DNA from: Caulobacter sp. CCUG 60055
Lineage (GTDB): Bacteria; Pseudomonadota; Alphaproteobacteria; Caulobacterales; Caulobacteraceae
DNA length: 64,000 nt
Direction: 5' to 3'
Assembly (NCBI RefSeq): GCF_022750545.1
Contig: NZ_PUIC01000017.1
Span: 1 to 64,000, forward strand
Shown here: piece by piece, positions 1-64,000 of the stretch
Layout of the letters: the number at the start of each line of letters is the position of its first letter
Position numbering within the stretch: the first letter of the stretch is position 1
The notes under the pieces: model-generated
The model's database searches: none
What the model was told of the DNA's origin: nothing
Seen by the model: the letters and a program-made list of their open reading frames with translations, nothing else
Program-made: the position numbers and the translations under genes

Positions 1-232
1 ATTTTCCACGCCGATTCACAACGAACATGCTACAAGCGATGGTAGTGCCGGCCTAGCCGACCGCCCGGTCGCAGATCGAGCGCTCGCGAAAGTCTAGCGA
101 CAAGGCTGACGCAAAAATCGACTTAGTGCGCTTTTCAGAAAGTACACCAAGACGCGCACGATCCGCGCTCGTTGTGGCGGCGAGGTTGCCTCCCGCAAAT
201 TGGCTGAAGCTACTGCGCGAGCCGCTCACTGG
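1..232. other. Left edge of window, no gene recognised
   Basis: I see no convincing coding frame on either strand here. The base composition is clearly less GC-rich than the chromosome beyond 3 kb, as in the rest of the 1-2990 island. The stretch is downstream of the secreted phage-like protein that is read leftward from 1354. Confidence 0.5.
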
Positions 233-266
233 CCAAAACTAGGGGCGATTTTCGCCCCTAGTTGGA
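233..266 (-). terminator. Rho-independent terminator of the phage-tail-like gene
   Basis: A perfect 12-bp inverted repeat (arms 237-248 and 252-263) encloses a 3-nt loop. Read on the minus strand the right arm ends in a short T run, as in an intrinsic terminator. It lies about 80 nt beyond the stop codon of the leftward gene at 344-1354, so it most likely ends that transcript. Confidence 0.75.
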
Positions 267-343
267 TTTGCCATGCGCTCTGGTCCGCCTCGCTGCTCCC
301 GGGGCGCAGTGGAGCGTTTCGAAGTTGGGGCGCGAAGTGCTCG

Positions 344-1354
344 TTAACAGTGGGTGACGATCCCCCCTGCAGTGGCGAATTGGGCGGACGGCGGCCCGTT
401 ACAGGTCACGCCTGCCACTCCGTTATTATAATAGCCGACGCCGTTGATGTTGCCGTTGACGTTGAGCTTGTAGCCGGATGCGCCGAGGGTGGTGCCAATA
501 TCTAGCGCACCGTTGACCCAACGCCCTTGCTCGACCCCACCGACATTGAAGGTCATGATCGCGCTGGCCGTACTGCCTCCGATGCTGGTCTGGTTGGCGG
601 TGACGCCCCAGCCGAGGCCATGCCCATCGGGCAAAACCACGTTGGCTGTCGGTGCGAGTTGGAGCGAGCCGGCTGCATCGGCATAGAGGTAAGCGACGCG
701 GTTTGATGCGCTGGACCACCACTCGAAGCCATAGTTGGCAGGAGACTGGATCGCCGGACTAATTCCGCTGATGGCGGCGACAGAGCCTGGCAGGAAGGAA
801 AGGCCAGCATTGAACGGCATGGGGTTGGCGGCAATGTATTCAGCGACATTGCAGTTGAATTGTCCGGCTGCCGCGAGACCCGCACCACAACCCAATTCAA
901 GATCCACGGTGCCCGCCGGCGTCTGGTAGGGGTTCCAGGCGGACGCAGGGGGCGCTTTGATGTTTCGAGCTTCGTACTCGGCGACATAGGTGTTCGCCCC
1001 AGCCGAGGTGATGTTGTGTGCTTCAGCATAGATGGTCCAGATCGGGACCGAAGATGACACTGAGCTGTTATTGATCGAGAATAGATCGAGAGCGCGCGGT
1101 GTTGCGCCGGTCGGACTTGATGCGCTTTGCACAGCGAATAGCCCGCAAAGGAAGGGTGTTGCCGTCTTAGCGTACGTGCTGTTCGGATCTGACAGGCATT
1201 TGAGCGGCGGCACATAGATGGTGTCATCTCCACCGATTTGGCCGGCGAGATAGGCCGTGTTTAGCCAGTTGGTTGTGCTGCCAGCGACTACCTGCGCTTC
1301 AGCAGCAGAAAGGCCGAAGAGCCACGCAAAGGTGGCGACGATCAGATGCTTCAT
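344..1354 (-). CDS. Secreted phage-tail/fibre-like protein
   Basis: This 336-residue protein has an N-terminal signal peptide ending at about residue 20 (AEA-QV). The body is rich in Ser, Thr, Gly, Asn and Ala and has no membrane segment. The C-terminal ~80 residues contain Gly-Ala-Ser turns (IGTTLGASGYKLNVNGNING) and end in GIVTHC with paired cysteines. I associate this ending with C-terminal domains of phage tail or fibre-like proteins in alphaproteobacteria. It lies alone in a low-GC region with a tRNA gene and an integrase remnant at the other end, so a mobile-element origin is likely. A signal peptide is unusual for a structural phage protein and suggests use as a surface or secreted protein. 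Function is inferred; no enzyme motif is visible. Confidence 0.6.
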   Translation of the reverse strand: MKHLIVATFAWLFGLSAAEAQVVAGSTTNWLNTAYLAGQIGGDDTIYVPPLKCLSDPNSTYAKTATPFLCGLFAVQSASSPTGATPRALDLFSINNSSVSSSVPIWTIYAEAHNITSAGANTYVAEYEARNIKAPPASAWNPYQTPAGTVDLELGCGAGLAAAGQFNCNVAEYIAANPMPFNAGLSFLPGSVAAISGISPAIQSPANYGFEWWSSASNRVAYLYADAAGSLQLAPTANVVLPDGHGLGWGVTANQTSIGGSTASAIMTFNVGGVEQGRWVNGALDIGTTLGASGYKLNVNGNINGVGYYNNGVAGVTCNGPPSAQFATAGGIVTHC

Positions 1355-2070
1355 TGAGAAGGGCTCCGCTCGTAGATCCGTTTTGGGGGATAATCGAAAT
1401 TGATCGACGTCCTGCGGGGCGCGATCTTTAGGTTACGGTGCTGGGGTGAACTCGCGGCCCGGCTCGTTTCGCGCAGTTGGGTTTCTCGGACGCTGGATTG
1501 CGCGGACGTGAGAGGGGCTAGATCATGAACGCCTGTTATCTAGTGGGCTTCAGATTCCGCGTGGCGGTTGGCGGTCTTCGGATCGCACGTCAGACCTTCA
1601 AGCTAGCCTTGACCCACTAGCTGTTCTCAAGCGGAAAGCTCGATACCCTCAGCTAAAGCTGCTCGCCGCATGGCTCGCAGAAAAAGCGGCTCACTCATCA
1701 AGCCATCATAGCTCGTCGGTTTTCCGCATCTCAAAAGAAGAGCGGCCGCGCTAACGACATAAATCGGAATGTTCTCTAATTGTTCTATTTTGGGGCCCGA
1801 TTGTCAAGATGGGCGGGCGAGTCGAGAGGGGGACGAATCCGTCATGAGCTCTGGAGCGGGTCTGTGGACGCCTTTGCCAGCGCCCTCCGCCGCCAAGGCG
1901 CCTTAGGCGTCAGCTCGGCAACGACGTGGGTTGACCGCGCGCACTCATAGCCCTGCCGAGAAGCCTGAATATTACGCCATGCCGTTATGTCCGCGGCTGG
2001 GCGGTCGGCCACTGTCTGGGTATCGACTTCGACGCTCCCGAACTTGGAGTCGCAACAGCCCGACGCTAAT
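1355..2070. other. Gene-poor, lower-GC island segment
   Basis: No convincing gene is visible. Open frames are short and lack the third-position GC bias of neighbouring genes. One minus-strand frame ending at about 1629 (…MSEPLFLRAMRRAALAEG…) looks protein-like but has no good start and may be a remnant. There is an 8-bp inverted repeat (CTAGTGGG near 1540, CCCACTAG near 1613). An SOS-type promoter motif at 1771-1791 is listed separately. Confidence 0.5.
1771..1791 (+). promoter_or_regulatory. Candidate LexA box with adjacent -10 element
   Basis: GTTC-N7-GTTC (1771-1785) matches the alphaproteobacterial LexA operator and is followed directly by TATTTT, a possible -10. The layout mirrors the box before the radical SAM gene (21939-21959), where the same repeat abuts TATAAT. 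Read rightward, transcription would begin near 1798, yet only peptides of about 12 and 20 codons (from 1810 and 1843) follow before decayed sequence. It is either an orphan SOS promoter left by island decay or a promoter for a tiny peptide or RNA. The motif can occur about once by chance in a window this size. Confidence 0.45.
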
Positions 2071-2452
2071 TCAAGGAGCCTCCACCCGGCAGTTTTCTTC
2101 TTCTGAACCGAAAAGCTCCCGCAGGCGGTCAGCCTGATCCCGGCCTGTCGCGACCGGAAGCGCCGTCGCGCCATGGTCTCGCACCCGGCGAGCCTATGGC
2201 GTCCACCGGTGAACCGGATCTGGTTGGCGTGGTCGAGTGAAATGTAGGGCATGAAGATCGGATGGCCGCTCACGAAATGTCGCCCGACGGAGTCGTATCG
2301 GCTTGGTCGGCCACACCCGGCCCGACCCATTGATCACCTACCACGAACGACGCTTCGACCTTAGCCACATTCACCCAGACGACCGTGTCGGGCTCGACAT
2401 CCCAACCTGCGCCGACAGGTGTCAACTCCCAGGTCAGTTGTAGGGTGGTCAT
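2071..2452 (-). pseudogene. Small island protein broken by two frameshifts
   Basis: Three successive minus-strand frames join into one ~125-residue protein if single bases are restored near 2300 and near 2186. The first segment begins MTTLQLTWELTPVG and runs to VGPGVADQ. The second runs RYDSVGRHFVSGHPIFMP to FTGGRHRLA. The third continues RDHGATALPVATGRDQA to a stop at 2071. Each junction is cured by one missing base (a C in a C run; a T in LAW). The central G-R-H-R segment suggests a compact domain, but I do not recognise the family with confidence. Two lesions in the same short gene fit decay in an island, though sequencing errors cannot be excluded. Confidence 0.6.
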
Positions 2453-2631
2453 GGCGTCGGCCCTGCCGTCCTAGGCGTCCGGCCCGGCTGGGATTGGGTC
2501 TGCGGGTACTTCGGCATGCTGGCCAAGGGCGGGGACAGGACGCGATCGCCACCGACTAGGATGACGAGCTGGCTAGGGTGCGCGGAAGTCTCGGCGCAGC
2601 GGACGATCGTGCTCTTGTCGCTCAGCAACAT
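2449..2631 (-). CDS. Hypothetical small island protein
   Basis: This 60-codon frame has its stop overlapping the start of the frameshifted gene downstream (ATGA overlap), an arrangement typical of co-translated genes. The predicted product contains a hydrophobic stretch (SQLVILVGGDRVLSPPL) and a proline-rich tail. I see no recognisable domain and no strong ribosome binding site. Its 5' end abuts, on the opposite strand, the surviving piece of integrase. It may itself be a truncated remnant, and I am not sure it is expressed. Confidence 0.3.
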   Translation of the reverse strand: MLLSDKSTIVRCAETSAHPSQLVILVGGDRVLSPPLASMPKYPQTQSQPGRTPRTAGPTP

Positions 2632-2633
2632 AA

Positions 2634-2843
2634 TCCGGCGCTGCCGCGGAGATCAAGGGACTCACGTTTCATGACCTGCGCGGGACGTTTGTGACGCGCA
2701 GACTTAGTCAGGGCTGGACCACCCAGGAGGTGGCCATGTGCACCGGCCATTCCCTTCGTGATTTGGCGTCGCTCGACACCTATGCCGATCGCGGAATCAT
2801 CGCTGATGCGGCGGCACTCCGGCTCGCACGTCCCAAAGCCTGA
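2634..2843 (+). pseudogene. C-terminal remnant of a tyrosine recombinase (integrase)
   Basis: About 69 codons are open from just after a stop at 2631 and read GLTFHDLRGTFVTRRL…EVAMCTGHS…LDTYADR to TGA at 2841-2843. The H-x-L-R box, the TGH motif and the final Tyr in LDTY are the catalytic His, Arg, His and Tyr of phage-type tyrosine recombinases. The N-terminal DNA-binding part and the first catalytic Arg are absent, and no start codon or upstream homologous sequence is visible, so the gene is a fragment. It ends 75 bp from the 3' end of tRNA-Cys, where integrases of tRNA-targeted elements commonly lie. It marks an old insertion that has lost mobility. Confidence 0.8.
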
Positions 2844-2917
2844 ACAAGCAGGCAACCGCGTTTGCAAACCAAGCTGCAAACCGCGTCGACAGCGATTTCC
2901 TAACCCATTGAACTTAT

Positions 2918-2991
2918 TGGAGGCCTGGCCGAGAATCGAACTCGGGTACGCGGATTTGCAGTCCGCTGCGTAACCACTCCGCCACCAGGCC
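2918..2991 (-). tRNA. tRNA-Cys (anticodon GCA)
   Basis: On the minus strand the sequence folds into a full cloverleaf. The 7-bp acceptor pairs 2985-2991 with 2922-2928. The anticodon stem-loop is GCGGA-CUGCAAA-UCCGC with anticodon GCA, and the T arm carries the GUUCGAUUC loop. The discriminator is U, as expected for tRNA-Cys, and CCA is encoded (2918-2920). Its 3' end faces the integrase remnant and low-GC island, consistent with use as an integration site. Confidence 0.95.
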
Positions 2992-3163
2992 GCCGGTGGG
3001 CTTCGGCGCAAATCGCCGTCGCCAAGGAGGCGCGATGGCTAACAGAACCCCGCGCCGCCCGCAATGTCTGACAGGCGCCGATTGCGCAGTCGTTAAAGGC
3101 GGACCTATAAGCGGCATCTCTTTCGCAGGCAGCTTCGGGGCGCAGAGCCCCGCCGAGGGGTAC

Positions 3164-3730
3164 ATGACGGTCGATTACGGCGCGGCGCGGCTGAACATGG
3201 TCGAGAGCCAGGTGCGGACCAACGACGTCACCGACGTCGCCATTCACGACGCCATGCGGGCCGTGGCGCGCGAGGCGTTCTGCCCGGCGGACAAGGCGTT
3301 CCAGGCCTATGCCGACGTCGACGTCGAGTATGCGCCGGGCCGCTGGCTGCTGAAGCCGCGCGACGTCGGCAAGCTGCTGCAGGCGCTGAAGCCGCGCGCC
3401 GGCGAGAAGGCCCTGGCGGTCGCCGCGCCCTATGCGGCGGCCGTGCTGGAGCATATCGGCCTGGACGTGACGCGGGTCGACGCCGACCTGGCGGGGGCGG
3501 CCGGCCAATACGACCTGATCATCGTCGAGGGGGCGGTGTCCGCCGTCCCGGCCGCATGGCTGCAGGCGCTGGCGCCGGAAGGCCGGCTGGGCGCGATCGA
3601 GCGCAACGGGCCGGTGGGCCGCGCGCGCATCCACCTGCGCGGGGCCGACGACGTCGGCGTGGTCGACGCCTTCGACGCCACCCCCCCGGTCCTGGCCGGG
3701 TTCGAGGCTCCCGCCGGCTTCGCCTTCTGA
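3164..3730 (+). CDS. Protein-L-isoaspartate O-methyltransferase-like protein
   Basis: This 188-residue protein resembles protein-L-isoaspartate methyltransferases (PCMT). The N-terminal MVESQVRTNDVTD and the segment REAFCPADKAFQAYADVDV match the conserved PCMT start. The SAM-binding motif I, normally a glycine-rich V-L-E-I-G-x-G-S-G-Y, is replaced by ALAVAAPYAAAVLEHIG with no glycine loop. Catalytic SAM binding is therefore doubtful and it may be a pseudoenzyme. The start at 3164 is chosen because the homology begins there; an in-frame upstream start would add unrelated residues. It lies upstream of tolC on the same strand with a 220-bp gap, so it may be separately transcribed. Confidence 0.7.
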   Translation: MTVDYGAARLNMVESQVRTNDVTDVAIHDAMRAVAREAFCPADKAFQAYADVDVEYAPGRWLLKPRDVGKLLQALKPRAGEKALAVAAPYAAAVLEHIGLDVTRVDADLAGAAGQYDLIIVEGAVSAVPAAWLQALAPEGRLGAIERNGPVGRARIHLRGADDVGVVDAFDATPPVLAGFEAPAGFAF

Positions 3731-3950
3731 GCGGGCGAGGCCCAAGCAAAAAGGGCGGCCGCGCGGGGATAGGCGAGGGGGACGACGCCTTCCACGACCG
3801 GCTTTGGACGGTTTCCCGAGCAACGGCCGGCTTGGCGCGCGTGAAAAAAGCTTAACTCGCTCCGGCTGGCGACTGACGCTACAGGCGCGGTATGGGATGA
3901 AACGCGCTGGCCTTTCGGTAAGCGTTCACGGTTGTTGGGGATAGACCTTT

Positions 3951-5453
3951 ATGCGCAAGAGTCGCCGGGCCGGGCTGCTGGCCTCCGTTTGCAGCGCCGG
4001 CGCCTTGGCCGCGTTCCTCGTCGCCTCCGCGCCCGCCTCCGCGGAGACGCTCGCCGACGCCATCGCCCTGGCCTATCAGACCAATCCGACGCTGCAGGCC
4101 CAGCGCGCCCAGCTGCGGGCGACCGACGAGAACTATGTCCAGGCCCGGGCCGGGCTGCGGCCGACCGCGAAGGTCACCGCCGACTACAACTACCAGAACT
4201 CCGAAAGCCTGGTTCAGAACGACCCGGTCACCGGCAAGCAGGTCGTGGGCCCCGAGGCGCGCAGCACCGACGCCACGCTGTCGATCACCCAGACCCTCTA
4301 TTCGGGCGGGGCGCTGGGCGCGGGGATCCGCGCCGCCGAGGCCGATGTGCTCTCGGGCCGCGAACAGCTGCGCCAGGTCGAGAGCACCGTCCTGCAGAAC
4401 GTGGTGTCGGCCTATGTCAGCGTGCGTCGCGACCAGCAGGCCCTGGGCATCTCGCAGGAGAACGTCAACGTCCTGAAACGGCAGCTCGAAGAGTCGAAGG
4501 CCCGCTTCGAGGTGGGTGAAATCACCCGCACCGACGTGGCCCAGTCCGAGGCCCGGCTGGCCGCCGCCCAGGCGTCGCTGTCCTCGGCCCAGGCCCAGCT
4601 GGCCATCAGCCGCTCGACCTACGCCGCCGTGGTCGGCCAGAACCCCGGCGACCTGGCCGCCGAGCCCGATCTCGGCCATGTCCTGCCGGCGACGGTCGAG
4701 CAGGCGTTCGAGACTGCGGAGAAGCGCAATCCGTCGATCCTGTCGGCCGACTACGCCGAGCAGGCCGCCGCCGCCCGCGTGGCCGCCGCCAAGGCCCAGA
4801 CGCGTCCGACCGTCAGCGTGCGCGGCGGCTTCGGCTACGCCGGCGCCGATTCCTTCGGCCGGTCGGAATGGGCCGACCAGCGCAACATCACCGGCGTGGT
4901 CACCGCCTCGGTGCCGCTGTTCACCGGCGGCCTCTATTCGTCGCAGATCCGCCAGGCGGCCGAGCGCGACAACGCCGCCCGCATCGGCCTCGAGGGCGCC
5001 AAGCGCCAGACGGTGCAGCAGGTCTCCCAGGCCTGGAACCAGCTGCTGGCGGCCCGCGCCAACCTGATCTCCAACGAGCAGCAGGTTAAGGCGACCGAGA
5101 TCGCCTACGAAGGCACGCGCCAGGAGAACCAGGTCGGCCTGCGCACCACGCTCGACGTGCTGAACGCCGAGCAGGAGCTGCGCAACGCCCAGCTGGCCCT
5201 GGTCAACGCCCGCCACGACGCCTATGTCGCCGCCGCGGCGGTGCTGAGCGCCATGGGCTCGCTGGAGGCGCGCTACCTGGCCGCCGACGCGCCGCTCTAC
5301 GATCCGGCCAAGTCGTTCAACAAGGTGCGGCGATCGGGCGCGGTGCCGTGGGAAGGCGCCGTCCAGGCGCTGGATTCCGTCGGCGCGCCGGCGATCCGCG
5401 CCCGGCCGACCGGCGTCGACCAGCCGATCCCGACGGCGAAGGCGCCGCAATAG
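3951..5453 (+). CDS. tolC: TolC-family outer membrane export protein
   Basis: This 500-residue protein has a signal peptide (cleavage after about residue 31, ASA-ET). The mature part opens with TLADAIALAYQTNPTLQAQR, the typical TolC-family start. Long alanine- and glutamine-rich helical repeats flank two beta segments in the usual duplicated arrangement, e.g. QTLYSGGALGAG and VPLFTGGLYSSQ, the paired membrane-strand motifs. It would form the trimeric outer membrane duct for type I secretion or drug efflux. In Caulobacter such proteins (RsaF type) export the S-layer protein, but no ABC or fusion partner is adjacent here, so the substrate is unknown. A strong hairpin follows the stop, so popZ is probably transcribed separately. 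Confidence 0.9.
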   Translation: MRKSRRAGLLASVCSAGALAAFLVASAPASAETLADAIALAYQTNPTLQAQRAQLRATDENYVQARAGLRPTAKVTADYNYQNSESLVQNDPVTGKQVVGPEARSTDATLSITQTLYSGGALGAGIRAAEADVLSGREQLRQVESTVLQNVVSAYVSVRRDQQALGISQENVNVLKRQLEESKARFEVGEITRTDVAQSEARLAAAQASLSSAQAQLAISRSTYAAVVGQNPGDLAAEPDLGHVLPATVEQAFETAEKRNPSILSADYAEQAAAARVAAAKAQTRPTVSVRGGFGYAGADSFGRSEWADQRNITGVVTASVPLFTGGLYSSQIRQAAERDNAARIGLEGAKRQTVQQVSQAWNQLLAARANLISNEQQVKATEIAYEGTRQENQVGLRTTLDVLNAEQELRNAQLALVNARHDAYVAAAAVLSAMGSLEARYLAADAPLYDPAKSFNKVRRSGAVPWEGAVQALDSVGAPAIRARPTGVDQPIPTAKAPQ

Positions 5454-5467
5454 CCAAATAGCGACAA

Positions 5468-5498
5468 GGGCTTCGCAAATCTCCGACTTGCGAAGCCC
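5468..5498 (+). terminator. Hairpin terminator after tolC
   Basis: A perfect 11-bp inverted repeat (5468-5478 with 5488-5498) encloses a 9-nt loop 15 nt after the tolC stop. It has no downstream T run, so intrinsic termination is not certain. It may also protect the 3' end of the message. Confidence 0.6.
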
Positions 5499-5574
5499 GC
5501 GGAAAATTGCAGGATCGCCGAAAGCGCCTAGACTTGGGCGTTCGCGATCCAGCGATTCTGTCACGGCGGGAAAA

Positions 5575-6162
5575 ATGGCGGACCAATCTTCGCAAGAACC
5601 CACGATGGAGGAGATTCTCGCCTCCATCCGGCGGATCATTTCTGAAGACGAACCGGCGGCCGGGCCCGCCCACGCCGAGGCGCCGGCCCATCCGGCCCCC
5701 GTGGTCGAGGCCGAGCCCGCGCCCTTTTCCGAGACCGTGACCGAGGAAGAAGACATCCTCGACCTCACCGAACGCGTCGACGAGCCGCATGCGGCCGTCG
5801 AAAGCCACGGCGATCTGGACGTCTACACCGCCGAGGCCGCGCATGAGCCGCCGCCGGCTCCCGCGCCGGCGCCCGTGCACGAGCCGGCCCCCGTCCTGGC
5901 CGCCGCGCCGCCGCTGGCCGCCTCCGTCGCCGAACATGTCGAGGGCCTGGTCGGCCGCGACGCCGCCTCGGCCTCGGCCTCGCACTTCGGCATGCTGCAC
6001 CAGCATATCGCCATGCCGCCCGCCGGCCTCACGCTCGACGAGGTGGTGCGCGACCTGTTGCGCCCGCTGCTCAAGGAATGGCTCGACACCCACCTGCCCG
6101 ACATCGTCCAGGCGACCGTCCAGCAGGAAGTCGAGCGGATCGCCCGCCGCAACGTACGCTAG
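5575..6162 (+). CDS. popZ: Polar organizing protein PopZ
   Basis: This 195-residue PopZ has the diagnostic N-terminal helix EPTMEEILASIRRIISED (residues 8-25), which binds clients. A long acidic, Pro/Glu/Asp/Ala-rich disordered linker follows (about 25-145). The C-terminal oligomerisation helices occupy about 150-193 (LDEVVRDLLRPLLKEWLDTH). PopZ forms a polymeric polar microdomain that anchors ParB-parS and recruits cell-cycle kinases, so it acts at the cell pole. The linker is somewhat longer than in C. crescentus PopZ (177 aa). The order tolC-popZ-valS is the one I recall from Caulobacter and supports the family assignment. The start at 5575 places the conserved helix at the N-terminus. Confidence 0.95.
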   Translation: MADQSSQEPTMEEILASIRRIISEDEPAAGPAHAEAPAHPAPVVEAEPAPFSETVTEEEDILDLTERVDEPHAAVESHGDLDVYTAEAAHEPPPAPAPAPVHEPAPVLAAAPPLAASVAEHVEGLVGRDAASASASHFGMLHQHIAMPPAGLTLDEVVRDLLRPLLKEWLDTHLPDIVQATVQQEVERIARRNVR

Positions 6163-6172
6163 GCGACCATGA

Positions 6173-6199
6173 CGCGCGGTCCGGCGACCGGACCGCGCG
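6173..6199 (+). terminator. Hairpin terminator between popZ and valS
   Basis: A perfect 12-bp GC-rich stem (6173-6184 with 6188-6199) closed by a 3-nt loop begins 11 nt after the popZ stop. It lacks a clean T tract, though the following bases are relatively pyrimidine-rich. It very likely separates popZ from valS transcription. Confidence 0.65.
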
Positions 6200-6274
6200 A
6201 CGCCGCTTCGCTTTCTCGTCCACACCTTGTAATAGGCACGGCGGCGCCACTCCGATGCGCCGCCGAAATTCGTC

Positions 6275-8921
<2,647 letters not shown>

Positions 8922-8947
<26 letters not shown>

Positions 8948-10109
8948 CCGCCGCCCGCCGGACCGGGGCCGCGGCGATCGCCGTCCGCAGCGCGCTGCGG
9001 ACGCCGACGGCGGTCCGGTGCAGGGCCCAATAGGGCCCCCGGCCGACCTTCGAGCCCCGGGCCCGCAGCGAGATCGACAGAGAGCGCCGGTCGATCCGCC
9101 GCTTGGCCGGGTCGGCGTAGAAGCGGGCGATCTTGGTTCGCGCCATGCCCTCGCTGCCCAGCCATTGCGGGATGTGCGTCCGGGCCAGGACGTCGATGTC
9201 GTTGAGGATGCGCAGCATGCCGGTGCCGGACGCCGGGCAGGGCGCGTGGAAGGCGTCGCCGATCAGCACCACCCCGTCCCGCGCCGGCTGGTCGACCCGA
9301 TAGAGGTCGGTGCCGCGGGCCTCGCAGCGGCGGACGACGCGCGCGCCGGCCAGGATTTCGGCGGCGTCAGGCGAAACCTCGGCCAGCGCCTCCAGGGGCG
9401 AGCGGCTCATCCGCCGGGTCCATGGATCGTCGAGGGGGCGGTAGCTGAAGACGTTGACCCGCGTCTCGCCGGGCATGGGGAAGATGCTGACATAGCCGAT
9501 CCCGGCGCCGGGCAGGCCCTGGACCACCACCGAAGGCGAGCTGTCCAGCGCCACGCTGAAGCCGAGGCAGACCGAGTGGCCGGGGCTGATCGCCCGGCGG
9601 CGCAGGCCCAGTTCGTCCAGCAGCCGGGGCGCGCGTCCGGTGGCCACCACCACCAGGCGGCCGGCGAACCGTTCCCCGGTCGCGGTCGTCACCACCTGCA
9701 TGTCGTCCGAAGTGGCGATGCTGTCGACGGCGGCCTCCACGAACCGGACATTGGCCGGCCAGGCGTCCCGCACCGAGGTCAGCCAGGCGTGGTGCGGCGC
9801 GCCGCAGTCGGTCAGCGAGGGGCGCGCATCGGCCGGATAGGCGTGGGGATGGCCCTCCGGGGGCCAGCAGACGTCGGCGAAACAGGACAGGGCGTCGTAG
9901 CGGCGCAGCAGGACGATCTGTTCGTCGCCCAGCTTTTCGTTGCGGAACATCGGCGGCGGCCGCCGGTGCGGGTCGAAGACCGTCACGCCGTAACCGGCGC
10001 GCGACAGCACGAACGCCAGCAGCGACCCGGCCATGCCGGCGCCGACAATCAAAATCTGGTCCAACGCGTACGGAACAAAGCTGGCGACTTCGAAATCGAA
10101 ATCCTCCAT
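8922..10109 (-). CDS. FAD-dependent oxidoreductase (monooxygenase-like)
   Basis: This 395-residue flavoprotein belongs to the UbiH / squalene-epoxidase-like FAD superfamily. An N-terminal Rossmann motif, [15 protein letters not shown] (about 20-34), binds the ADP part of FAD. The second FAD motif, [15 protein letters not shown], starts near residue 284. An ATG motif ([15 protein letters not shown]) lies between them. The substrate is unknown; hydroxylases, halogenases and epoxidases share this fold. The C-terminus is basic. It converges on valS with a short 3' overlap and diverges from the acyl-CoA synthetase gene, with roughly 300 bp between the two starts. No operon partner indicates a pathway. 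Confidence 0.75.
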
Positions 10110-10415
10110 GCGTTCTCTCGCGATGTTGTGCGGCGCCCTGCGTCGCCTGCGGGCCGCGTCTAGCGAGCGCCGCCGGTCGTCAGGGAACCGGACGCCGGGA
10201 AGAGCCCCGGCAGGCTAAGGGTTAGCAGGGTCTTAAGCGATCGCCCTCGAATTTCTCTCTCAGCGGGAAAAAGGCTTTGAGAGGCCATAAGGTTCCCGTG
10301 TCGGGCGAACATGCGTCGCCCAAACGCTCGTTTGCATCCGGCTTCAGGTTATGCTTGTTCACTTGGGACGAAAGCATGCGCCAAGACATGCCTCGCACAT
10401 TTCGGAGAACGCCCC

Positions 10416-12161
10416 ATGACTGACGCCGCGATGGCGAAGCCCGTTTGGCCCGCCATGTCCATCGCCCAGGCCCATGCGCTTCTGACCGCGCCCGGCCAGC
10501 CGTTCGAGATGGAGGAGGTGGTCATCCGCGGCGTGCCGACGCGAACATGGAAGAACGCGCCGCCGACCCTGCGCCAGGTCTTTCAGGCGGGGCTCGCCCA
10601 CGGCGAGCGCACCTTCCTGGTCTATGAGGGCGACCGCGCCACCTTCACCACCTTCGGGCGCGCCGTCGTGGCCCTGGCCAAGGAATTCCTGGCCCAGGGC
10701 GTGCGCAAGGGCGACCGCGTCGCCATCATCATGCGAAACCTGCCGGAATGGCCCGTGGCGTTCTTCGCCGCCGCCGGCGTCGGCGCCATCGTCACGCCGC
10801 TGAACGCCTGGTGGACCGGGCCGGAGCTTGAGTACGGCCTGACCGATTCCGGCGCCAAGATCGCCGTCATGGACGCCGAGCGTCTGGACCGCCTCGCCGA
10901 GCACCTGCCCAATTGCCCGGACCTGCAACGGGTCTATGTCGCCCGCGCCACCGAAGAGATCACCCACCCCTGGATCACCCGCCTGGAGGACGTCCTGGGT
11001 CAGGTCAACGACTGGGGCGCGCTGCCGGAGGGGGCGCTGCCGGATGCCGATCTGACGCCCGAGGACGACGCCACGATCTTCTACACCTCCGGCACCACCG
11101 GAAAGCCGAAGGGGGCGCTGGGCACCCACCGCAACATCGTCTCCAACATCATGGCCTCGGCCATCTCCGGCGCGCGCACCTTCCTGCGCAAGGGCGAGAT
11201 GCCGCCGACGCCCGATCCGGCCGGCCCGCAGCGATCGACCCTGCTGTCGGTGCCGTTCTTCCACGCCACCGGCTGCTTCGCGGTGCTGTCGCCGTCGCTG
11301 TTCGCCGGGGCCAAGCTGGTGCTGATGCGCAAGTGGGAGCCCGAACTGGCCATGCAGCTCATCGAGCGCGAAAGGGTCAGCGGCGCCGGCGGCGTGCCGA
11401 CCATCGCCTGGCAGCTGATCGAGCATCCCAACCGCCACAAGTACGATCTGTCGTCGCTGGAGAGCGTCTCCTACGGCGGCGCGCCCTCGGCGCCGGAACT
11501 GGTGCGCAAGATCGTCGAGACCTTCCCCAAGTCGCTGCCCGGCAACGGCTGGGGCATGACCGAGACCTCGGCCACCTTCACCCACCACCAGGGCGAGGAC
11601 TACGAGAACCGGCCTGACAGCTGCGGCCCGGCCGTGCCGGTCTGCGATATGAAGATCGTCGATCCCGACGGCAAGATGCTCGGCCCCAACGAGGTCGGCG
11701 AACTGTGGGGCAAGGGTCCGAACGTGGTGAAGGGCTACTGGAACAAGCCCGAGGCCACCGCCCAGACCTTCGTCGACGGCTGGGTCAAGACCGGCGATCT
11801 GGCGCGGATCGACGAGGAAGGCTTCTGCTTCATCATCGACCGGGCCAAGGACATGCTGATCCGCGGCGGCGAGAACATCTACTGCATCGAGGTCGAGAAC
11901 GTCCTCTACGACCACCCGGCGGTGATGGACGCCGCCCTGGTCGGCATCCCGCACAAGACCCTGGGCGAAGAGCCGGGGGCGGTGGTCCACCTCAAGCCCG
12001 GCGCGACCGCCACCGAGGCGGAGCTGCGCGCCTTCGTCGCCGACCGCCTGGCGGCGTTCAAGGTGCCGGTCAAGGTGACCTTCTGGGCCGAGACCCTGCC
12101 GCGCAACGCCAACGGCAAGATCCTCAAGACCGAGCTGAAAAAGGTGTTCGCCGAGGCCTGA
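10416..12161 (+). CDS. Class I adenylate-forming enzyme, acyl-CoA synthetase
   Basis: This 581-residue protein activates a carboxylic acid, probably a fatty acid, as acyl-AMP and then acyl-CoA. The ATP/AMP signature YTSGTTGKPKG is at residues 223-233. GWGMTETSATF is the second core motif, WVKTGDLARIDEEGF supplies the adenylate-binding Asp, and the C-terminal LPRNANGKILK carries the catalytic Lys. Chain-length preference cannot be read from sequence. The start at 10416 is chosen because GGAG precedes it and the alternative upstream start adds non-homologous residues. It stands alone, followed by a hairpin and a convergent amidase gene. Confidence 0.9.
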   Translation: MTDAAMAKPVWPAMSIAQAHALLTAPGQPFEMEEVVIRGVPTRTWKNAPPTLRQVFQAGLAHGERTFLVYEGDRATFTTFGRAVVALAKEFLAQGVRKGDRVAIIMRNLPEWPVAFFAAAGVGAIVTPLNAWWTGPELEYGLTDSGAKIAVMDAERLDRLAEHLPNCPDLQRVYVARATEEITHPWITRLEDVLGQVNDWGALPEGALPDADLTPEDDATIFYTSGTTGKPKGALGTHRNIVSNIMASAISGARTFLRKGEMPPTPDPAGPQRSTLLSVPFFHATGCFAVLSPSLFAGAKLVLMRKWEPELAMQLIERERVSGAGGVPTIAWQLIEHPNRHKYDLSSLESVSYGGAPSAPELVRKIVETFPKSLPGNGWGMTETSATFTHHQGEDYENRPDSCGPAVPVCDMKIVDPDGKMLGPNEVGELWGKGPNVVKGYWNKPEATAQTFVDGWVKTGDLARIDEEGFCFIIDRAKDMLIRGGENIYCIEVENVLYDHPAVMDAALVGIPHKTLGEEPGAVVHLKPGATATEAELRAFVADRLAAFKVPVKVTFWAETLPRNANGKILKTELKKVFAEA

Positions 12162-12173
12162 CGGCCCGTCCCA

Positions 12174-12203
12174 GTCTCGTCCGGGCCGATCGCCGGGCGA
12201 GAC
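12174..12203. terminator. Bidirectional hairpin between convergent genes
   Basis: GTCTCG (12174-12179) pairs with CGAGAC (12198-12203), and inner CCGG/CCGG arms extend the stem past one mismatch. It sits exactly between the convergent acyl-CoA synthetase and amidase genes, so it may terminate both. There is no T run. Confidence 0.5.
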
Positions 12204-12221
12204 CCGAGAAGCCGTGCCGCC

Positions 12222-13715
12222 TCAGGCGGCCCACAGCGGCGGGCGGCGCCCGGCCCACGGTCGGGCGCGTTCCAGTTCGTAGGCCAGCTGGAACAGGGTG
12301 CGCTCCTGGCCGGCGCGGGCGGCGAACTGCACGCCCACCGGCAGGCCGTCCGGGGTCCAGTGCAGGGGGACGCTCATGGCCGGAGCGCCAGCGACGTTGT
12401 GCAAGGTGGTGTAGCCGACATAGCCGGTGAGCCGCTCGATCAGCGTCGGCATGTCTACGGTCGGGGCGACATAGCCCAGCTCGACCGGCGGTTTGCCGAG
12501 CACGGGCGAGACGATGACGTCGTAGGCGTCGAACCATCGGTCGTAGGCCGCGCTGTCCGCCTTGAGGTTGGCCACCGCCTTGTCGAGCCCGCCCGGCGGC
12601 AGTTGGCGCACCAGGTCGGCCATGGCCAGGGTGAAGGGCTCCAGCATGGTCTCGTCGGGGCGGCGGCCGATGTGCTTGGCCACGCCGTCGACCAGCGCCG
12701 CCGCGCCCGACGCCCACAGAGTGGTGAAGTCCTGGCCGAACCGTACGCCGTCCACCGGCCAGCGGGCGGGGTCGACATGGTGGCCCAGGGCCTCCAGCAG
12801 CTTGGCCGCCTCTTCCGTCGCGACCCGCACCTCGGGATCGGGCGGGCCGCCGGTCAGGGTGACGACGATCAGCCCGACCTTCAACCGGCGCTTGTCTGGG
12901 CCGGTCACGAGACCGACCGGGGCCAGGGGCGCGCCCGCCTGGGTCTGCTCGGTGGCCGCGAACAGGGTCGCCGAGTCCCGCACGCTGCGGGTGACGCAGT
13001 GCTCGACCGCGATGTCCAGGGCCCGCGAGCTGGGCCGGCCGGGGATCATGCGGCCGCGCGAGGGCTTGAGGCCGAACAGGCCGCAATTGGCCGACGGGAT
13101 GCGGATGGAGCCGCCGCCGTCGTTGGCGTGGGCGAAGGGCACGACGCCGGCCGCCACGGCGGCGGCCGAGCCGCCCGACGAGCCGCCGCTGGAACGGGCC
13201 AGGTTCCAGGGATTATGGGTCGGGCCGAAGGCGACCGGCTCGGTGGTCGGCAGGAACCCATATTCCGGCGTCGCCGACTTGCCGATGAAGATCAGGCCGG
13301 CCTTCTCGAACGCGTCGATATAGGGCTCCTGGCTTTCGGCGGCCGGGTTCTTGAGGTTGACCCGCGAGCCGTAGCGGGTGGGGACGCCTTTGACGTCGTT
13401 GAGATCTTTGACCAGGAACGGCACGCCGGCGAACGGGCCGGTCTGGCCGCCGGCCTTGGCCCGGGCCCGGGCGCGCTCGAACATCGGCGTGACCAGGAAA
13501 TTCAGCTTGGGCTGCAACGCCTCGGCCCGGCCGATGGCCAGATCGACGGCCTCCAGCGCGCTGATCTGCCGTTTACGGATCATCTGGGCGAGGCCGACCG
13601 CGTCGGGATGGGCGGCCTTGGCCTGGACGGATCTCGCCATGACGGCGGCCGGGGCCGCGCCGGCCGCCAGCACGGGAGCAGAGGCCAGCAGGCCCCGGCG
13701 GGTGATCGAATTCAT
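12222..13715 (-). CDS. Exported amidase (amidase-signature family), Tat signal
   Basis: This 497-residue amidase-signature hydrolase carries the Lys103, cis-Ser179 and Ser203 triad. The motifs are GVPFLVKDL (Lys), SSGGSSGGSAA (cis-Ser) and DGGGSIRIPSA (nucleophile). The N-terminus SITRRGLLASAPVLAAGAA has a twin-arginine and hydrophobic stretch, so it is probably exported folded by Tat. The sequence resembles 6-aminohexanoate-cyclic-dimer hydrolase-type amidases rather than GatA, but the substrate is unknown. ATG 13715 is preferred over an upstream GTG because GGAGG lies about 6-7 nt before it. It is divergent from tlyA, and a second exported amidase lies beyond tlyA. Confidence 0.85.
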   Translation of the reverse strand: MNSITRRGLLASAPVLAAGAAPAAVMARSVQAKAAHPDAVGLAQMIRKRQISALEAVDLAIGRAEALQPKLNFLVTPMFERARARAKAGGQTGPFAGVPFLVKDLNDVKGVPTRYGSRVNLKNPAAESQEPYIDAFEKAGLIFIGKSATPEYGFLPTTEPVAFGPTHNPWNLARSSGGSSGGSAAAVAAGVVPFAHANDGGGSIRIPSANCGLFGLKPSRGRMIPGRPSSRALDIAVEHCVTRSVRDSATLFAATEQTQAGAPLAPVGLVTGPDKRRLKVGLIVVTLTGGPPDPEVRVATEEAAKLLEALGHHVDPARWPVDGVRFGQDFTTLWASGAAALVDGVAKHIGRRPDETMLEPFTLAMADLVRQLPPGGLDKAVANLKADSAAYDRWFDAYDVIVSPVLGKPPVELGYVAPTVDMPTLIERLTGYVGYTTLHNVAGAPAMSVPLHWTPDGLPVGVQFAARAGQERTLFQLAYELERARPWAGRRPPLWAA

Positions 13716-13811
13716 CTGGTCGCCTCCCACGGAACGTCGTCAGCGCGTTCCTTATCGTTGGCAACTTGGCGGGCGGCGTGCGCGGGCGCAAGTCGTGCTA
13801 TGGCGTGGGCC

Positions 13812-14546
13812 ATGCGAAAGCGCGCCGATGTTCTCCTGGTCGAACGGGGGCTGTTCGACAGCCGGGCCAAGGCCCGCGCCGCCATCGAGGCGGGGCGGGT
13901 GACGGCGGCCGGGCGGCCGGTGGCGCGGGCCGCCGAATCGCTCGACGAGGACGCCGACATCCAGGCCGAGCCGGCCCATCCCTGGGTCGGGCGCGGGGGG
14001 CTGAAGCTCGACCACGCCCTGGGCCTGTGGCCGGTCGACGTGGCGGGGCGGACGGCGCTGGACGTCGGCGCCTCCACCGGCGGCTTCACCCAGGTCTGCC
14101 TGGCTCGGGGGGCGGCGCACGTCTACGCCGTCGACGTCGGGCGCGGCCAGCTGCATCCCAGCCTCGCCGCCGATCCGCGGGTCAGCGACCTGTCGGGCGT
14201 CGACGCCCGCCGCCTGGACCGCGCGCTCGTCCCCCAAGCCCCTGGGCTGGTCGTCTGCGACGCCAGCTTCATCGGCCTGGCCAAGGTGCTGCCGGCCGCC
14301 CTGGCCCTGGCGGCGCCGGACGCCGACCTGATCGCGCTGGTCAAGCCGCAGTTCGAGGCGGGGCCCGAGCATGTGGGCCGGGGCGGACTGGTGCGCGACA
14401 CCGCGGTGCGGGCCGCGGTGCTGGCCCGGGTCGAGGCCGAGTTGAACGACCTGGGCTGGACGGTCCGGGCGACCGCGGAGAGCCCGGTGGCCGGGGGCGA
14501 CGGCAACCTCGAATACCTGGCCTGGGCGCGCCGGACGGCCGGCTGA
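13812..14546 (+). CDS. tlyA: TlyA-family rRNA 2'-O-methyltransferase (hemolysin-like)
   Basis: This 244-residue protein has an N-terminal S4 RNA-binding domain (RKRADVLLVERGLFDSRAKA, roughly 2-60). An FtsJ/RrmJ-type SAM methyltransferase domain follows. Motif I is LDVGASTGGFTQVCL, the motif IV region is VVCDASFIGLAKVL, and LVKPQFEAG is the hallmark TlyA segment. Family members 2'-O-methylate 16S and/or 23S rRNA cytidines; older annotations call them hemolysin A. An in-frame ATG at 13800 is an alternative start. It reads away from the Tat amidase, and a second amidase gene follows 121 bp later. Confidence 0.88.
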   Translation: MRKRADVLLVERGLFDSRAKARAAIEAGRVTAAGRPVARAAESLDEDADIQAEPAHPWVGRGGLKLDHALGLWPVDVAGRTALDVGASTGGFTQVCLARGAAHVYAVDVGRGQLHPSLAADPRVSDLSGVDARRLDRALVPQAPGLVVCDASFIGLAKVLPAALALAAPDADLIALVKPQFEAGPEHVGRGGLVRDTAVRAAVLARVEAELNDLGWTVRATAESPVAGGDGNLEYLAWARRTAG

Positions 14547-14667
14547 CGCGCCCAGGCCGCGCCCGCATTGCGCATTTGTAAGCAGACGCCCCGATCTCCG
14601 CGCCTCAAGGTCCGGCGGAAACGGACTTCGGGGCCGGCCCCGCGGTCGGCGAGGGAAGGGGGACGGC

Positions 14668-16284
14668 ATGACGCGCCTGCAGGGTTTCGTCGCGACGTGG
14701 CCGGTGATGGCCTTGCTGGTGCTTGCGCAGCCTTTGCAGGCGGTCGGCCAGCCCCGCGCAAGCCTGGATCTGGAGACGGCGACGGTCGCCGATCTCGACC
14801 GGGCCATGGACGCCGGGGCGCTGACGTCCGAGCAGCTGGTGAGGCTGTCGCTGGCGCGGATCGCGGCCTATGAGCCCAAGCTCGACGCGATCATCACGCT
14901 GAACCCGCATGCGCTCGCCGAGGCGCGGGCGCTCGACGCCGAGCGGCGGAAGAAGGGGCCGCGCTCTCCGCTGCACGGCGTTCCCGTGCTGTTGAAGGAC
15001 AACATCAACACCCGCGATCTTCCGACCACGCTCGGCTTCTACGGGTTGAAGGGCGCGGTTCCCCGTTCGGACGCGAGCGTGGTCGCAAGGCTGCGCGACG
15101 CGGGCGCGATCATCCTCGCCAAGACCAATTTGAGCGAGCTGGCCTCGGGCCCGACGATGAGCTCGCTGGGGGGCCAGACGCACAATCCGCACGCGCTGGA
15201 CTACAGTCCGGCGGGCTCGTCCAGCGGAGCGGCGGCGGGCGTCGCCGCCGGCTACGCGCCCATCGCCATCGCCACCGACACCACCGGATCGGTGCGCTGG
15301 CCCGCCGCCACCAACGGCGTCGTCGGTCTGCGGCCGACGACCGGGGTCATCAACAATGCGGGCGTCCAGCCCAGCGCGCCGACGCTGGACGCCGTCGGCC
15401 CCATCACGCGGCGGGTGGCGGACGCGGCGCTGATGCTGAGCCTTCTGGAGGGGATCGACCGCCGGTCGCCGGCGGCGCGCGACGCCGACGGCCGTTATCC
15501 GGCCGATTTCATGCAGGGCCTGAACGCCGACGCCCTGCGAGGCGTGCGGATCGGCTTTCCACGGCGCGACTTCTCGGGCGACGATCCCGAGGTGGATGCG
15601 GTGATGAACGCCGCCGTCGAGGCTTTGAAGGCCGGCGGCGCGACCGTGGTCGAGGTCGAACTGCCCGCCGGCCTGGTTCGGCTTGGCGGCGAGCTGCAGT
15701 CGATCCTGGTGTGCACCGAATCCGCGCCCAGCCTCGACGCCTATCTGGCCGCGTCGTTCCCGCCGGGCGCGCCCCGGAGCCACGCGGAGATCCTGGCGAT
15801 GAGCGAGGCGCTGGCCTCGTCCCCGCCGACGGGCGCCACGCCGAACCCCGGCCGCCTGGGCGGGTATCGCGAGGAAGCCGCCGCGACGCCGCCGACCGAC
15901 GCCTATTACCTCGCCGCGCGGGACCAGGGCCGCCAGTACGTGAAAGCCATGATGCAGGCCGTCCTGGTTCGGAACCGGTTGGACGCCATCGTCTATCCGA
16001 CGCAGACGACGCGCATCAACAAGCTGGGCGAACGCCCGAAACGGAACGCACGCGGCCTGTTCGGCAACTTCGGCCAGATCCTGGCGAGCCTCGCCGGCTG
16101 GCCCGAACTGACCGTTCCCGGCGGCTTCACGCCCGACGGCTTGCCGGTCGGCGTGTCGTTCGTGGGGCCCGAGTTCAGCGAACAGAAGCTGCTCGGCCTC
16201 GGCTTCGCGTTCGAACAGAGGACCCAGGCCTTGCGTCAGCCGGTCACGACGCCGCCCCTCGCCGGCGACCGCTTCGCCTATTGA
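14668..16284 (+). CDS. Exported amidase (amidase-signature family), Sec signal
   Basis: This 538-residue amidase has a Sec-type signal peptide (hydrophobic 10-25, cleavage near 28). The catalytic triad is Lys110 (GVPVLLKDNIN), cis-Ser184 (SPAGSSSGAAA) and Ser208 (ATDTTGSVRWPA). The GSVR variant in place of GSIR and the overall layout resemble bacterial peptide or aryl-amide amidases. It is not a close duplicate of the Tat amidase at 12222-13715. A strong purine-rich ribosome binding site (GGGAAGGGGG) precedes the ATG. A bidirectional terminator separates it from the convergent glycine-zipper gene. The substrate is unknown. Confidence 0.88.
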   Translation: MTRLQGFVATWPVMALLVLAQPLQAVGQPRASLDLETATVADLDRAMDAGALTSEQLVRLSLARIAAYEPKLDAIITLNPHALAEARALDAERRKKGPRSPLHGVPVLLKDNINTRDLPTTLGFYGLKGAVPRSDASVVARLRDAGAIILAKTNLSELASGPTMSSLGGQTHNPHALDYSPAGSSSGAAAGVAAGYAPIAIATDTTGSVRWPAATNGVVGLRPTTGVINNAGVQPSAPTLDAVGPITRRVADAALMLSLLEGIDRRSPAARDADGRYPADFMQGLNADALRGVRIGFPRRDFSGDDPEVDAVMNAAVEALKAGGATVVEVELPAGLVRLGGELQSILVCTESAPSLDAYLAASFPPGAPRSHAEILAMSEALASSPPTGATPNPGRLGGYREEAAATPPTDAYYLAARDQGRQYVKAMMQAVLVRNRLDAIVYPTQTTRINKLGERPKRNARGLFGNFGQILASLAGWPELTVPGGFTPDGLPVGVSFVGPEFSEQKLLGLGFAFEQRTQALRQPVTTPPLAGDRFAY

Positions 16285-16337
16285 AGGCCGGCGCGCGGCC
16301 TTCCAGCGGCGTCTGGCTAAGAGGTTTGGCCAAAAAG

Positions 16338-16363
16338 AAAGCCGCCCTGCGAAGGGCGGCTTT
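16338..16363. terminator. Bidirectional Rho-independent terminator
   Basis: AAAGCCGCCCT (16338-16348) and AGGGCGGCTTT (16353-16363) form a perfect 11-bp stem around a GCGA tetraloop. The A and T ends give short U tracts in both directions. It lies between the rightward amidase and the leftward glycine-zipper gene and should serve both. Confidence 0.85.
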
Positions 16364-16393
16364 CCGATCGACGCTCGGGGCGTCAGCCTTGGC

Positions 16394-16996
16394 TTACTGG
16401 ACCACTTGGTAGCGGCCGGTCGAGTCGGGGCAGACCCGCACGAAGCGCTTCTGGGTGGTTCCGTCCGGCATGTAGATCGGGCTCTCGACCAGCTGGCAGC
16501 CGTCGCCGACCGGGCGGCGGGCCACGGGCTGGCTGACATAGTTGCGGTCGTAGTCGTAGCCGTAGCGGTCGCCGTCATAGCTGCTCGGATAGGGCGGCGG
16601 GGGCGGCGGCGGGGCCGGCTGGTAGTAGGTTTGGCGCGGCGGCGGGGGGGCGGCGCCATAGGAGGGGTCGCAGGCGGCGGTGCTCTTGCCGATCTGCGAG
16701 CCGACAACGGCGCCCAGCAGGCCGCCGAGCACGGCGCCCTCGGTGCGGACGTGACGGCCGGCGACGTTGCTGCCGATCGCCGCGCCCAGCGCAGCGCCAG
16801 CCAGGCCGCCGCCGGTGGCGCGGGTGTTGGTCGAGCGTTGGCAGGGGTTGTAGTAGTAGCCGTTGGAGTCGTAGCTCGACGGCGGGTCGTAGCTCTGGGC
16901 CGAGGCGGACGACGGGATCGCCGCCAGGGTGGTCAGCACCATCGCCGCCAGGCCCGCGCCGAAGGCGGCCTTGCCGATCATGGTTTGCGCGGTCAT
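16394..16996 (-). CDS. Glycine-zipper envelope protein
   Basis: This 200-residue protein has a signal peptide (MIGKAAFGAGLAAMVL, cleaved near residue 33). A central glycine zipper, GGGLAGAALGAAIGSNVAG followed by GAVLGGLLGAVVGSQIGK, spans about 63-105 and typically packs as a helical hairpin in or near a membrane. A Pro/Tyr-rich linker follows, then a compact cysteine-containing C-terminal domain (GDGCQLVES, FVRVCPDSTGRYQ). It belongs with small outer-membrane or periplasmic Gly-zipper (17-kDa-antigen-like) proteins. The next gene leftward-reading from 17439 encodes a shorter relative, so this is a tandem pair, possibly an operon. Confidence 0.75.
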   Translation of the reverse strand: MTAQTMIGKAAFGAGLAAMVLTTLAAIPSSASAQSYDPPSSYDSNGYYYNPCQRSTNTRATGGGLAGAALGAAIGSNVAGRHVRTEGAVLGGLLGAVVGSQIGKSTAACDPSYGAAPPPPRQTYYQPAPPPPPPPYPSSYDGDRYGYDYDRNYVSQPVARRPVGDGCQLVESPIYMPDGTTQKRFVRVCPDSTGRYQVVQ

Positions 16997-17037
16997 CTCA
17001 AATCATCCTTCCAAAGAGACTCTGTACGTGGGCGGGA

Positions 17038-17439
17038 TCAGCGGCGGTCGCTAGGACGCCAGACCCCGTCTGGGCCGCGGCAAACCTCGAAGCCGCGATT
17101 CTTCTCCTCGACCCAGCGACAACCATCGCGAGGGCGATAATAAGACGGCGGCGTCGCGCACTTGACGTTGTGCTTGCCGACCTGGTGGCCGATCACCGCG
17201 CCGGCCGCGCCGCCGATCAGAGCGCCGCCCAGCTTGTTGCCGTGGCCGGCGATCAGGCCGCCGGCGAGGGCGCCGGCGCCGGCGCCCAGCAAGGTGCCCT
17301 TGTTCGCCGAGCTGCGCCGGGCGTCAGAGCAGGGATCGCTGGTGCCGTAGTTCGAATCGCGAGCGGCGGCGAAGGTCGGGATCAACGCGACCGGTGCGGC
17401 CAGGGCCGCGACGCTGGCGATAATCAAGAGCTTCCGCAT
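17038..17439 (-). CDS. Glycine-zipper envelope protein, short paralogue
   Basis: This 133-residue protein has a signal peptide (MRKLLIIASVAALAAPVALI, cleaved near AAA-RD). A glycine zipper (GTLLGAGAGALAGGLIAG, GGALIGGAAGAVIGHQVGK) follows, then a C-terminal YYRPRDGCRWVEEKNRGFEVC domain. It shares the order signal, C/S-rich segment, zipper, two-cysteine tail with the neighbouring 200-residue protein, indicating tandem duplication. The start at 17439 is chosen because GGAGAAG lies just upstream. The gap to the next gene is 41 bp, so co-transcription is likely. The role is probably structural in the envelope and is not known precisely. Confidence 0.75.
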   Translation of the reverse strand: MRKLLIIASVAALAAPVALIPTFAAARDSNYGTSDPCSDARRSSANKGTLLGAGAGALAGGLIAGHGNKLGGALIGGAAGAVIGHQVGKHNVKCATPPSYYRPRDGCRWVEEKNRGFEVCRGPDGVWRPSDRR

Positions 17440-17657
17440 ATGGACTTCTCCATCGGCCGCAGTTAGCGAGCAGGGAGCTGTGCGCCCGTCTCGCCCATGG
17501 GGTGGAAGATGACGCCGCCTACCTGAACGATGCTTGAGCGGACCGTTCATCTTCGTTCATTCGATAAAACGTCGCCGCGACGGCGCGGCCGGACCGCGGC
17601 GCGGTCGTCAATGCGCCCACCCTGGTTTCTAATGGCCGGGCCGACAGGAAGTTCCCC

Positions 17658-18911
17658 GTGACCAAGTCCTCTGCAGCCCTCGTCGAAGACCTCGTCGTCG
17701 ACAGCCTCGGTTCCCAGGCGGACGGCGTCGCGCCCGGGCCGGTCTATGTTCCCCTGACCCTGCCGGGCGAGCGCGTGCGGGTCGAGCGGCATGGCGAGCG
17801 GGCCGACCTGCTGGAGGTGCTGTCGCCGAGCGCGGACCGCATCGCGCCGGCCTGCCCGCACTATGGCGAATGCGGCGGCTGCGCCCTGCAGCATTGGGCG
17901 CAGGCGCCTTATCTGGCCTGGAAGGCCGAGCAGGTCCGGCTGGCTCTTGGGCGCGAGCGGATCGAAACCGAAATCGCCGCCGCCGTGGCCGTCCAGCCCG
18001 GAACGCGCCGGCGGCTGGCGTTGCACGCCCGGCCGGGCAAGGGCGGCGCCAAGCTGGGCTTCAAGGCCCGGCGGTCCTGGCGGCTGGTCGACATCGCCGC
18101 CTGCTCCGTCGCCGACCCCCGGCTGGTCGCCGCGCTGCCGGCGCTGGAGCGGCTGGCCGCGCCGTTCCTGGAGCATCCCAAGTCGGCGCCGACCCTGCAC
18201 GTCACCCTGACGGCGACCGGGCTCGACGTCGACGTCACCGGAGTGGAACGCCGCAGCGGCGGGCTTTCCGCCGACGCCCGCGTGCGGGCGGCCGCGGCGG
18301 CGCAGGCGGCGGACATGGCCCGGGTCAGCCTGGCCGGCGAGATTGTCTACCAGGCCCGCCTGCCGATGGTGCGGCTGGGGCCCGCCGCCGTCGCCCTGCC
18401 GCCCGGGGCGTTCCTGCAGGCCACGCCCCAGGCCGAGGCGGCGATGGCGGCACTGGCCGTCGAGGCCGTGCGCGGAGCCGGCCGCATCGCCGACCTCTAT
18501 TGCGGCGTCGGCACCTTCACCTTCCGCCTCGCCGAGGTCGCCCCGGTCTACGCCGCCGATTCGGCCGCGCCGGCGGTGCGGGCCCTGACCGCGGCCCTGG
18601 CCACCGCGCCGGGCCTCAAGAGCATCACCGCCGAGGCGCGCGACCTCGTTCGCCGCCCGGTCCTGGCGAGCGAACTGAAGAAGATCGACGCCGTGGTCTT
18701 CGATCCGCCGCGGGCGGGGGCGCTGGAACAGGCCGGCGAGATCGGCCGCTCCACCGCCCAGCGCGTGGTCGGCGTCTCGTGCAATCCCGCCACCTTCGCC
18801 CGCGACGCCCGCATCTTGACGGACGCCGGCTTCAGGCTGGACCGTGTCGCCCCGGTGGACCAGTTCCTGTGGTCGCCCCATATCGAACTGGTCGGAGTGT
18901 TCAGCCGATAG
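17658..18911 (+). CDS. RlmD/TrmA-type 23S rRNA or tRNA uracil-5 methyltransferase
   Basis: This 417-residue class I SAM-dependent methyltransferase is of the TrmA/RumA family, which makes 5-methyluridine in RNA. An iron-sulfur motif sits at Cys66, Cys72 and Cys75 (CPHYGECGGCALQH). SAM motif I is IADLYCGVGTFTF near 277. FDPPRAG follows, and the catalytic Cys375 lies in VVGVSCNPATFARD. The C-terminal HIELV supplies the general-base Glu. The first ~55 residues resemble a reduced TRAM domain. The exact position modified (23S U747/U1939 or tRNA U54) cannot be read from sequence. The next methyltransferase gene starts 13 bp after the stop, so the two are probably co-transcribed. Confidence 0.85.
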   Translation: MTKSSAALVEDLVVDSLGSQADGVAPGPVYVPLTLPGERVRVERHGERADLLEVLSPSADRIAPACPHYGECGGCALQHWAQAPYLAWKAEQVRLALGRERIETEIAAAVAVQPGTRRRLALHARPGKGGAKLGFKARRSWRLVDIAACSVADPRLVAALPALERLAAPFLEHPKSAPTLHVTLTATGLDVDVTGVERRSGGLSADARVRAAAAAQAADMARVSLAGEIVYQARLPMVRLGPAAVALPPGAFLQATPQAEAAMAALAVEAVRGAGRIADLYCGVGTFTFRLAEVAPVYAADSAAPAVRALTAALATAPGLKSITAEARDLVRRPVLASELKKIDAVVFDPPRAGALEQAGEIGRSTAQRVVGVSCNPATFARDARILTDAGFRLDRVAPVDQFLWSPHIELVGVFSR

Positions 18912-18924
18912 ACAGGACGCAGGC

Positions 18925-20016
18925 ATGAGCGGCAAGGATCGACGGGCCGGGCGCAAGGCGGCGTTTCGCGGCGACGTGGCGGCGCAGGCGGCCGGAGCCC
19001 TGGCCAAGGCCTTGTGGTGGAGCGGGGCGGGCGCGGCGGCCAAGGCGATCACCCGCCCGACCCGCGGCGAACAGGTCGGGCGGTTCCAGCCCAAGGCCCC
19101 GCCGACCTCGCGCGAGCGTTTGCGCCGGGCCTATCTCGAAGCGTTCGCCAAGGACGCCCGCGACGTCGCCGCCGGGCTCTATCCGCCGTCCGACGACCGG
19201 CCCGGCGACGTCGGCGAGCTGCTGCGCCAGGCCGGCGACTTCCTCAACGACGCCCGCGAGGTCGACGCCCGCCGCCGGCGCGGCGACGTGGTCGAGGTCC
19301 GCGACCAGGCTCCGTCCGACGCCTATCCCGTCTATTACCGTCAGAACTTCCATTTCCAGTCGGGCGGCTGGTTCACCGAGGCCAGCGCCCGCCGCTACGA
19401 GGCCCAGGTCGAGGCGCTGTTCTCCGGCGCGGCCGGGGCCATGCGCCGCCGCGCCCTGTCGCTGCTGGCCCAGGCCTGGCGCGGCCGCGATCATCGCGGC
19501 CTGACGGTGGTCGACCTGGCCTGCGGCGCCGGCGGTTTCCTGCGCGACCTGAGGTCGGCCTTCCCCCGCGCCCAGGCGTTCGGCCTCGACCTGTCGGCGG
19601 CCTACGCCTCAAGGGCCGGACGCGAGGCCGGGGCGGCGACCGTCCAGGCCAATATCGAGCGCCTGCCGTTCGCCGACGACAGCCTGGACGCGGCGACCTG
19701 CGTCTATCTGTTCCACGAGCTGCCGCCCCGGCTACGCGAGCCCGTGGCCGCCGAGATCGCCCGCGTGCTGCGGCCGGGCGGCGTCCTGGCCTTCGCCGAT
19801 TCGGTGCAGCCGGCGGACGAGCCAGAACTGGCCCGCATGCTCGAGGCCTTCCCGGCCTTCTTCCACGAGCCCTACTACGGCTCCTACGCCGAGACCGACC
19901 TGCCGGCCTTGTTCGGGCGCGCGGGGCTGACGCTCAAGGGGCAGGACAAGGCCTTCCTGACCAAGGCGTTGCTCCTGGAGAAGCCGCTGCCTTCGCCATC
20001 GTCCCGGACGGTCTGA
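18925..20016 (+). CDS. Class I SAM-dependent methyltransferase
   Basis: This 363-residue protein has a basic Ala/Arg-rich N-terminus, an all-helical region of about 150 residues, and then a Rossmann methyltransferase domain. Motif I is VVDLACGAGGFLRDL, the acidic loop is GLDLSAAYA, and VYLFHELPPRLREPVAAEI and VLRPGGVLAFADS match the ubiE/small-molecule methyltransferase pattern. The C-terminal segment FHEPYYGSYAETDLPALFGRAG fits UbiE/COQ5-like folds. The substrate is unknown. It follows the RNA methyltransferase by 13 bp on the same strand and ends before a hairpin shared with the convergent GST gene. Confidence 0.7.
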   Translation: MSGKDRRAGRKAAFRGDVAAQAAGALAKALWWSGAGAAAKAITRPTRGEQVGRFQPKAPPTSRERLRRAYLEAFAKDARDVAAGLYPPSDDRPGDVGELLRQAGDFLNDAREVDARRRRGDVVEVRDQAPSDAYPVYYRQNFHFQSGGWFTEASARRYEAQVEALFSGAAGAMRRRALSLLAQAWRGRDHRGLTVVDLACGAGGFLRDLRSAFPRAQAFGLDLSAAYASRAGREAGAATVQANIERLPFADDSLDAATCVYLFHELPPRLREPVAAEIARVLRPGGVLAFADSVQPADEPELARMLEAFPAFFHEPYYGSYAETDLPALFGRAGLTLKGQDKAFLTKALLLEKPLPSPSSRTV

Positions 20017-20061
20017 AAGCCCGAGCCGGAACCCCGGCGGCGACCGGCGTCCAGCTTGGGC

Positions 20062-20088
20062 CCCGGACAGGCGCTGCGCCCGTCCGGG
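20062..20088. terminator. Bidirectional hairpin between convergent genes
   Basis: CCCGGAC (20062-20068) pairs with GTCCGGG (20082-20088), and an inner GGCG/CGCC stem extends it with single mismatched bases. It lies between the convergent methyltransferase and GST genes and lacks a T run. Confidence 0.5.
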
Positions 20089-20103
20089 ATGAAGACGATG
20101 GCC

Positions 20104-20739
20104 TCAGGCGGCTTCCTTGAAGTCGCCCAGCTGCGCGGCGAGGGCGCGTTGGAAGGCCGGACGGGCGATGCAGCGTTCGAGATAGGCCGCCAGGCGGGGC
20201 TCGTCGATCAGGCCGGGGGCGATGCGCAGGACCGAGGCCATCATCAGGTCGCCGGCCGTGAAACGGTCGCCGTCGAGATAGGGCTTGTCGCCCAGCGCCT
20301 TGGCCAGCGAGGCCAGCCGCTGGCGAGCGAACGCCTCGGCGCTGGGGCGGCGCAGCTTGGCCCACTCCTGGTCGGCGTAGAAGACCTCGATCACCGCCAC
20401 GTTCATGATGTGCGGCTCGATGGAGTTGAGCGCGGCGATCAGCCATTGGGTGGCGCGGGCGCGGGCGGCGGAGTCCTTGGGCAGCAGCGCCTCGCTGCGC
20501 TCGCCTATGTGCAGGACGATGGCCCCGCTCTCGAACAGCGCCAGGCCGTCGTCCTCGATGACCGGCACCTGGCCGAACGGCTGCAGGGCGCGGTATTCGG
20601 GCGTGTCCTGGTCGCCCGCCTTGAGCAGGCGGCGGTTGTAGGGGAGGCCGGCTTCCTCGAGCGCCCAGCGGACCCTCAGGTCGCGCACCTGGCCCTGGGC
20701 GAAAGGCGGGACCCACTGAAAGGCGGAGACGGTGATCAT
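20104..20739 (-). CDS. Glutathione S-transferase family protein
   Basis: This 211-residue protein has an N-terminal thioredoxin-like GST domain with the glutathione gamma-glutamyl-binding motif FGQVPVIEDDGLALFESGAI (cis-Pro then Glu-Ser). An alpha-helical C-terminal domain follows, with the family N-capping box YLDGDRFTAGDLMMASV. Such enzymes conjugate glutathione to electrophiles or act as reductases in the cytoplasm. No catalytic residue is obvious in the first loop (FQWVPPFAQ), so the reaction is unassigned. It is a single-gene unit with about 180 bp to the next gene upstream. Confidence 0.85.
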   Translation of the reverse strand: MITVSAFQWVPPFAQGQVRDLRVRWALEEAGLPYNRRLLKAGDQDTPEYRALQPFGQVPVIEDDGLALFESGAIVLHIGERSEALLPKDSAARARATQWLIAALNSIEPHIMNVAVIEVFYADQEWAKLRRPSAEAFARQRLASLAKALGDKPYLDGDRFTAGDLMMASVLRIAPGLIDEPRLAAYLERCIARPAFQRALAAQLGDFKEAA

Positions 20740-20844
20740 GCGGTTTCTCCCTCACGCTGACCGCGACGCTCCCGTCGCGTACGCCTAGGACGAACGGCCG
20801 TCGGTCGATCCGACAGCCGGCCGCGATTTTTTCGCCCGCCGGGC

Positions 20845-21921
20845 CTATCCGAACAGCGACAACTGGTCGCCGGCCTTGGGCGGCGGCCTGAACTTGGAGA
20901 CGTCGAGGGCGGGAAACGGACGGTCGAGGCCGTAGCGGCGAAGCGCGGCCTTGAAACGGGTGCGGATCAGGTCTGCGACCGGGCCTTCGCCCCGCATGCG
21001 CTTGGTCCATTCGGGGTCGTAGTCCTTGCCGCCGCGCATCTGGCGCACCAGCGACATCACCCGGCGGGCGCGGGCCGGCTGTTCGGCCTCCAGCCATTCG
21101 CGGAACAGGTCCTTGATCTCCAGCGGCAGGCGCAGGACCACATAGCGGGCGCAGACGGCGCCGGCCTCGGCCGCGCGCTCCAGCACCGCTTCCAGCTCAT
21201 GGTCGTTGAGGCCCGGAATGACCGGCGAGAAGCCGACCATGGTCGGCACCCCGGCCTGGGTCAGCGCCCTGACCGCCTCGAAACGGCGTCCGGGCGTCGA
21301 GGCCCGCGGCTCCATCGAGCGGGCCAGCGACCGGTCGAGGGTGGTGATCGACACCGACACCGCCGCCAGGCCTTCGGCGGCCATCTCGCCCAGGATGTCG
21401 GCGTCGCGCGCCACCAGGGCGTTCTTGGTGGTGATGCCCACGGGATGGTGGAAGCGCTGCAGCACCTTCAGCACCTCGCGGGTGATCTGCAGCCGGCGCT
21501 CGATCGGCTGATAGGGGTCGGTGTTGGTGCCCATGGCGATGAAGCGCGGCTGGTAGCCGGGCTTGGACAGCTCCTTTTCCAGCAGGCGGGCGGCCTCGGG
21601 CTTGAAGAACAGCCGGCTTTCGAAATCGATCCCGGGCGACAGGCCGAGATAGGCGTGGGTCGGCCGGGCGAAGCAGTAGACGCAGCCGTGCTCGCAGCCC
21701 CGGTAGCTGTTGATCGAGCGGTCGAAACCGATGTCGGGGCTGTCGTTGCGGGTGATGATGGTTCGCGCCGCCTCGGCGGTGAGGGTGGTGCGCAGCTTGG
21801 GGGCCGGGGCGTCGTCGCTGGTCCAGCCGTCGTCGAACGTCTCCCGCGTGAAGGCCTCGAAGCGCCCGGAAGCGTTCGACAGGGCGCCGCGCCCACGGAT
21901 GCCGGAAACAGGGGAGGCCAT
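20845..21921 (-). CDS. PA0069/SplB-like radical SAM protein, SOS-controlled
   Basis: This 358-residue radical SAM enzyme carries the cluster motif Cys76-x3-Cys80-x2-Cys83 (CEHGCVYCFARP). The surrounding NSYRGC and TDPYQPIE motifs are typical of the PA0069 family, which is related to spore photoproduct lyase. The biochemical function is unproven; DNA repair has been suggested by relatedness to SplB. A LexA-type GTTC-N7-GTTC box abuts a TATAAT -10 only about 20 nt upstream, so induction by DNA damage is likely and supports a repair role. It is divergent from the small glycosyltransferase. Confidence 0.85.
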   Translation of the reverse strand: MASPVSGIRGRGALSNASGRFEAFTRETFDDGWTSDDAPAPKLRTTLTAEAARTIITRNDSPDIGFDRSINSYRGCEHGCVYCFARPTHAYLGLSPGIDFESRLFFKPEAARLLEKELSKPGYQPRFIAMGTNTDPYQPIERRLQITREVLKVLQRFHHPVGITTKNALVARDADILGEMAAEGLAAVSVSITTLDRSLARSMEPRASTPGRRFEAVRALTQAGVPTMVGFSPVIPGLNDHELEAVLERAAEAGAVCARYVVLRLPLEIKDLFREWLEAEQPARARRVMSLVRQMRGGKDYDPEWTKRMRGEGPVADLIRTRFKAALRRYGLDRPFPALDVSKFRPPPKAGDQLSLFG

Positions 21922-21938
21922 GCGCCAAACTTAATGCG

Positions 21939-21959
21939 ATTATAGAACAAATCAAGAAC
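21939..21959 (-). promoter_or_regulatory. LexA box and -10 of the radical SAM gene
   Basis: On the minus strand GTTC-TTGATTT-GTTC (21959-21945) is followed immediately by TATAAT (21944-21939), and the gene starts at 21921. LexA bound here would block RNA polymerase between -35 and -10. The repeat spacing and placement match the alphaproteobacterial SOS operator. Confidence 0.8.
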
Positions 21960-22000
21960 ATAACTTGACGGCGCGGCGTCGAGCGGCTTGATGCGCGGCC

Positions 22001-22504
22001 ATGATTTCCGTGGTCATTCCCACCCTCGATTGCGCCGCGGGCCTGTCGGCGACCCTGGCGTCCCTGGTTCCGGCGGCGGTGGACGCGACGGTGCGCGAGG
22101 TGGTGGTGGTCGACGCCGGATCGCGCGACACCACCCTGGTCGTGGCCGACGACGCCGGCGCGCGGGTGGTGCGCCGCCAGGGCGACACGGACGCCCGCGT
22201 CGCCGTCGGCTGCGTGCTCGCCAAGGGACCCTGGCTGCTGATCCTGCGGCCGGGGATCAGGCTTCCCGCCGACTGGGCCGAGGCCGCCCTGTCGCACATC
22301 CGCGATCATTCGGGGGCGGCGGGCTGGTTCGACCTGCGCGGCGGGTCGGGTTTCGGCCGTCTGGCGGCGGGGGCCCTGGGCGCGCCAGCCGACGCGCCGA
22401 TCCTGGCGTCCAGGGTCCTGCTGGAATCGGTGCGGGGGGCGGGACCGCTGTCGCGGCGGCTGGGCCGGGGCCGGATGCGGCCGGTGTTCCTGCGCCAGGC
22501 CTGA
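22001..22504 (+). CDS. Small family-2-like glycosyltransferase
   Basis: This 167-residue protein starts with the GT2 signature ISVVIPTLDCAAGLSATLASL, followed by VREVVVVDAGSRDTT, the nucleotide-sugar-binding Asp region. GPWLLILRPGIRLPADW replaces the usual D-x-D segment, so the metal-binding acidic motif is degenerate. It is shorter than typical GT2 enzymes (220-350 aa) and may be a trimmed or non-catalytic member. The start lies close to the divergent LexA-controlled promoter (about 60 bp away). A convergent uracil-DNA glycosylase gene follows after 33 bp. Confidence 0.7.
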   Translation: MISVVIPTLDCAAGLSATLASLVPAAVDATVREVVVVDAGSRDTTLVVADDAGARVVRRQGDTDARVAVGCVLAKGPWLLILRPGIRLPADWAEAALSHIRDHSGAAGWFDLRGGSGFGRLAAGALGAPADAPILASRVLLESVRGAGPLSRRLGRGRMRPVFLRQA

Positions 22505-22537
22505 GACCCAAGGCTCGTCGAGGCTTGAATCTGGGCG

Positions 22538-23380
22538 TCAGGCCGGGCGGTCGAGCCGTTCGGTCAGCGACAGCAGGTCTTGCCACGCCTTCTTCTTGGC
22601 GGCCGGCTGGCGCAGCAGGAAGGCGGGGTGCAGGGTCGGCATGGCGGCCACGGTCTGGGCGCCGTCCTGCGAGGTCCAGTCGAACCAGCGGCCGCGCAGG
22701 CTGAGAATGCCTTCCTCGCGCCTCAGCACCGACTTGGCCGACGCGCCGCCGGCCAGCAGCAGGAAGCGCGGCTTCACCAGGGCGACGGCCCGTTCGAGGA
22801 ACGGCTGGCAGACCGCCTGCTCCTGCGGGGTCGGGGTGCGGTTGCCGGGCGGGCGCCAATAGACGGTGTTGGTGATGAACACCCGGCCGGTCAGGCCGGC
22901 GGCGGCCAACATCTTGTCGAGCAGCTTGCCGGCGCGGCCGACGAACGGCGCGCCCTGGGCGTCCTCGTCGGCGCCGGGGCCTTCGCCGATCACCATCACC
23001 GGGGCGTCCGGCGCGCCGCGCGCGAACACCGCCTGCCTGGCGCCTTCGAACTTGAGGCCGCAGCCGTCGAAGGCGGCGATCGCCGCCTCCAGCGCCGCCA
23101 GATCGCCGGCCGCCGCCGCCGCGGCGTGGGCCTCGGCCAGAGCGGCGGACGCGTCGGGGCCGCCGCGGACGGGCAGGCGGCCGACCGGCGCGGGAACGCG
23201 GGGAGGCGGGGGCGGCGGCGCGCGCATCATCCGGGCCGCCTCGGCGGTGCGGTCCACGGGGGCGTCGTCGAAGCAGGCCTCGACCCCGGCCTGCGCCCAG
23301 AAGGCGAGCAGGCTTTCGACAGCGCGAGGATCTTGTCGGGGATCTGGGCCGGCGGGGATCACGTTACGCTCTTGGAGCAA
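22538..23380 (-). CDS. Family 4-like uracil-DNA glycosylase
   Basis: This 280-residue protein excises uracil from DNA (base excision repair). Catalytic-pocket motifs are GEGPGADEDAQGAPFVGRAG and the C-terminal PTLHPAFLLRQP. Family 4 enzymes usually bind a [4Fe-4S] cluster with four Cys. Here only two of the expected positions are Cys (DGCGLK and AVCQPF); the others are Gly/Phe and Trp (VYWRPPGNRTP). I recall this variant from other alphaproteobacteria, so cluster loss may be a lineage trait. An extra N-terminal region of about 100 residues is Pro/Ala-rich. It is convergent with the small glycosyltransferase. Confidence 0.8.
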   Translation of the reverse strand: MLQERNVIPAGPDPRQDPRAVESLLAFWAQAGVEACFDDAPVDRTAEAARMMRAPPPPPPRVPAPVGRLPVRGGPDASAALAEAHAAAAAAGDLAALEAAIAAFDGCGLKFEGARQAVFARGAPDAPVMVIGEGPGADEDAQGAPFVGRAGKLLDKMLAAAGLTGRVFITNTVYWRPPGNRTPTPQEQAVCQPFLERAVALVKPRFLLLAGGASAKSVLRREEGILSLRGRWFDWTSQDGAQTVAAMPTLHPAFLLRQPAAKKKAWQDLLSLTERLDRPA

Positions 23381-23499
23381 AGCAACGACGAGCGCAAAGG
23401 GTTTGTCCTTGACCGCCTATGCGTCACCTTCGGATAAGACCGCAAAGCGATCAATCCCGCGCATGAGGGGCGCGCGGAATGCCTGGGGAGCTGTTGGCC

Positions 23500-25179
23500 A
23501 TGAGTGAAGACGTCGAAGAACGCGAAGCGATGGAGTACGACGTCGTCATCGTCGGCGCCGGTCCCGCCGGCCTGGCCGCGGCGATCCGGCTGAAGCAACT
23601 GGCTCAGGCCGCCGGGACCGAGGTCTCGGTCGCCGTGCTGGAGAAGGGCTCCGAGGTCGGCGCCCATATCCTGTCGGGCGCGGTGATCGACCCCAAGGCG
23701 CTGAACGAGCTGTTCCCCGACTGGAAAGAGCTGGGCGCGCCGCTGGAGACGCCGGTCAAGACCGACCGGTTCAAGATCCTCGGCCCGCAGGGCGAGCTGG
23801 ACATCAGCTGGCTGCCGATGCCGGGCTTCATGAAGAACCACGGCTGCTACATCGCCTCCCTGGCCAATGTCTGCCGTTGGCTGGGTCAGCAGGCCGAGGC
23901 GCTGGGCGTCGAGATCTATCCCGGCTTCGCCGCCTCGGACCTCGTCTATCGCGAGGACGGTTCGGTCAAGGGCGTGATCGTCGGCGTGGTCGGCGTCGCC
24001 AAGGATGGCCACAAGAAGGACGACTACCAGCCGGGCATGGAGCTGCACGGCAAGTACGTGTTCATCGGCGAGGGCGTGCGCGGATCTCTGGCCAAGGTTA
24101 TCCAGGCCAAGTACCGCCTGACCGAGGGGCGGGAGCCCCAGAAGTTCGGCATCGGGATCAAGGAGCTCTGGCAGGTCCCGCCGGAAAACTTCCAGCCCGG
24201 CCTGGTGCAGCACACCCTCGGCTGGCCGCTCGACGACAAGACCGGCGGCGGCACGTTCATGTACCACTTCGGCGACAACTACGTCTCGATCGGCCTGGTG
24301 GTTCACCTGAACTACAAGAACCCGTTCATCTCGCCGTTCGATGAATTCCAGCGGTTCAAGCAGCATCCGTCGGTGCGGCCGTTCCTCGAGGGCGGTAAGC
24401 GCATCGCCTACGGGGCCCGCGCCATCACCGAGGGCGGCCACCAGTCGGTGCCCAAGCTGGCCTTCCCGGGCGGCGTGCTGATCGGCTGCTCGGCCGGCTT
24501 CGTCAACCTGCCGCGCATCAAGGGCAGCCACAACGCCATGAAGACCGGCATGCTGGCCGCCGAGGAGGCGTTCAAGGCCCTCCAGGACGGCCGCGAGGGC
24601 GACGAGCTGGCCGCGTACGAGACCGCCTACCAGGGCTCGTGGGTGGCCAAGGAGCTGAAGATCGTCCGCAACGCCAAGCCGCTGCTGGCGCGGTTCGGCA
24701 CCCTGCTGGGCGGTATCGTCCTGGGCGGCCTGGAGCTGACCATCTCCAACCTGACCGGCGGCTTCTCGTTCCTCGGCACGCTGAAGCACGGCAAGACCGA
24801 CGCGGCCTCGACGGGCCTGGCCAGGGACTACAAGCCGATCGTCTATCCCAAGCCCGACGGCGTGATCAGCTTCGACAAGCTATCCTCGGTGTTCCTGTCG
24901 AACACCAACCACGAAGAGGACCAGCCGGCGCACCTGAAGCTCAAGGACCCGGAGATCCCGATCTCGGTCAACCTGCCCAAGTACGGCGAGCCGGCGCGGC
25001 TTTACTGCCCGGCCGGCGTCTACGAGGTGCTGTACGACGAGGCCGGCGACAACCCGCGCTTCCAGATCAACGCCCAGAACTGCGTCCATTGCAAAACCTG
25101 CGACATCAAGGACCCGTCGCAGAACATCAACTGGACGACGCCCGAGGGCGGCGGCGGGCCGAACTATCCCAACATGTGA
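23500..25179 (+). CDS. Electron transfer flavoprotein-ubiquinone oxidoreductase
   Basis: This 559-residue ETF-QO passes electrons from reduced ETF (from fatty acid and amino acid dehydrogenases) to ubiquinone at the inner membrane. An FAD Rossmann motif, DVVIVGAGPAGLAAAI, lies at about 14-29. The [4Fe-4S] cluster is bound by Cys503, Cys528, Cys531 and Cys534 (NCVHCKTCDIKDP). Length and domain order match the family. ATG 23500 is preferred to one 21 bp upstream because GGGGAG lies at a suitable distance. It is followed 53 bp later by a TPR lipoprotein gene. Confidence 0.95.
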   Translation: MSEDVEEREAMEYDVVIVGAGPAGLAAAIRLKQLAQAAGTEVSVAVLEKGSEVGAHILSGAVIDPKALNELFPDWKELGAPLETPVKTDRFKILGPQGELDISWLPMPGFMKNHGCYIASLANVCRWLGQQAEALGVEIYPGFAASDLVYREDGSVKGVIVGVVGVAKDGHKKDDYQPGMELHGKYVFIGEGVRGSLAKVIQAKYRLTEGREPQKFGIGIKELWQVPPENFQPGLVQHTLGWPLDDKTGGGTFMYHFGDNYVSIGLVVHLNYKNPFISPFDEFQRFKQHPSVRPFLEGGKRIAYGARAITEGGHQSVPKLAFPGGVLIGCSAGFVNLPRIKGSHNAMKTGMLAAEEAFKALQDGREGDELAAYETAYQGSWVAKELKIVRNAKPLLARFGTLLGGIVLGGLELTISNLTGGFSFLGTLKHGKTDAASTGLARDYKPIVYPKPDGVISFDKLSSVFLSNTNHEEDQPAHLKLKDPEIPISVNLPKYGEPARLYCPAGVYEVLYDEAGDNPRFQINAQNCVHCKTCDIKDPSQNINWTTPEGGGGPNYPNM

Positions 25180-25232
25180 CGGCGGGAGCGGGGCGGGCGT
25201 TCCGCTCCGATTTCCGGCTTGCGGGGGCGCGC

Positions 25233-26975
25233 ATGAAAGCGCAGACCTTCGGCATGTCCATCGCGTCCCGTCTCGCCGCCCTGGCTCTCCTCGCCCCCCT
25301 GGCCGCATGCGCGACCGCCGGCGGCGACCTTCGCGTCCGTTCCGCCGCGACGTCGGCTCCCGCGCCCGACCGCTCGCAATACGGGCTGTTTCTGGCGGGG
25401 CAGGCGGCGCTGAACAGCGGTCATAGCGCCGAGGCCGCCGACTATTTCGCGCGGGCCTCGAACGATGCGCCCGGATCGGGCCTGCTCAAGGAGCGGGCCT
25501 TCACCGCCGCCCTGATCGCCGGCGACGTTTCGCGGGCGGCGCAGCTGGCGCCGGGACCGGACGACGGCTCGGCCGTGTCGCAGCGGCTCGGCCGCCTGAC
25601 CCAGGCCGTGGACGCGCTGGCCTCCGGAAAGGGCAAGGCCGCCTACGCCATCCTGTCCGGCGATCCGATCGGCGTGCCGCACCGCACCGCCGCCGCCCTG
25701 CTCAAGCCCTGGGCCGCCGGGGCCGCCGGGGACTGGACCGCGGCCGTGGTCGCGCCCGACCTGCCCGGCGACCGTTTCGGCCAGTATTTCGCGACGCTGG
25801 ACCAGGGCCTGCTCTTCGAGCGCGCCAAGCGCTACGACGACGCCGAGGCCGCGTTCAAGAGCCTGCTCGAGCGCGACGACGGTCCGGGGATATTCCCGCT
25901 GGCCTATGGCGCGTTCCTGGAGCGGCGCGGCCGGCAGGCCGACGCCGTCGAAATCTATGACCGGGCGCTGAAGCGCGCGCCGAACGACGCCTCGCTGCGC
26001 GCCGCCAAGGCTCGCGCCGAAGCCAAGGGCGCGCCGCCGCCGCAGCCGACCCTCGCCGAGGGCGCGGCCCAGGCGGTGCTGGCCCCCGCCGCCCAGTTGC
26101 TGGCCCAGAAGCAGCCCGAGATGGGGCTGGCCTATCTGCGGCTGGTGCTGCGGCTGGATCCCAGCCGCGACGAGGCCTGGCTGCTGGTCGGCGACGCCAT
26201 GCGCGAGGCGGGGGACGTCGACGCCGCCCGCTCCGCCTACAACCGTCCCCGCGCCGGCTCCTCGGAATACGCCGCCGCCCGTGCGCGGCTGGCCTGGACC
26301 TATCAGGACGCCAGCGACGGCCCCGGGGCGCTGAAGATCATCGACGAGGCGGTCAAGGCCGCCCCGGACAGCATCGACGCCCAGACCGCCTACGCCGACC
26401 TGCTGCGGGCCAACAAGCGCTACGCCGAGTCCGCCGCCGTGCTGGACAAGGTGGTCGTCCAGGAAGGCGACCGCGCCGACTGGCGGCTTTACTATGCGCG
26501 CGGCGTCAGCCTGGAGCGGGCCGGCCGCTGGCCGGAGGCCGAGCGTGACCTGAGGCAGGCGTTGAAGCTGCAGCCGGACCAGCCCGAGGTGCTGAACTAT
26601 CTCGGCTATTCCTGGGTCGACCGCGGCGAGCGCCTCAAGGAGGCCCTGGCCATGATCGAAAAGGCGGTCGAGGCGCAGCCGAAATCGGGGGCCATGACCG
26701 ATTCCCTGGGATGGGCCCACTACCGCCTGGGCGACTACAAGCGGGCGGTCGACCTGCTGGAGCGGGCGGTCGAGCTGGACGCCTCCGATCCCGACGTCAA
26801 CAACCACCTGGGCGACGCCTACTGGCGGGTCGGGCGCAAGCTCGAGGCGCGCTTCCAGTGGAACCGGGTGCTGACGCTGGAGCCCGAGCCGGCGCTGCGC
26901 GACGAGGTCGAGCAGAAGCTGAAGTCGGGCCTGGGCGCGGGCAAGGCGGTCGCGGCCGCGGTCGCCGCCAGCTGA
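25233..26975 (+). CDS. TPR-repeat lipoprotein
   Basis: This 580-residue protein has a signal peptide with lipobox LAAC (Cys26), so it should be lipidated and anchored in the envelope. The rest is alpha-helical with multiple tetratricopeptide repeats. The C-terminal ones are clear, e.g. PEVLNYLGYSWVDRGERLKE, SLGWAHYRLGDYKRAVDLLE and NNHLGDAYWRVGRKLEA. The architecture resembles alphaproteobacterial periplasmic TPR scaffold proteins. The partner is unknown. It lies between the ETF-QO gene and ispE on the same strand with only 10 bp to ispE, so translation of ispE may be coupled to it. Confidence 0.8.
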   Translation: MKAQTFGMSIASRLAALALLAPLAACATAGGDLRVRSAATSAPAPDRSQYGLFLAGQAALNSGHSAEAADYFARASNDAPGSGLLKERAFTAALIAGDVSRAAQLAPGPDDGSAVSQRLGRLTQAVDALASGKGKAAYAILSGDPIGVPHRTAAALLKPWAAGAAGDWTAAVVAPDLPGDRFGQYFATLDQGLLFERAKRYDDAEAAFKSLLERDDGPGIFPLAYGAFLERRGRQADAVEIYDRALKRAPNDASLRAAKARAEAKGAPPPQPTLAEGAAQAVLAPAAQLLAQKQPEMGLAYLRLVLRLDPSRDEAWLLVGDAMREAGDVDAARSAYNRPRAGSSEYAAARARLAWTYQDASDGPGALKIIDEAVKAAPDSIDAQTAYADLLRANKRYAESAAVLDKVVVQEGDRADWRLYYARGVSLERAGRWPEAERDLRQALKLQPDQPEVLNYLGYSWVDRGERLKEALAMIEKAVEAQPKSGAMTDSLGWAHYRLGDYKRAVDLLERAVELDASDPDVNNHLGDAYWRVGRKLEARFQWNRVLTLEPEPALRDEVEQKLKSGLGAGKAVAAAVAAS

Positions 26976-26985
26976 CGACCGCGCC

Positions 26986-27867
26986 ATGAGCCTGAGCGCG
27001 TTCGCGCCCGCCAAGGTCAACCTGTTCCTGCATGTCGGCGCGCTCGACGGCGACTATCATCCGGTCAGCAGCCTGATGGTGTTCGCCGACGTCGGCGACC
27101 GCGTGGCGATCCAGCCCGCCGACGCCCTGGCTTTCGAGATCGACGGGCCGTTCGCGGGCGCGCTGGCCGACGCCGCCGAGGACAATCTGGTGATGCGCGC
27201 CGCCCGGGGGTTGCTGGCGCGCAGCGGCGGGCCCCAGCCGCCGTTCCGCCTGATTCTCAGCAAGCACCTGCCGGTGGCGGCCGGGCTGGGCGGCGGGTCC
27301 AGCGACGCGGGGGCGGCGCTGCGGCTGCTGCGCGAGGCCCTGGATCTTTCGTTGCAGGACGAGGTGGTCGAGGCGATCGCGGCGACCCTGGGGGCGGACG
27401 GGCCGGTCTGCCTGCACGGCCGGCCGGTGATCGGCGAGGGCAGGGGCGACCGCTTCCACCCCGCGCCGCGCCTGCCGGAGATGCACGCCGTGCTGGTCAA
27501 TCCAGGGCGGCCCTCGCCGACCGGGGCGGTCTACCGGGCCTATGACGCGGCCGGCGCGCCCGGCGACGCCGACCGGCCGCGGCTTCCCGAGGCCTTCGAG
27601 AGCGTCGAGGAGGCGGCGGCCTTTCTCAGCCTCTGCCGTAACGACCTCGAGGCGCCGGCCGTCGGCCTGGAGCCGACCATCGGCGAGGCGCTGGCCATGC
27701 TGCGCGAGGAGCCCGAGACGCTGCTAGCCCGCATGTCGGGCTCGGGCGCGACCTGTTTCGCCCTGTGCGCCGGCGACATCGAGGCCGAGGGCCTGGCCGA
27801 GCGGCTGCGGCGGGCGAGGCCCGGGTGGTGGATCCGGCGCTGCCGCCTGGGCGGGCCCTGGACCTAG
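26986..27867 (+). CDS. ispE: 4-diphosphocytidyl-2-C-methyl-D-erythritol kinase
   Basis: This 293-residue GHMP kinase phosphorylates the 2-hydroxyl of CDP-methylerythritol in the MEP isoprenoid pathway. The N-terminal FAPAKVNLFLHV is the family start with the active-site Lys10. The ATP-binding GHMP motif GLGGGSSDAG is at residues 100-109. C-terminal MSGSGATCFALC is GHMP motif 3. Length is normal. It begins 10 bp after the TPR lipoprotein, suggesting one transcript. A weak hairpin follows before the convergent amtB. Confidence 0.95.
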   Translation: MSLSAFAPAKVNLFLHVGALDGDYHPVSSLMVFADVGDRVAIQPADALAFEIDGPFAGALADAAEDNLVMRAARGLLARSGGPQPPFRLILSKHLPVAAGLGGGSSDAGAALRLLREALDLSLQDEVVEAIAATLGADGPVCLHGRPVIGEGRGDRFHPAPRLPEMHAVLVNPGRPSPTGAVYRAYDAAGAPGDADRPRLPEAFESVEEAAAFLSLCRNDLEAPAVGLEPTIGEALAMLREEPETLLARMSGSGATCFALCAGDIEAEGLAERLRRARPGWWIRRCRLGGPWT

Positions 27868-27885
27868 CCCGCCACAGACGAAGAA

Positions 27886-27907
27886 CGGGAGACCCGAAGG
27901 CCTCCCG
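27886..27907. terminator. Weak hairpin between ispE and amtB
   Basis: CGGGAG (27886-27891) pairs with CTCCCG (27902-27907) across a 10-nt loop, between convergent ispE and amtB. The stem is short and there is no U tract, so assignment as a shared terminator is tentative. Confidence 0.35.
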
Positions 27908-27936
27908 CTCCATCCTCCCGCTGGTTCGGTCGGGCG

Positions 27937-29277
27937 TTATTCGTGGATGGTCTCGCCGTGCAGGCTGACGTCCAGCCCCTCGATCTCGGCCTCTTCCGAG
28001 GGACGCAGGCCGACGGTGAACTTGCAGATCATCAGGATGATGAAGGTGACCACCGCCGTCCAGGCGATGGTGACGATCACGCCTTCGGCCTGGACGAGCA
28101 GGCTGTGGTCCTTGCCCGCCGGGTTGATCGCCGCGTCGGCCAGCACGCCGGTCAGCAGGGCGCCGACGATGCCGCCGATCCCGTGCACGCCGAACGCGTC
28201 GAGACTGTCGTCGTACTTGAAGATCTTCTTGATCCAGACCGCGCCCGCATAGCAGACCACGCCGGCCACCAGGCCCAGGATCAGCGCGCCCTGCGGATTG
28301 ACGAAGCCCGAGGCCGGGGTGATGGCGACCAGGCCGGCCACCGCGCCCGAACACAGGCCGAGGATGCCGGGCTTCTTGCGTTCGATCCATTCGACCACCA
28401 TCCAGGCCAGGGCGGCGGCGGCGGTGGCGACCTGGGTGTTGACCATGGCCGCGCCGGCCAGGGCGTTGGAGGCCACCGCCGAGCCGGCGTTGAAGCCGAA
28501 CCAGCCGACCCACAGCAGGCTGGCGCCGATCATGGTGTAGATCAGGTTGTGCGGGGCCATGTTGTCGTGGCCGAAGCCCTTGCGCTTGCCCATGACCAGG
28601 GCGCAGACGAGGCCGGCGACGCCGGCGTTGATGTGGACCACGGTGCCGCCGGCGAAATCGAGCACGCCCTTCGACCCCAGGAAGCCGCCGCCCCACACCC
28701 AGTGGGCGATCGGGGTGTAGACCGCCAGCGACCACAGGGTCATGAACAGCAGCAGGGCCGAGAACTTCATGCGTTCGGCGAAGGCCCCGGCGATCAGGGC
28801 CGGGGTGATGATCGCGAAGGTCATCTGGAACATCATGAAGACGTATTCGGGGATGGTGCCGGCGAGGGCGTTGCTCGATCCGACGCCGACGCCGTGCAGG
28901 AACATCTCGCCGAAGCCGCCGATGAACTTGTTCAGGGCGGGGTTGGGATTGGTGGTGAAGGCGGCGGAATAGCCGACCACCATCCAGATCACCGTCACCA
29001 GGCAGGTGATGGCGAACGACTGGGCGACGGTGGCGATGACGTTCTTCTTGCGGACCATGCCGCCGTAGAACAGCGCCAGCCCGGGGATCGTCATCAGCAG
29101 CACCAACGCGGTGGAGGTGAGCATCCACGCGGTGTCGCCGCTGTCGGGCTTCCACGGCGCGGCCGGGGCCGCGGCCTGCGCGAGCGCCGGTCCCGCCGCC
29201 AGCCAGGCGCCCAGGGCGGCCAGCGGCAGGGCGATCCTCGCCCATCCTTTAAGTCCGATGCCTTTCATCGTCGTCAT
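27937..29277 (-). CDS. amtB: Ammonium transporter AmtB
   Basis: This 446-residue polytopic inner membrane protein conducts ammonium/ammonia. A signal-like segment at residues 1-33 precedes the 11-helix Amt domain. The twin-histidine pore residues lie in VVHINAGVAGL and in FGVHGIGGIVGALLTG. The phenylalanine-gate and S1-site region AFAITCLVTVIWMVVGYSAAF is present. It is encoded 16 bp downstream of glnK, the usual operon in which GlnK binds and closes AmtB under nitrogen sufficiency. NtrC control is expected for the pair, but I could not find an unambiguous sigma-54 site. Confidence 0.95.
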   Translation of the reverse strand: MTTMKGIGLKGWARIALPLAALGAWLAAGPALAQAAAPAAPWKPDSGDTAWMLTSTALVLLMTIPGLALFYGGMVRKKNVIATVAQSFAITCLVTVIWMVVGYSAAFTTNPNPALNKFIGGFGEMFLHGVGVGSSNALAGTIPEYVFMMFQMTFAIITPALIAGAFAERMKFSALLLFMTLWSLAVYTPIAHWVWGGGFLGSKGVLDFAGGTVVHINAGVAGLVCALVMGKRKGFGHDNMAPHNLIYTMIGASLLWVGWFGFNAGSAVASNALAGAAMVNTQVATAAAALAWMVVEWIERKKPGILGLCSGAVAGLVAITPASGFVNPQGALILGLVAGVVCYAGAVWIKKIFKYDDSLDAFGVHGIGGIVGALLTGVLADAAINPAGKDHSLLVQAEGVIVTIAWTAVVTFIILMICKFTVGLRPSEEAEIEGLDVSLHGETIHE

Positions 29278-29293
29278 CCCCTTGATCCTGTCC

Positions 29294-30306
<1,013 letters not shown>

Positions 30307-30433
30307 GAATGAGGCGGGTTCTCACGAAGCCGTGATGCGGCGAAACCGGCCGCCGCCGCCGCGCGTAGTTCCGCCGGTGGGAGGCGGGGCAGGCCGGCCG
30401 CGGACAGCGCGCCGAACTTGAGTGAGGACCAAG

Positions 30434-31393
30434 ATGCACATTCAACGACTTCTGACCGCAGCGGCCGCCGCAGCGTTGCTTGGCGGTCCTCTGGCCGCGC
30501 ACGCGGCGGCCCAGGCGGACGCGCCGCAGGCTCCGGCCGCGCCGTCCGCCGGCGGCTCGCTGATCGCCAAGGGCGACCTGGCGGCCACCCTCAAGGCCTC
30601 GGGGGACTTCACCATCCTGACCAAGGCGCTGGACGCCACCAACCTGACGCCGGTGCTGAAGTCGCAGCCGAACCTGACGGTGCTCGCGCCCACCGACGCC
30701 GCGTTCAAGGCGCTGCCGCCGGGCGAACTGGACAAGCTGATGCTGCCCGAGAACGCGCCCCGGCTGCAGAAGCTGCTGACCTATCACGTCATCAACGCGC
30801 GGGTGGACGCGGCCAAGATCAAGGGCGCCAAGGGGCCGATGAAGACCGTGGCCGGCGTCGACGTGCAGATCGACGGCTCGGCCGATCCGATCAAGATCAA
30901 CGACGCCAGCGTCACCCAGGTCGACGTCAAGGCGACCAACGGCGAGATCTACGTGATCGACAAGGTGTTGATCCCGGCTGGGGCGCTGGCCGAGGCCCGC
31001 GCCGGAGCGCTCGCTGCGACCGCCCAGGGCGTCGACGTCTCGGCGACGGCGCCTGACCAGGCCGGGCCGGTCAATCCGCCGGCCGCGGGGGGCGACGCCG
31101 CCCCGCCGCCGATGCCGCCGCCGGGGCCGGCCGAGAAGGTGCCGCCGTCGGTGATGGCGACGCCGGCCGCGCAGAGCTCGACCGACGCCTCCGCCGTGGC
31201 GCCGGCCGCCGCGCCGATGAGCAGCCAGGGCGACGAGGCGCGCTGGAAGTACGGCGATCCGGGCGTGGTCTCCAACGCGCCGATCCCCGACACGCGGGAG
31301 AACCGCGCCAGGTACGGCCAGCCCATGTCCAGCGCCGGCAAGCATTCGCGCCTCGAGGCGCCGGGCGAGGCCGCCGCGCCGCAGCCGCAGTGA
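30434..31393 (+). CDS. Secreted fasciclin-domain protein with low-complexity tail
   Basis: This 319-residue protein has a signal peptide (about 1-25, cleaved near AHA-AA). One fasciclin (FAS1) domain at about 45-190 shows FTILTKALDATNLTP, LTVLAPTDAAFKALP and LLTYHVINARVDAAKI, ending in IYVIDKVLIP. FAS1 domains mediate extracellular adhesion. The C-terminal ~120 residues are Pro/Ala-rich and probably disordered, longer than in simple bacterial FAS1 proteins. ATG 30434 is chosen over a GTG 12 bp upstream. It precedes glyQ by 88 bp but is functionally unrelated. Confidence 0.85.
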   Translation: MHIQRLLTAAAAAALLGGPLAAHAAAQADAPQAPAAPSAGGSLIAKGDLAATLKASGDFTILTKALDATNLTPVLKSQPNLTVLAPTDAAFKALPPGELDKLMLPENAPRLQKLLTYHVINARVDAAKIKGAKGPMKTVAGVDVQIDGSADPIKINDASVTQVDVKATNGEIYVIDKVLIPAGALAEARAGALAATAQGVDVSATAPDQAGPVNPPAAGGDAAPPPMPPPGPAEKVPPSVMATPAAQSSTDASAVAPAAAPMSSQGDEARWKYGDPGVVSNAPIPDTRENRARYGQPMSSAGKHSRLEAPGEAAAPQPQ

Positions 31394-31480
31394 TTAGGCC
31401 GATCACGCCGCTTTCGGCGGCTTGATGCACAGGTCGGCGGGCCCTATGGTCCGCCGACTTTTTTGCATCCGCGAACAAGA

Positions 31481-32377
31481 ATGTCCTACGTCCAGCCGCT
31501 GTCGTTCCAGAACCTGATCCTGACGCTCCACGACTACTGGAGCCGGCAGGGTTGCGTCATCCTGCAACCCTACGACATCGAGGTGGGGGCGGGGACGCTG
31601 CACCCGGCCACGGTGCTGCGCGCGCTCGGGCCCAAGGAGTGGAAGGCGGCCTATGTGCAGCCCTCGCGCCGCCCGGCCGACGGCCGCTTCGGCGAGAACC
31701 CCAACCGGCTGCAGCACTATTATCAGTATCAGGTGATCCTGAAGCCGAACCCCAGGAACATGCAGGCGCTGTACCTCGGCTCGCTGGCCGCCATCGGCCT
31801 CGACCCGACCCTGCACGACATGCGCTTCGTCGAGGACGACTGGGAAAACCCCACCGTCGGCGCCTGGGGCCTGGGCTGGGAAGTGTGGTGCGACGGCATG
31901 GAAGTGTCGCAGTACACCTATTTCCAGCAGGTCGGCGGCCTGGACGTCGATCCGGTCGCGGGCGAACTGACCTACGGCCTGGAGCGCCTGGCCATGTACG
32001 TGCAGGGCGTCGACAACGTCTATGACCTGCGTTTCAACGACGAGGGCGTGAAGTACGGCGACGTGTTCCTGGAGAACGAGCGCCAGTTCAGCGCCGCCAA
32101 TTTCGAGGCCTTCGACGTCGAGGTGCTCAAGCGCCAGTTCGAGGACATGGAGCGCCAGGTGCCGCGCTTCCTGGCCATGAAGGGACCGCAGGGCCAGGCC
32201 CTGGTGCTGCCGGCCTATGACCACGTGCTCAAGGCCAGCCACCTGTTCAACCTGATGGACGCCCGCGGCGCCATCGCCGTCGCCGAACGTCAAAGCTACA
32301 TCGGCCGCATCCGCGACCTGTGCAAGCTGTGCGCCCAGGAGTGGGAACGCCAGCAACGCGAACCCTCTGCGGCCTAA
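31481..32377 (+). CDS. glyQ: Glycine-tRNA ligase alpha subunit
   Basis: This 298-residue catalytic alpha subunit belongs to the tetrameric (alpha2beta2) bacterial glycyl-tRNA synthetase. The start [20 protein letters not shown] and the segments [20 protein letters not shown] and [18 protein letters not shown] are diagnostic of GlyQ. An upstream in-frame ATG at 31463 is unlikely because homology begins at 31481. The beta-subunit gene starts 8 bp after the stop, giving a translationally coupled glyQ-glyS pair. Confidence 0.97.
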
Positions 32378-32384
32378 GAGCGCC

Positions 32385-34442
32385 ATGCCCCAACTTCTCC
32401 TCGAACTGTTCTCCGAAGAAATCCCCGCGCGCATGCAGGCCCAGGCCGCGCGCGACCTGGAGCGCATGGCGCGCGAGCGGCTGGCCGAAGCCGGCTTCCT
32501 GCCCGAGGCGCTGAAGACCTTCGCCGGTCCGCGCCGCCTGACCCTGGTGGTCGAGGGCCTGCCCGTCGCCCAGAACGACCGCAAGGAAGAGCTGAAGGGC
32601 CCAAAAGTCGGCGCGCCGCCCCAGGCCCTGGAAGGCTTCCTGCGCAAGACCGGCCTTGGCCAGGACCAGCTGGTCGAGCGCGACGGCGTCTATTTCGCCG
32701 TCATCGAGAAGGCCGGTCGGCCGACGCCGCAGATCGTCGCCGAGATGGTCGATTCCATCATCCGGGCCTTCCCGTGGCCCAAGTCGATGAAGTGGGGCAG
32801 GGGAACGCTGCGCTGGGTGCGCCCGCTGCAGCGCATCCTGTGCGCCTTCGACGGCGAGGTCGTGACCTTCGATGTCGACGGGATCGAGAGCGGCGACCTG
32901 ACCGAGGGCCATCGGTTCATGGGCTCGGGGCGGCCGTTCCGCGCCCGGGACTTCGACGCCTACGCCGCGGGCCTCGCCGCCAACTTCGTGGCGCTCGACG
33001 TCGAGGAGCGCAAGGCGCGCATCCTCGAAGGGGCCAAGACCCTGTGCTTCGCCCGCGACCTGGAGCTGGTCGAGGACGAAGGCCTGCTGGACGAGGTCGC
33101 CGGCCTCGCCGAATGGCCGACGCCGATCCTGGGCGACATGGAGCCGCACTTCCTGGACCTGCCGCCCGAGGTGATCCGCACCTCGATGCGCACGCACCAG
33201 AAGTATTTCGCCGTCCGCGACCCGGCGACCGGCAAGCTGGCCCCCAACTTCCTGGCCGTGGCCAATATCGAGGCCAAGGACGGCGGGGCGACCATCGCCG
33301 CCGGCAACGCCAAGGTGCTGTCGGCCCGCCTGAGCGACGCGCGCTTCTTCTGGGACGAGGACCGCAAGCACTCGCTGGAAAGCCGGTTGGAGAAGCTGAA
33401 GGGCGTCACCTTCCACGCCAAGCTCGGCACCATGTACCAGCGGGTCGAGCGCATCGTCGCCCTGGCCCGCGAGATCGCGCCCCTGGTCGGCGCCGATCCG
33501 GAGCTGGCCGCCCAGGCCGCTCGGCTGGCCAAGGCCGACCTCGGAACCGGCATGGTCGGCGAGTTCCCGGAACTGCAGGGCCTGATGGGCGGCTATTACG
33601 CCCGCGCCGAGGGCCTGCCCGACGCCGTCGCCGACGCCGTCCGCGACCACTACAAGCCGCAAGGCCCGGGCGACAGCGTGCCGACCGCGCCGGTGTCGGT
33701 GGCCGTGGCCCTGGCCGACAAGCTCGACACCCTGACCGGCTTCTTCGCCATCGACGAGAAGCCGACCGGCTCGAAGGACCCCTTCGCCCTGCGCCGCGCG
33801 GCGCTTGGCGTGATCCGGATCGCCTTGGAGCAGAAGGTCCGCTTCGGCCTACGAGACGTTGTCGGCGTGGCCAGTCGTATTCGAGCCGAGCAACCGGCCG
33901 GTGCGTTGGGGAAGGCCAACCCAGACGAGGTTCTCTCCTTCTTCGCCGATCGCCTGAAGGTGCTGCTGCGTGAGCAGGGCCGTCGCCACGATCTGGTCGA
34001 CGCCGTGTTCGCCCTGGGCGATGACGACCTGGTGCGCATCGTCGCCCGGGTCGAGGCCCTCGACGGCTTCCTGCATACGGAAGACGGGGCGAACCTGCTG
34101 GCCGGCTACAAGCGGGCGACCAACATCCTCAAGGCCGAGGAGAAGAAGGGGCCGCTGCCCGAGGGGGCGGCGATCCGCCTGCCCGTCGCGCCGGCTGAAG
34201 AAGCCGCCCTCGTCGACGCCGTCCACGCCGTCTCAGGCCCGGTCAATGATGCTCTGTCCCGTGAAGATTTCGCCGGGGCGATGACAACGTTGGCCAAGCT
34301 GCGCGGGCCCGTGGACGCGTTCTTCGACAAGGTGCTAGTGAACGCCGACGACAAGACGGAGCGTGAAAACCGTCTGCGGCTTCTGTCGGAAGTCCGCGCG
34401 GCCATGGGCCGGGTGGCGGACTTCTCGCTGATTGCGGGTTGA
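32385..34442 (+). CDS. glyS: Glycine-tRNA ligase beta subunit
   Basis: This 685-residue beta subunit starts with MPQLLLELFSEEIPARMQ, the conserved GlyS N-terminus. Diagnostic segments include RFMGSGRPF, the HD-like TSMRTHQKYFAVRD region, and the C-terminal anticodon-binding helical domain (VDAFFDKVLVNADD). It provides tRNA recognition for the alpha2beta2 enzyme. It is 8 bp downstream of glyQ and 10 bp upstream of ppdK, so all three may share one transcript. Confidence 0.97.
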   Translation: MPQLLLELFSEEIPARMQAQAARDLERMARERLAEAGFLPEALKTFAGPRRLTLVVEGLPVAQNDRKEELKGPKVGAPPQALEGFLRKTGLGQDQLVERDGVYFAVIEKAGRPTPQIVAEMVDSIIRAFPWPKSMKWGRGTLRWVRPLQRILCAFDGEVVTFDVDGIESGDLTEGHRFMGSGRPFRARDFDAYAAGLAANFVALDVEERKARILEGAKTLCFARDLELVEDEGLLDEVAGLAEWPTPILGDMEPHFLDLPPEVIRTSMRTHQKYFAVRDPATGKLAPNFLAVANIEAKDGGATIAAGNAKVLSARLSDARFFWDEDRKHSLESRLEKLKGVTFHAKLGTMYQRVERIVALAREIAPLVGADPELAAQAARLAKADLGTGMVGEFPELQGLMGGYYARAEGLPDAVADAVRDHYKPQGPGDSVPTAPVSVAVALADKLDTLTGFFAIDEKPTGSKDPFALRRAALGVIRIALEQKVRFGLRDVVGVASRIRAEQPAGALGKANPDEVLSFFADRLKVLLREQGRRHDLVDAVFALGDDDLVRIVARVEALDGFLHTEDGANLLAGYKRATNILKAEEKKGPLPEGAAIRLPVAPAEEAALVDAVHAVSGPVNDALSREDFAGAMTTLAKLRGPVDAFFDKVLVNADDKTERENRLRLLSEVRAAMGRVADFSLIAG

Positions 34443-34452
34443 GGACATCGAC

Positions 34453-37137
34453 ATGACCACGGATACGCTGACCAAGAACCGTTGGGTCTATTCCTTCGGA
34501 GGCGGCGGCGCCGACGGCGACGCGTCGATGAAGAACCTGCTGGGCGGCAAGGGCGCCAACCTGGCCGAGATGTGCGCCCTGGGCCTGCCGGTGCCGCCGG
34601 GCTTCACCATCACCACCGAGACCTGCGTCCACTATTACGCCAACGGCCGCAGCTATCCCGCCGACCTCGAGGCCCAGGTCCGCGACGGCCTGGCCAAGGT
34701 CGAGAAGGCCGCCGGCAAGACCTTCGGCGATCCGTCCAACCCGCTGCTGGTGTCGGTGCGCTCGGGCGCCCGCGCCTCGATGCCGGGCATGATGGACACC
34801 GTGTTGAACCTCGGCCTCAACGACGAGACCGTGGCGGGCCTGGCCAAGCTGTCGGGCGACAAGCGCTTCGCCTTCGACAGCTATCGCCGCTTCATCCAGA
34901 TGTATTCGAACGTGGTGCTCGACCTCGACCACCACATGTTCGAGGAGATCCTCGACGACCATAAGGACCGCCTGGGCGTCACGGTCGACACCGCCCTCAG
35001 CGCCGAGGACTGGGAAGGCGTCGTCGCCGACTACAAGCAGGCGGTCGAGCGCGAGCTGGGCCGGCCGTTCCCGCAGGACCCGACCGACCAGCTGTGGGGC
35101 GCCGTCGGCGCGGTGTTCGCCAGCTGGATGAACGACCGGGCCAAGTTCTATCGCCGCATGCACGACATCCCGGAAAGCTGGGGCACGGCGGTCAACGTCC
35201 AGTCGATGGTGTTCGGCAACATGGGCGACACCTCGGCGACGGGCGTGGCCTTCACCCGCAACCCCTCGACCGGCGAGAACCGCCTGTACGGCGAGTTCCT
35301 GATCAACGCCCAGGGCGAGGACGTGGTCGCCGGCATCCGCACGCCGCAGAACCTCACACGCGCCGCGCGCGAGGAGATGGGCGAGACGGCGCCGTCGATG
35401 GAAGAGGCGATGCCCGAGGTGTTCGCCCAGTTCAAGGCGGTCGTGGAGAAGCTGGAAAAGCACTACCGCGACATGCAGGACATCGAGTTCACGGTGGAGC
35501 GGGGGGTGCTCTACATGCTCCAGACCCGCAACGGCAAGCGCACCGCCAAGGCCGCGCTGAAGATCGCCGTGGACATGGCCGCCGAGGGGCTGATCGGCCA
35601 GGACGAGGCGGTGATGCGCGTCGAGCCGGCCGCCCTGGACCAGCTGCTGCACCCGACCATCGACCCCAAGGCCCAGCGCGACGTGATCGCCGCCGGCCTG
35701 CCGGCCTCGCCCGGCGCGGCCACCGGCAAGGTGGTGTTCGACGCCGACGAGGCCGAACGGCTGGGACAGGCCGGTGAAGCCGTCATCCTGGTGCGTGACG
35801 AGACCAGCCCGGAAGACATCCACGGCATGCACGCGGCCAGGGGCATCATCACCGCCCGAGGCGGCATGACTAGCCACGCCGCCGTGGTGGCGCGCGGCAT
35901 GGGCCGTCCCTGCGTCTCGGGCGCCGGCGACGTGCGCATCGATGCGAAGGCCGGCGAGTTCCGCGCCCGCGGCCGCACCTTCAAGGCCGGCGACATCATC
36001 ACCATCGACGGCTCCAAGGGCGAAATCCTGGCCGGCGCGGTCAAGATGGTCGAGCCGGAGCTGACCGGCGACTTCGCCAGCCTGATGGTCTGGGCCGACG
36101 CCGCCCGCCGACTGAAGGTCCGCGCCAACGCCGAAACCCCGCTGGACGCCCAGACCGCCCGCGGCTTCGGCGCCGAGGGCATCGGCCTTTGCCGCACCGA
36201 GCACATGTTCTTCGACGCCGACCGCATCGCGGCGGTGCGCGAGATGATCCTGGCCGACGACGAGGGCGGCCGCCGCGCCGCCCTGGCCAAGATCCTGCCG
36301 ATGCAGCGCGCCGACTTCGTCGAGCTGTTCACCATCATGGAAGGCCTGCCGGTCACCATCCGCCTGCTCGACCCGCCGCTGCACGAATTCCTTCCGCATA
36401 CGGAAGAGGACGTCGAGGCGGTCGCCAAAGCCACCGGCCTGGACGCCCGCAAGCTGCTGCTGCGCGCCAAGGACCTGCAGGAAACCAACCCCATGCTCGG
36501 CCATCGCGGCTGTCGCCTGGGGGTTTCCTATCCCGAGATCTACGAGATGCAGGTCCGCGCCATCGTCGAGGCCGCCTGCGAGATCGCCGCCTCGGGCAAG
36601 GCCGCGCCGGTGCCGGAGATCATGCACCCCCTCGTCGCCAAGGGCGAGGAGATGAAGTTCCTCCGTGAACTGACCGACCGGGTGGCCAAGCAGGTGATCG
36701 CCGAGAAAGGCCAGGCCATCGAATACATGGTCGGCACCATGGTCGAGCTGCCCCGCGCGGCCCTGCGCGCCGACGAACTGGCCGTCAACGCCGAGTTCTT
36801 CTCGTTCGGCACCAACGACCTGACCCAGACCACATTCGGCATCAGCCGCGACGACGCCGGCAAGTTCCTGGGCGCCTATCTGGAGAAGGGGATCTTCGAG
36901 AAGGACCCCTTCGTCAGCCTCGACCAGGACGGCGTCGGCGACCTGATCCGCATCGCCGTCGAGCGCGGCCGAAAGGCGCGCCCGGACGTCAAGCTCGGCA
37001 TCTGCGGCGAACACGGCGGCGACCCGGCCTCGATCGACTTCTGCGAGCGGGCCGGTCTCGACTATGTGTCGTGCTCGCCTTACCGCGTGCCGATCGCGCG
37101 GCTGGCGGCGGCCCAGGCGGCGCTCGCGCGGCGTTGA
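34453..37137 (+). CDS. ppdK: Pyruvate, phosphate dikinase
   Basis: This 894-residue PPDK interconverts ATP + phosphate + pyruvate with AMP + PPi + phosphoenolpyruvate. The N-terminal ATP-grasp domain starts GGKGANLAEMCALGLPVP. The swivelling phosphohistidine domain has His475 in TARGGMTSHAAVVARGMG. The C-terminal PEP-utilising barrel contains GIGLCRTEHMFF and the Cys-containing LGICGEHGGDPASI. Length matches bacterial PPDK. The start at 34453 is chosen by homology. The immediate proximity to glyQ-glyS suggests co-expression; a similar glyS-ppdK arrangement occurs in other alphaproteobacteria as I recall, but the functional link is unclear. Confidence 0.96.
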   Translation: MTTDTLTKNRWVYSFGGGGADGDASMKNLLGGKGANLAEMCALGLPVPPGFTITTETCVHYYANGRSYPADLEAQVRDGLAKVEKAAGKTFGDPSNPLLVSVRSGARASMPGMMDTVLNLGLNDETVAGLAKLSGDKRFAFDSYRRFIQMYSNVVLDLDHHMFEEILDDHKDRLGVTVDTALSAEDWEGVVADYKQAVERELGRPFPQDPTDQLWGAVGAVFASWMNDRAKFYRRMHDIPESWGTAVNVQSMVFGNMGDTSATGVAFTRNPSTGENRLYGEFLINAQGEDVVAGIRTPQNLTRAAREEMGETAPSMEEAMPEVFAQFKAVVEKLEKHYRDMQDIEFTVERGVLYMLQTRNGKRTAKAALKIAVDMAAEGLIGQDEAVMRVEPAALDQLLHPTIDPKAQRDVIAAGLPASPGAATGKVVFDADEAERLGQAGEAVILVRDETSPEDIHGMHAARGIITARGGMTSHAAVVARGMGRPCVSGAGDVRIDAKAGEFRARGRTFKAGDIITIDGSKGEILAGAVKMVEPELTGDFASLMVWADAARRLKVRANAETPLDAQTARGFGAEGIGLCRTEHMFFDADRIAAVREMILADDEGGRRAALAKILPMQRADFVELFTIMEGLPVTIRLLDPPLHEFLPHTEEDVEAVAKATGLDARKLLLRAKDLQETNPMLGHRGCRLGVSYPEIYEMQVRAIVEAACEIAASGKAAPVPEIMHPLVAKGEEMKFLRELTDRVAKQVIAEKGQAIEYMVGTMVELPRAALRADELAVNAEFFSFGTNDLTQTTFGISRDDAGKFLGAYLEKGIFEKDPFVSLDQDGVGDLIRIAVERGRKARPDVKLGICGEHGGDPASIDFCERAGLDYVSCSPYRVPIARLAAAQAALARR

Positions 37138-37230
37138 ACGCCGCCCGCCGCGGCGGGTGACAGCGATTTAACCTGACACGGCGGCCCAGGTCGGCTGTTC
37201 TGTCCCCCTTCTCCGAGGGGCGTTTGGCGC

Positions 37231-38415
37231 ATGGCGCGGTTTGATCCTGCGGCGGCGACGGCCGCCTATCTGGCGCAACTGCCGCCCGAAGCCCACGCCA
37301 AGGCCCAGGCCTACACCCAGGGCGGCCACTGGCTGCTGCTGTGGGGCTGTCTGGTCACCCTGGTCGTCGCCTCGCTGGTGCTGCGCAGCGGCGTGTTGCC
37401 GGCCGTCCGCGACCGGTTGGAGCGCCGCTGGCCGAGACCGGTCAGCACGCCGTTCATTCTGAGCCTGATCTATTTCGCGGCCAGCTGGGCGCTGTCCCTG
37501 CCGTGGGACATCTATTCCCGCTGGTGGCGCGAGCGCTCCTACGGCTTCAGCAGCCAGTCGCTGCCGGCGTGGCTCGGCGAGGGGGTCATGGCCACGGCCA
37601 TCGGCGCCTTCGTCGGCGGGGTGTTCCTGATCGCGCTCTACGCCTTGATCCGGCGGGCCCAGCGCGTCTGGTGGGCCTGGGCCGGCGGCCTGACCGCCGT
37701 GTTCATCCTGTTCATTCTGCTGATCCAGCCGGTGCTGATCGACCCGATCTTCAACAGCTACACGCCCGCGCCGGCCGGTCCGGTGCGCGAGGCGGTGGTC
37801 GAGATCGCCAAGGCCAGCAGCGTGCGGCCCGACCGCATCTTCGTCTATGACGGATCGAAGCAGTCGAACCTCTACACGGCCAATGTGGCGGGCCTGTTCG
37901 GCACCGCCCGCATCGCCATGAGCGACGTGATGTTCCAGAGCGGAGCCGACGTCCCGGAGGTGCGGGGCGTGGTCGGTCACGAAATGGGGCACTACGTCCA
38001 CCTGCACGCCGTGTGGCTGACCCTGGGCTACAGCCTGATCGCCATGCTGGTCTTCTGGCTGATCGACCGCCTGTTCGGCCCCGCGGCGCGCCTGCTGGGC
38101 GCCCGGGGCGTGCGCGGCCTGGACGATCCGGCCGGCATGCCCGTCCTGGCGGCCCTGGCGACGGTGCTGATGCTGGCGGCGACGCCGGCGGTCAACACCC
38201 TGTCGCGCTGCGTCGAGGCCGACGCCGACACCTTCTCGCTCCAGCACGTCGACGAGCCGGACGGCCTGGCCCGGGCCCTGGTCAAGACCATCGCCTATCG
38301 CGCCGCCGCGCCGTCATGGCTGGAGGAGACGGTGTTCTACGACCACCCGGCCGTGGCGCGCCGCATTCGCAAGGCCATGGACTGGAAGGCTTCGCATAAT
38401 CTGGCCCGCCGCTGA
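37231..38415 (+). CDS. M48 family (Ste24/CAAX-protease-like) metalloprotease
   Basis: This 394-residue membrane zinc protease has an N-terminal helix (HWLLLWGCLVTLVVASLVL) and several further transmembrane segments. The zinc motif HEMGH is at residues 250-254 (VVGHEMGHYVHLH), with downstream Glu in EADADTFSLQH as third ligand. NLYTANVAGLFGTARIAMSD precedes the active site as in Ste24-type enzymes. Bacterial relatives act in inner membrane protein quality control. The gene is alone, 93 bp after ppdK, with a GC-rich hairpin over its stop. Confidence 0.88.
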   Translation: MARFDPAAATAAYLAQLPPEAHAKAQAYTQGGHWLLLWGCLVTLVVASLVLRSGVLPAVRDRLERRWPRPVSTPFILSLIYFAASWALSLPWDIYSRWWRERSYGFSSQSLPAWLGEGVMATAIGAFVGGVFLIALYALIRRAQRVWWAWAGGLTAVFILFILLIQPVLIDPIFNSYTPAPAGPVREAVVEIAKASSVRPDRIFVYDGSKQSNLYTANVAGLFGTARIAMSDVMFQSGADVPEVRGVVGHEMGHYVHLHAVWLTLGYSLIAMLVFWLIDRLFGPAARLLGARGVRGLDDPAGMPVLAALATVLMLAATPAVNTLSRCVEADADTFSLQHVDEPDGLARALVKTIAYRAAAPSWLEETVFYDHPAVARRIRKAMDWKASHNLARR

Positions 38416-38423
38416 GGCGGGCC
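38403..38423 (+). terminator. GC-rich hairpin at the M48 protease stop
   Basis: GGCCCGCC (38403-38410) and GGCGGGCC (38416-38423) form a perfect 8-bp stem around GCTGA, overlapping the stop codon, between convergent genes. There is no T run. Confidence 0.45.
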
Positions 38424-38434
38424 GCCGCCGTCGG

Positions 38435-38902
38435 TCAGCCGCCGACGGCTCGGCAACGGCTCGCGCCGGCCTGGGTGGCGCAGAAGCCGACCTCGGGCGA
38501 GCCCTCGACGATCTCGAACCAGTGGTCGGCCACGCAGTCGCGCCAGCCGGGGGCGAAGTCGGCCGCCGAGACGTCGAGCGCGAAAACCGGCTTGTCGCTC
38601 TGGACATAGAAGGGGGTCATGCCGGTCAGGCCGCCGAAGCTGCCCCGGCCGTTGACCACCCCGCAGATCAGCCCCGACCTGGTCCGCCACACTTCGCCGA
38701 ACTCCAGCGGCCCAGGTTGGGAAAGGCGGGCGGCCAGGGCGCGTTGCGCCACCGCCCAATGGCGCTGGACCGCGGGGGCGGCGCGGTCATGCTCGCTCTT
38801 CTCGTGCAGGCGCACGCCGGCCAGCACCGCCGCGCCGCCGGCGACCAGCGCCAGAATGGCCGCCGCCGTCGATATAAGCACCCGGCGTTCTCGACGCGTC
38901 AT
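38435..38902 (-). CDS. Hypothetical single-pass membrane protein
   Basis: This 155-residue protein has one N-terminal hydrophobic segment (VLISTAAAILALVAGGAAVLAGV, about 8-30) that acts as an anchor or uncleaved signal. A short charged helix follows, then a periplasmic domain with conserved-looking LICGVVNGRGSFGGLTGMTPF and four cysteines (LICG, RDCV, GFCAT, SRCR), which may form two disulfides. I recognise no family beyond a general periplasmic protein. It is read leftward, convergent with the M48 protease; the KAS III-like gene starts just upstream on the same strand. Confidence 0.65.
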   Translation of the reverse strand: MTRRERRVLISTAAAILALVAGGAAVLAGVRLHEKSEHDRAAPAVQRHWAVAQRALAARLSQPGPLEFGEVWRTRSGLICGVVNGRGSFGGLTGMTPFYVQSDKPVFALDVSAADFAPGWRDCVADHWFEIVEGSPEVGFCATQAGASRCRAVGG

Positions 38903-38929
38903 GTCCGCCCCCCGACGGCCTGAAGCCTG

Positions 38930-40054
38930 TCAGCCCCGCTTGCGCACGAACACGGTGCCGGCGGAATAGCCGGCGCCGAAACTGCAGATCAGGCCGGTCT
39001 CGCCCGCCTGGAAGTCGTCGTTCTTCTTGTGGAAGGCGATGATCGACCCGGCCGACGAGGTGTTGGCGTATTCGTCCAGGATGATGATGTTCTCGTCGGG
39101 GCCGGGCTCGCGGCCCAGCACCTTGCGGCCGATCATGTCGTTCATGTTGATGTTGGCCTGGTGCAGCCACAGGCGCTTGAGGCCGGTCGGGTCGACGCCC
39201 AACTCGCCGGCGTGGTCGACGATCATGTCGCTGACCATCGGCACCACGTCCTTGAACACCTTGCGGCCCTGCTGGACGAACAGCTTGTCCGGCTGACCGA
39301 AGCCTTCGGGCGCGGCGTTGTTGAGGAAGCCGAAGTTGTTGCGGATGTTGTTCGAGAACACCGTCTTCAGCCGCGCGCCCAGCACGTCCCAGCCCTGGCC
39401 GGGCTTGGCCTGGTCGGCGGCTTCGACGATCACCGCCGTCGCCACGTCGCCGAAGATGAAGTGGCTGTCGCGGTCCTTGAAGTTCAGATGCCCCGAGCAG
39501 ATCTCGGGATTGACCATCAGCACCGCCTTGGTCGAACCCGAGGCGATGAAGTCGGCCGCGGTCTTGATGCCGAAGGTGGCGGACGAGCAGGCGACGTTCA
39601 TGTCGAAGGCGAAGCCTTCGATCCCCAGCGCGGCCTGGATCTCGACCGCCATGGCCGGATAGGCGCGCTGCATGTTCGAACAGGCGCACAGCACCGCGCC
39701 GATCTCGCTGGCGGGCTTGCCCCAGGCCTCGATCGCCTGACGGGCCGCCGCCACGGCCATCTCGGCCAGGATCGACAGCTCCTCGTTCGGCCGCTCGGGG
39801 ATGACCGGCCGCATGATCTCGGGGTCGATCACCCCGTCCTTGTTCATCACATAGCGGGCCTTGATGCCCGAGGCCTTGAGGATGAACTCCGGCGACGAGG
39901 GCTGCAGCGGCTCGACCGCGCCCGAGGCGATGTCGTCGGCGTGGGCGGCGTTGAAGCGCTCCACATAGGTGTTGAAGGCCTCGACCAGCTCTTCGTTGGA
40001 AACGGAATAGGGCGGGGTGTAGAGCCCCGTCGCGGCGATGACGGCTTTTTGCAT
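38930..40054 (-). CDS. Beta-ketoacyl-ACP synthase III-like protein
   Basis: This 374-residue thiolase-fold condensing enzyme has catalytic Cys156 in DMNVACSSATFGIK, His in WLHQANINMNDMI (near 300) and Asn in EYANTSSAGS (near 331), the FabH-type Cys-His-Asn triad. It is longer than housekeeping FabH (about 320 aa) because of an insertion at about 30-90. It resembles KAS III variants that condense longer acyl-CoAs with malonyl-ACP, as described for a Pseudomonas homologue. The start at 40054 gives MQKAVIAATGLYTPP. It is divergent from the small outer membrane protein gene. Confidence 0.85.
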   Translation of the reverse strand: MQKAVIAATGLYTPPYSVSNEELVEAFNTYVERFNAAHADDIASGAVEPLQPSSPEFILKASGIKARYVMNKDGVIDPEIMRPVIPERPNEELSILAEMAVAAARQAIEAWGKPASEIGAVLCACSNMQRAYPAMAVEIQAALGIEGFAFDMNVACSSATFGIKTAADFIASGSTKAVLMVNPEICSGHLNFKDRDSHFIFGDVATAVIVEAADQAKPGQGWDVLGARLKTVFSNNIRNNFGFLNNAAPEGFGQPDKLFVQQGRKVFKDVVPMVSDMIVDHAGELGVDPTGLKRLWLHQANINMNDMIGRKVLGREPGPDENIIILDEYANTSSAGSIIAFHKKNDDFQAGETGLICSFGAGYSAGTVFVRKRG

Positions 40055-40311
40055 GCAATGCCCTTGGGCGAATTCCCGACGCGGCCTGCGGCGGCCGGCG
40101 TCGATCCCGCTCTTCGGAATGAGACTGCCGCGATTGATAGCATGCCGCGCACGGCCGTCCACAAGCCCGTTCAGTCAGGTGTTGCGCCAATGCAACGAAA
40201 TAAATGCGCCTTATTCTGGCCCTTGCTCGCCCACCGACCCGCCGTTTTTCAGGTCGATAACACCCCTGCTTGAGGGGTCATGTCGGGGTTATTGAGTAAA
40301 GGATTATCAAT

Positions 40312-40842
40312 ATGAAGACCATCTACGCCGCCGCCGCCCTGGCGACGCTCGCGGTTTCGGCTCCCGCCTTCGCTCAACAGTCAAGCTTCGCGCCCATCTC
40401 CGGCTACGGTACGCTGGGCTACAGCTATCTGGACAACGACGGGCCCAGCTACGGCGCGGTCACCGGCCGCCTCGGCGCCCGTTTCGGCCGCTACCTCGGG
40501 GTCGAGGGCGAACTGTCCGGCGGCCTGCAGGGCGACACGGTCAGCGTCAACGGCGTCAATGTGAAGACCAAGGCCAACAGCCAGGTCGCGGCCTATGGGG
40601 TCGGCTTCCTGCCGGTCAGCCCCAATCTCGACCTGATCGCCCGGGTCGGCTACGGCGACACCGACGTCAAGGCCAAGGCGCCGAACATCTCGGTGGCCGG
40701 CGGCAACAGCTGGAACTACGGCGTCGGCGCCCAGTACCTGTTCGACGAGAAGAACGGCGTCCGCGGCGACTACACCCGCTACGACTACAACGACGGCGGC
40801 GCGGCCAACGTCTGGTCGGTGGCCTATATCCGCAAGTTCTAG
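40312..40842 (+). CDS. Small outer-membrane beta-barrel protein
   Basis: This 176-residue protein has a signal peptide cleaved after residue 21 (AFA-QQ). The mature part consists of alternating amphipathic strands, each about 9-11 residues (GTLGYSYLDNDG, GAVTGRLGARFGRYLGVEGE, VAAYGVGFLPV), and ends in …VWSVAYIRKF. The C-terminal Phe is the BAM recognition signature. It fits the OmpA-like/Omp_b-brl 8-stranded family. A 5' leader of more than 200 bp carries a small hairpin near 40262-40278. An intrinsic terminator follows, so it is monocistronic and probably well expressed. Confidence 0.85.
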   Translation: MKTIYAAAALATLAVSAPAFAQQSSFAPISGYGTLGYSYLDNDGPSYGAVTGRLGARFGRYLGVEGELSGGLQGDTVSVNGVNVKTKANSQVAAYGVGFLPVSPNLDLIARVGYGDTDVKAKAPNISVAGGNSWNYGVGAQYLFDEKNGVRGDYTRYDYNDGGAANVWSVAYIRKF

Positions 40843-40881
40843 GTTTCGGTTCCTGGTTGAAGGTTCGACTGGCGCGCTCGG

Positions 40882-40900
40882 TGACGGGCGCGTCATTTTT
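40882..40900 (+). terminator. Rho-independent terminator after the outer membrane protein gene
   Basis: TGACG (40882-40886) pairs with CGTCA (40891-40895) around GGCG and is followed directly by five T residues. It lies 40 nt after the stop codon. The stem is short, but this is one of the few hairpins here with a clear U tract. Confidence 0.65.
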
Positions 40901-40955
40901 CTTGACGGGCTGGTCCGACCCGGCGGACCCTTCCCAGGATTGGGAGGAAGCCCGC

Positions 40956-41354
40956 ATGAGTTGGGCGTTTTTGCTTCAGACCCTGGCCTCGGCCGCCGCC
41001 ATCGCCATCCTGGTCGGCTTCACGGCCTGGGCGAGGATTTCGCGCGCGCCGCCTAAGCTCGACGCCGCCGGCGCCCTGCGCGTGCTGGCCGACGAGTTCC
41101 CGGACGCCAGCCCCGCCACGCCCTGGATCGCCGCCGACGGGGCGGGGGCGGTGGCGCGCTCCGGCGACGAGGCGCTGATGATCTTCAGGCTGGGCGACGG
41201 CTTTGTCGCCCGCGCCGCGCCCTGGGCGCGGGTGGCGGCCAGCCCGGTCGTCGCCGGCCGGCTGACCGTGCGGCTCGACGATCCCGGCGCCCCGCGCATC
41301 CGGCTCCTGACCGGCGACGGCGCTTCGCCGTTCGGCGAGGGGGCCGCGTCATGA
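40956..41354 (+). CDS. Hypothetical membrane-anchored protein
   Basis: This 132-residue protein has one N-terminal transmembrane helix (FLLQTLASAAAIAILVGFTAW, about 4-25) and a small soluble domain with Ala/Asp-rich beta-strand pattern (AALMIFRLGDGFVARAAPW-like, TVRLDDPGAPRIRLL). I recognise no family. GGGAGGAAG precedes the start at 40956. Its stop overlaps the start of the fatty acid hydroxylase gene by 4 bp (ATGA), so the two are translationally coupled and the protein may assist that enzyme. Confidence 0.65.
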   Translation: MSWAFLLQTLASAAAIAILVGFTAWARISRAPPKLDAAGALRVLADEFPDASPATPWIAADGAGAVARSGDEALMIFRLGDGFVARAAPWARVAASPVVAGRLTVRLDDPGAPRIRLLTGDGASPFGEGAAS

Positions 41355-42298
41355 AGGCCGCCTTCGATCCGGTGACCCTCGCCACGCCGTTCTTCATCGT
41401 AGCCATCGTGCTGGAGATCGTGCTGGCCCGGCTGGGCCGCGCCCGCGCCGCCTACGAGGCCAAGGACACCGCCGTATCCCTGCTGATGGGCCTGGGCAGC
41501 ACCGTCGCCGGCGTGCTGACCGCCGGGGCGGTGTTCGCCGCGACCCTGTGGGCGCACCAGCACCGCCTGTTCGACATCCCGATGACGGCCGCGTGGGCGT
41601 GGGTGGCGATCTTCTTCCTGGAGGACCTGACCTACTACTGGTTCCACCGGCTCAGCCACGAGCGGCGCTTCTGGTGGGCCAGCCACGTCAACCACCATTC
41701 CTCGCAGCACTACAACCTGTCGACCGCCCTGCGGCAGACCTGGACCGGCGGCGTCGCCGGCACCTGGCTGCTGTGGCTGCCCCTGGCCTTCCTGGGCTTC
41801 CCGCCGGCGATGATCGCCATCGAGAAGGGGATCAGCCTCGTCTACCAGTTCTGGATCCACACCGAGACCATCCGCAGGCTGCCCGCGCCGATCGAGGCGG
41901 TGTTCAACACCCCCTCGCACCACCGCGTCCACCACGCCCGCAACCCGCGCTATCTCGACAAGAACTACGCCGGCATCCTGATCATCTGGGACCGGCTGTT
42001 CGGCACCTTCGAGCCCGAGCGCGACGACGAGCCGTGCCGGTACGGCATCGTCAAGAACCTGGGCGATTTCAACGTGCTGCGGGCGGCCTTCCACGAATGG
42101 ATCGGCATCGGCGCCGACCTGCTGCGCGTCCGCTCGCCGCGCGAGGCGCTTGGCTATCTGTTCGGCCCGCCGGGATGGAGCCCGGACGGCTCGCGCCAAA
42201 CCTCGGCGATGATCAAGGCCCGTTGGCGGGCCCGCATGCAGGAAAAGGCGGCGAAGCCGGCCGAAGCCGACCCCGCCGCCGCCTCGGAGACGGTCTAG
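41351..42298 (+). CDS. Sterol desaturase / fatty acid hydroxylase family protein
   Basis: This 315-residue integral membrane di-iron enzyme has the family His clusters HRLSHE, HVNHHS and HRVHHARNP, placed between and after hydrophobic helices (AWAWVAIFFLEDLTYYWF, GTWLLWLPLAFLGF). It would hydroxylate or desaturate a lipid substrate, which cannot be named from sequence. It overlaps the preceding small membrane protein gene by 4 bp. Its stop codon overlaps that of the convergent TonB receptor gene, so there is no intergenic space. Confidence 0.88.
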   Translation: MKAAFDPVTLATPFFIVAIVLEIVLARLGRARAAYEAKDTAVSLLMGLGSTVAGVLTAGAVFAATLWAHQHRLFDIPMTAAWAWVAIFFLEDLTYYWFHRLSHERRFWWASHVNHHSSQHYNLSTALRQTWTGGVAGTWLLWLPLAFLGFPPAMIAIEKGISLVYQFWIHTETIRRLPAPIEAVFNTPSHHRVHHARNPRYLDKNYAGILIIWDRLFGTFEPERDDEPCRYGIVKNLGDFNVLRAAFHEWIGIGADLLRVRSPREALGYLFGPPGWSPDGSRQTSAMIKARWRARMQEKAAKPAEADPAAASETV

Positions 42299-44601
42299 AA
42301 CTGCTTCTTCAGGGTCACGAAGGCCTGACGCGGCGCGCCGGCCAGCAGGGTCTGGAACGCGCCGTTCGGGTCGGAGTTGACGAAGCCGTTCGAGCCGATG
42401 GTCGACACGTACCGCTTGTCGAACAGGTTGGTGACGTTGAGCTGCGCCTCCAGCCCGTCGAGCCAGGGCGACATGCCGTGGATGCGGTAGCCCAGGCTGA
42501 GGTCGACCAGGGTCTGGGCCTTGACCGACGCGTCGTTGAGGTAGGTGTAGTAGCGCTTGCCCATGTAGTTGACGCCGGCCTGGGCGAAGAAAGAGCCGTT
42601 GTCGTAGCGCAGCTCGGCCTTGACCAGGTTGTCGGGCGTGTCGACCGTGGTCTTGCCGGCGGTGGGGGCCACCACCACGCCGTCGCCGTTCTTGGTGTCG
42701 TCGTCGTATTGGGAGTTCGAGTAGGCGTAGGAGCCGAACAGCGACCAGTCAGGCGCGAACCGCCAGGTGCCGGCCGCCTCCAGCCCCTTGGCCGTCACCG
42801 AGCCGACGTTCTGCAGGGCCGACGGGTTGCCCTGGATGCCCGAGCCGACGGTGATCGCCAGCAGGCGGTTGTCGAAGCTGACATAGTAGGCGGCGAGCAC
42901 GCCCTCGAAGTCGCCGGCATGGAAGCGATAGCCCACCTCGAAGGTGTCGGACGTCTCGGGCTTCAGCTTGTCCTTGATCGCGTTGAAGCCGGCCTGGCTG
43001 GTCGAGAAAGGCCCGGCCGTGGCCGCGCTGACGAAGGCGCGGGCGTTGCGGGCGTAGTCCCCGAACACCTCGCCGCCGCCGCCCACCGCCCAGTTGAACC
43101 CGACCTGGGGCAGGAAGCCCTCGCTGACGTCGATCGAGCCCGAGATGGTCGCGCCCTGGACGCCGGTCGCCTCGTTCTCGACCTTCATCGACTTGAAGCC
43201 GAAGTTGGTCTTCAGCGTCTCGGTGATGCGCCAGGTGTCCTGCAGGTGGAACTGGTAGGTCTTGGTGTTGAAGTCGTACTCCCACTGGGTGGCGAAGGGG
43301 TTCGACTGGAACGAGGTCGACGACCGGTTCGGCGCGGCCCGCGTCAGGCCGTAGAAGCGGCGGGCCTGGTTGAAGTCGTTGTTCTCGTACCAGAAGCCGC
43401 CTTCCAGCGTGTGCTGGCCCAGAGTGTAGGTCAGGGCGGCGATGACGCCGGCGCGGTTGATCTCGTACTCGGTGGTGCGCAGCGAGATCGGGCCGCCGCC
43501 GGGGGAGGGCACATAGGGGGTGAACCACAGGCCCTGGCCTTCGTTGTGGTGGCCGTAGCCGGTGGCCTTGAGGCGCAGGTTCTCGTTGATCGGCCACTCG
43601 ACGGTGACGCCGCCGATGGTGTCCTTACGCAGGCCGGCGGCGTTGTAATAGACGTCGTCGACGGTGGTGTAGGGGGCCGGATAGACCGTGCCCGCCGCCG
43701 GGTTGGACACCGGCGCGCCGGTGTCGCCGCGATTGTTGGCCACGTCGGCGATCTGCACCGCCAGCGGCCAGTTGTTGGAGATGTTGTCGAGGTTGTAGCC
43801 GACGCGCTTGATGAGGGCGAGCGACAGGTCCTGGTAGTCGTTCTCGCGGCGGTCGGAATAGTTGATCCAGCCGGTGACGGTGGCGGGGCCGACCGGCTGG
43901 ACGAACTTGGCGTTGACCTGCTGCTGCTTCTGGACGCCGTCGCCCTTCCACTTGTCGGCGTTCTGATAGCCGTAGGACAGGTAGCCGCGGCCGCCGGTCT
44001 GCAGCACGCCGGTGTCGAGGCGCGCGAAGGCGTGGATGGTGTTGTCGCTGCCGCCGGTGACGGCGGCCAGCACGCCGAACTTCTCGGCGGGGGCGACCGA
44101 GACGAACTTCACCGCGCCGCCGAGGTTCGAGGTCGAGGCGGTGTCGAGGCCGCCGGTGCCCTGGGCCAGGTCGACACGGCCGATGTTCTCGGATGAGATG
44201 GCTCGGCTGATGTGCAGGCCGTTGTAGTTGCCGTAGGACATGTCGCCGAGCGGCACGTCGTCCAGGGTGAAGCCGAGCTGGTTCTGGTTGAAGCCGCGGA
44301 TCGAGATGCGGGCCGACCACTCATAGGCGCCGAACGGGTCGGCGGACTGGAAGTTCACGCTGGGCAGCTTCGACAGCACCTTGATCGGGCTGGTGCCGGG
44401 GGTGAAGGCTTGGATGTCGTCGGCCTTGATGGTCTGGATCTGGCGGGTCTCGCCACGGCCGTAGACGACGATTTCCTCGACATTGGCGGCGCCGGCGGTG
44501 GTCGCGGCGGCGTCGGCGGCCGTTTCGGCGGCCAGGGCCGGGGCGGCGCAGAGGCCGAGCGCGGCGAACGCCGCGCTGGCGAGCAAGCGGGTCTTTGACA
44601 T
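42295..44601 (-). CDS. TonB-dependent outer membrane receptor
   Basis: This 768-residue receptor has a signal peptide (about 1-24). A TonB-box-like region EEIVVYGRGE follows, then a plug domain with LSKLPSVNFQSADPFG, ISIRGFNQNQLGFTLDDVP and GTGGLDTASTSNLGGAV. The 22-stranded barrel ends in LNVTNLFDKRYVSTIG and a C-terminal Phe (VTLKKQF). It imports a scarce ligand using TonB energy. The ligand is unknown. It is preceded on the same strand by a Nudix/NrtR-like regulator gene, and an inverted repeat with a 10-bp palindrome lies in the gap, so regulated uptake of a ligand tied to that regulator is possible. Confidence 0.93.
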   Translation of the reverse strand: MSKTRLLASAAFAALGLCAAPALAAETAADAAATTAGAANVEEIVVYGRGETRQIQTIKADDIQAFTPGTSPIKVLSKLPSVNFQSADPFGAYEWSARISIRGFNQNQLGFTLDDVPLGDMSYGNYNGLHISRAISSENIGRVDLAQGTGGLDTASTSNLGGAVKFVSVAPAEKFGVLAAVTGGSDNTIHAFARLDTGVLQTGGRGYLSYGYQNADKWKGDGVQKQQQVNAKFVQPVGPATVTGWINYSDRRENDYQDLSLALIKRVGYNLDNISNNWPLAVQIADVANNRGDTGAPVSNPAAGTVYPAPYTTVDDVYYNAAGLRKDTIGGVTVEWPINENLRLKATGYGHHNEGQGLWFTPYVPSPGGGPISLRTTEYEINRAGVIAALTYTLGQHTLEGGFWYENNDFNQARRFYGLTRAAPNRSSTSFQSNPFATQWEYDFNTKTYQFHLQDTWRITETLKTNFGFKSMKVENEATGVQGATISGSIDVSEGFLPQVGFNWAVGGGGEVFGDYARNARAFVSAATAGPFSTSQAGFNAIKDKLKPETSDTFEVGYRFHAGDFEGVLAAYYVSFDNRLLAITVGSGIQGNPSALQNVGSVTAKGLEAAGTWRFAPDWSLFGSYAYSNSQYDDDTKNGDGVVVAPTAGKTTVDTPDNLVKAELRYDNGSFFAQAGVNYMGKRYYTYLNDASVKAQTLVDLSLGYRIHGMSPWLDGLEAQLNVTNLFDKRYVSTIGSNGFVNSDPNGAFQTLLAGAPRQAFVTLKKQF

Positions 44602-44681
44602 GAGTATCCCCTCTGATTTCGCCCTCGGCGTGGGAGCGGCCGGGGCGATCTTCGGCGGATAACAGTGGTCTGTGACGGGCG

Positions 44682-44718
44682 GCGCAAAGTGGCGCGACAG
44701 TTCCTTTGCGCAATTGCG
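44682..44718 (-). promoter_or_regulatory. Candidate operator upstream of the TonB receptor
   Basis: GCGCAAAG (44682-44689) and CTTTGCGC (44704-44711) form perfect 8-bp arms separated by 14 nt. The right arm runs into the 10-bp palindrome CGCAATTGCG (44709-44718). All lie between the stop of the NrtR-like regulator and the receptor start at 44601, about 80-115 bp from the start. No T run follows, which favours a protein-binding site over a terminator. The bound factor is unknown. Confidence 0.45.
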
Positions 44719-44727
44719 ACGGTGGCG

Positions 44728-45708
44728 TTACTCGCGCAGCAGCGGCAGGGTGAGGCCGGTCGCCGGCCCCGTGTTCGGCCCGTCGCGGCGAAAGCGGAAA
44801 AGTTCGGCGGGGCGTCCGCCGGTGTCGGAATCCTGGCGGCCCAGCCCCTCGACCAGGCCTGTGCGTTCGACGCCGCGCCGGAAATTCTGTTTGTGCAGCG
44901 CCACGCCGGCCACCGATTCGACCACGCGCTGGAGCTCCGACAGGGTGAACTCGGCCGGGGTGAGCTCGAACGCCACCGGGCGATAGCGCAGCTTGCCGCG
45001 AAGGCGGCCGAGGCCGGTGGCGAGGATGCGGCGGTGGTCGGAGATCATCGGCTCGCCGAGGGCGGCCGACAGGGCGGCGGGCTCCTCGGCGGCGAGACCC
45101 TGGGCGCGGCGGCGGTCGCGGTCGGCCTCGGGGGCGAGGCCGGCCTCGTAGAGCAGTTCGTAGCGGTCCAGCACCCGTTCGGGGTTCCAGCGTTGGCCGT
45201 CGAGGGCGAACAGCGCGCGGGCCCGCGCCGCGCGCTCGTCCGAACGGTCGGCCCAGGCGGCCAGGGCGGGGGCGATGACCTGGTCTATGCCGCGCGGCCG
45301 GCCGCGCCGCCAATCCTCCCAGGGGAAGTAGCGTGACCAGGGCGCCCAGGCGGTGTCCGGGGCCGAGGTGTCCGTCGGCCGGGGCGTCAGCGCCAGGTAG
45401 CCGACCGAGATCACCCGCGCCGCGCCGGCGCCGATGTCGGCCAGCGGCGCGTCGCGGCCCTTGTCGCCGAAGGTGTAGAGCTGTTCGACATAGCCCAGCT
45501 CGAACCGGGTCTGGGCGGCGACGAAGGCGCGCAGGGCCAGCTCGAAGGTGCGGTCGGCCACGGGATCGAACGGCCCGAACGGCAGGCCGGCCAGGGCCGA
45601 GGCCCTGTGGGTCTGGGCGTCCTGCGGGCGGACGGTCAGCACCAGGGCCTCGCCGTCGCGGCAGGCGACGACCACGGCGGAAAGTCCGATGACGACCGAG
45701 GCGTTCAA
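44728..45708 (-). CDS. Nudix/NrtR-like NAD metabolism regulator
   Basis: This 326-residue protein has a degenerate Nudix-like N-terminal domain (VVIGLSAVVVACRDGEALVLTV…LPFGPFD) without the G-x5-E-x7-REUxEE catalytic box. The C-terminal winged-helix segment (FTLSELQRVVESVAGVALHKQNFRRGVERTG) is the NrtR DNA-binding pattern. Alphaproteobacterial proteins of this build are annotated as NAD regulators that sense ADP-ribose-type ligands and repress NAD synthesis or salvage genes. Here the adjacent downstream gene is a TonB receptor, an unusual candidate target. The next gene upstream on the same strand is a lipoprotein. Confidence 0.75.
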   Translation of the reverse strand: MNASVVIGLSAVVVACRDGEALVLTVRPQDAQTHRASALAGLPFGPFDPVADRTFELALRAFVAAQTRFELGYVEQLYTFGDKGRDAPLADIGAGAARVISVGYLALTPRPTDTSAPDTAWAPWSRYFPWEDWRRGRPRGIDQVIAPALAAWADRSDERAARARALFALDGQRWNPERVLDRYELLYEAGLAPEADRDRRRAQGLAAEEPAALSAALGEPMISDHRRILATGLGRLRGKLRYRPVAFELTPAEFTLSELQRVVESVAGVALHKQNFRRGVERTGLVEGLGRQDSDTGGRPAELFRFRRDGPNTGPATGLTLPLLRE

Positions 45709-45730
45709 GGGCGGCCCTCCTCCTGGCGCG

Positions 45731-46285
45731 TCAGCCGCCGGAGGGCGGGACGTAGTTGAACACGCCGCACAGTTGGACCGCCTTGCCGGCGCCGGGGCGG
45801 TCGGCCCCCTGGAACGCGGCGAGATGAAGCGTCCTGGCCGGGCCCTCGCCGTCGAGCGCCAGCGCCAGATAGGTCGGCGGCCCGCCGCCGCAGAAACCGC
45901 CGTTGGGGGCGCCCTTGGGCACGGCCTCCCGCGAGACCTTGCGGATCTCGACCCGGGCGGCCTTGGACGTCGTCATCAGGTCGGCGAAGTTCTGCGCGCC
46001 GTCGGCCAGGTCGCTTGCCGTCGCCTCGGCCACCGGCGCGGCCTCGTAGCGCAGGCCGATCCGGCTTTCGATGGCGGTCCCCTCGACGGTGATCGGCCCG
46101 GTGAAGGCCTCGGCCGTGGTCGAAAGGGCCTCGTAGCGCCCGGCCAGCGTCGAGGCTGGGGCGGGCGGGATGGCCACCGTCGCGGCGGGGGCTGGCGCCT
46201 GGGGGCGCGGCGGCTGGGCGGGCTTGTCGCCGCAGCCGGCCAGCAGGCTGGCGACGGCCAGTCCGGGAAGGACGGCTGAACGCAT
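45731..46285 (-). CDS. Hypothetical lipoprotein
   Basis: This 184-residue protein has a type II signal peptide with lipobox LAGC (Cys17). A Pro/Ala-rich spacer follows (about 20-45), then a beta-rich domain beginning STLAGRYEALSTTAEAFTG and ending KAVQLCGVFNYVPPSGG. Two further cysteines (GGFCGGG, QLCGV) may be disulfide-bonded. No enzyme motif is visible and I do not recognise the family. It is read toward the NrtR-like gene, 22 bp upstream of it. Confidence 0.65.
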   Translation of the reverse strand: MRSAVLPGLAVASLLAGCGDKPAQPPRPQAPAPAATVAIPPAPASTLAGRYEALSTTAEAFTGPITVEGTAIESRIGLRYEAAPVAEATASDLADGAQNFADLMTTSKAARVEIRKVSREAVPKGAPNGGFCGGGPPTYLALALDGEGPARTLHLAAFQGADRPGAGKAVQLCGVFNYVPPSGG

Positions 46286-46337
46286 GGGAGACTCCTCGGT
46301 TCGGCGCCAGCTTAGCGTGCGGCGCGGCCGGCGGCGA

Positions 46338-46850
46338 TCAGAACCGCGCCGGCAGGTCGAAGGGCGCGCCCTCGAAGGCGAAAGCCCCCGTGCCGATGGC
46401 CGTCGCCGCCTCGACCATGCGGCCCTGGCGTCCCAGCATGTCGTCGGCCAGGGCGACGATGCGGCGATTGGGCGTGGCGGTGGGCGAGGCCTGGCGCAGC
46501 CGCTGGGCGATGTCGTGCTCGGCGGTGTCGGGATTGCGCGCGCAGGCCAGCACGAAGGCGGTCGCGCTCGACCGGCTGATCCCGGCCCAGCAGTGGATCA
46601 GCATCGGCTGCGCCTCGTCCCAGGCTTCGCCGAAGGCGAGGATGCGGCGGATCAGGGCTTCGTCGGGCGGGATCAGGCCCTCGGCCTGCTCGGCGATGTC
46701 GTTGACCGACAGCTTCAGGTGCCGTTCGGGCGACACGCCGGCCGGCGTGTCGATCATCGACGCGGGATCGAGCAGGGTGACGAGGTGCGAGGGCGCGCGG
46801 GCGGCGATGACGGCGTGCACCTGGCTGAGCGGCGAGACGATCAGGGTCAC
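46338..46850 (-). CDS. Dual-specificity/tyrosine phosphatase family protein
   Basis: This 170-residue protein has the C-x5-R signature at Cys87-Arg93 (IHCWAGISRSSA), the phosphocysteine P-loop of tyrosine and dual-specificity phosphatases. The N-terminal VSPLSQVHAVIAARAPSHLVTLLD matches the predicted alphaproteobacterial tyrosine phosphatase family. The substrate is unknown. It starts 4 bp after the stop of the HD hydrolase gene, so the two are an operon, perhaps acting on phosphorylated nucleotides or inositol-type compounds. Confidence 0.8.
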   Translation of the reverse strand: MTLIVSPLSQVHAVIAARAPSHLVTLLDPASMIDTPAGVSPERHLKLSVNDIAEQAEGLIPPDEALIRRILAFGEAWDEAQPMLIHCWAGISRSSATAFVLACARNPDTAEHDIAQRLRQASPTATPNRRIVALADDMLGRQGRMVEAATAIGTGAFAFEGAPFDLPARF

Positions 46851-46854
46851 GTCG

Positions 46855-47508
46855 TCACTCCGTGTCGAAGGCGGCCTTCACCGGCTCGTAGCCGGCGGCC
46901 TCGGACAGCACGTGGAAGCGCTGGACGTAGCGCTCCTGGGCGACGGCCGGGGCGAGGGGGTCGATGGTCAGGCCGTAGCCTTCCGGCGGATGGCCGAAGA
47001 AGCCGATGGATTCCTCGATGGAGAAGCCGGCGAGCTGGGTCGCCTCGAAGAAGGCGCAGGCGCGGTCGGCCTGCTTGATCAGCTTCTTGATCGGGGCGGG
47101 CGTCTTGGCCGGCAGGCCGAAGCGGACGTGGATCGCCGTCTCCAGCTTCTCCTCGAACTCCTTGTAGCTGACGCCCAGCGCCGCCTTGAACGGCGAGATC
47201 ATGTCGCCGATCACGTACTCCGAGGCGTCGTGCAGCAGGGCGGCCAGGCGCCAGCGCGGCTCCAGGTCCGGCTTGATGTGGACGGCGATCTCCTCGACCA
47301 CCACCGAGTGCTGGGCCACCGAGAACCCGTGCTCGCCGATCGTCTGGCCGTTCCAGCGGGCGACGCGGGCCAGGCCGTGGGCGATGTCCTCGATCTCGAT
47401 GTCCATAGGGGAGGGGTCGAGCAGATCCAGCCGCCGGCCCGACAACATCCGCTGCCACGCCCGTGGGGCGGTCTTGCTCGCGCGAGTTTGACGCAGCCCT
47501 TTCGCCAC
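46855..47508 (-). CDS. HD-domain hydrolase (YfbR-like)
   Basis: This 217-residue HD-superfamily metal-dependent phosphohydrolase has metal ligands His67 (AQHSVVVEEI) and His93-Asp94 (AALLHDASEYVIGD). A distal ADRACAFFEA supplies the final Asp. Relatives such as YfbR dephosphorylate deoxynucleoside 5'-monophosphates. It shares an operon with the downstream phosphatase (4-bp gap). It is divergent from the universal stress protein gene, whose start lies 102 bp away. Confidence 0.82.
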   Translation of the reverse strand: MAKGLRQTRASKTAPRAWQRMLSGRRLDLLDPSPMDIEIEDIAHGLARVARWNGQTIGEHGFSVAQHSVVVEEIAVHIKPDLEPRWRLAALLHDASEYVIGDMISPFKAALGVSYKEFEEKLETAIHVRFGLPAKTPAPIKKLIKQADRACAFFEATQLAGFSIEESIGFFGHPPEGYGLTIDPLAPAVAQERYVQRFHVLSEAAGYEPVKAAFDTE

Positions 47509-47610
47509 CAGATCGTTCCTTGCTTACCGGGTTGGACGAACTGGCCCAACGGACGGAGAATAGCAACCATTGCGACCCGATCGAACGAAGCCTTTTGTGG
47601 AGAGACGATC

Positions 47611-48420
47611 ATGAGCTGGGCGCGGATCATGGCCCCCCTGGCCGGCGCATCGGGCGACGCCGCCGTGCTGAAAGCCGCCGAAACCGTCGCCGCGCCCTTC
47701 GGCGCCGAGATCGCGGCGATCTACACGCCGGCCGACGTCGCCGACCTGATGCCGTGGATGGGCGAGGGGTTCATGGGCGGCGTGCAGATCACCGCCATCG
47801 AAAGCATCAAGGAGGCCGCCGTCGCCGGCGAGGCGGCCGCCCGGGCCGCCTGCGAGACCTGTCGCGGCCGCGTCGCCTTCACCGCGCTGGAGTCTCCGGT
47901 CTGGGCCGCCCTGTCCATGGAGAGCCGGTTGTCGGACGTGGTGGTGTTCGACGACCAGGCGGCGCGGGGCAAGGGACCGCTCGCCGAGGCCTTCCAGCAG
48001 CTCGTCGCCGACGAACAGCGCCCGACCATCGTCGCCCGGCCGGGCCTGCGGGCGGACGGCTGCGTCATGGTGGCGTGGGACGGCGGCAAGGAGGCCAGCC
48101 GCGCGGCGCGCACGGCGCTGCCCCTGCTGGAGAAGGCCCGCCGGGTGGTGATCGTCGCCGCGCCGGCGGCTTCGTCGCGCAAGTCCGACCCGGCCCGCCT
48201 GCAGGCGTTCTTCGCCGCGCGCGGCGTCGCCGCCGAGGTCGAGGTCGTCTCCGAAAGCGGCGAGGCGGCCAGCCTGCTGCTGGCCGCCGCCCGGCGGCTG
48301 GAGGCCGACCTGATCGTCGCCGGCGCGTTCGGCCATCCGCGGCTGCAGGAGTTCATCTTCGGCGGCACCACGCGCAGCCTGTTGGCGGCGGACGCGCCGT
48401 CGCTGTTCCTGTCGCACTGA
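47611..48420 (+). CDS. Universal stress protein family protein (tandem Usp)
   Basis: This 269-residue protein carries two Usp-like folds. The N-terminal half begins WARIMAPLAGASGDAAVLKA. The C-terminal half has DGCVMVAWDGGKEASRAART and ADLIVAGAFGHPRLQEFIFGGTTRSLL, which includes the G-x2-G-x9-G-(S/T) nucleotide-binding pattern. The first half lacks that pattern. The protein is cytoplasmic, with stress or ATP-binding function inferred only from family. The ATG at 47611 follows GGAGAG. A small hypothetical gene follows 22 bp later on the same strand and may be co-transcribed. Confidence 0.85.
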   Translation: MSWARIMAPLAGASGDAAVLKAAETVAAPFGAEIAAIYTPADVADLMPWMGEGFMGGVQITAIESIKEAAVAGEAAARAACETCRGRVAFTALESPVWAALSMESRLSDVVVFDDQAARGKGPLAEAFQQLVADEQRPTIVARPGLRADGCVMVAWDGGKEASRAARTALPLLEKARRVVIVAAPAASSRKSDPARLQAFFAARGVAAEVEVVSESGEAASLLLAAARRLEADLIVAGAFGHPRLQEFIFGGTTRSLLAADAPSLFLSH

Positions 48421-48442
48421 AAAAAGACAACGGAGGCGCCCC

Positions 48443-48817
48443 ATGGGCCTGTCCCGCATCGTCATGCGTCTAGCCCGCAACCCGGGAACCGAGTTCGCCA
48501 ACGGCGACGATCATCGCGGCTACATGCTGATCGCGCCGCTGACGTCCGACGGCTATCTGGACGAGGATGCGTACGCCAGGGGCCGGGCGGGGTGCACGGT
48601 GCGCCGGTTCGCGCCGGACGAGGACGCGGCCGACGGCCGGCTGGCGCGCCGGGGCGGGCGGTGGTTCTTCGACTATGACGAGGCCGACGACGCCGACGAC
48701 GAGGTGGTCTATCGCCTGGGCGACCATCGCTTCGCCGTGGGCGAATACGTCACGGTGAACGACGAGGACGGCCGCCCCCTGACCTACAAGGTGATGGAGG
48801 TCGCCCCCGCCGCCTGA
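48443..48817 (+). CDS. Hypothetical protein downstream of the stress protein
   Basis: This 124-residue soluble protein has no signal or membrane segment. It is acidic in the middle (FDYDEADDADDEVVYRLGDH) and ends in VTVNDEDGRPLTYKVMEVAP, a beta-strand pattern. The start LSRIVMRLARNPGTEFANGD is basic. I recall similar small proteins of unknown function near stress genes in alphaproteobacteria but cannot name the family. GGAGG precedes the ATG. It lies 22 bp after the Usp gene, so joint expression is likely. Confidence 0.65.
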   Translation: MGLSRIVMRLARNPGTEFANGDDHRGYMLIAPLTSDGYLDEDAYARGRAGCTVRRFAPDEDAADGRLARRGGRWFFDYDEADDADDEVVYRLGDHRFAVGEYVTVNDEDGRPLTYKVMEVAPAA

Positions 48818-48835
48818 GGCGGGACGCCCGAGGGT

Positions 48836-49615
48836 CTAGTCGCCGCCACCGACATTCAGCGTGATCAGGCGCTTGAGGTCGTTGAACTGGCCGTTGCGGC
48901 CCTCGGAGCGGGACTTGATCTTGGCGACCACCAGCGGGCCTTCGGACGGGCCGCGCGCCTCGTAGCCGACCAGGCGGTAGCCTTCCGGTCCGGGGGTGTC
49001 AGAGGCCAGGATATAGGTGATGCTGACGCCGGGGCCGGCCTTGTAGGCGCGGATCTCCGCGCCCTGGTCGTTGGCGTCGACCGTGACGCCGCCCTTGCCG
49101 CGTTCGCTCTTGACGACGACGTTGTCGCTGTCGCTGGCCTCGACCTTGGCGCCGTCGTCGTCGGCGTCGATATGGACGCCGGCCACGCGGACGCGGGCGC
49201 CGTTGTCGTTGGCGCGGATATGCACGCCGGGCAGGTCGATGTTGACGTCGTCCCCGCCGCCCTCGGACGGGCCGTGCGCGGCGGCCTTGGAGTCACGCGG
49301 GGGCAGCAGGGCCTTCAGCTCGGCCTCGGTCGGCTCCAGCGTGCTCTTGGCGTCGCCGCCGTCGAGGTCGACCAGGGTCAGGGTGATCTCGGAGCCCCGG
49401 TCGTTGATGTAGGTGCAGCTCTTGCCGTCGGAATCCGCGGCCGTGCGCTTCAGCCGCCCCTGGGCTTCGGGGCAGTTGAGGGCGCTGATCGTCTTGTAGG
49501 TCGAGCCGGCCTCTTCGGCGGCCTTGGCCGCCTGCTTGCGCGGCTGCGGGGGATGACATGCCGCCAGACTCGCCGCCGCAACACCGCTGAGGAGCAGGAC
49601 CAGGGCTTTGTTCAT
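48836..49615 (-). CDS. Hypothetical lipoprotein with repeated beta strands
   Basis: This 259-residue protein starts at 49615 with a type II signal (VLLLSGVAAASLAAC, Cys19). The mature N-terminal part has NCPEAQGRLKRTAADSDGKSC, probably disulfide-linked. The centre has short repeats: VNIDLPGVHIRANDNGARV, VRVAGVHIDADDDGAKV and GGVTVDANDQGAEI share V-x-I-D/N-A-(N/D)-D-x-G-A, a beta-solenoid-like pattern. The C-terminus is VAKIKSRSEGRNGQFNDLKR. The family is not recognised. It is read leftward, downstream of moxR with a 148-bp gap. Confidence 0.7.
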   Translation of the reverse strand: MNKALVLLLSGVAAASLAACHPPQPRKQAAKAAEEAGSTYKTISALNCPEAQGRLKRTAADSDGKSCTYINDRGSEITLTLVDLDGGDAKSTLEPTEAELKALLPPRDSKAAAHGPSEGGGDDVNIDLPGVHIRANDNGARVRVAGVHIDADDDGAKVEASDSDNVVVKSERGKGGVTVDANDQGAEIRAYKAGPGVSITYILASDTPGPEGYRLVGYEARGPSEGPLVVAKIKSRSEGRNGQFNDLKRLITLNVGGGD

Positions 49616-49763
49616 TGGCTTCCGCCTCCGATGCTGTTGCGGAAAGGGTGATCCCGCCATCCGTGAAGCGCCAGTGAATTCGCTGTTAGCTCCGGACGCG
49701 GCCCTCAAACCATTCGCTCGGGACGCAGTCAATTTGGCCAGTCGGGGCGTGACCCGAAAAGCC

Positions 49764-50636
49764 TCAATTGCCGCCCGGCCGCCCGCCCGCGCCCTCGCGG
49801 CGGGCCAGGAAGGCCAGCCGCTCGAACAGATGGACGTCCTGTTCGTTCTTGAGCAGGGCGCCGTGCAGGGGCGGGATCAGCTTGGTCGGGTCGCGCTCGC
49901 GCAGGGCCGATTCGTCGATGTCCTCGACCAGCAGCAGCTTCAGCCAGTCGAGCAGCTCCGAGGTCGAGGGCTTCTTCTTCAGGCCCGGCACCTTGCGCAT
50001 GTCGTAGAAGATGCGCAGCGCCTCGGAGACCAGCTTCTGCTTGATGCCGGGGAAGTGGACGTCGACGATGGCCTGCATCGTGTCCTCGTCCGGGAAGCGG
50101 ATGTAGTGGAAGAAGCAGCGGCGCAGGAACGCGTCCGGCAGCTCCTTTTCGTTGTTCGAGGTGATGATCACCACCGGCCGGATCTTGGCCTTGATGGTCT
50201 CGCCGGTCTCGTAGACGAAGAACTCCATGCGATCGAGCTCCTGCAGGAGGTCGTTCGGGAACTCGATGTCGGCCTTGTCGATCTCGTCGATCAGCAGCAC
50301 GGGGCGCTTGGGCGCGTCGAACGCTTCCCAGAGCTTGCCCTTCTTGATGTAGTTCTTGACGTCCTTGACGCGCTCGTCGCCAAGCTGGCTGTCGCGCAGG
50401 CGGGTGACGGCGTCGTACTCGTAGAGGCCCTGCTGGGCCTTGGTGGTCGACTTGATGTGCCAGGTCAGCAGGGCGGCGTCGAGCGCCTTGGCCACTTCGT
50501 AGGCCAGCACGGTCTTGCCGGTGCCCGGCTCGCCCTTGATCAGCAGCGGGCGCTCCAGCGCGATGGCGGCGTTGACCGCGACCTTGAGATCTTCCGTCGC
50601 GACGTAATCGCTGGTGCCTTCGAAACGCTGGCTCAT
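49764..50636 (-). CDS. MoxR-family AAA+ ATPase
   Basis: This 290-residue AAA+ ATPase has Walker A GEPGTGKT (35-42), Walker B VLLIDEIDKAD, sensor 1 in IITSNNEKELPDAFLRR and a C-terminal helical lid. MoxR proteins act as chaperones for metalloenzymes or complexes and usually pair with a von Willebrand A (VWA) protein gene. No VWA gene is adjacent here. The start at 50636 is chosen by homology; a frame extends further upstream. A perfect palindrome lies 35 nt before the start. Upstream on the same strand are two small genes, one extremely acidic. Confidence 0.88.
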   Translation of the reverse strand: MSQRFEGTSDYVATEDLKVAVNAAIALERPLLIKGEPGTGKTVLAYEVAKALDAALLTWHIKSTTKAQQGLYEYDAVTRLRDSQLGDERVKDVKNYIKKGKLWEAFDAPKRPVLLIDEIDKADIEFPNDLLQELDRMEFFVYETGETIKAKIRPVVIITSNNEKELPDAFLRRCFFHYIRFPDEDTMQAIVDVHFPGIKQKLVSEALRIFYDMRKVPGLKKKPSTSELLDWLKLLLVEDIDESALRERDPTKLIPPLHGALLKNEQDVHLFERLAFLARREGAGGRPGGN

Positions 50637-50670
50637 GCCCTGTCCCCCGAGACGCGCCGGCGCGGCCGTC

Positions 50671-50686
50671 TCGAACAAGTGTTCGA
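50671..50686 (-). promoter_or_regulatory. Palindromic operator candidate upstream of moxR
   Basis: TCGAACA-AG-TGTTCGA is a perfect 7-bp-arm palindrome 35 nt upstream of the moxR start at 50636, downstream of the small gene that ends at 50722. Symmetry of this kind is typical of TetR-family operators. It is relatively AT-rich for this region. The regulator is unknown. Confidence 0.45.
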
Positions 50687-50721
50687 TTGAACCCTTCAAA
50701 CTAAAGCGGGACGCGCGGGTT

Positions 50722-50913
50722 TCAAGCCGGTTTGTCGGCGGCCCCGCGCCGGGGGCGGGTGAGGGCGGGCGGATCGGAGGCCGGGAAGGTCTCCTCCAGG
50801 GCTTCGTCCAGCGCTTCGTCGAGCTGCGCCTGGGTTGGAGCGGGATCGAACCCGGAGGCGGGATCGGCGGCGGGCCGCGCGCGGGGCCGGGGACGGCGAG
50901 GGGCGGCGGTCAC
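50722..50913 (-). CDS. Hypothetical small protein
   Basis: This 63-residue protein has a basic Pro/Arg-rich N-terminus (PRRPRPRARP), an acidic amphipathic helix (AQLDEALDEALEETFPASDP, about 28-47) and a basic tail. The EETFPASDPPA motif occurs in small alphaproteobacterial proteins of unknown function. Its start overlaps the stop of the Asp-rich gene upstream (ATGA), so the two are translated together. The opposite overall charges of the two products suggest possible interaction, which is inference only. Confidence 0.65.
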   Translation of the reverse strand: MTAAPRRPRPRARPAADPASGFDPAPTQAQLDEALDEALEETFPASDPPALTRPRRGAADKPA

Positions 50914-51329
50914 CGGCGCGGCTCCTTGTCGCTGTCGGCGTAGCCGAGCTCGCGCAGCTCGTCGTCCGACAGGCGGGACGACTCGAAGCGCGACAACCGG
51001 TCGCGGTCGCGCGTCGAGACCTGATCGACGCCGTCGAGGTCGGCGGTTCCCTCGTCCTCGTCCTCGTCGTCCTCGTAGTCCGCCTCGGCTTCGGGCGCGC
51101 CGTCGAGGTCGTCCTCGTCGTCCTCGTCGTCCTCGTCGTAGTCGTCCGGGTCGAAGTCGTCGTAGTCGTCGTCCTCATCGGCGTCGCCGTCGGCGCGGGT
51201 GGCGTCGTAGACGTCGTCGATGTCGTCGAAATTGGCGATGTCGGCCCCGTCGTCCGTCAGGTTGGTCTCGTCGAAGACCTCGGCCAGGTCCTGATCGTCG
51301 AAGTCGGCGCTGTTGCTGTTCGCGGGCAT
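50910..51329 (-). CDS. Extremely aspartate-rich acidic protein
   Basis: This 139-residue protein starts at 51329 with a strong GAGGAGG ribosome binding site a few bases upstream. Residues about 8-105 are overwhelmingly Asp/Glu with spaced Tyr and Phe (e.g. DEDDDYDDFDPDDYDEDDED). The C-terminal ~30 residues are mixed-charge, ending RLSDDELRELGYADSDKEPRR. There is no signal peptide. It is probably disordered; such polyanionic proteins can bind basic proteins or metals or mimic nucleic acid. The function is unknown. It overlaps the next small gene by 4 bp. It is the most compositionally biased coding sequence in the window. Confidence 0.7.
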   Translation of the reverse strand: MPANSNSADFDDQDLAEVFDETNLTDDGADIANFDDIDDVYDATRADGDADEDDDYDDFDPDDYDEDDEDDEDDLDGAPEAEADYEDDEDEDEGTADLDGVDQVSTRDRDRLSRFESSRLSDDELRELGYADSDKEPRR

Positions 51330-51423
51330 GGACGGCCTCCTCGCTCGCGCCGGCGCACCGGTCGGCGCTGATCGATTCAACCCCTCTGCGGGAAGACCGT
51401 TCCCGGCGTCCGGCGCGTCGCCG

Positions 51424-53232
51424 TCAGAGCCCGAACCGTTCGGTCAGCGCCGCCGCGATCGCCTCCATGGTCGGCCGCCAGGCCTGTTCCTCGGGATTGA
51501 ACACGCGGGCCTGAGGATACCAGGGATAGCGGTCGGTGCCGAGCTTGGGCCACACTCCGGGCGGGGAGATCAGCCACGTCTCGGCGCCGCAGGCGGCGGC
51601 GATGTTGGTGGTGGCGTTGGCGAAGCCGGTAACCAGGTCGACGGCGCAGCTGAGGGCCGCGACCTCGTCGAGGTCGTTCTTGAGGTCGACGCCGGGGGGC
51701 GTCCAGATGTCGACGCCGAAGCGGGTCCTGGCCTCGGCGATCTCGGCCTCGCAGTCGCCGTACTGAAGATTGACCAGGCGCACGCCGGGCGTGCGCAGCA
51801 CCGGCTCCCAGTGCTCGAAGGGCGAGAAGTAGCGCCGCCGCGCCCCGGTCAGCTTGAGGCTCTTCCAAAGGATGCCGACCTTGGGGGCGGGGCCGAGGGC
51901 GGCCAGTTCGCCGCGCCAATGGGCGACGCGCTCGGGGTCGGCCTTGAGGAAGGACGGCCGGTCCGGATAGGCCTCGACCGAACGGCGGAAGCGGCGCAGG
52001 GGCGAGGCGAGCGGCGCCCACAGGTCAATGGCCTCGAAATCCTTGACGAACGGCGCGCCGCGAATGGTGTGGGCGTCGACCTTGTAGGTGGCGTGGGCGC
52101 CGATCTCGGCCTGTGGGAACGAGCGCTGGAACAGGCCGACCAGCCGCTTCTCCACCGCGATGGCCAGCCGGCCTTGCGGGCCGAGCGCCTCCAGCACGTC
52201 GGGCACGGTGCTGGCGAACAGCACCTCGTCGCCCAGCCCCTGTTCGCCCATCAGCAGCAGCGAACGGCCGGAGAGCTCGGACTCCGGCGTCCATTTCGGC
52301 CGGTCGATCATGAAGTGGGTGACGTCGTGGAACTCCGGGACGAGCCGTTCCTCATAGGCGTCCCAGCCTTCGCCGATGCGGCCCAGGCAGAGCAGGATGG
52401 TCGAGCGGGCCAGGCGCATCATCGACGCCTCGTCCGGCGCCAGCGGTTCGGCCATTGCGGCCTCGCAATCGACCAGGGCTTCGTCGTACTGGCCCAGGGG
52501 CAGCCGGGCGTTGCCGCGATTGTAGCGGGCCTTGGCGAAGTGTGGGTCCAGCCGCAGCGCCTCGTCGAAGAAGGTGATGGCGGAGGACGGGTCGCCCTGC
52601 TCGGCCAGGACGGTGCCCAGGGTGTTCCACAGCAGCGGCTGGGCGGGCGAGGCCTGGATCACCGGACGCAGCACGGCGACGGCGTCGTCGTAGCGGTTGT
52701 CGTCGCGCAGCACGCAGGCCAGGTTGTTGGCCGCTTCCTCCGATCCCGGATAGCGGTCCAGATAATGCAGGAACAGCTTGGCCGCGGCGTCCTTCATATC
52801 GAGCCGGTAGGCGAGGCGGCCGAGGTCGTTGGCGATCTCGGCCTCGTCGGGCAGAAGTTGAAGCGCCGACTCATAACATTGCAGCGACGTCCTGAAATCG
52901 CCGGCCTTTTCCCGCGCGATTGCGAGGAGGTGCCAGGCGAGGCCGCTGCGCTCGTCCTGCTGCAGGGCCTTGATCGCCCAGTCAGCGGCGGCCTTGTGGT
53001 CCTCGCCGCGCAGGGCGTCGGCGGCCTTGCCGAGCAGCGGCAGGATCTTGGCGGCGTTGATCTCGCGGATGGCGGCGTCGATGCGGGCCAGGGCGGCGGC
53101 GGAGGCGGAATCCCCGACCGCGCCCGCGGCGGGCGGCAGGCGGAACGGCGCGGCGGCCTCCGCCTCCGGCGTCAGGGCCCCGGAGGCCGCCGACGCCTGC
53201 ATTTCTGAGCGGCTCATGCGGCGCGCGGACAT
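51424..53232 (-). CDS. flmG: FlmG/FlbA-like flagellin glycosyltransferase (TPR plus GT)
   Basis: This 602-residue protein has an N-terminal region (about 45-300) of tetratricopeptide repeats (AADWAIKALQQDERSGLAWH, PLLWNTLGTVLAEQGDPSSA, HFAKARYNRGNARLPLGQYD). The C-terminal domain (about 310-600) resembles the GT-B glycosyltransferase half of TPR-GT proteins (SLLLMGEQGLGDEVLFAS, KVGILWKS, LVTGFANATTNIAAACG). In Caulobacter a protein of this layout, FlmG (earlier FlbA), binds flagellins by its TPR domain and glycosylates them. It lies divergent from flbT-flaF beside the flagellin genes and near flmH, which supports that role. The start at 53232 is the first conserved Met; an open upstream extension looks non-coding. 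Confidence 0.8.
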   Translation of the reverse strand: MSARRMSRSEMQASAASGALTPEAEAAAPFRLPPAAGAVGDSASAAALARIDAAIREINAAKILPLLGKAADALRGEDHKAAADWAIKALQQDERSGLAWHLLAIAREKAGDFRTSLQCYESALQLLPDEAEIANDLGRLAYRLDMKDAAAKLFLHYLDRYPGSEEAANNLACVLRDDNRYDDAVAVLRPVIQASPAQPLLWNTLGTVLAEQGDPSSAITFFDEALRLDPHFAKARYNRGNARLPLGQYDEALVDCEAAMAEPLAPDEASMMRLARSTILLCLGRIGEGWDAYEERLVPEFHDVTHFMIDRPKWTPESELSGRSLLLMGEQGLGDEVLFASTVPDVLEALGPQGRLAIAVEKRLVGLFQRSFPQAEIGAHATYKVDAHTIRGAPFVKDFEAIDLWAPLASPLRRFRRSVEAYPDRPSFLKADPERVAHWRGELAALGPAPKVGILWKSLKLTGARRRYFSPFEHWEPVLRTPGVRLVNLQYGDCEAEIAEARTRFGVDIWTPPGVDLKNDLDEVAALSCAVDLVTGFANATTNIAAACGAETWLISPPGVWPKLGTDRYPWYPQARVFNPEEQAWRPTMEAIAAALTERFGL

Positions 53233-53287
53233 GCCAGGACCCTTGCGATTCTCATCCTCGAAGACCGCATGGATGGCGCGATCATGC

Positions 53288-53342
53288 TTAATGAAGGTTA
53301 AAGGCGGCCGGCCGCGCGGGCGATCGGGCAACGCCCCGTTAA
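53288..53342. promoter_or_regulatory. TTAA half-sites between flmG and flbT
   Basis: TTAA occurs at 53288-53291, 53298-53301 and 53339-53342 within a GC-rich divergent intergenic region of 223 bp. CtrA of Caulobacter binds TTAA-N7-TTAA; the first pair here has a gap of 6, so it is not a perfect site. Cell-cycle control of flmG and flbT by CtrA is plausible but not shown by this sequence. Confidence 0.3.
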
Positions 53343-53455
53343 CCACGTCCCTTTAGCTTGCCTTCAGCAAGGTCGCGCACAGTGCGGGACGGGGCGCTCA
53401 ACCGTGCCGCGACGATGTCGCCGCCGGCTCGCGTCGGCTTTGGGAGCATGAGGGC

Positions 53456-53881
53456 ATGCCTCTGAAATTGTCGCTGAAGCCGGGCGAGAAGTTCGTTCTG
53501 AACGGCGCCGTGGTGCAGAACGGCGACCGGCGCGGGACGCTGATCCTGCAGAACAAGGCTTCCGTCCTGCGCGAGAAGGACATCATGCAGGCCGAGGACG
53601 TCAATTCGCCGGCGCGGCACATCTATTTCCCGGTGATGATGATGTACCTCGATGAGGGCGGCGCCACGCGCTACTACGACGAGTTCGCCCTGCGCCTGAA
53701 CGAATTCATGAACGTCATCCGCAATCCCGCCGTCCTGGCCGATTGCGTGGCGGCGTCCCGGCACATCATGGCCCGCGAGTACTACAAGGCCCTGATGCTG
53801 TGCCGGAAGCTGGTCGAGTACGAAGACGAAAGGTTGGGGAATGGGGCTTCAGGCCTATCAGCAGGCGGCGGCGCGGGCTGA
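53456..53881 (+). CDS. flbT: Flagellin mRNA regulator FlbT
   Basis: This 141-residue FlbT starts [20 protein letters not shown], the family signature, and includes [19 protein letters not shown] and [16 protein letters not shown]. In Caulobacter FlbT associates with the flagellin mRNA 5' leader and promotes its decay until the hook is complete. It acts in the cytoplasm together with FlaF. The stop lies within flaF (41-bp overlap), so translation is coupled. Its neighbours (flagellin genes with structured leaders, FlmG) place it in the flagellin control module. Confidence 0.95.
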
Positions 53882-54206
53882 AAACCCGCGCGACGCCGAA
53901 TATCGCCTGTTCGGCCAGGTCACGCTCGCCCTCATGGACGCCGCCAAGGCCGACGAGGGCGACCTGAAGACCCGCATCGAGGCGCTCGATTGGAACAAGC
54001 GCCTGTGGTCGGCGCTCGCCTCCGATTGCGCCAGCCCGAGCAACGCGCTGCCTGAATCCCTGCGCGCCCAGATCATCTCGATCAGCCTGTGGGTGAACCG
54101 CCACTCCAGCGCCGTGATGCGGCGCGAAGAGGATTTCGAGGCCCTGATCGACGTCAACCGCACCGTCATGCAGGGCCTGTCGGGCCAGGCCCAGGCCGCC
54201 GCCTGA
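53841..54206 (+). CDS. flaF: Flagellar regulator FlaF
   Basis: This 121-residue FlaF starts [24 protein letters not shown], the typical start, with [21 protein letters not shown] and [20 protein letters not shown] downstream. In Caulobacter FlaF is needed for flagellin translation or secretion and works opposite to FlbT. Its start codon lies 41 bp inside flbT. A perfect 15-bp inverted repeat follows about 55 bp after its stop and probably ends the flbT-flaF transcript. Confidence 0.93.
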
Positions 54207-54261
54207 CCCCGCCTTCGCGGCGGGCCTGGCGCGGGAGGTCCGCGCCTCGTTTCCGGACGGT

Positions 54262-54300
54262 CGAACGGGCCGCGCATCCTCGGGGTGCGCGGCCCGTTCG
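54262..54300 (+). terminator. Long perfect hairpin after flaF
   Basis: Arms of 15 bp (54262-54276 and 54286-54300) pair perfectly around a 9-nt loop. No T run follows. It separates flbT-flaF from the flagellin 1 promoter region and is the longest perfect inverted repeat I found in the window. Confidence 0.65.
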
Positions 54301-54346
54301 CGTCAGGCTTCCACGTAACCGCGTTTCCAGCCCCGTTCCGGCAGAA

Positions 54347-54362
54347 CTTGCCGCCCGGCAAG
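54347..54362. promoter_or_regulatory. FlbD (ftr)-like site upstream of flagellin 1
   Basis: CTTGCC-GCCC-GGCAAG is a perfect 6-bp-arm palindrome about 95 bp upstream of the sigma-54 promoter, a normal enhancer distance. Its GGCAA core recurs in the repeats before flagellin 2. FlbD, the NtrC-like activator of Caulobacter flagellar genes, binds ftr elements that, as I recall, contain a CCGGCAA-type core; this match is from memory. Confidence 0.4.
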
Positions 54363-54455
54363 GCTGATCCGCGCCCATGCGGCGGCGGCGTCCGGGGGGC
54401 GCTGCGAAAGTTCAAGGAATTCAGGGCGCGGCCGCGGTCGCGGTCGCACGGGCTC

Positions 54456-54470
54456 TGGCCCGGGGCTTGC
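54456..54470 (+). promoter_or_regulatory. Sigma-54 promoter of flagellin 1
   Basis: TGGCCCG-GGGC-TTGC matches the sigma-54 -24/-12 consensus TGGCACG-N4-TTGC with one substitution and exact spacing. The predicted start is near 54482, giving a leader of about 64 nt before the flagellin ATG at 54546. Late flagellar genes of Caulobacter use this sigma factor with FlbD. Confidence 0.85.
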
Positions 54471-54481
54471 GATGGCCGGGG

Positions 54482-54545
54482 CGGGCGAGAACGCCCTCCC
54501 GGCAAAAGCCGTCAAAAATTCCGACCAGAATGGAAGGTACCGACG
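54482..54545 (+). promoter_or_regulatory. Structured 5' leader of flagellin 1 mRNA
   Basis: The predicted transcript begins with hairpin GGGCG-AGAA-CGCCC (54483-54496), followed by CGGC-AAAA-GCCG (54500-54511). A GCCGTCAAAA motif (54508-54517) is also present in the flagellin 2 leader at 55616-55625. A GGAAGG ribosome binding site ends the leader. Such leaders are the known target of FlbT in Caulobacter. Structures are read by eye, not computed. Confidence 0.5.
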
Positions 54546-55376
54546 ATGATCGCGAACTCGATCAATACGAACCTTGGCGCTCTCGTGGCGCTGCAAAACC
54601 TCACCGCGACCCAGGAGGACCTGACCACAACTCAGAACCGCATCAGCACCGGCCTGAAGATCGCGACGGCCAAGGACAACGGAGCCATCTGGGCTATCGC
54701 CCAGAGCCAACGTGCGGCCTCGACCTCGCTCGACTCGGTGAAGGATTCGCTTTCGCGCGTCTCCAGCACCGTCGACGTCGCCCTGGCGGCGGGTCAATCC
54801 GTGTCAGACCTGCTCACGCAGATGCAGCAGAAGGCCCTGGCGGCTTCGGACACCTCGCTGGACACGGCGAGCCGCGCCAAGCTCAACCAGGACTTCGTCT
54901 CGCTGCGCGATCAGATCACCAAGGCCATCACCAACGCGGACTTCAACGGCGCGAACCTGATCAAGGGGGGCGCCGTGGATCTGGCCGCCCTGGCCAACGC
55001 CGACGGTTCGTCCCGTCTGACGGTCAAGGCTCAGAATCTGTCGTTGGGCGGCGGCATCATCACGGTGGCTGCGACCGGGACCATCGGTACGGCGACCCTG
55101 GCCACGACCATGATCGCTACGATCAAGGCGTCGCTGGACAACGTCAACACCGCCCTGGCCAGCCTCGGCACGAGCTCGAAGGCGCTGAACACGCATCTGA
55201 CCTTCATCGGCAAGCTGAAGGACTCGCTCGACGCCGGCGTGGGCAACCTCGTCGACGCGGACCTGGCCAAGGAAAGCGCCCGGCTGCAGGCCCTGCAAAG
55301 CAAGCAGCAGCTCGGCATCCAGGCCTTGTCCATCGCGAACCAGTCGCCTCAGTCGCTGATGCAGCTGTTCAAATAG
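54546..55376 (+). CDS. Flagellin 1
   Basis: This 276-residue minimal flagellin has conserved D0/D1 helices at both ends ([37 protein letters not shown]) and only a short, Ser/Thr-rich middle (about 165-205) lacking the D2/D3 domains of enteric flagellins. It polymerises as filament after export by the flagellar type III system. Central Ser/Thr residues are likely O-glycosylation sites for FlmG. It is nearly identical to flagellin 2 over most of its length, including long identical DNA stretches. The ATG at 54546 follows the structured leader. Confidence 0.96.
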
Positions 55377-55383
55377 GTCGCGA

Positions 55384-55420
55384 CCGCCGGACGGGCAGCC
55401 CCCGTCCGGCGGGCCCTTTC
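55384..55420 (+). terminator. Terminator after flagellin 1
   Basis: A perfect 12-bp stem (55384-55395 with 55401-55412) with a 5-nt loop, followed by a short pyrimidine/T run (CCCTTTCCCC), begins 7 nt after the stop. It makes flagellin 1 a single-gene transcript. Confidence 0.75.
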
Positions 55421-55432
55421 CCCTGATCGGCA

Positions 55433-55489
55433 TTTTTTGCCCATCGGGCGGGACTGTTTTGCCTATCGACGGCCCGCTGGGCAAAAACG
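55433..55489. promoter_or_regulatory. Repeated FlbD (ftr)-like sites upstream of flagellin 2
   Basis: TTTTTGCCCATCGGG (55434-55448) recurs imperfectly as TTTTGCCTATCGACGG (55457-55472) and inverted as CCCGCTGGGCAAAAACG (55473-55489). The first and third agree at 14 of 15 positions when the third is reversed. The first two starts are 23 bp apart, about two helical turns. They lie 85-140 bp upstream of the sigma-54 promoter, as enhancers do. FlbD binding is the simplest reading, by position and by the GGCAAAA core. Confidence 0.55.
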
Positions 55490-55572
55490 ACCGGGCTTCG
55501 GGCGTGTCGAAATCCGAAATAGTGCGCTGATTTTATTGGAAAACGTGCGGAGGTCTCCGCGTGGCGGGCGAG

Positions 55573-55587
55573 TGGCCCGGTCATTGC
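55573..55587 (+). promoter_or_regulatory. Sigma-54 promoter of flagellin 2
   Basis: TGGCCCG-GTCA-TTGC matches the sigma-54 consensus with the same single substitution as the flagellin 1 promoter. The predicted start is near 55599, so the transcript starts one base before a hairpin. Confidence 0.87.
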
Positions 55588-55598
55588 TTCCTACCAAG

Positions 55599-55658
55599 CG
55601 GGCAAAATGCCCCCGGCCGTCAAAATGACGCCGGATCCCTTGAATAGGAACCATCGCC
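55599..55658 (+). promoter_or_regulatory. Structured 5' leader of flagellin 2 mRNA
   Basis: Hairpin GGGCA-AAA-TGCCC (55600-55612) lies at the very 5' end. It is followed by CCGG-(C)-CGTCA-AAA-TGACG-CCGG (55613-55634), a 9-bp stem with one bulge. The GCCGTCAAAA motif (55616-55625) is shared with the flagellin 1 leader. A GGAA ribosome binding site precedes the ATG at 55659. This is a candidate FlbT-responsive element. Confidence 0.55.
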
Positions 55659-56483
55659 ATGGCGAGCATCAATACCAATGTGGGCGCGCTCGTCGCCCTG
55701 CAAAACCTGGCCGCGACCAGCAGCGAACTGCAAACCACGCAAGGTCGCATCAGCACCGGCCTCAAGATCGCCTCCGCCAAGGATGACGGCGCCATCTGGG
55801 CCATCGCCCAGAGCCAGCGCTCGACCTCCTCTTCGCTCGACTCGGTGAAGGACTCGCTCTCGCGCGTCTCCAGCACCATCGACGTCGCTCTGGCGGCCGG
55901 CCAATCGGTCTCGGACCTGCTCACCCAGATGCAGCAGAAGGCCCTGGCGGCTTCGGACACCTCGCTGGACACGGCGAGCCGCAGCAAGCTCAACCAGGAC
56001 TTCGTCTCCCTGCGTGACCAGATCACCAAGGCCGTGTCGAACGCCGACTTCAACGGCGCCAACCTGATCAAGACCGGCGCCACCGACCTGGCCGCCCTGG
56101 CCAACGCCGACGGTACTTCGCGTCTGACGGTCAAGGCCCAGAGCTTGGCTCTCGGCGGGACCAACGTCACCGTGGCCGCCACCGCGACCATCGGCACGGC
56201 GACCCTGGCCACGACCATGGTCGCCAGGATCAAGACCTCGCTGGACAACGTCAACACCGCTCTGGCCAGCCTCGGCACCGGCTCTAAGGCGCTGAACACG
56301 CACCTGACCTTCATCGGCAAGCTGAAGGACTCGCTCGACGCCGGCGTGGGCAACCTCGTCGACGCCGACCTGGCGAAGGAAAGCGCCAAGCTGCAGGCTC
56401 TGCAAACCAAGCAGCAGCTGGGCATCCAGGCGCTGTCGATCGCGAACTCGTCCAGCCAATCGCTGCTGGGCCTGTTCCGCTAA
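55659..56483 (+). CDS. Flagellin 2
   Basis: This 274-residue minimal flagellin has the start [20 protein letters not shown] and the end [18 protein letters not shown]. It is closely similar to flagellin 1 throughout; a shared segment (residues about 80-125, around [20 protein letters not shown]) is nearly identical at DNA level, suggesting recent duplication or gene conversion. It is exported and assembled into the filament and is a probable FlmG substrate. It has its own sigma-54 promoter, ftr-like repeats and structured leader. Confidence 0.96.
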
Positions 56484-56601
56484 TCGAAGCTTGGCGGCGG
56501 GGCCCAGGCTCCGCCTCCGGCCGCGGCGGCGGGGGCTTCGGTCTCCGCCGTCTCGCGGTTTCACCAGGAGGATTCGGCGGCGACGCCGACATCGTGGAGC
56601 A

Positions 56602-56895
56602 ATGAGCAAGGTAGGGATTACTCAGGCCGTTCCCGATCCGACCTTCGGCCAGACCCCGCAACCGCCCGCCGGAGACGTCGGGCTCATCGGCGCCGTCGGC
56701 GCCGCCGCCGTGTCCCAGGACGCCGCGGACCTGCGGTTGGTGATCGAGGAAGACCAGGCCGCCGGCACTTACGTCTACAAGACCATCGACCGGCGAACCG
56801 GAGAGGTGGTCAAGCAGCTGCCCCGCGAGGAGGTGCTGCGGATGCGCGAGGACCGGACCTATCGCCGAGGCGCGGTGATCGACGCCAAGGCCTGA
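56602..56895 (+). CDS. flaG: FlaG-like flagellar protein
   Basis: This 97-residue protein has the FlaG-family C-terminal motif YVYKTIDRRTGEVVKQLPREEVLRM (about 58-82). The N-terminal half is Pro/Gly/Ala-rich and probably flexible. FlaG proteins are small and influence filament length or flagellin assembly. The start at 56602 follows GGAG. It lies 118 bp after flagellin 2 and before flagellin 3. I found no sigma-54 site of its own, so it may be read from the flagellin 2 promoter or from an unrecognised one. Confidence 0.85.
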   Translation: MSKVGITQAVPDPTFGQTPQPPAGDVGLIGAVGAAAVSQDAADLRLVIEEDQAAGTYVYKTIDRRTGEVVKQLPREEVLRMREDRTYRRGAVIDAKA

Positions 56896-56917
56896 AGCCG
56901 CCCCACGGGCGGGCTGC

Positions 56918-57027
56918 TTGCACGGACGCTGCGGGACGCGGCGGCCGTTAACGTGCGTTTACGCGCGTTAACCATATGGACACCATGTCTTCCTAGCTTC
57001 CTTCGCAGACGGCGAGTCTTGCGAATC
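56918..57027 (+). promoter_or_regulatory. Upstream region of flagellin 3 with TTAA and GANTC sites
   Basis: A poor sigma-54 match TTGCACG-GACG-CTGC (56918-56932) lacks the -24 GG. TTAA-N7-TTAC (56948-56962) is one base off the CtrA consensus, and another TTAAC lies at 56968-56972. Two CcrM methylation sites, GAGTC (57014-57018) and GAATC (57023-57027), lie 9 bp apart. The set suggests cell-cycle (CtrA/CcrM) control rather than FlbD control. Each element alone is weak. Confidence 0.4.
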
Positions 57028-57088
57028 GGACGCTGCGTCGTCGAGCGCCGCGGATTGCGGGCTTCGTCCGGCGTCGGAGGAGAAGGCC

Positions 57089-57925
57089 ATGACGATTAGC
57101 GTGAACAACAATCAATCCGCGCTGATCGCGTTGCAGAACCTGAACCAGACCCAGGGCGACCTGCAGACCGTGCAGAACGCCATCAGCACGGGTCTGCGCA
57201 TCAACAATCCCAAGGACAACGCCGCGATCTGGGCCATCGCCCAGGGGCAGCGGGCCGACATCGGCGCGCTCGACGCGGTGAAGATGAGCCTGGACCGCGC
57301 GAACTCCATCGCGCAAGTGTCGATGACCGCTGGGCAATCCATCTCCGACACCCTGATCCAGATGAAGGCGAAGGTGACCGCCGCCCTGGACCCGTCGTTC
57401 GACCCCAATTCGCGCAAGGCGCTCAACGCCGACTACGTCACGCTGCTGAACCAGGTCCAGCAGATGGTGAACAACGCCACCTTCGACGGGGCCAACATCC
57501 TCAACGGCTCGATGACCGGCAACATCAAGTTCCTGGCCAACGCCGACGCCAATTCGTTCCTGACGCTGTCGGTCAAGAACATGTCGCTGGGCGGGGCCAT
57601 CATCACCATGCCGGCCACCTCGACCATCAGCACGGTCACCATGGCCACCGCCGCGCTGGCGCAGATCCAGGCCACCATGGCCAATGTCAGCCAGGCGCTC
57701 GGCGACATGGGCGCCCAGGCCAAGCAGATCGAATCGCACAACACCTTCGTCGGCAAGCTGATGGACGTCCTGCAGAGCGGCGTGGGCAACCTCGTCGACG
57801 CGGATCTGGCCAAGGAGAGCGCCAAGCTGCAGGCCCTGCAGGTCAAGCAGCAGCTCGGGGCCCAGGCCCTGTCGATCGCCAACTCCGCGCCGCAGGTGGT
57901 GCTGTCGCTGTTCAAGCAGGGATAA
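57089..57925 (+). CDS. Flagellin 3 (divergent)
   Basis: This 278-residue minimal flagellin starts TISVNNNQSALIALQNLNQT and ends [20 protein letters not shown]. The D0/D1 regions are conserved, but the sequence diverges strongly from flagellins 1 and 2, particularly in residues 55-150, and it lacks their long identical segments. It may play a role like FljJ of Caulobacter, the minor flagellin near the hook. The upstream region lacks a good sigma-54 site and structured leader. GGAGGAGAAGG precedes the ATG. A hairpin follows at once. Confidence 0.95.
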   Translation: MTISVNNNQSALIALQNLNQTQGDLQTVQNAISTGLRINNPKDNAAIWAIAQGQRADIGALDAVKMSLDRANSIAQVSMTAGQSISDTLIQMKAKVTAALDPSFDPNSRKALNADYVTLLNQVQQMVNNATFDGANILNGSMTGNIKFLANADANSFLTLSVKNMSLGGAIITMPATSTISTVTMATAALAQIQATMANVSQALGDMGAQAKQIESHNTFVGKLMDVLQSGVGNLVDADLAKESAKLQALQVKQQLGAQALSIANSAPQVVLSLFKQG

Positions 57926-57950
57926 GCGGGAAGGGCGGCCATCTTCCCGC
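57926..57950 (+). terminator. Hairpin after flagellin 3
   Basis: GCGGGAAG (57926-57933) pairs perfectly with CTTCCCGC (57943-57950) across a 9-nt loop directly after the stop codon. It probably terminates the flagellin 3 transcript; there is no T run. Confidence 0.6.
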
Positions 57951-57999
57951 CCGCGACCTGTTCCAACATCCTGCGACCTGATCAGACCGGAGTCCGCCG

Positions 58000-58344
58000 A
58001 TGACAACCGCCCGCGCCGTCCTGACCGGCCTCGCCGCCGTCGCCTGCCTGGCCGCTTCGCAGGCCCAGGCCTCGTCGCCGCAGTCCTGGGACCGCCTGCG
58101 CTCGCGGTCCGAGGCCGCCTGCATCCAGGCCAGCGGTTTTCGCGACGCCCGCATGACCGCCTACGCCGACAGCTTCGCCGCCTCGACGGTGGCGGTGATC
58201 GAGGGGACGTGGCCGCAGCGCCACATGAAGAACATGAAGGGGCGGGTGTTCTGCCTGTTCGACAAGCAGAGCGGCCGGGTCGAGGTCGCCGAGCCGCAGG
58301 CGGCCGGAAAATCGTTGATCCAACCCCTGTCCGAGCGCCCCTGA
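58000..58344 (+). CDS. Hypothetical periplasmic protein
   Basis: This 114-residue protein has a signal peptide (VLTGLAAVACLAASQAQA, cleavage near residue 24). The mature domain of about 90 residues has two cysteines (AACIQASGF and GRVFCLFDKQSG) that may form a disulfide. The end KSLIQPLSERP is polar. I do not recognise the family. It sits between flagellin 3 and flmH in the flagellar island and may be a bystander. Confidence 0.6.
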   Translation: MTTARAVLTGLAAVACLAASQAQASSPQSWDRLRSRSEAACIQASGFRDARMTAYADSFAASTVAVIEGTWPQRHMKNMKGRVFCLFDKQSGRVEVAEPQAAGKSLIQPLSERP

Positions 58345-58402
58345 GCGGCGGACGGGCCGGCGCCGGCGTGCTATAGATGAAGATAAGGAGCGCGCTCGAC
58401 CT

Positions 58403-58957
58403 ATGATCGACCTGCGGGATCTTCGCGAAGACGATTGCGAACGCCTTTTCCTTTGGCGTCGCGAACGCGAGGTCGATCGCTGGATGAGCGACGGGGCGCC
58501 TGAAAGCCTCGATCACCACCAACGCTGGTTCGACGATTTCCGCGGCAATCCCGACCGCATGGGCTGGATCATCACCCGCAACGCCCAGCCGGCCGGCTTT
58601 CTCACCCTGTCCGGCCTCAACGGCCGGCATCGTCGGGCCGAATGGGGCTGGTACATCGGCGATCCCGAGGCGCGCGGCCGCGGCGCCGGCCGAGCCGCCC
58701 AGGCCTTGGGCCTGGACCGCGCGTTCGACCAGCTGGGGCTGGAGAAGATCTGGGCCCAGGTGCTGGCCGACAACGACACCGCGCTGAAGGCGCAGGCCGC
58801 CGCCGGCTTCCGCCGCGAGGGCTACATGCGCCGGCACGTGCTCAAGGACGGCCGATGGCGCGACGTGGTGCTGCTCGCCATCCTCGCCGACGAGTGGCGC
58901 GCGCGCCGGGACGCCGTCCTGCGCGGGCTGGCCGGATCGCATCTGATCGCCGCCTAG
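58403..58957 (+). CDS. flmH: FlmH-like GNAT acetyltransferase (flagellin glycan synthesis)
   Basis: This 184-residue GNAT N-acetyltransferase starts DLRDLREDDCERLFLWRREREVDRWMSD. The acetyl-CoA-binding motif A is AEWGWYIGDPEARGRGAGRAAQ, followed by ALKAQAAAGFRREGYMRRHV. It matches PseH/FlmH proteins that acetylate UDP-4-amino sugars in pseudaminic acid synthesis, the sugar used on Caulobacter flagellins. Its position near flagellins, flmG and flaEY supports this role; the other pse/flm genes are not in the window. AAGGAG precedes the start. Confidence 0.85.
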   Translation: MIDLRDLREDDCERLFLWRREREVDRWMSDGAPESLDHHQRWFDDFRGNPDRMGWIITRNAQPAGFLTLSGLNGRHRRAEWGWYIGDPEARGRGAGRAAQALGLDRAFDQLGLEKIWAQVLADNDTALKAQAAAGFRREGYMRRHVLKDGRWRDVVLLAILADEWRARRDAVLRGLAGSHLIAA

Positions 58958-59050
58958 CGGGGCTTTGCGGCCCCATGGGGGGAGCCGACCGGCCCGCACG
59001 CCGAGCCTGGGCCGAGCCCAGCCGGATTTTCACCGCGCACGGTCGATGTG

Positions 59051-59082
59051 TTGACGGGCGTTAACTTTTCGGAAGGCGAATC
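59051..59082 (+). promoter_or_regulatory. Candidate promoter elements upstream of flaEY
   Basis: TTGACG (59051-59056) and TTAAC (59061-59065) with a GAATC CcrM site (59078-59082) lie within 75 bp upstream of the flaEY start. The TTAA spacing is not the CtrA consensus. No sigma-54 match was found. Assignment is tentative. Confidence 0.25.
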
Positions 59083-59124
59083 CGCGACAACCTGCCGCAT
59101 ACCGCAACGGGAGCGGCGTCGCCG

Positions 59125-61905
59125 GTGATAACCTTCGATAGCAGCAGCCTGCTTGGCTATTATCTCTCCAAGGCCGGGGTCAACGCCAACGGCGGCGCGG
59201 CTACGCCTGGCGCCGGCGCGGCCGCCAAGAAGCTGCCGACGCCGCCTTGGGACCTGAAGGCCAAGGTTCCGCGCGCCAACGATCTGGTCAAACAGGTGAT
59301 GAGCGGCGGCGCTTTCGTCAACGAAGGCGCGGCCAAGCTCGACGTTCCCGGCGCCAGCCACGACTATCAGAAGATGTTCGCGCTCTATCAGGCGCTCAAC
59401 ACCCTGAGCGGCCTGGCCGAACGCTACGCCTCGGCCAGCACGCCGGCCGCCGAGAAGGCCAGGGTGCAGTCGCTGTTCTCGACGGGGCTGGCCCAGACCC
59501 TTGGCTATCTCAACGGCATGAAGCTCGACCAGCTGCGCCTCGCCGAAGGGGCCGCGATCGACAAGGCCGCCAAGTCGACGGTCGGGGTCAAGAGGGAGAA
59601 CGACAACTATCAGACGGGCGTCGTGCACGTCGGCGGCCCCGACGACGCGGTCAAGGCCTTCCAGGGCGACGTGAAGTTCGACATCTCGGTCCAGCGCTCG
59701 AAGAGCAACGCCGTCCAGGTGCCGATCGACCTGTCGGAAATGGGATCGACGCCGCGGACCATGGCCAACGTGGTCAACTTCATCAACGACAAGCTCAAGG
59801 CCGCAGGCGTCGACACCCGGTTCGCCACTGTGCGGACCCAGGCCGAACCCAAGGTGGTCAAGGTCGGTTCGAAGACGGTCACGCTGCCGGCCGGGCCGGA
59901 CGAGTGGTCCTTGAAGGTCAAGGGATCGGCGATCGAGAAGGTGTCGTTCTCGGCCCCGGCCTCGACGCCGGCGATCTACCTGTCCCAGCGTGTCGGGGCC
60001 ATCAGCACCGCCGTCAAGAACGGCGTGTCCGCCACCACCGGATCGACCGCCCAGCAGCTCCTCAAGTTCCAGGTCGGCGACCTGCCGGCCGGTTCGTCGG
60101 CGCCGGCGGCCAAGCCGGGCGAGGCGAACTGGGTCGACGGCCGGGTGTTCTCCACCACCCTGGGCAAAGAGGTCACGGCGACGCGAGCCACCGTCACCGG
60201 GCCGGACGGCTCGGTCTACATGCTGGCCGACGTCTCCAGCTCCAACAACGGCCAGCCGATCAAGGGCAAGGGCGACGTCGCCCTGCTCAAGTACGACTCC
60301 GCCGGCACGCTGGTCTATTCGCGCACCCTGGGCGCGGCCGACACCGCCAACGGCTACGCCCTGGCGGTCTCGCCCGACGGCAAGGTGGCGGTGGCCGGTT
60401 CGGTCAAGGGCGCCTTGCAGGGCGCGGTCGAGGGCGCGCTCAACTCCGATCCCGGCTCGGGCAAGACCGACAGCTTCGTCACCCTGTACGACGCCCATGG
60501 CGACGAGGTCTGGACCGAGCGACGCGGCGCGCGCGAGGACGATCAGGTCAATTCCGTGGCCTTCGGCGCCGATGGGACCGTCTACGTCGCCGGCCAGACC
60601 AAGTCCCCGATGCCGGGCGGCGGCGGCCAGATCGGCGGCTGGGACGGCTATCTCGAAGGCTTCGGGACCACCGCCTCGGGCGCGCCGACGGTCAAGTTCA
60701 CCACCCAGTTCGGCGGGTACGGCGACGACAAGCCGGCCGGCCTGGCGATCAGCGGGAACACCCTGGTCGTCGCCGGCGTCGAGAACGGGCGGGGCGTGGT
60801 GCGGCAGTTCACCCTGCAGCCTTCCGGCCCGCCGACGCCCGCCGGCGTCCGCGACCTGGGCGACCTGCAGGGCGGCTCGATCGCCGGGGTGGCGTTCAAC
60901 GGCGCCGACATCGTGGTGGCCGGGTCGACCCGCAACGGCGCGCTGTCGGCGGGGAGCGTCAACACCGCCCATTCCGGCGGCGTCGACGCCTTCGTCGCCA
61001 AGCTGTCGACAGGACTGGGGCCGCAGGCCTCGGACCGGCTGACCTATTTCGGCGGGCAGGGCGACGACGGCGCCAGCGCCCTGACCGTCTCCGGGGGCCA
61101 GGTCTGGATCGCCGGCTCGTCGGCCTCGACCGACCCCAGCAAGCCCGACGCCAAGGACGGCTATGTCGCCCAGATCGATCCGCAGACCGGCGCCGTCGGC
61201 TGGACCCGGCGCTTCACCGCCCAGGACGGGCAGGCTGCGCCGACCTCGATCGCGGTCGACCCCAACGGCTCCAGCGTTCTCGACCGCCTCGGGCTGCCCA
61301 AGGGAACGCTCAGCTATCAGGACTCGACCCTGCTGACCTCGGCGACCTCGGTGCGGGCGGGGGATCAGTTCCTGGTGCGCACCAGCCCGGGGGCGAGGCC
61401 CGCCGCCGTGACCATCGCCGCCGACGACACCCTGGCCACCCTGGCGGTCAAGGTCCAGCGGGCGGCCGGCTTCCAGGTCAAGGTCTCGGTGGTGACCGAC
61501 AAGGACACCAACACCAGCCGTCTCCAGATCGAGCCGATGAACGCCAAGTCGACGGTCGAGATCATGGCCGGCGCGCCGGGCAAGAACGCCTTGACGGCCC
61601 TGGGCCTGACCGAGGGGGTGGTGCGCACCGTCGCCACCAACTCCAAGGGCAAGGTCGATCCGAACCAGGCCAAGGTCTACGGCCTGAACCTGCCGCCGAA
61701 CATGGCGCTCGATTCCAAGGACGGGGCCAATGCGATCAACACCGCCTTGCAGGCGGCGCTGAGCACCATCCGCACCGCCTATCAGGACCTCGACGCCAAG
61801 TTGCACCCCAAGCCGGCGACCCCGACCGGGAAAGCGCCGGCCTATCTGACCGCGCAGATCAAGAACTACCAGGCCGGCCTCGCCCGCCTGAACGGCGGCG
61901 GCTGA
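59125..61905 (+). CDS. flaEY: FlaEY-like flagellar regulatory protein
   Basis: This 926-residue protein starts at GTG 59125 (ITFDSSSLLGYYLSKAGVNA), after GGGAG. It matches the layout of the Caulobacter regulatory protein FlaEY, which affects flagellin levels and filament assembly. The N-terminal ~350 residues are Ala/Lys-rich with helical and beta segments. Residues about 370-690 contain repeated blades (YDSAGTLVYSRTLGAADTAN, YDAHGDEVWTERRGAREDD, IDPQTGAVGWTRRFTAQDG), an SBBP-type beta-propeller pattern. A C-terminal domain (about 715-926) contains flagellin/hook-associated-like helices. It has no signal peptide, as expected for a flagellar type III substrate or cytoplasmic factor. Confidence 0.85.
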   Translation: MITFDSSSLLGYYLSKAGVNANGGAATPGAGAAAKKLPTPPWDLKAKVPRANDLVKQVMSGGAFVNEGAAKLDVPGASHDYQKMFALYQALNTLSGLAERYASASTPAAEKARVQSLFSTGLAQTLGYLNGMKLDQLRLAEGAAIDKAAKSTVGVKRENDNYQTGVVHVGGPDDAVKAFQGDVKFDISVQRSKSNAVQVPIDLSEMGSTPRTMANVVNFINDKLKAAGVDTRFATVRTQAEPKVVKVGSKTVTLPAGPDEWSLKVKGSAIEKVSFSAPASTPAIYLSQRVGAISTAVKNGVSATTGSTAQQLLKFQVGDLPAGSSAPAAKPGEANWVDGRVFSTTLGKEVTATRATVTGPDGSVYMLADVSSSNNGQPIKGKGDVALLKYDSAGTLVYSRTLGAADTANGYALAVSPDGKVAVAGSVKGALQGAVEGALNSDPGSGKTDSFVTLYDAHGDEVWTERRGAREDDQVNSVAFGADGTVYVAGQTKSPMPGGGGQIGGWDGYLEGFGTTASGAPTVKFTTQFGGYGDDKPAGLAISGNTLVVAGVENGRGVVRQFTLQPSGPPTPAGVRDLGDLQGGSIAGVAFNGADIVVAGSTRNGALSAGSVNTAHSGGVDAFVAKLSTGLGPQASDRLTYFGGQGDDGASALTVSGGQVWIAGSSASTDPSKPDAKDGYVAQIDPQTGAVGWTRRFTAQDGQAAPTSIAVDPNGSSVLDRLGLPKGTLSYQDSTLLTSATSVRAGDQFLVRTSPGARPAAVTIAADDTLATLAVKVQRAAGFQVKVSVVTDKDTNTSRLQIEPMNAKSTVEIMAGAPGKNALTALGLTEGVVRTVATNSKGKVDPNQAKVYGLNLPPNMALDSKDGANAINTALQAALSTIRTAYQDLDAKLHPKPATPTGKAPAYLTAQIKNYQAGLARLNGGG

Positions 61906-61951
61906 TCCGGCTGTCTTGAAACCGCAACCGCGACAGCGTAGCCAAGAGCCC

Positions 61952-62647
61952 ATGAATTTCCTGAAGGACCGCAGGGTCGTCATCGTCGGCGGCGTGGCCG
62001 TCGCCCTGGTCGCCGGCCTGGGCCTGGCCAAGCTCGTCATGTCGCGCGACGGAGGGGCCAAGACGCCCGAGACCGCTCCGGCCGGCCAGCCGGGCCTGGT
62101 GGTCGAGATGGGCCGCGACGACGACGCCAAGCTCGATCCCAAGCGGGAGCTGCGCTGCTTCGTCGGCGGCCAGTTCGTCGGCCTGGCGACCCTGGCCGAC
62201 TGCGCCAAGAAGAACGGCGTGGCCACCGGCTCGCTCGATGTCGGCGTCGACCAGAGCGGCGCCCTGGCGGCGGCCAGCGGGGCGGGGCCGGCGATCACGC
62301 CGCTGCCGCCGCAGGCTCCCGCCGCGGCGCCGGCTCCGGCCGGACCGCCCGCCCCCGCGGCCCAGCCCGCGGCGACCGAGGCCCAGCCCGCGGGGAAGCC
62401 GGCCGGCCAGGCCTGCTGGCGCTACGCCGGCGGCGACTGGCGCAAGCTTTCGGAGGTCCAGTCGCTGGGGGCGTGCGTGCAGGCCCTGTTCGCCGGCAAG
62501 TGCGAGCGCACCGGCGGGGCCAGCTACGGCCGTTGGGGCGAGCAGACGCTGCGGCTGGTGCCGGGACGCGTCGAACAGTCCAGCGACAACAAGAGCTTCC
62601 GCCTGCTGGTCGAGCAGACGCCGTCCTGCGGCGTGCCGCAGATCTAG
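61952..62647 (+). CDS. Hypothetical membrane-anchored protein
   Basis: This 231-residue protein has an N-terminal transmembrane anchor (VVIVGGVAVALVAGLGLAKLV, about 9-29). A Pro/Ala-rich linker (about 115-150) separates two cysteine-containing segments: LRCFVGGQFVGLATLADCAKKNG and, C-terminally, ACWRYAGGDWRKLSEV…CVQALFAGKCE. The pairing resembles two copies of a small C-W-x(n)-G domain. I do not recognise the family. It begins 46 bp after flaEY on the same strand, so it may be co-transcribed and envelope-linked. Confidence 0.65.
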   Translation: MNFLKDRRVVIVGGVAVALVAGLGLAKLVMSRDGGAKTPETAPAGQPGLVVEMGRDDDAKLDPKRELRCFVGGQFVGLATLADCAKKNGVATGSLDVGVDQSGALAAASGAGPAITPLPPQAPAAAPAPAGPPAPAAQPAATEAQPAGKPAGQACWRYAGGDWRKLSEVQSLGACVQALFAGKCERTGGASYGRWGEQTLRLVPGRVEQSSDNKSFRLLVEQTPSCGVPQI

Positions 62648-62719
62648 CCTGAAAGGAACGCCGGGAGCCGCCGGGGGAGGGGGCTCGCGCCGGCGGACGC
62701 CGCGATATAGGGTTGCGCC

Positions 62720-63115
62720 ATGATCCGTTCGTTCTCCATCGCGGCCGCGGCCGTCGGTCTGGCCGTCGCGCTGTCTGGCTGCGCCAAGAAGATCGAGGCG
62801 CCTTACGACAAGGGCGTCTGCTGGCACGCCGTGCCGCTCAAGAACGGCACGGTCCGCTTCAACAAGCTGTCGGTGAACCAGCCAAGCCTGGAGTACTGCG
62901 CCGGCCAGCTCGAGGCGATGCGGCTCAAGTTCGTCGGCCTCGGCGGCTCCAGCGAGAATCTGATGGGCGCCTATCAGGGCAGCTTCATCTTCCTGCTGCC
63001 CGAAGGGGTGTTCGTCTCGCAGACCTTCGACGGCCCGCGCTACATCGCTCTGGTCCGCACCGGCGACGGCAAGCTGACGGCGGTCGGGGCGGCCTCGCCC
63101 ACGATATCGCAGTAA
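62720..63115 (+). CDS. Hypothetical lipoprotein
   Basis: This 131-residue protein has a type II signal peptide with lipobox LSGC (Cys21). The mature domain holds two more cysteines (GVCWHAVPL and EYCAGQLEAM) and ends IALVRTGDGKLTAVGAA. The CWHAV…LEYCAGQLE pattern resembles the C-W motifs of the preceding membrane protein, so the two may be related domains. The family is unknown. It lies between that gene and ssb, 72 bp after the former. Confidence 0.65.
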   Translation: MIRSFSIAAAAVGLAVALSGCAKKIEAPYDKGVCWHAVPLKNGTVRFNKLSVNQPSLEYCAGQLEAMRLKFVGLGGSSENLMGAYQGSFIFLLPEGVFVSQTFDGPRYIALVRTGDGKLTAVGAASPTISQ

Positions 63116-63148
63116 GGTCGACGGCCGGCGAAGGGGCGTCGGCGATGC

Positions 63149-63192
63149 GAACATTTGTGGAACATTGACACGTCGCGCCGCTCGTCTAGGGT
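63149..63192 (+). promoter_or_regulatory. LexA box and promoter of ssb
   Basis: GAAC-ATTTGTG-GAAC (63149-63163), the reverse complement of the GTTC-N7-GTTC SOS box, lies 1 nt upstream of TTGACA (63165-63170), a consensus -35. TAGGGT (63187-63192) at 16-bp spacing is a weak -10. ssb starts at 63262. ssb is a standard member of the alphaproteobacterial SOS regulon. Confidence 0.75.
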
Positions 63193-63261
63193 CGCGGCTT
63201 GATAAGACATTCCCGCCCGCCGCGGATGCGGCCGGGCGCTTGGTGAGAAGGTGAAGGTCCG

Positions 63262-63765
63262 ATGGCGGGCAGCGTCAACAAGGTCATTCTGGTCGGCAAC
63301 CTGGGCGCGGACCCGGAAATCCGCACCCTGAACTCGGGCGACCGGGTGGCGAATCTGCGGATCGCCACCTCGGAGACTTGGCGCGACCGCCAGTCGGGCG
63401 AGCGCAAGGAGAAGACCGAATGGCACCGCGTGGTCATCTTCAACGACAACCTGGTCAAGGTGGCTGAGAGCTATCTGCGCAAGGGTTCGACGGTCTACAT
63501 CGAGGGCTCGTTGCAGACGCGCAAATGGACCGACAATTCGGGCCAGGAGAAATTTTCCACCGAGATCGTGCTGCAGAAGTTCCGGGGCGAGCTGACCATG
63601 CTGGGCGGCCGCGGCGAGGGCGGCGGCGCCCAGGATCGCGGCGGCGAGGACTTCGGCGGCGGCTATTCCAGCGGCGGCGGCGGATTCCAGTCCGGCGGCC
63701 GCGCCCAGCCGTCCGGCCCGCGCGAGAGCTTCTCGGCCGACCTGGACGACGAAATCCCGTTCTAG
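63262..63765 (+). CDS. ssb: Single-stranded DNA-binding protein
   Basis: This 167-residue SSB has an OB-fold at about 1-110 ([38 protein letters not shown]). A Gly-rich flexible linker (about 115-155) follows, and the family's acidic interaction tip ends the protein (DLDDEIPF). It coats ssDNA during replication and repair as a homotetramer. A LexA box overlaps its promoter region, indicating SOS induction. A strong terminator follows, so it is monocistronic. Confidence 0.97.
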
Positions 63766-63787
63766 GCGTTTCGCCGCCGCGTTTCGT

Positions 63788-63816
63788 AAAGGCCGCCTTC
63801 GGGCGGCCTTTTTCTT
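63788..63816 (+). terminator. Rho-independent terminator after ssb
   Basis: AAAGGCCGCC (63788-63797) pairs with GGCGGCCTTT (63802-63811) around a TTCG tetraloop and is followed by a T-rich run (TTCTTT). It is a canonical intrinsic terminator 23 nt after the ssb stop. Confidence 0.92.
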
Positions 63817-63872
63817 TGGCGGTTTCTTTGCCGCCGCTTGCCGCCGCCGCGCCCGACGGGTGTAGTGCCTGC

Positions 63873-64000
63873 ATGCATTACGAGATCGTGGTGGTCGGCG
63901 GCGGCGCCGGCGGGCTGGAGCTGGCGGCGCGGTTGGGGCGGCGGCTCGGCCGTCGACGCGGTCCCGAGGCGGTGCTGCTGATCGATCGCTTGGTGTTCCA
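63873..64000 (+). CDS. FAD-dependent NADH dehydrogenase-like protein (partial, 3' end outside window)
   Basis: The first 42 codons are present. They read HYEIVVVGGGAGGLELAARL, a Rossmann GxGxxG FAD-binding motif as in type II NADH dehydrogenases (Ndh) and related pyridine nucleotide oxidoreductases. The arginine-rich insert after the motif (GRRLGRRRGPEAV) precedes a second strand VLLIDRLVF, where the conserved acidic residue that binds FAD ribose would be. The rest lies beyond 64000, so the subfamily is not decided. Confidence 0.7.
   Translation, partial: MHYEIVVVGGGAGGLELAARLGRRLGRRRGPEAVLLIDRLVF

Follow-up and report, generated by a model that had tools for sequence, protein, structure and literature searches.

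A radical SAM gene that carries a LexA (SOS) box at its promoter raises the question of what such an enzyme could contribute to the DNA damage response. The gene studied here lies on the minus strand of a 64,000-nt stretch of DNA from Caulobacter sp. CCUG 60055 (contig NZ_PUIC01000017.1, positions 1 to 64,000), referred to below as the window, whose numbering is used throughout unless a contig is named. A first-pass annotation had placed the product in the PA0069 family, related it to SplB, and proposed LexA control. Overall, that interpretation pointed in the right direction; it missed the printed prediction of SOS-controlled SplB-like genes, the fact that the protein falls outside the SPL family by sequence, and a conserved C-terminal motif of the type that binds the β sliding clamp. 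Of all these features, the motif says most about how the PA0069-family protein may work.

The Gene and Its Surroundings

The ORF (20845..21921, minus strand, with an ATG at 21921) encodes a 358-aa protein that matches the NF033668 (rSAM_PA0069) model over its whole length (positions 1–348 of 348) with 525.3 bits against a cut-off of 360, and the Pfam Radical_SAM model PF04055 with 71 bits. The assignment to the PA0069 family is therefore upheld. The closest sibling is the Rv2578c family (NF038135), and two Rv2578c-like proteins end in QLRLL and QEPLF; the protein studied here scores 213.3 bits with the model of that family, below the cut-off of 430. The sequence CEHGCVYC at residues 76–83 (21673..21696, minus strand) constitutes the CxxxCxxC 4Fe-4S/SAM motif, and C76, C80, and C83 are invariant in 93/93 homologues. 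A match to the family was found in 117 of 299 Pseudomonadota genomes, in 111 of them above the cut-off (Caulobacter crescentus NA1000 being one), and in 47/60 genomes of the host's taxonomic family. Among phages, 10 records contained partial matches, none of which covered 80%.

The gene is flanked by a divergent glycosyltransferase ORF at 22001, separated from the LexA box by 41 nt, with a UDG-superfamily gene (22538-23380) beyond it; a GST-like gene (20104-20739) is located nearby. A tblastn search with six window neighbors against 191 loci did not reveal a conserved partner: the glycosyltransferase was matched at 13 loci, the UDG at 10, and the others at 2–5, counts that all include the source genome or close kin where present and that are lower bounds because the loci are short. 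Clustering of mechanically called ORFs from 80 loci likewise yielded no partner common to most loci. An operon partner was thus rejected, the neighbors being too little conserved to name one. On a Legionella adelaidensis plasmid (locus L235), the PA0069 gene is divergent from a gene for PolX (DNA polymerase/3′-5′ exonuclease); none of the patterns searched gave an exact LexA box at this locus.

Conservation of the LexA Box

In the order of the minus strand, the promoter region consists of GTTCTTGATTTGTTC (21959..21945), a LexA box of the alphaproteobacterial GTTC-N7-GTTC type, followed directly by TATAAT (21944..21939), 17 nt, and the ATG at 21921. The GTTC-N7-GTTC repeat abutting TATAAT described in the first-pass annotation is thus present (21959..21939), and the distance of 20 nt to the gene given there is roughly correct, since TATAAT ends 17 nt and the box 23 nt before the gene. 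As a bare pattern, GTTC-N7-GTTC is not uncommon: it was seen three times in the window against 1.43 expected, and 80 times genome-wide against 40 for a reversed control pattern. The significance of the box therefore rests on its position and conservation. A family-like form, GTTCTTGNTTTGTTC, was found with up to two mismatches once in the window against 0.07 expected, though this pattern was picked after homologues had been seen.

Two sets of loci were used to follow the box in relatives: the closest loci, which are the best 80 of 577 relatives, and a phylum set of the 111 above-cut-off matches (of 117) in the 299 Pseudomonadota genomes. An exact box was present within ~450 nt upstream of the gene in 72/80 of the closest loci and in 68/72 of the alphaproteobacterial genomes of the phylum set, i.e., at 140/152 loci. 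In the non-alphaproteobacterial genomes of that set, GTTC-N7-GTTC was found in 0/39 and CTGT-N8-ACAG in 29/39. Control windows of the same loci, which were taken inside and downstream of the gene and are therefore mostly coding rather than promoter DNA, contained GTTC-N7-GTTC in 2/536 cases (80-locus set) and 3/246 cases (alphaproteobacterial genomes), and CTGT-N8-ACAG in 0/117 cases (non-alphaproteobacterial loci). The presence of GTTC-N7-GTTC in Alphaproteobacteria and of CTGT-N8-ACAG elsewhere indicates that SOS control persists under two LexA motifs. An accidental match of the box at this gene, for which one could cite the abundance of the bare pattern in the window, is hardly credible given that both position and sequence are conserved at 140/152 alpha-type loci, and was rejected on the conservation upstream of orthologues.

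The exact alphaproteobacterial box is missing at 8/80 loci and in 4/72 genomes, and the exact CTGT-N8-ACAG in 10/39 non-alphaproteobacterial genomes; these cases count against the reading that we prefer. Several of the misses carry a one-mismatch form, such as GTACTTGCTTTGTTC in L008. The upstream sequence available for L049 is only 43 nt long. The upstream sequence of L165 contains TTAGTAATAATACTAA, which we take to resemble a Xanthomonas LexA site. No recognizable LexA-like site was seen at other loci, such as L158, L169, L178, L183, and L184. By eye, four of these (the non-alphaproteobacterial L158, L169, L183, and L184) share TGAGAC followed after ~8 nt by GGCGTA or a close form, 20–30 nt before the start, possibly another damage- or stress-type promoter.

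SOS control of SplB-like genes had already been predicted. It was proposed for splB of alpha- and beta-proteobacteria by Sanchez-Alberola 2012 (PMC3323433), whose splB may belong to the PA0069 family and resembles our gene by description: a SplB-like radical SAM gene with LexA sites that fall into two classes with different motifs. Unlike the reading developed here, the passages of that paper on splB take it for SPL photoreactivation, and they contain neither the PA0069 name nor a clamp motif. In the relevant passages of two other papers, SplB (COG1533) is called SOS-regulated in several species (PMC8565304), and SplB-like proteins are placed in SOS-linked operons (PMC3765255); the main text of PMC12700426 does not mention splB or radical SAM. 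The box described here is thus a further case of a known pattern, to which we add the conserved C-terminal clamp-type motif. No paper pairing PA0069 with radical SAM or with LexA was found in our literature search; the P. aeruginosa LexA regulon of Cirz 2006 reportedly lists PA0069.

The Predicted SOS Regulon of the Source Genome

The source genome encodes LexA (TIGR00498, 185 bits, C1:251978-252670), and a box, GTTCTCTAAGCGTTC, is located beside lexA at C1:252715-252729, so the organism has its own LexA with its own box. To survey SOS neighbors, 14 distinct boxes of the 80, picked mostly for A/T-rich spacers, were inspected. Genes identified with Pfam adjoin five of them: lexA, recA, ssb, a ChlI-domain (ComM-like) gene, and an HhH-GPD (glycosylase) gene; a UvrA-like and an ImuA-like ORF were recognized by eye only. 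One of the boxes, GTTCCACAAATGTTC, lies in the window (63149-63163) ahead of ssb. The gene studied here thus has the features of an alphaproteobacterial LexA regulon member, namely GTTC-N7-GTTC at the promoter, kept in orthologues. Together with the organism's own LexA and the same motif at recA, lexA, and ssb, this supports the LexA control proposed initially.

The third GTTC-N7-GTTC of the window, GTTCTCTAATTGTTC (1771-1785), has no ORF of at least 80 aa starting within 200 nt on either side, only short frames. For each of two paralogous small ORFs of 86 and 88 aa (G000:C9:193933-194190 and G000:C1:193857-194024; loci L249 and L251), the distance to the start of a LexA-type box is 32 nt. These ORFs have no Pfam match and a weak-scoring relative in only 1/40 other genomes, and are possible lineage-specific SOS genes.

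Candidate Promoter Elements

The exact TATAAT next to the box (21939..21944, minus strand), which had been taken as a perfect promoter element, is indeed there, but it is found at 1/140 boxed loci, namely that of the source genome. In contrast to the eight of 140 loci with a TA...T hexamer directly after the box, 58/140 have such a hexamer 11 or 12 nt past it. The source-genome gene has both, the second being TAAGTT at +11 (21928..21933, minus strand), 6 nt before the ATG. This hexamer may serve as an alternative −10 element, from which the transcript would be leaderless, with TTGATT within the LexA box (21950..21955, minus strand) as a possible −35 element 16 nt away. A σ70 scan covering 21850-22100 returned no promoter in which both hexamers were present. 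Since TATAAT is peculiar to the source genome and a second −10 candidate occupies the position seen in relatives, the case for TATAAT is weakened; we rejected it as a conserved, decisive element and keep it as a possible −10 element in the source genome. Either promoter would be blocked by LexA.

At the 41 loci where the box is near the gene, the in-frame start that a mechanical call reaches first lies 23–24 nt past the box in 18 cases and 11–13 nt past it in 10. This spacing suggests leaderless transcripts in two registers, whose putative −10 elements precede the start by 6 nt.

Predicted Fold and Relation to SPL

An AlphaFold2 model was built on alignment A1, which comprises 93 of 191 sequences, restricted to at most 420 aa in length and 74% identity. 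The model has a pLDDT of 93.3 and a pTM of 0.91, with a pLDDT of 73 in the last block. In Foldseek and VIA-align comparisons, six SPL entries rank first (Z 18.7–19.3, 260–275 residues aligned), and the best non-SPL fold is NifB (Z 15.3); lipoyl synthase and others also match. The nearest relatives by predicted structure are thus SPL entries (PDB 4fhc, 4fhf, and mutants), which share the CxxxCxxC cluster motif with the PA0069-family protein.

A different picture is obtained at the sequence level. The SPL models TIGR04070 and PF20903 do not match the protein at E ≤ 0.001, SPL is not among the seven PDB sequence hits at E ≤ 1, and hhalign against one SPL sequence aligned 69 columns with a probability of 23.8%, a weak similarity that counts against our reading. 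PF20903 itself was found in 0/21 genomes of the source and related species. In A1, only C76, C80, and C83 are invariant, and the next commonest cysteine column reaches 30/93. We take the hydrogen-donor cysteine of SPL to be C140, a position also named in PDB titles; with the three cluster ligands as sole invariant cysteines, this donor has no invariant counterpart, judged by column conservation. Other differences from SPL are the absence of sporulation and the C-terminal clamp-type motif. The PA0069-family protein is therefore not of the SPL family by sequence, while being SPL-related by its predicted fold, and the proposed relation to SplB stands at the level of fold (Z 19.3) but not as family membership.

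The C-Terminal Tail

The protein ends in GDQLSLFG, in which QLSLF (residues 353–357 of 358; 20851..20865, minus strand) is a putative β-clamp-binding motif. The clamp consensus, as given in part of a published analysis, is QL[S/D]LF, with a conserved Gln, Ser (34%) or Asp (23%) at the center, and protein termini as the usual place (PMC3716654). QLSLF agrees with this consensus in sequence, conservation, and nearness to the terminus. In A1, Q353 is one of 35 invariant columns (93/93), L356 is kept in 91/93 sequences, position 357 is F in 70/93 and L in 16/93, and position 355 is free, with Ser commonest (36/93). The linker ahead of the motif varies in sequence and length; its columns 348, 349, 350, and 352, with entropies of at least 3 bits, are among the most variable.

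A pattern search of the last 30 residues found QxxL plus a hydrophobic residue, or QxxLx[LF], at 186/190 loci (149 in the strict form Q[LM]xL[FL], 33 relaxed, and 4 hexapeptide); L139, which is the source genome, was dropped from this count, and the same species may recur in both locus sets. The loci without the motif by pattern are L014 (QLSFF), L143, L170 (QMDLF earlier, before an extension), and L185 (QLEMF). Shuffled tails contained the motif in 7.9% of cases and its strict form in 0.95%. Among 1068 other ORFs of the same loci, a control that includes mechanical, possibly non-coding frames, the last 20 residues contained the strict form in none and the relaxed form in 13. Nine relatives outside the PA0069 family were also inspected: four have motif-like ends (Nonomuraea QLRLL, Arthrobacter QEPLF, Gemmatirosa QLSLGI, and Roseburia QQSLF), and no such end was seen in Halopiger, Paenibacillus, Lachnospira (mobile pair B), Staphylococcus, or Nostoc. 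As a positive control, we searched DinB and ImuB of the source genome. The strict motif was not found in either (ImuB has QEGLF, DinB nothing by the patterns used), so the own-genome clamp-binder control failed.

DnaN is encoded in the source genome, and the QLSLFG tail, being of the consensus clamp type, is predicted to dock onto it. Our literature search found nothing joining "clamp-binding motif" with "radical SAM" and no report of a clamp motif in the PA0069 family; subscription journals were thinly covered by it, and an earlier mention is possible.

Proposed Function

We consider it fairly probable, from sequence conservation and the predicted structure, that the gene is repressed by LexA and that its product, a radical SAM enzyme tethered to the clamp, processes DNA damage of a kind other than the spore photoproduct. 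The box overlaps the promoter or lies directly next to it, and LexA bound there would keep the gene off until RecA-driven LexA cleavage. Sequence and predicted structure show the product to be a radical SAM enzyme that has an SPL-like barrel and a single cluster bound by CxxxCxxC; its flexible C-terminal QLSLF tail may dock in the peptide pocket of the β sliding clamp. Docking would hold the protein at replication forks and at repair patches. There, a 5′-deoxyadenosyl radical would process, and most probably reverse, a lesion or crosslink in DNA other than the classical spore photoproduct. We favor this reading because the LexA box is conserved under two LexA motifs relative to control windows; because the source genome has LexA, with boxes at lexA, recA, ssb, ComM-like, and glycosylase genes; because the C-terminal motif is conserved (186/190, with Q353 invariant) amid a variable linker; and because SPL is the nearest fold (Z 19.3, the next being 15.3).

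One competing explanation is a genuine SplB kept outside spore formers and repairing UV-made thymine dimers. SPL is the nearest solved fold, CxxxCxxC is present, and the SOS-controlled homologue was earlier named splB and read as photoreactivation (PMC3323433, in its splB passages). Nevertheless, TIGR04070 and PF20903 do not match at E ≤ 0.001, PF20903 is absent from all 21 source and related-species genomes, and no cysteine beyond the three cluster ligands is invariant. We therefore rejected SPL identity on the sequence models and cysteine conservation, and regard this explanation as improbable. The enzyme could also modify RNA, protein, or a cofactor in the damage response and never touch DNA, as radical SAM folds serve a wide range of substrates and the model also matches NifB, lipoyl synthase, and other folds; with SPL ranking above these, and SOS control and the clamp motif both pointing to DNA, we judge this very improbable.

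A further alternative accepts the DNA-damage role under SOS control but has QLSLF packing on its own protein or binding another partner. AlphaFold predicts a short helix at the last residues, the confidence there being middling (a pLDDT of 73 for the last block), and DinB and ImuB of the same genome are without the strict form, which would fit such a tail. Yet Q, L, and F/L are fixed around a free center behind a variable linker, the constraint pattern of a clamp motif, and 4/9 relatives outside the family also end in a motif-like sequence. We find this alternative rather unlikely, and retain the clamp-tethered enzyme as the preferred reading.

A parallel is provided by archaeal SplB-like genes, which, according to the section of the study concerned, adjoin NreB with a possible PCNA-interacting motif, crosslinks being proposed as the substrate (PMC4929162). 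As in our case, a SplB-like enzyme is linked to a sliding clamp. The archaeal link runs through a neighboring protein and PCNA, while the PA0069 motif is on the enzyme itself and fits the bacterial clamp. A crosslink as the lesion is a guess based on this parallel and nothing more.

Extending this reading, we tentatively suggest, as a possibility that we would not yet favor, that PA0069-family proteins are replisome-coupled lesion-reversal enzymes induced by LexA cleavage. They might be the first clamp-riding (C-terminal QL[S/D]LF) radical SAM DNA-repair enzymes, acting in the dark on a fork-blocking lesion, for which an intra- or interstrand crosslink is our best guess. They would then be an error-free counterpart to translesion polymerases, with which they would share a clamp pocket. 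SOS-controlled SplB-like genes have been predicted for more than a decade without an assigned lesion, and the clamp motif offers a direct and cheap test. If the motif works, the site of action would be forks and repair patches, and the enzyme would compete with translesion polymerases and MutS for the pocket that they use.

Interrupted Copies and a Distant Relative

In three genomes, a PA0069 gene that lies beside an intact second copy is interrupted at identical codons of the Fe-S motif (...CEHG) (L252, 985-17104, in G353; L253 in G303; L254/L255 in G090). In L252, 15 kb separate the two remnants, and this interval holds two large serine recombinases, one of them beside the right remnant; the ends have no common repeat of at least 9 bases. 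One recombinase has homologues in 24/299 genomes, none of them near PA0069 in the eight genomes having both. The arrangement looks like an island that inserts in the PA0069 gene and brings its own copy. Finally, on a Staphylococcus saprophyticus plasmid (NZ_CP022057.1, locus L244), a distant relative is flanked on one side by a 2OG-Fe(II) oxygenase gene and on the other by DNA glycosylase and Ada-domain genes, a cluster that is alkylation-repair-like.
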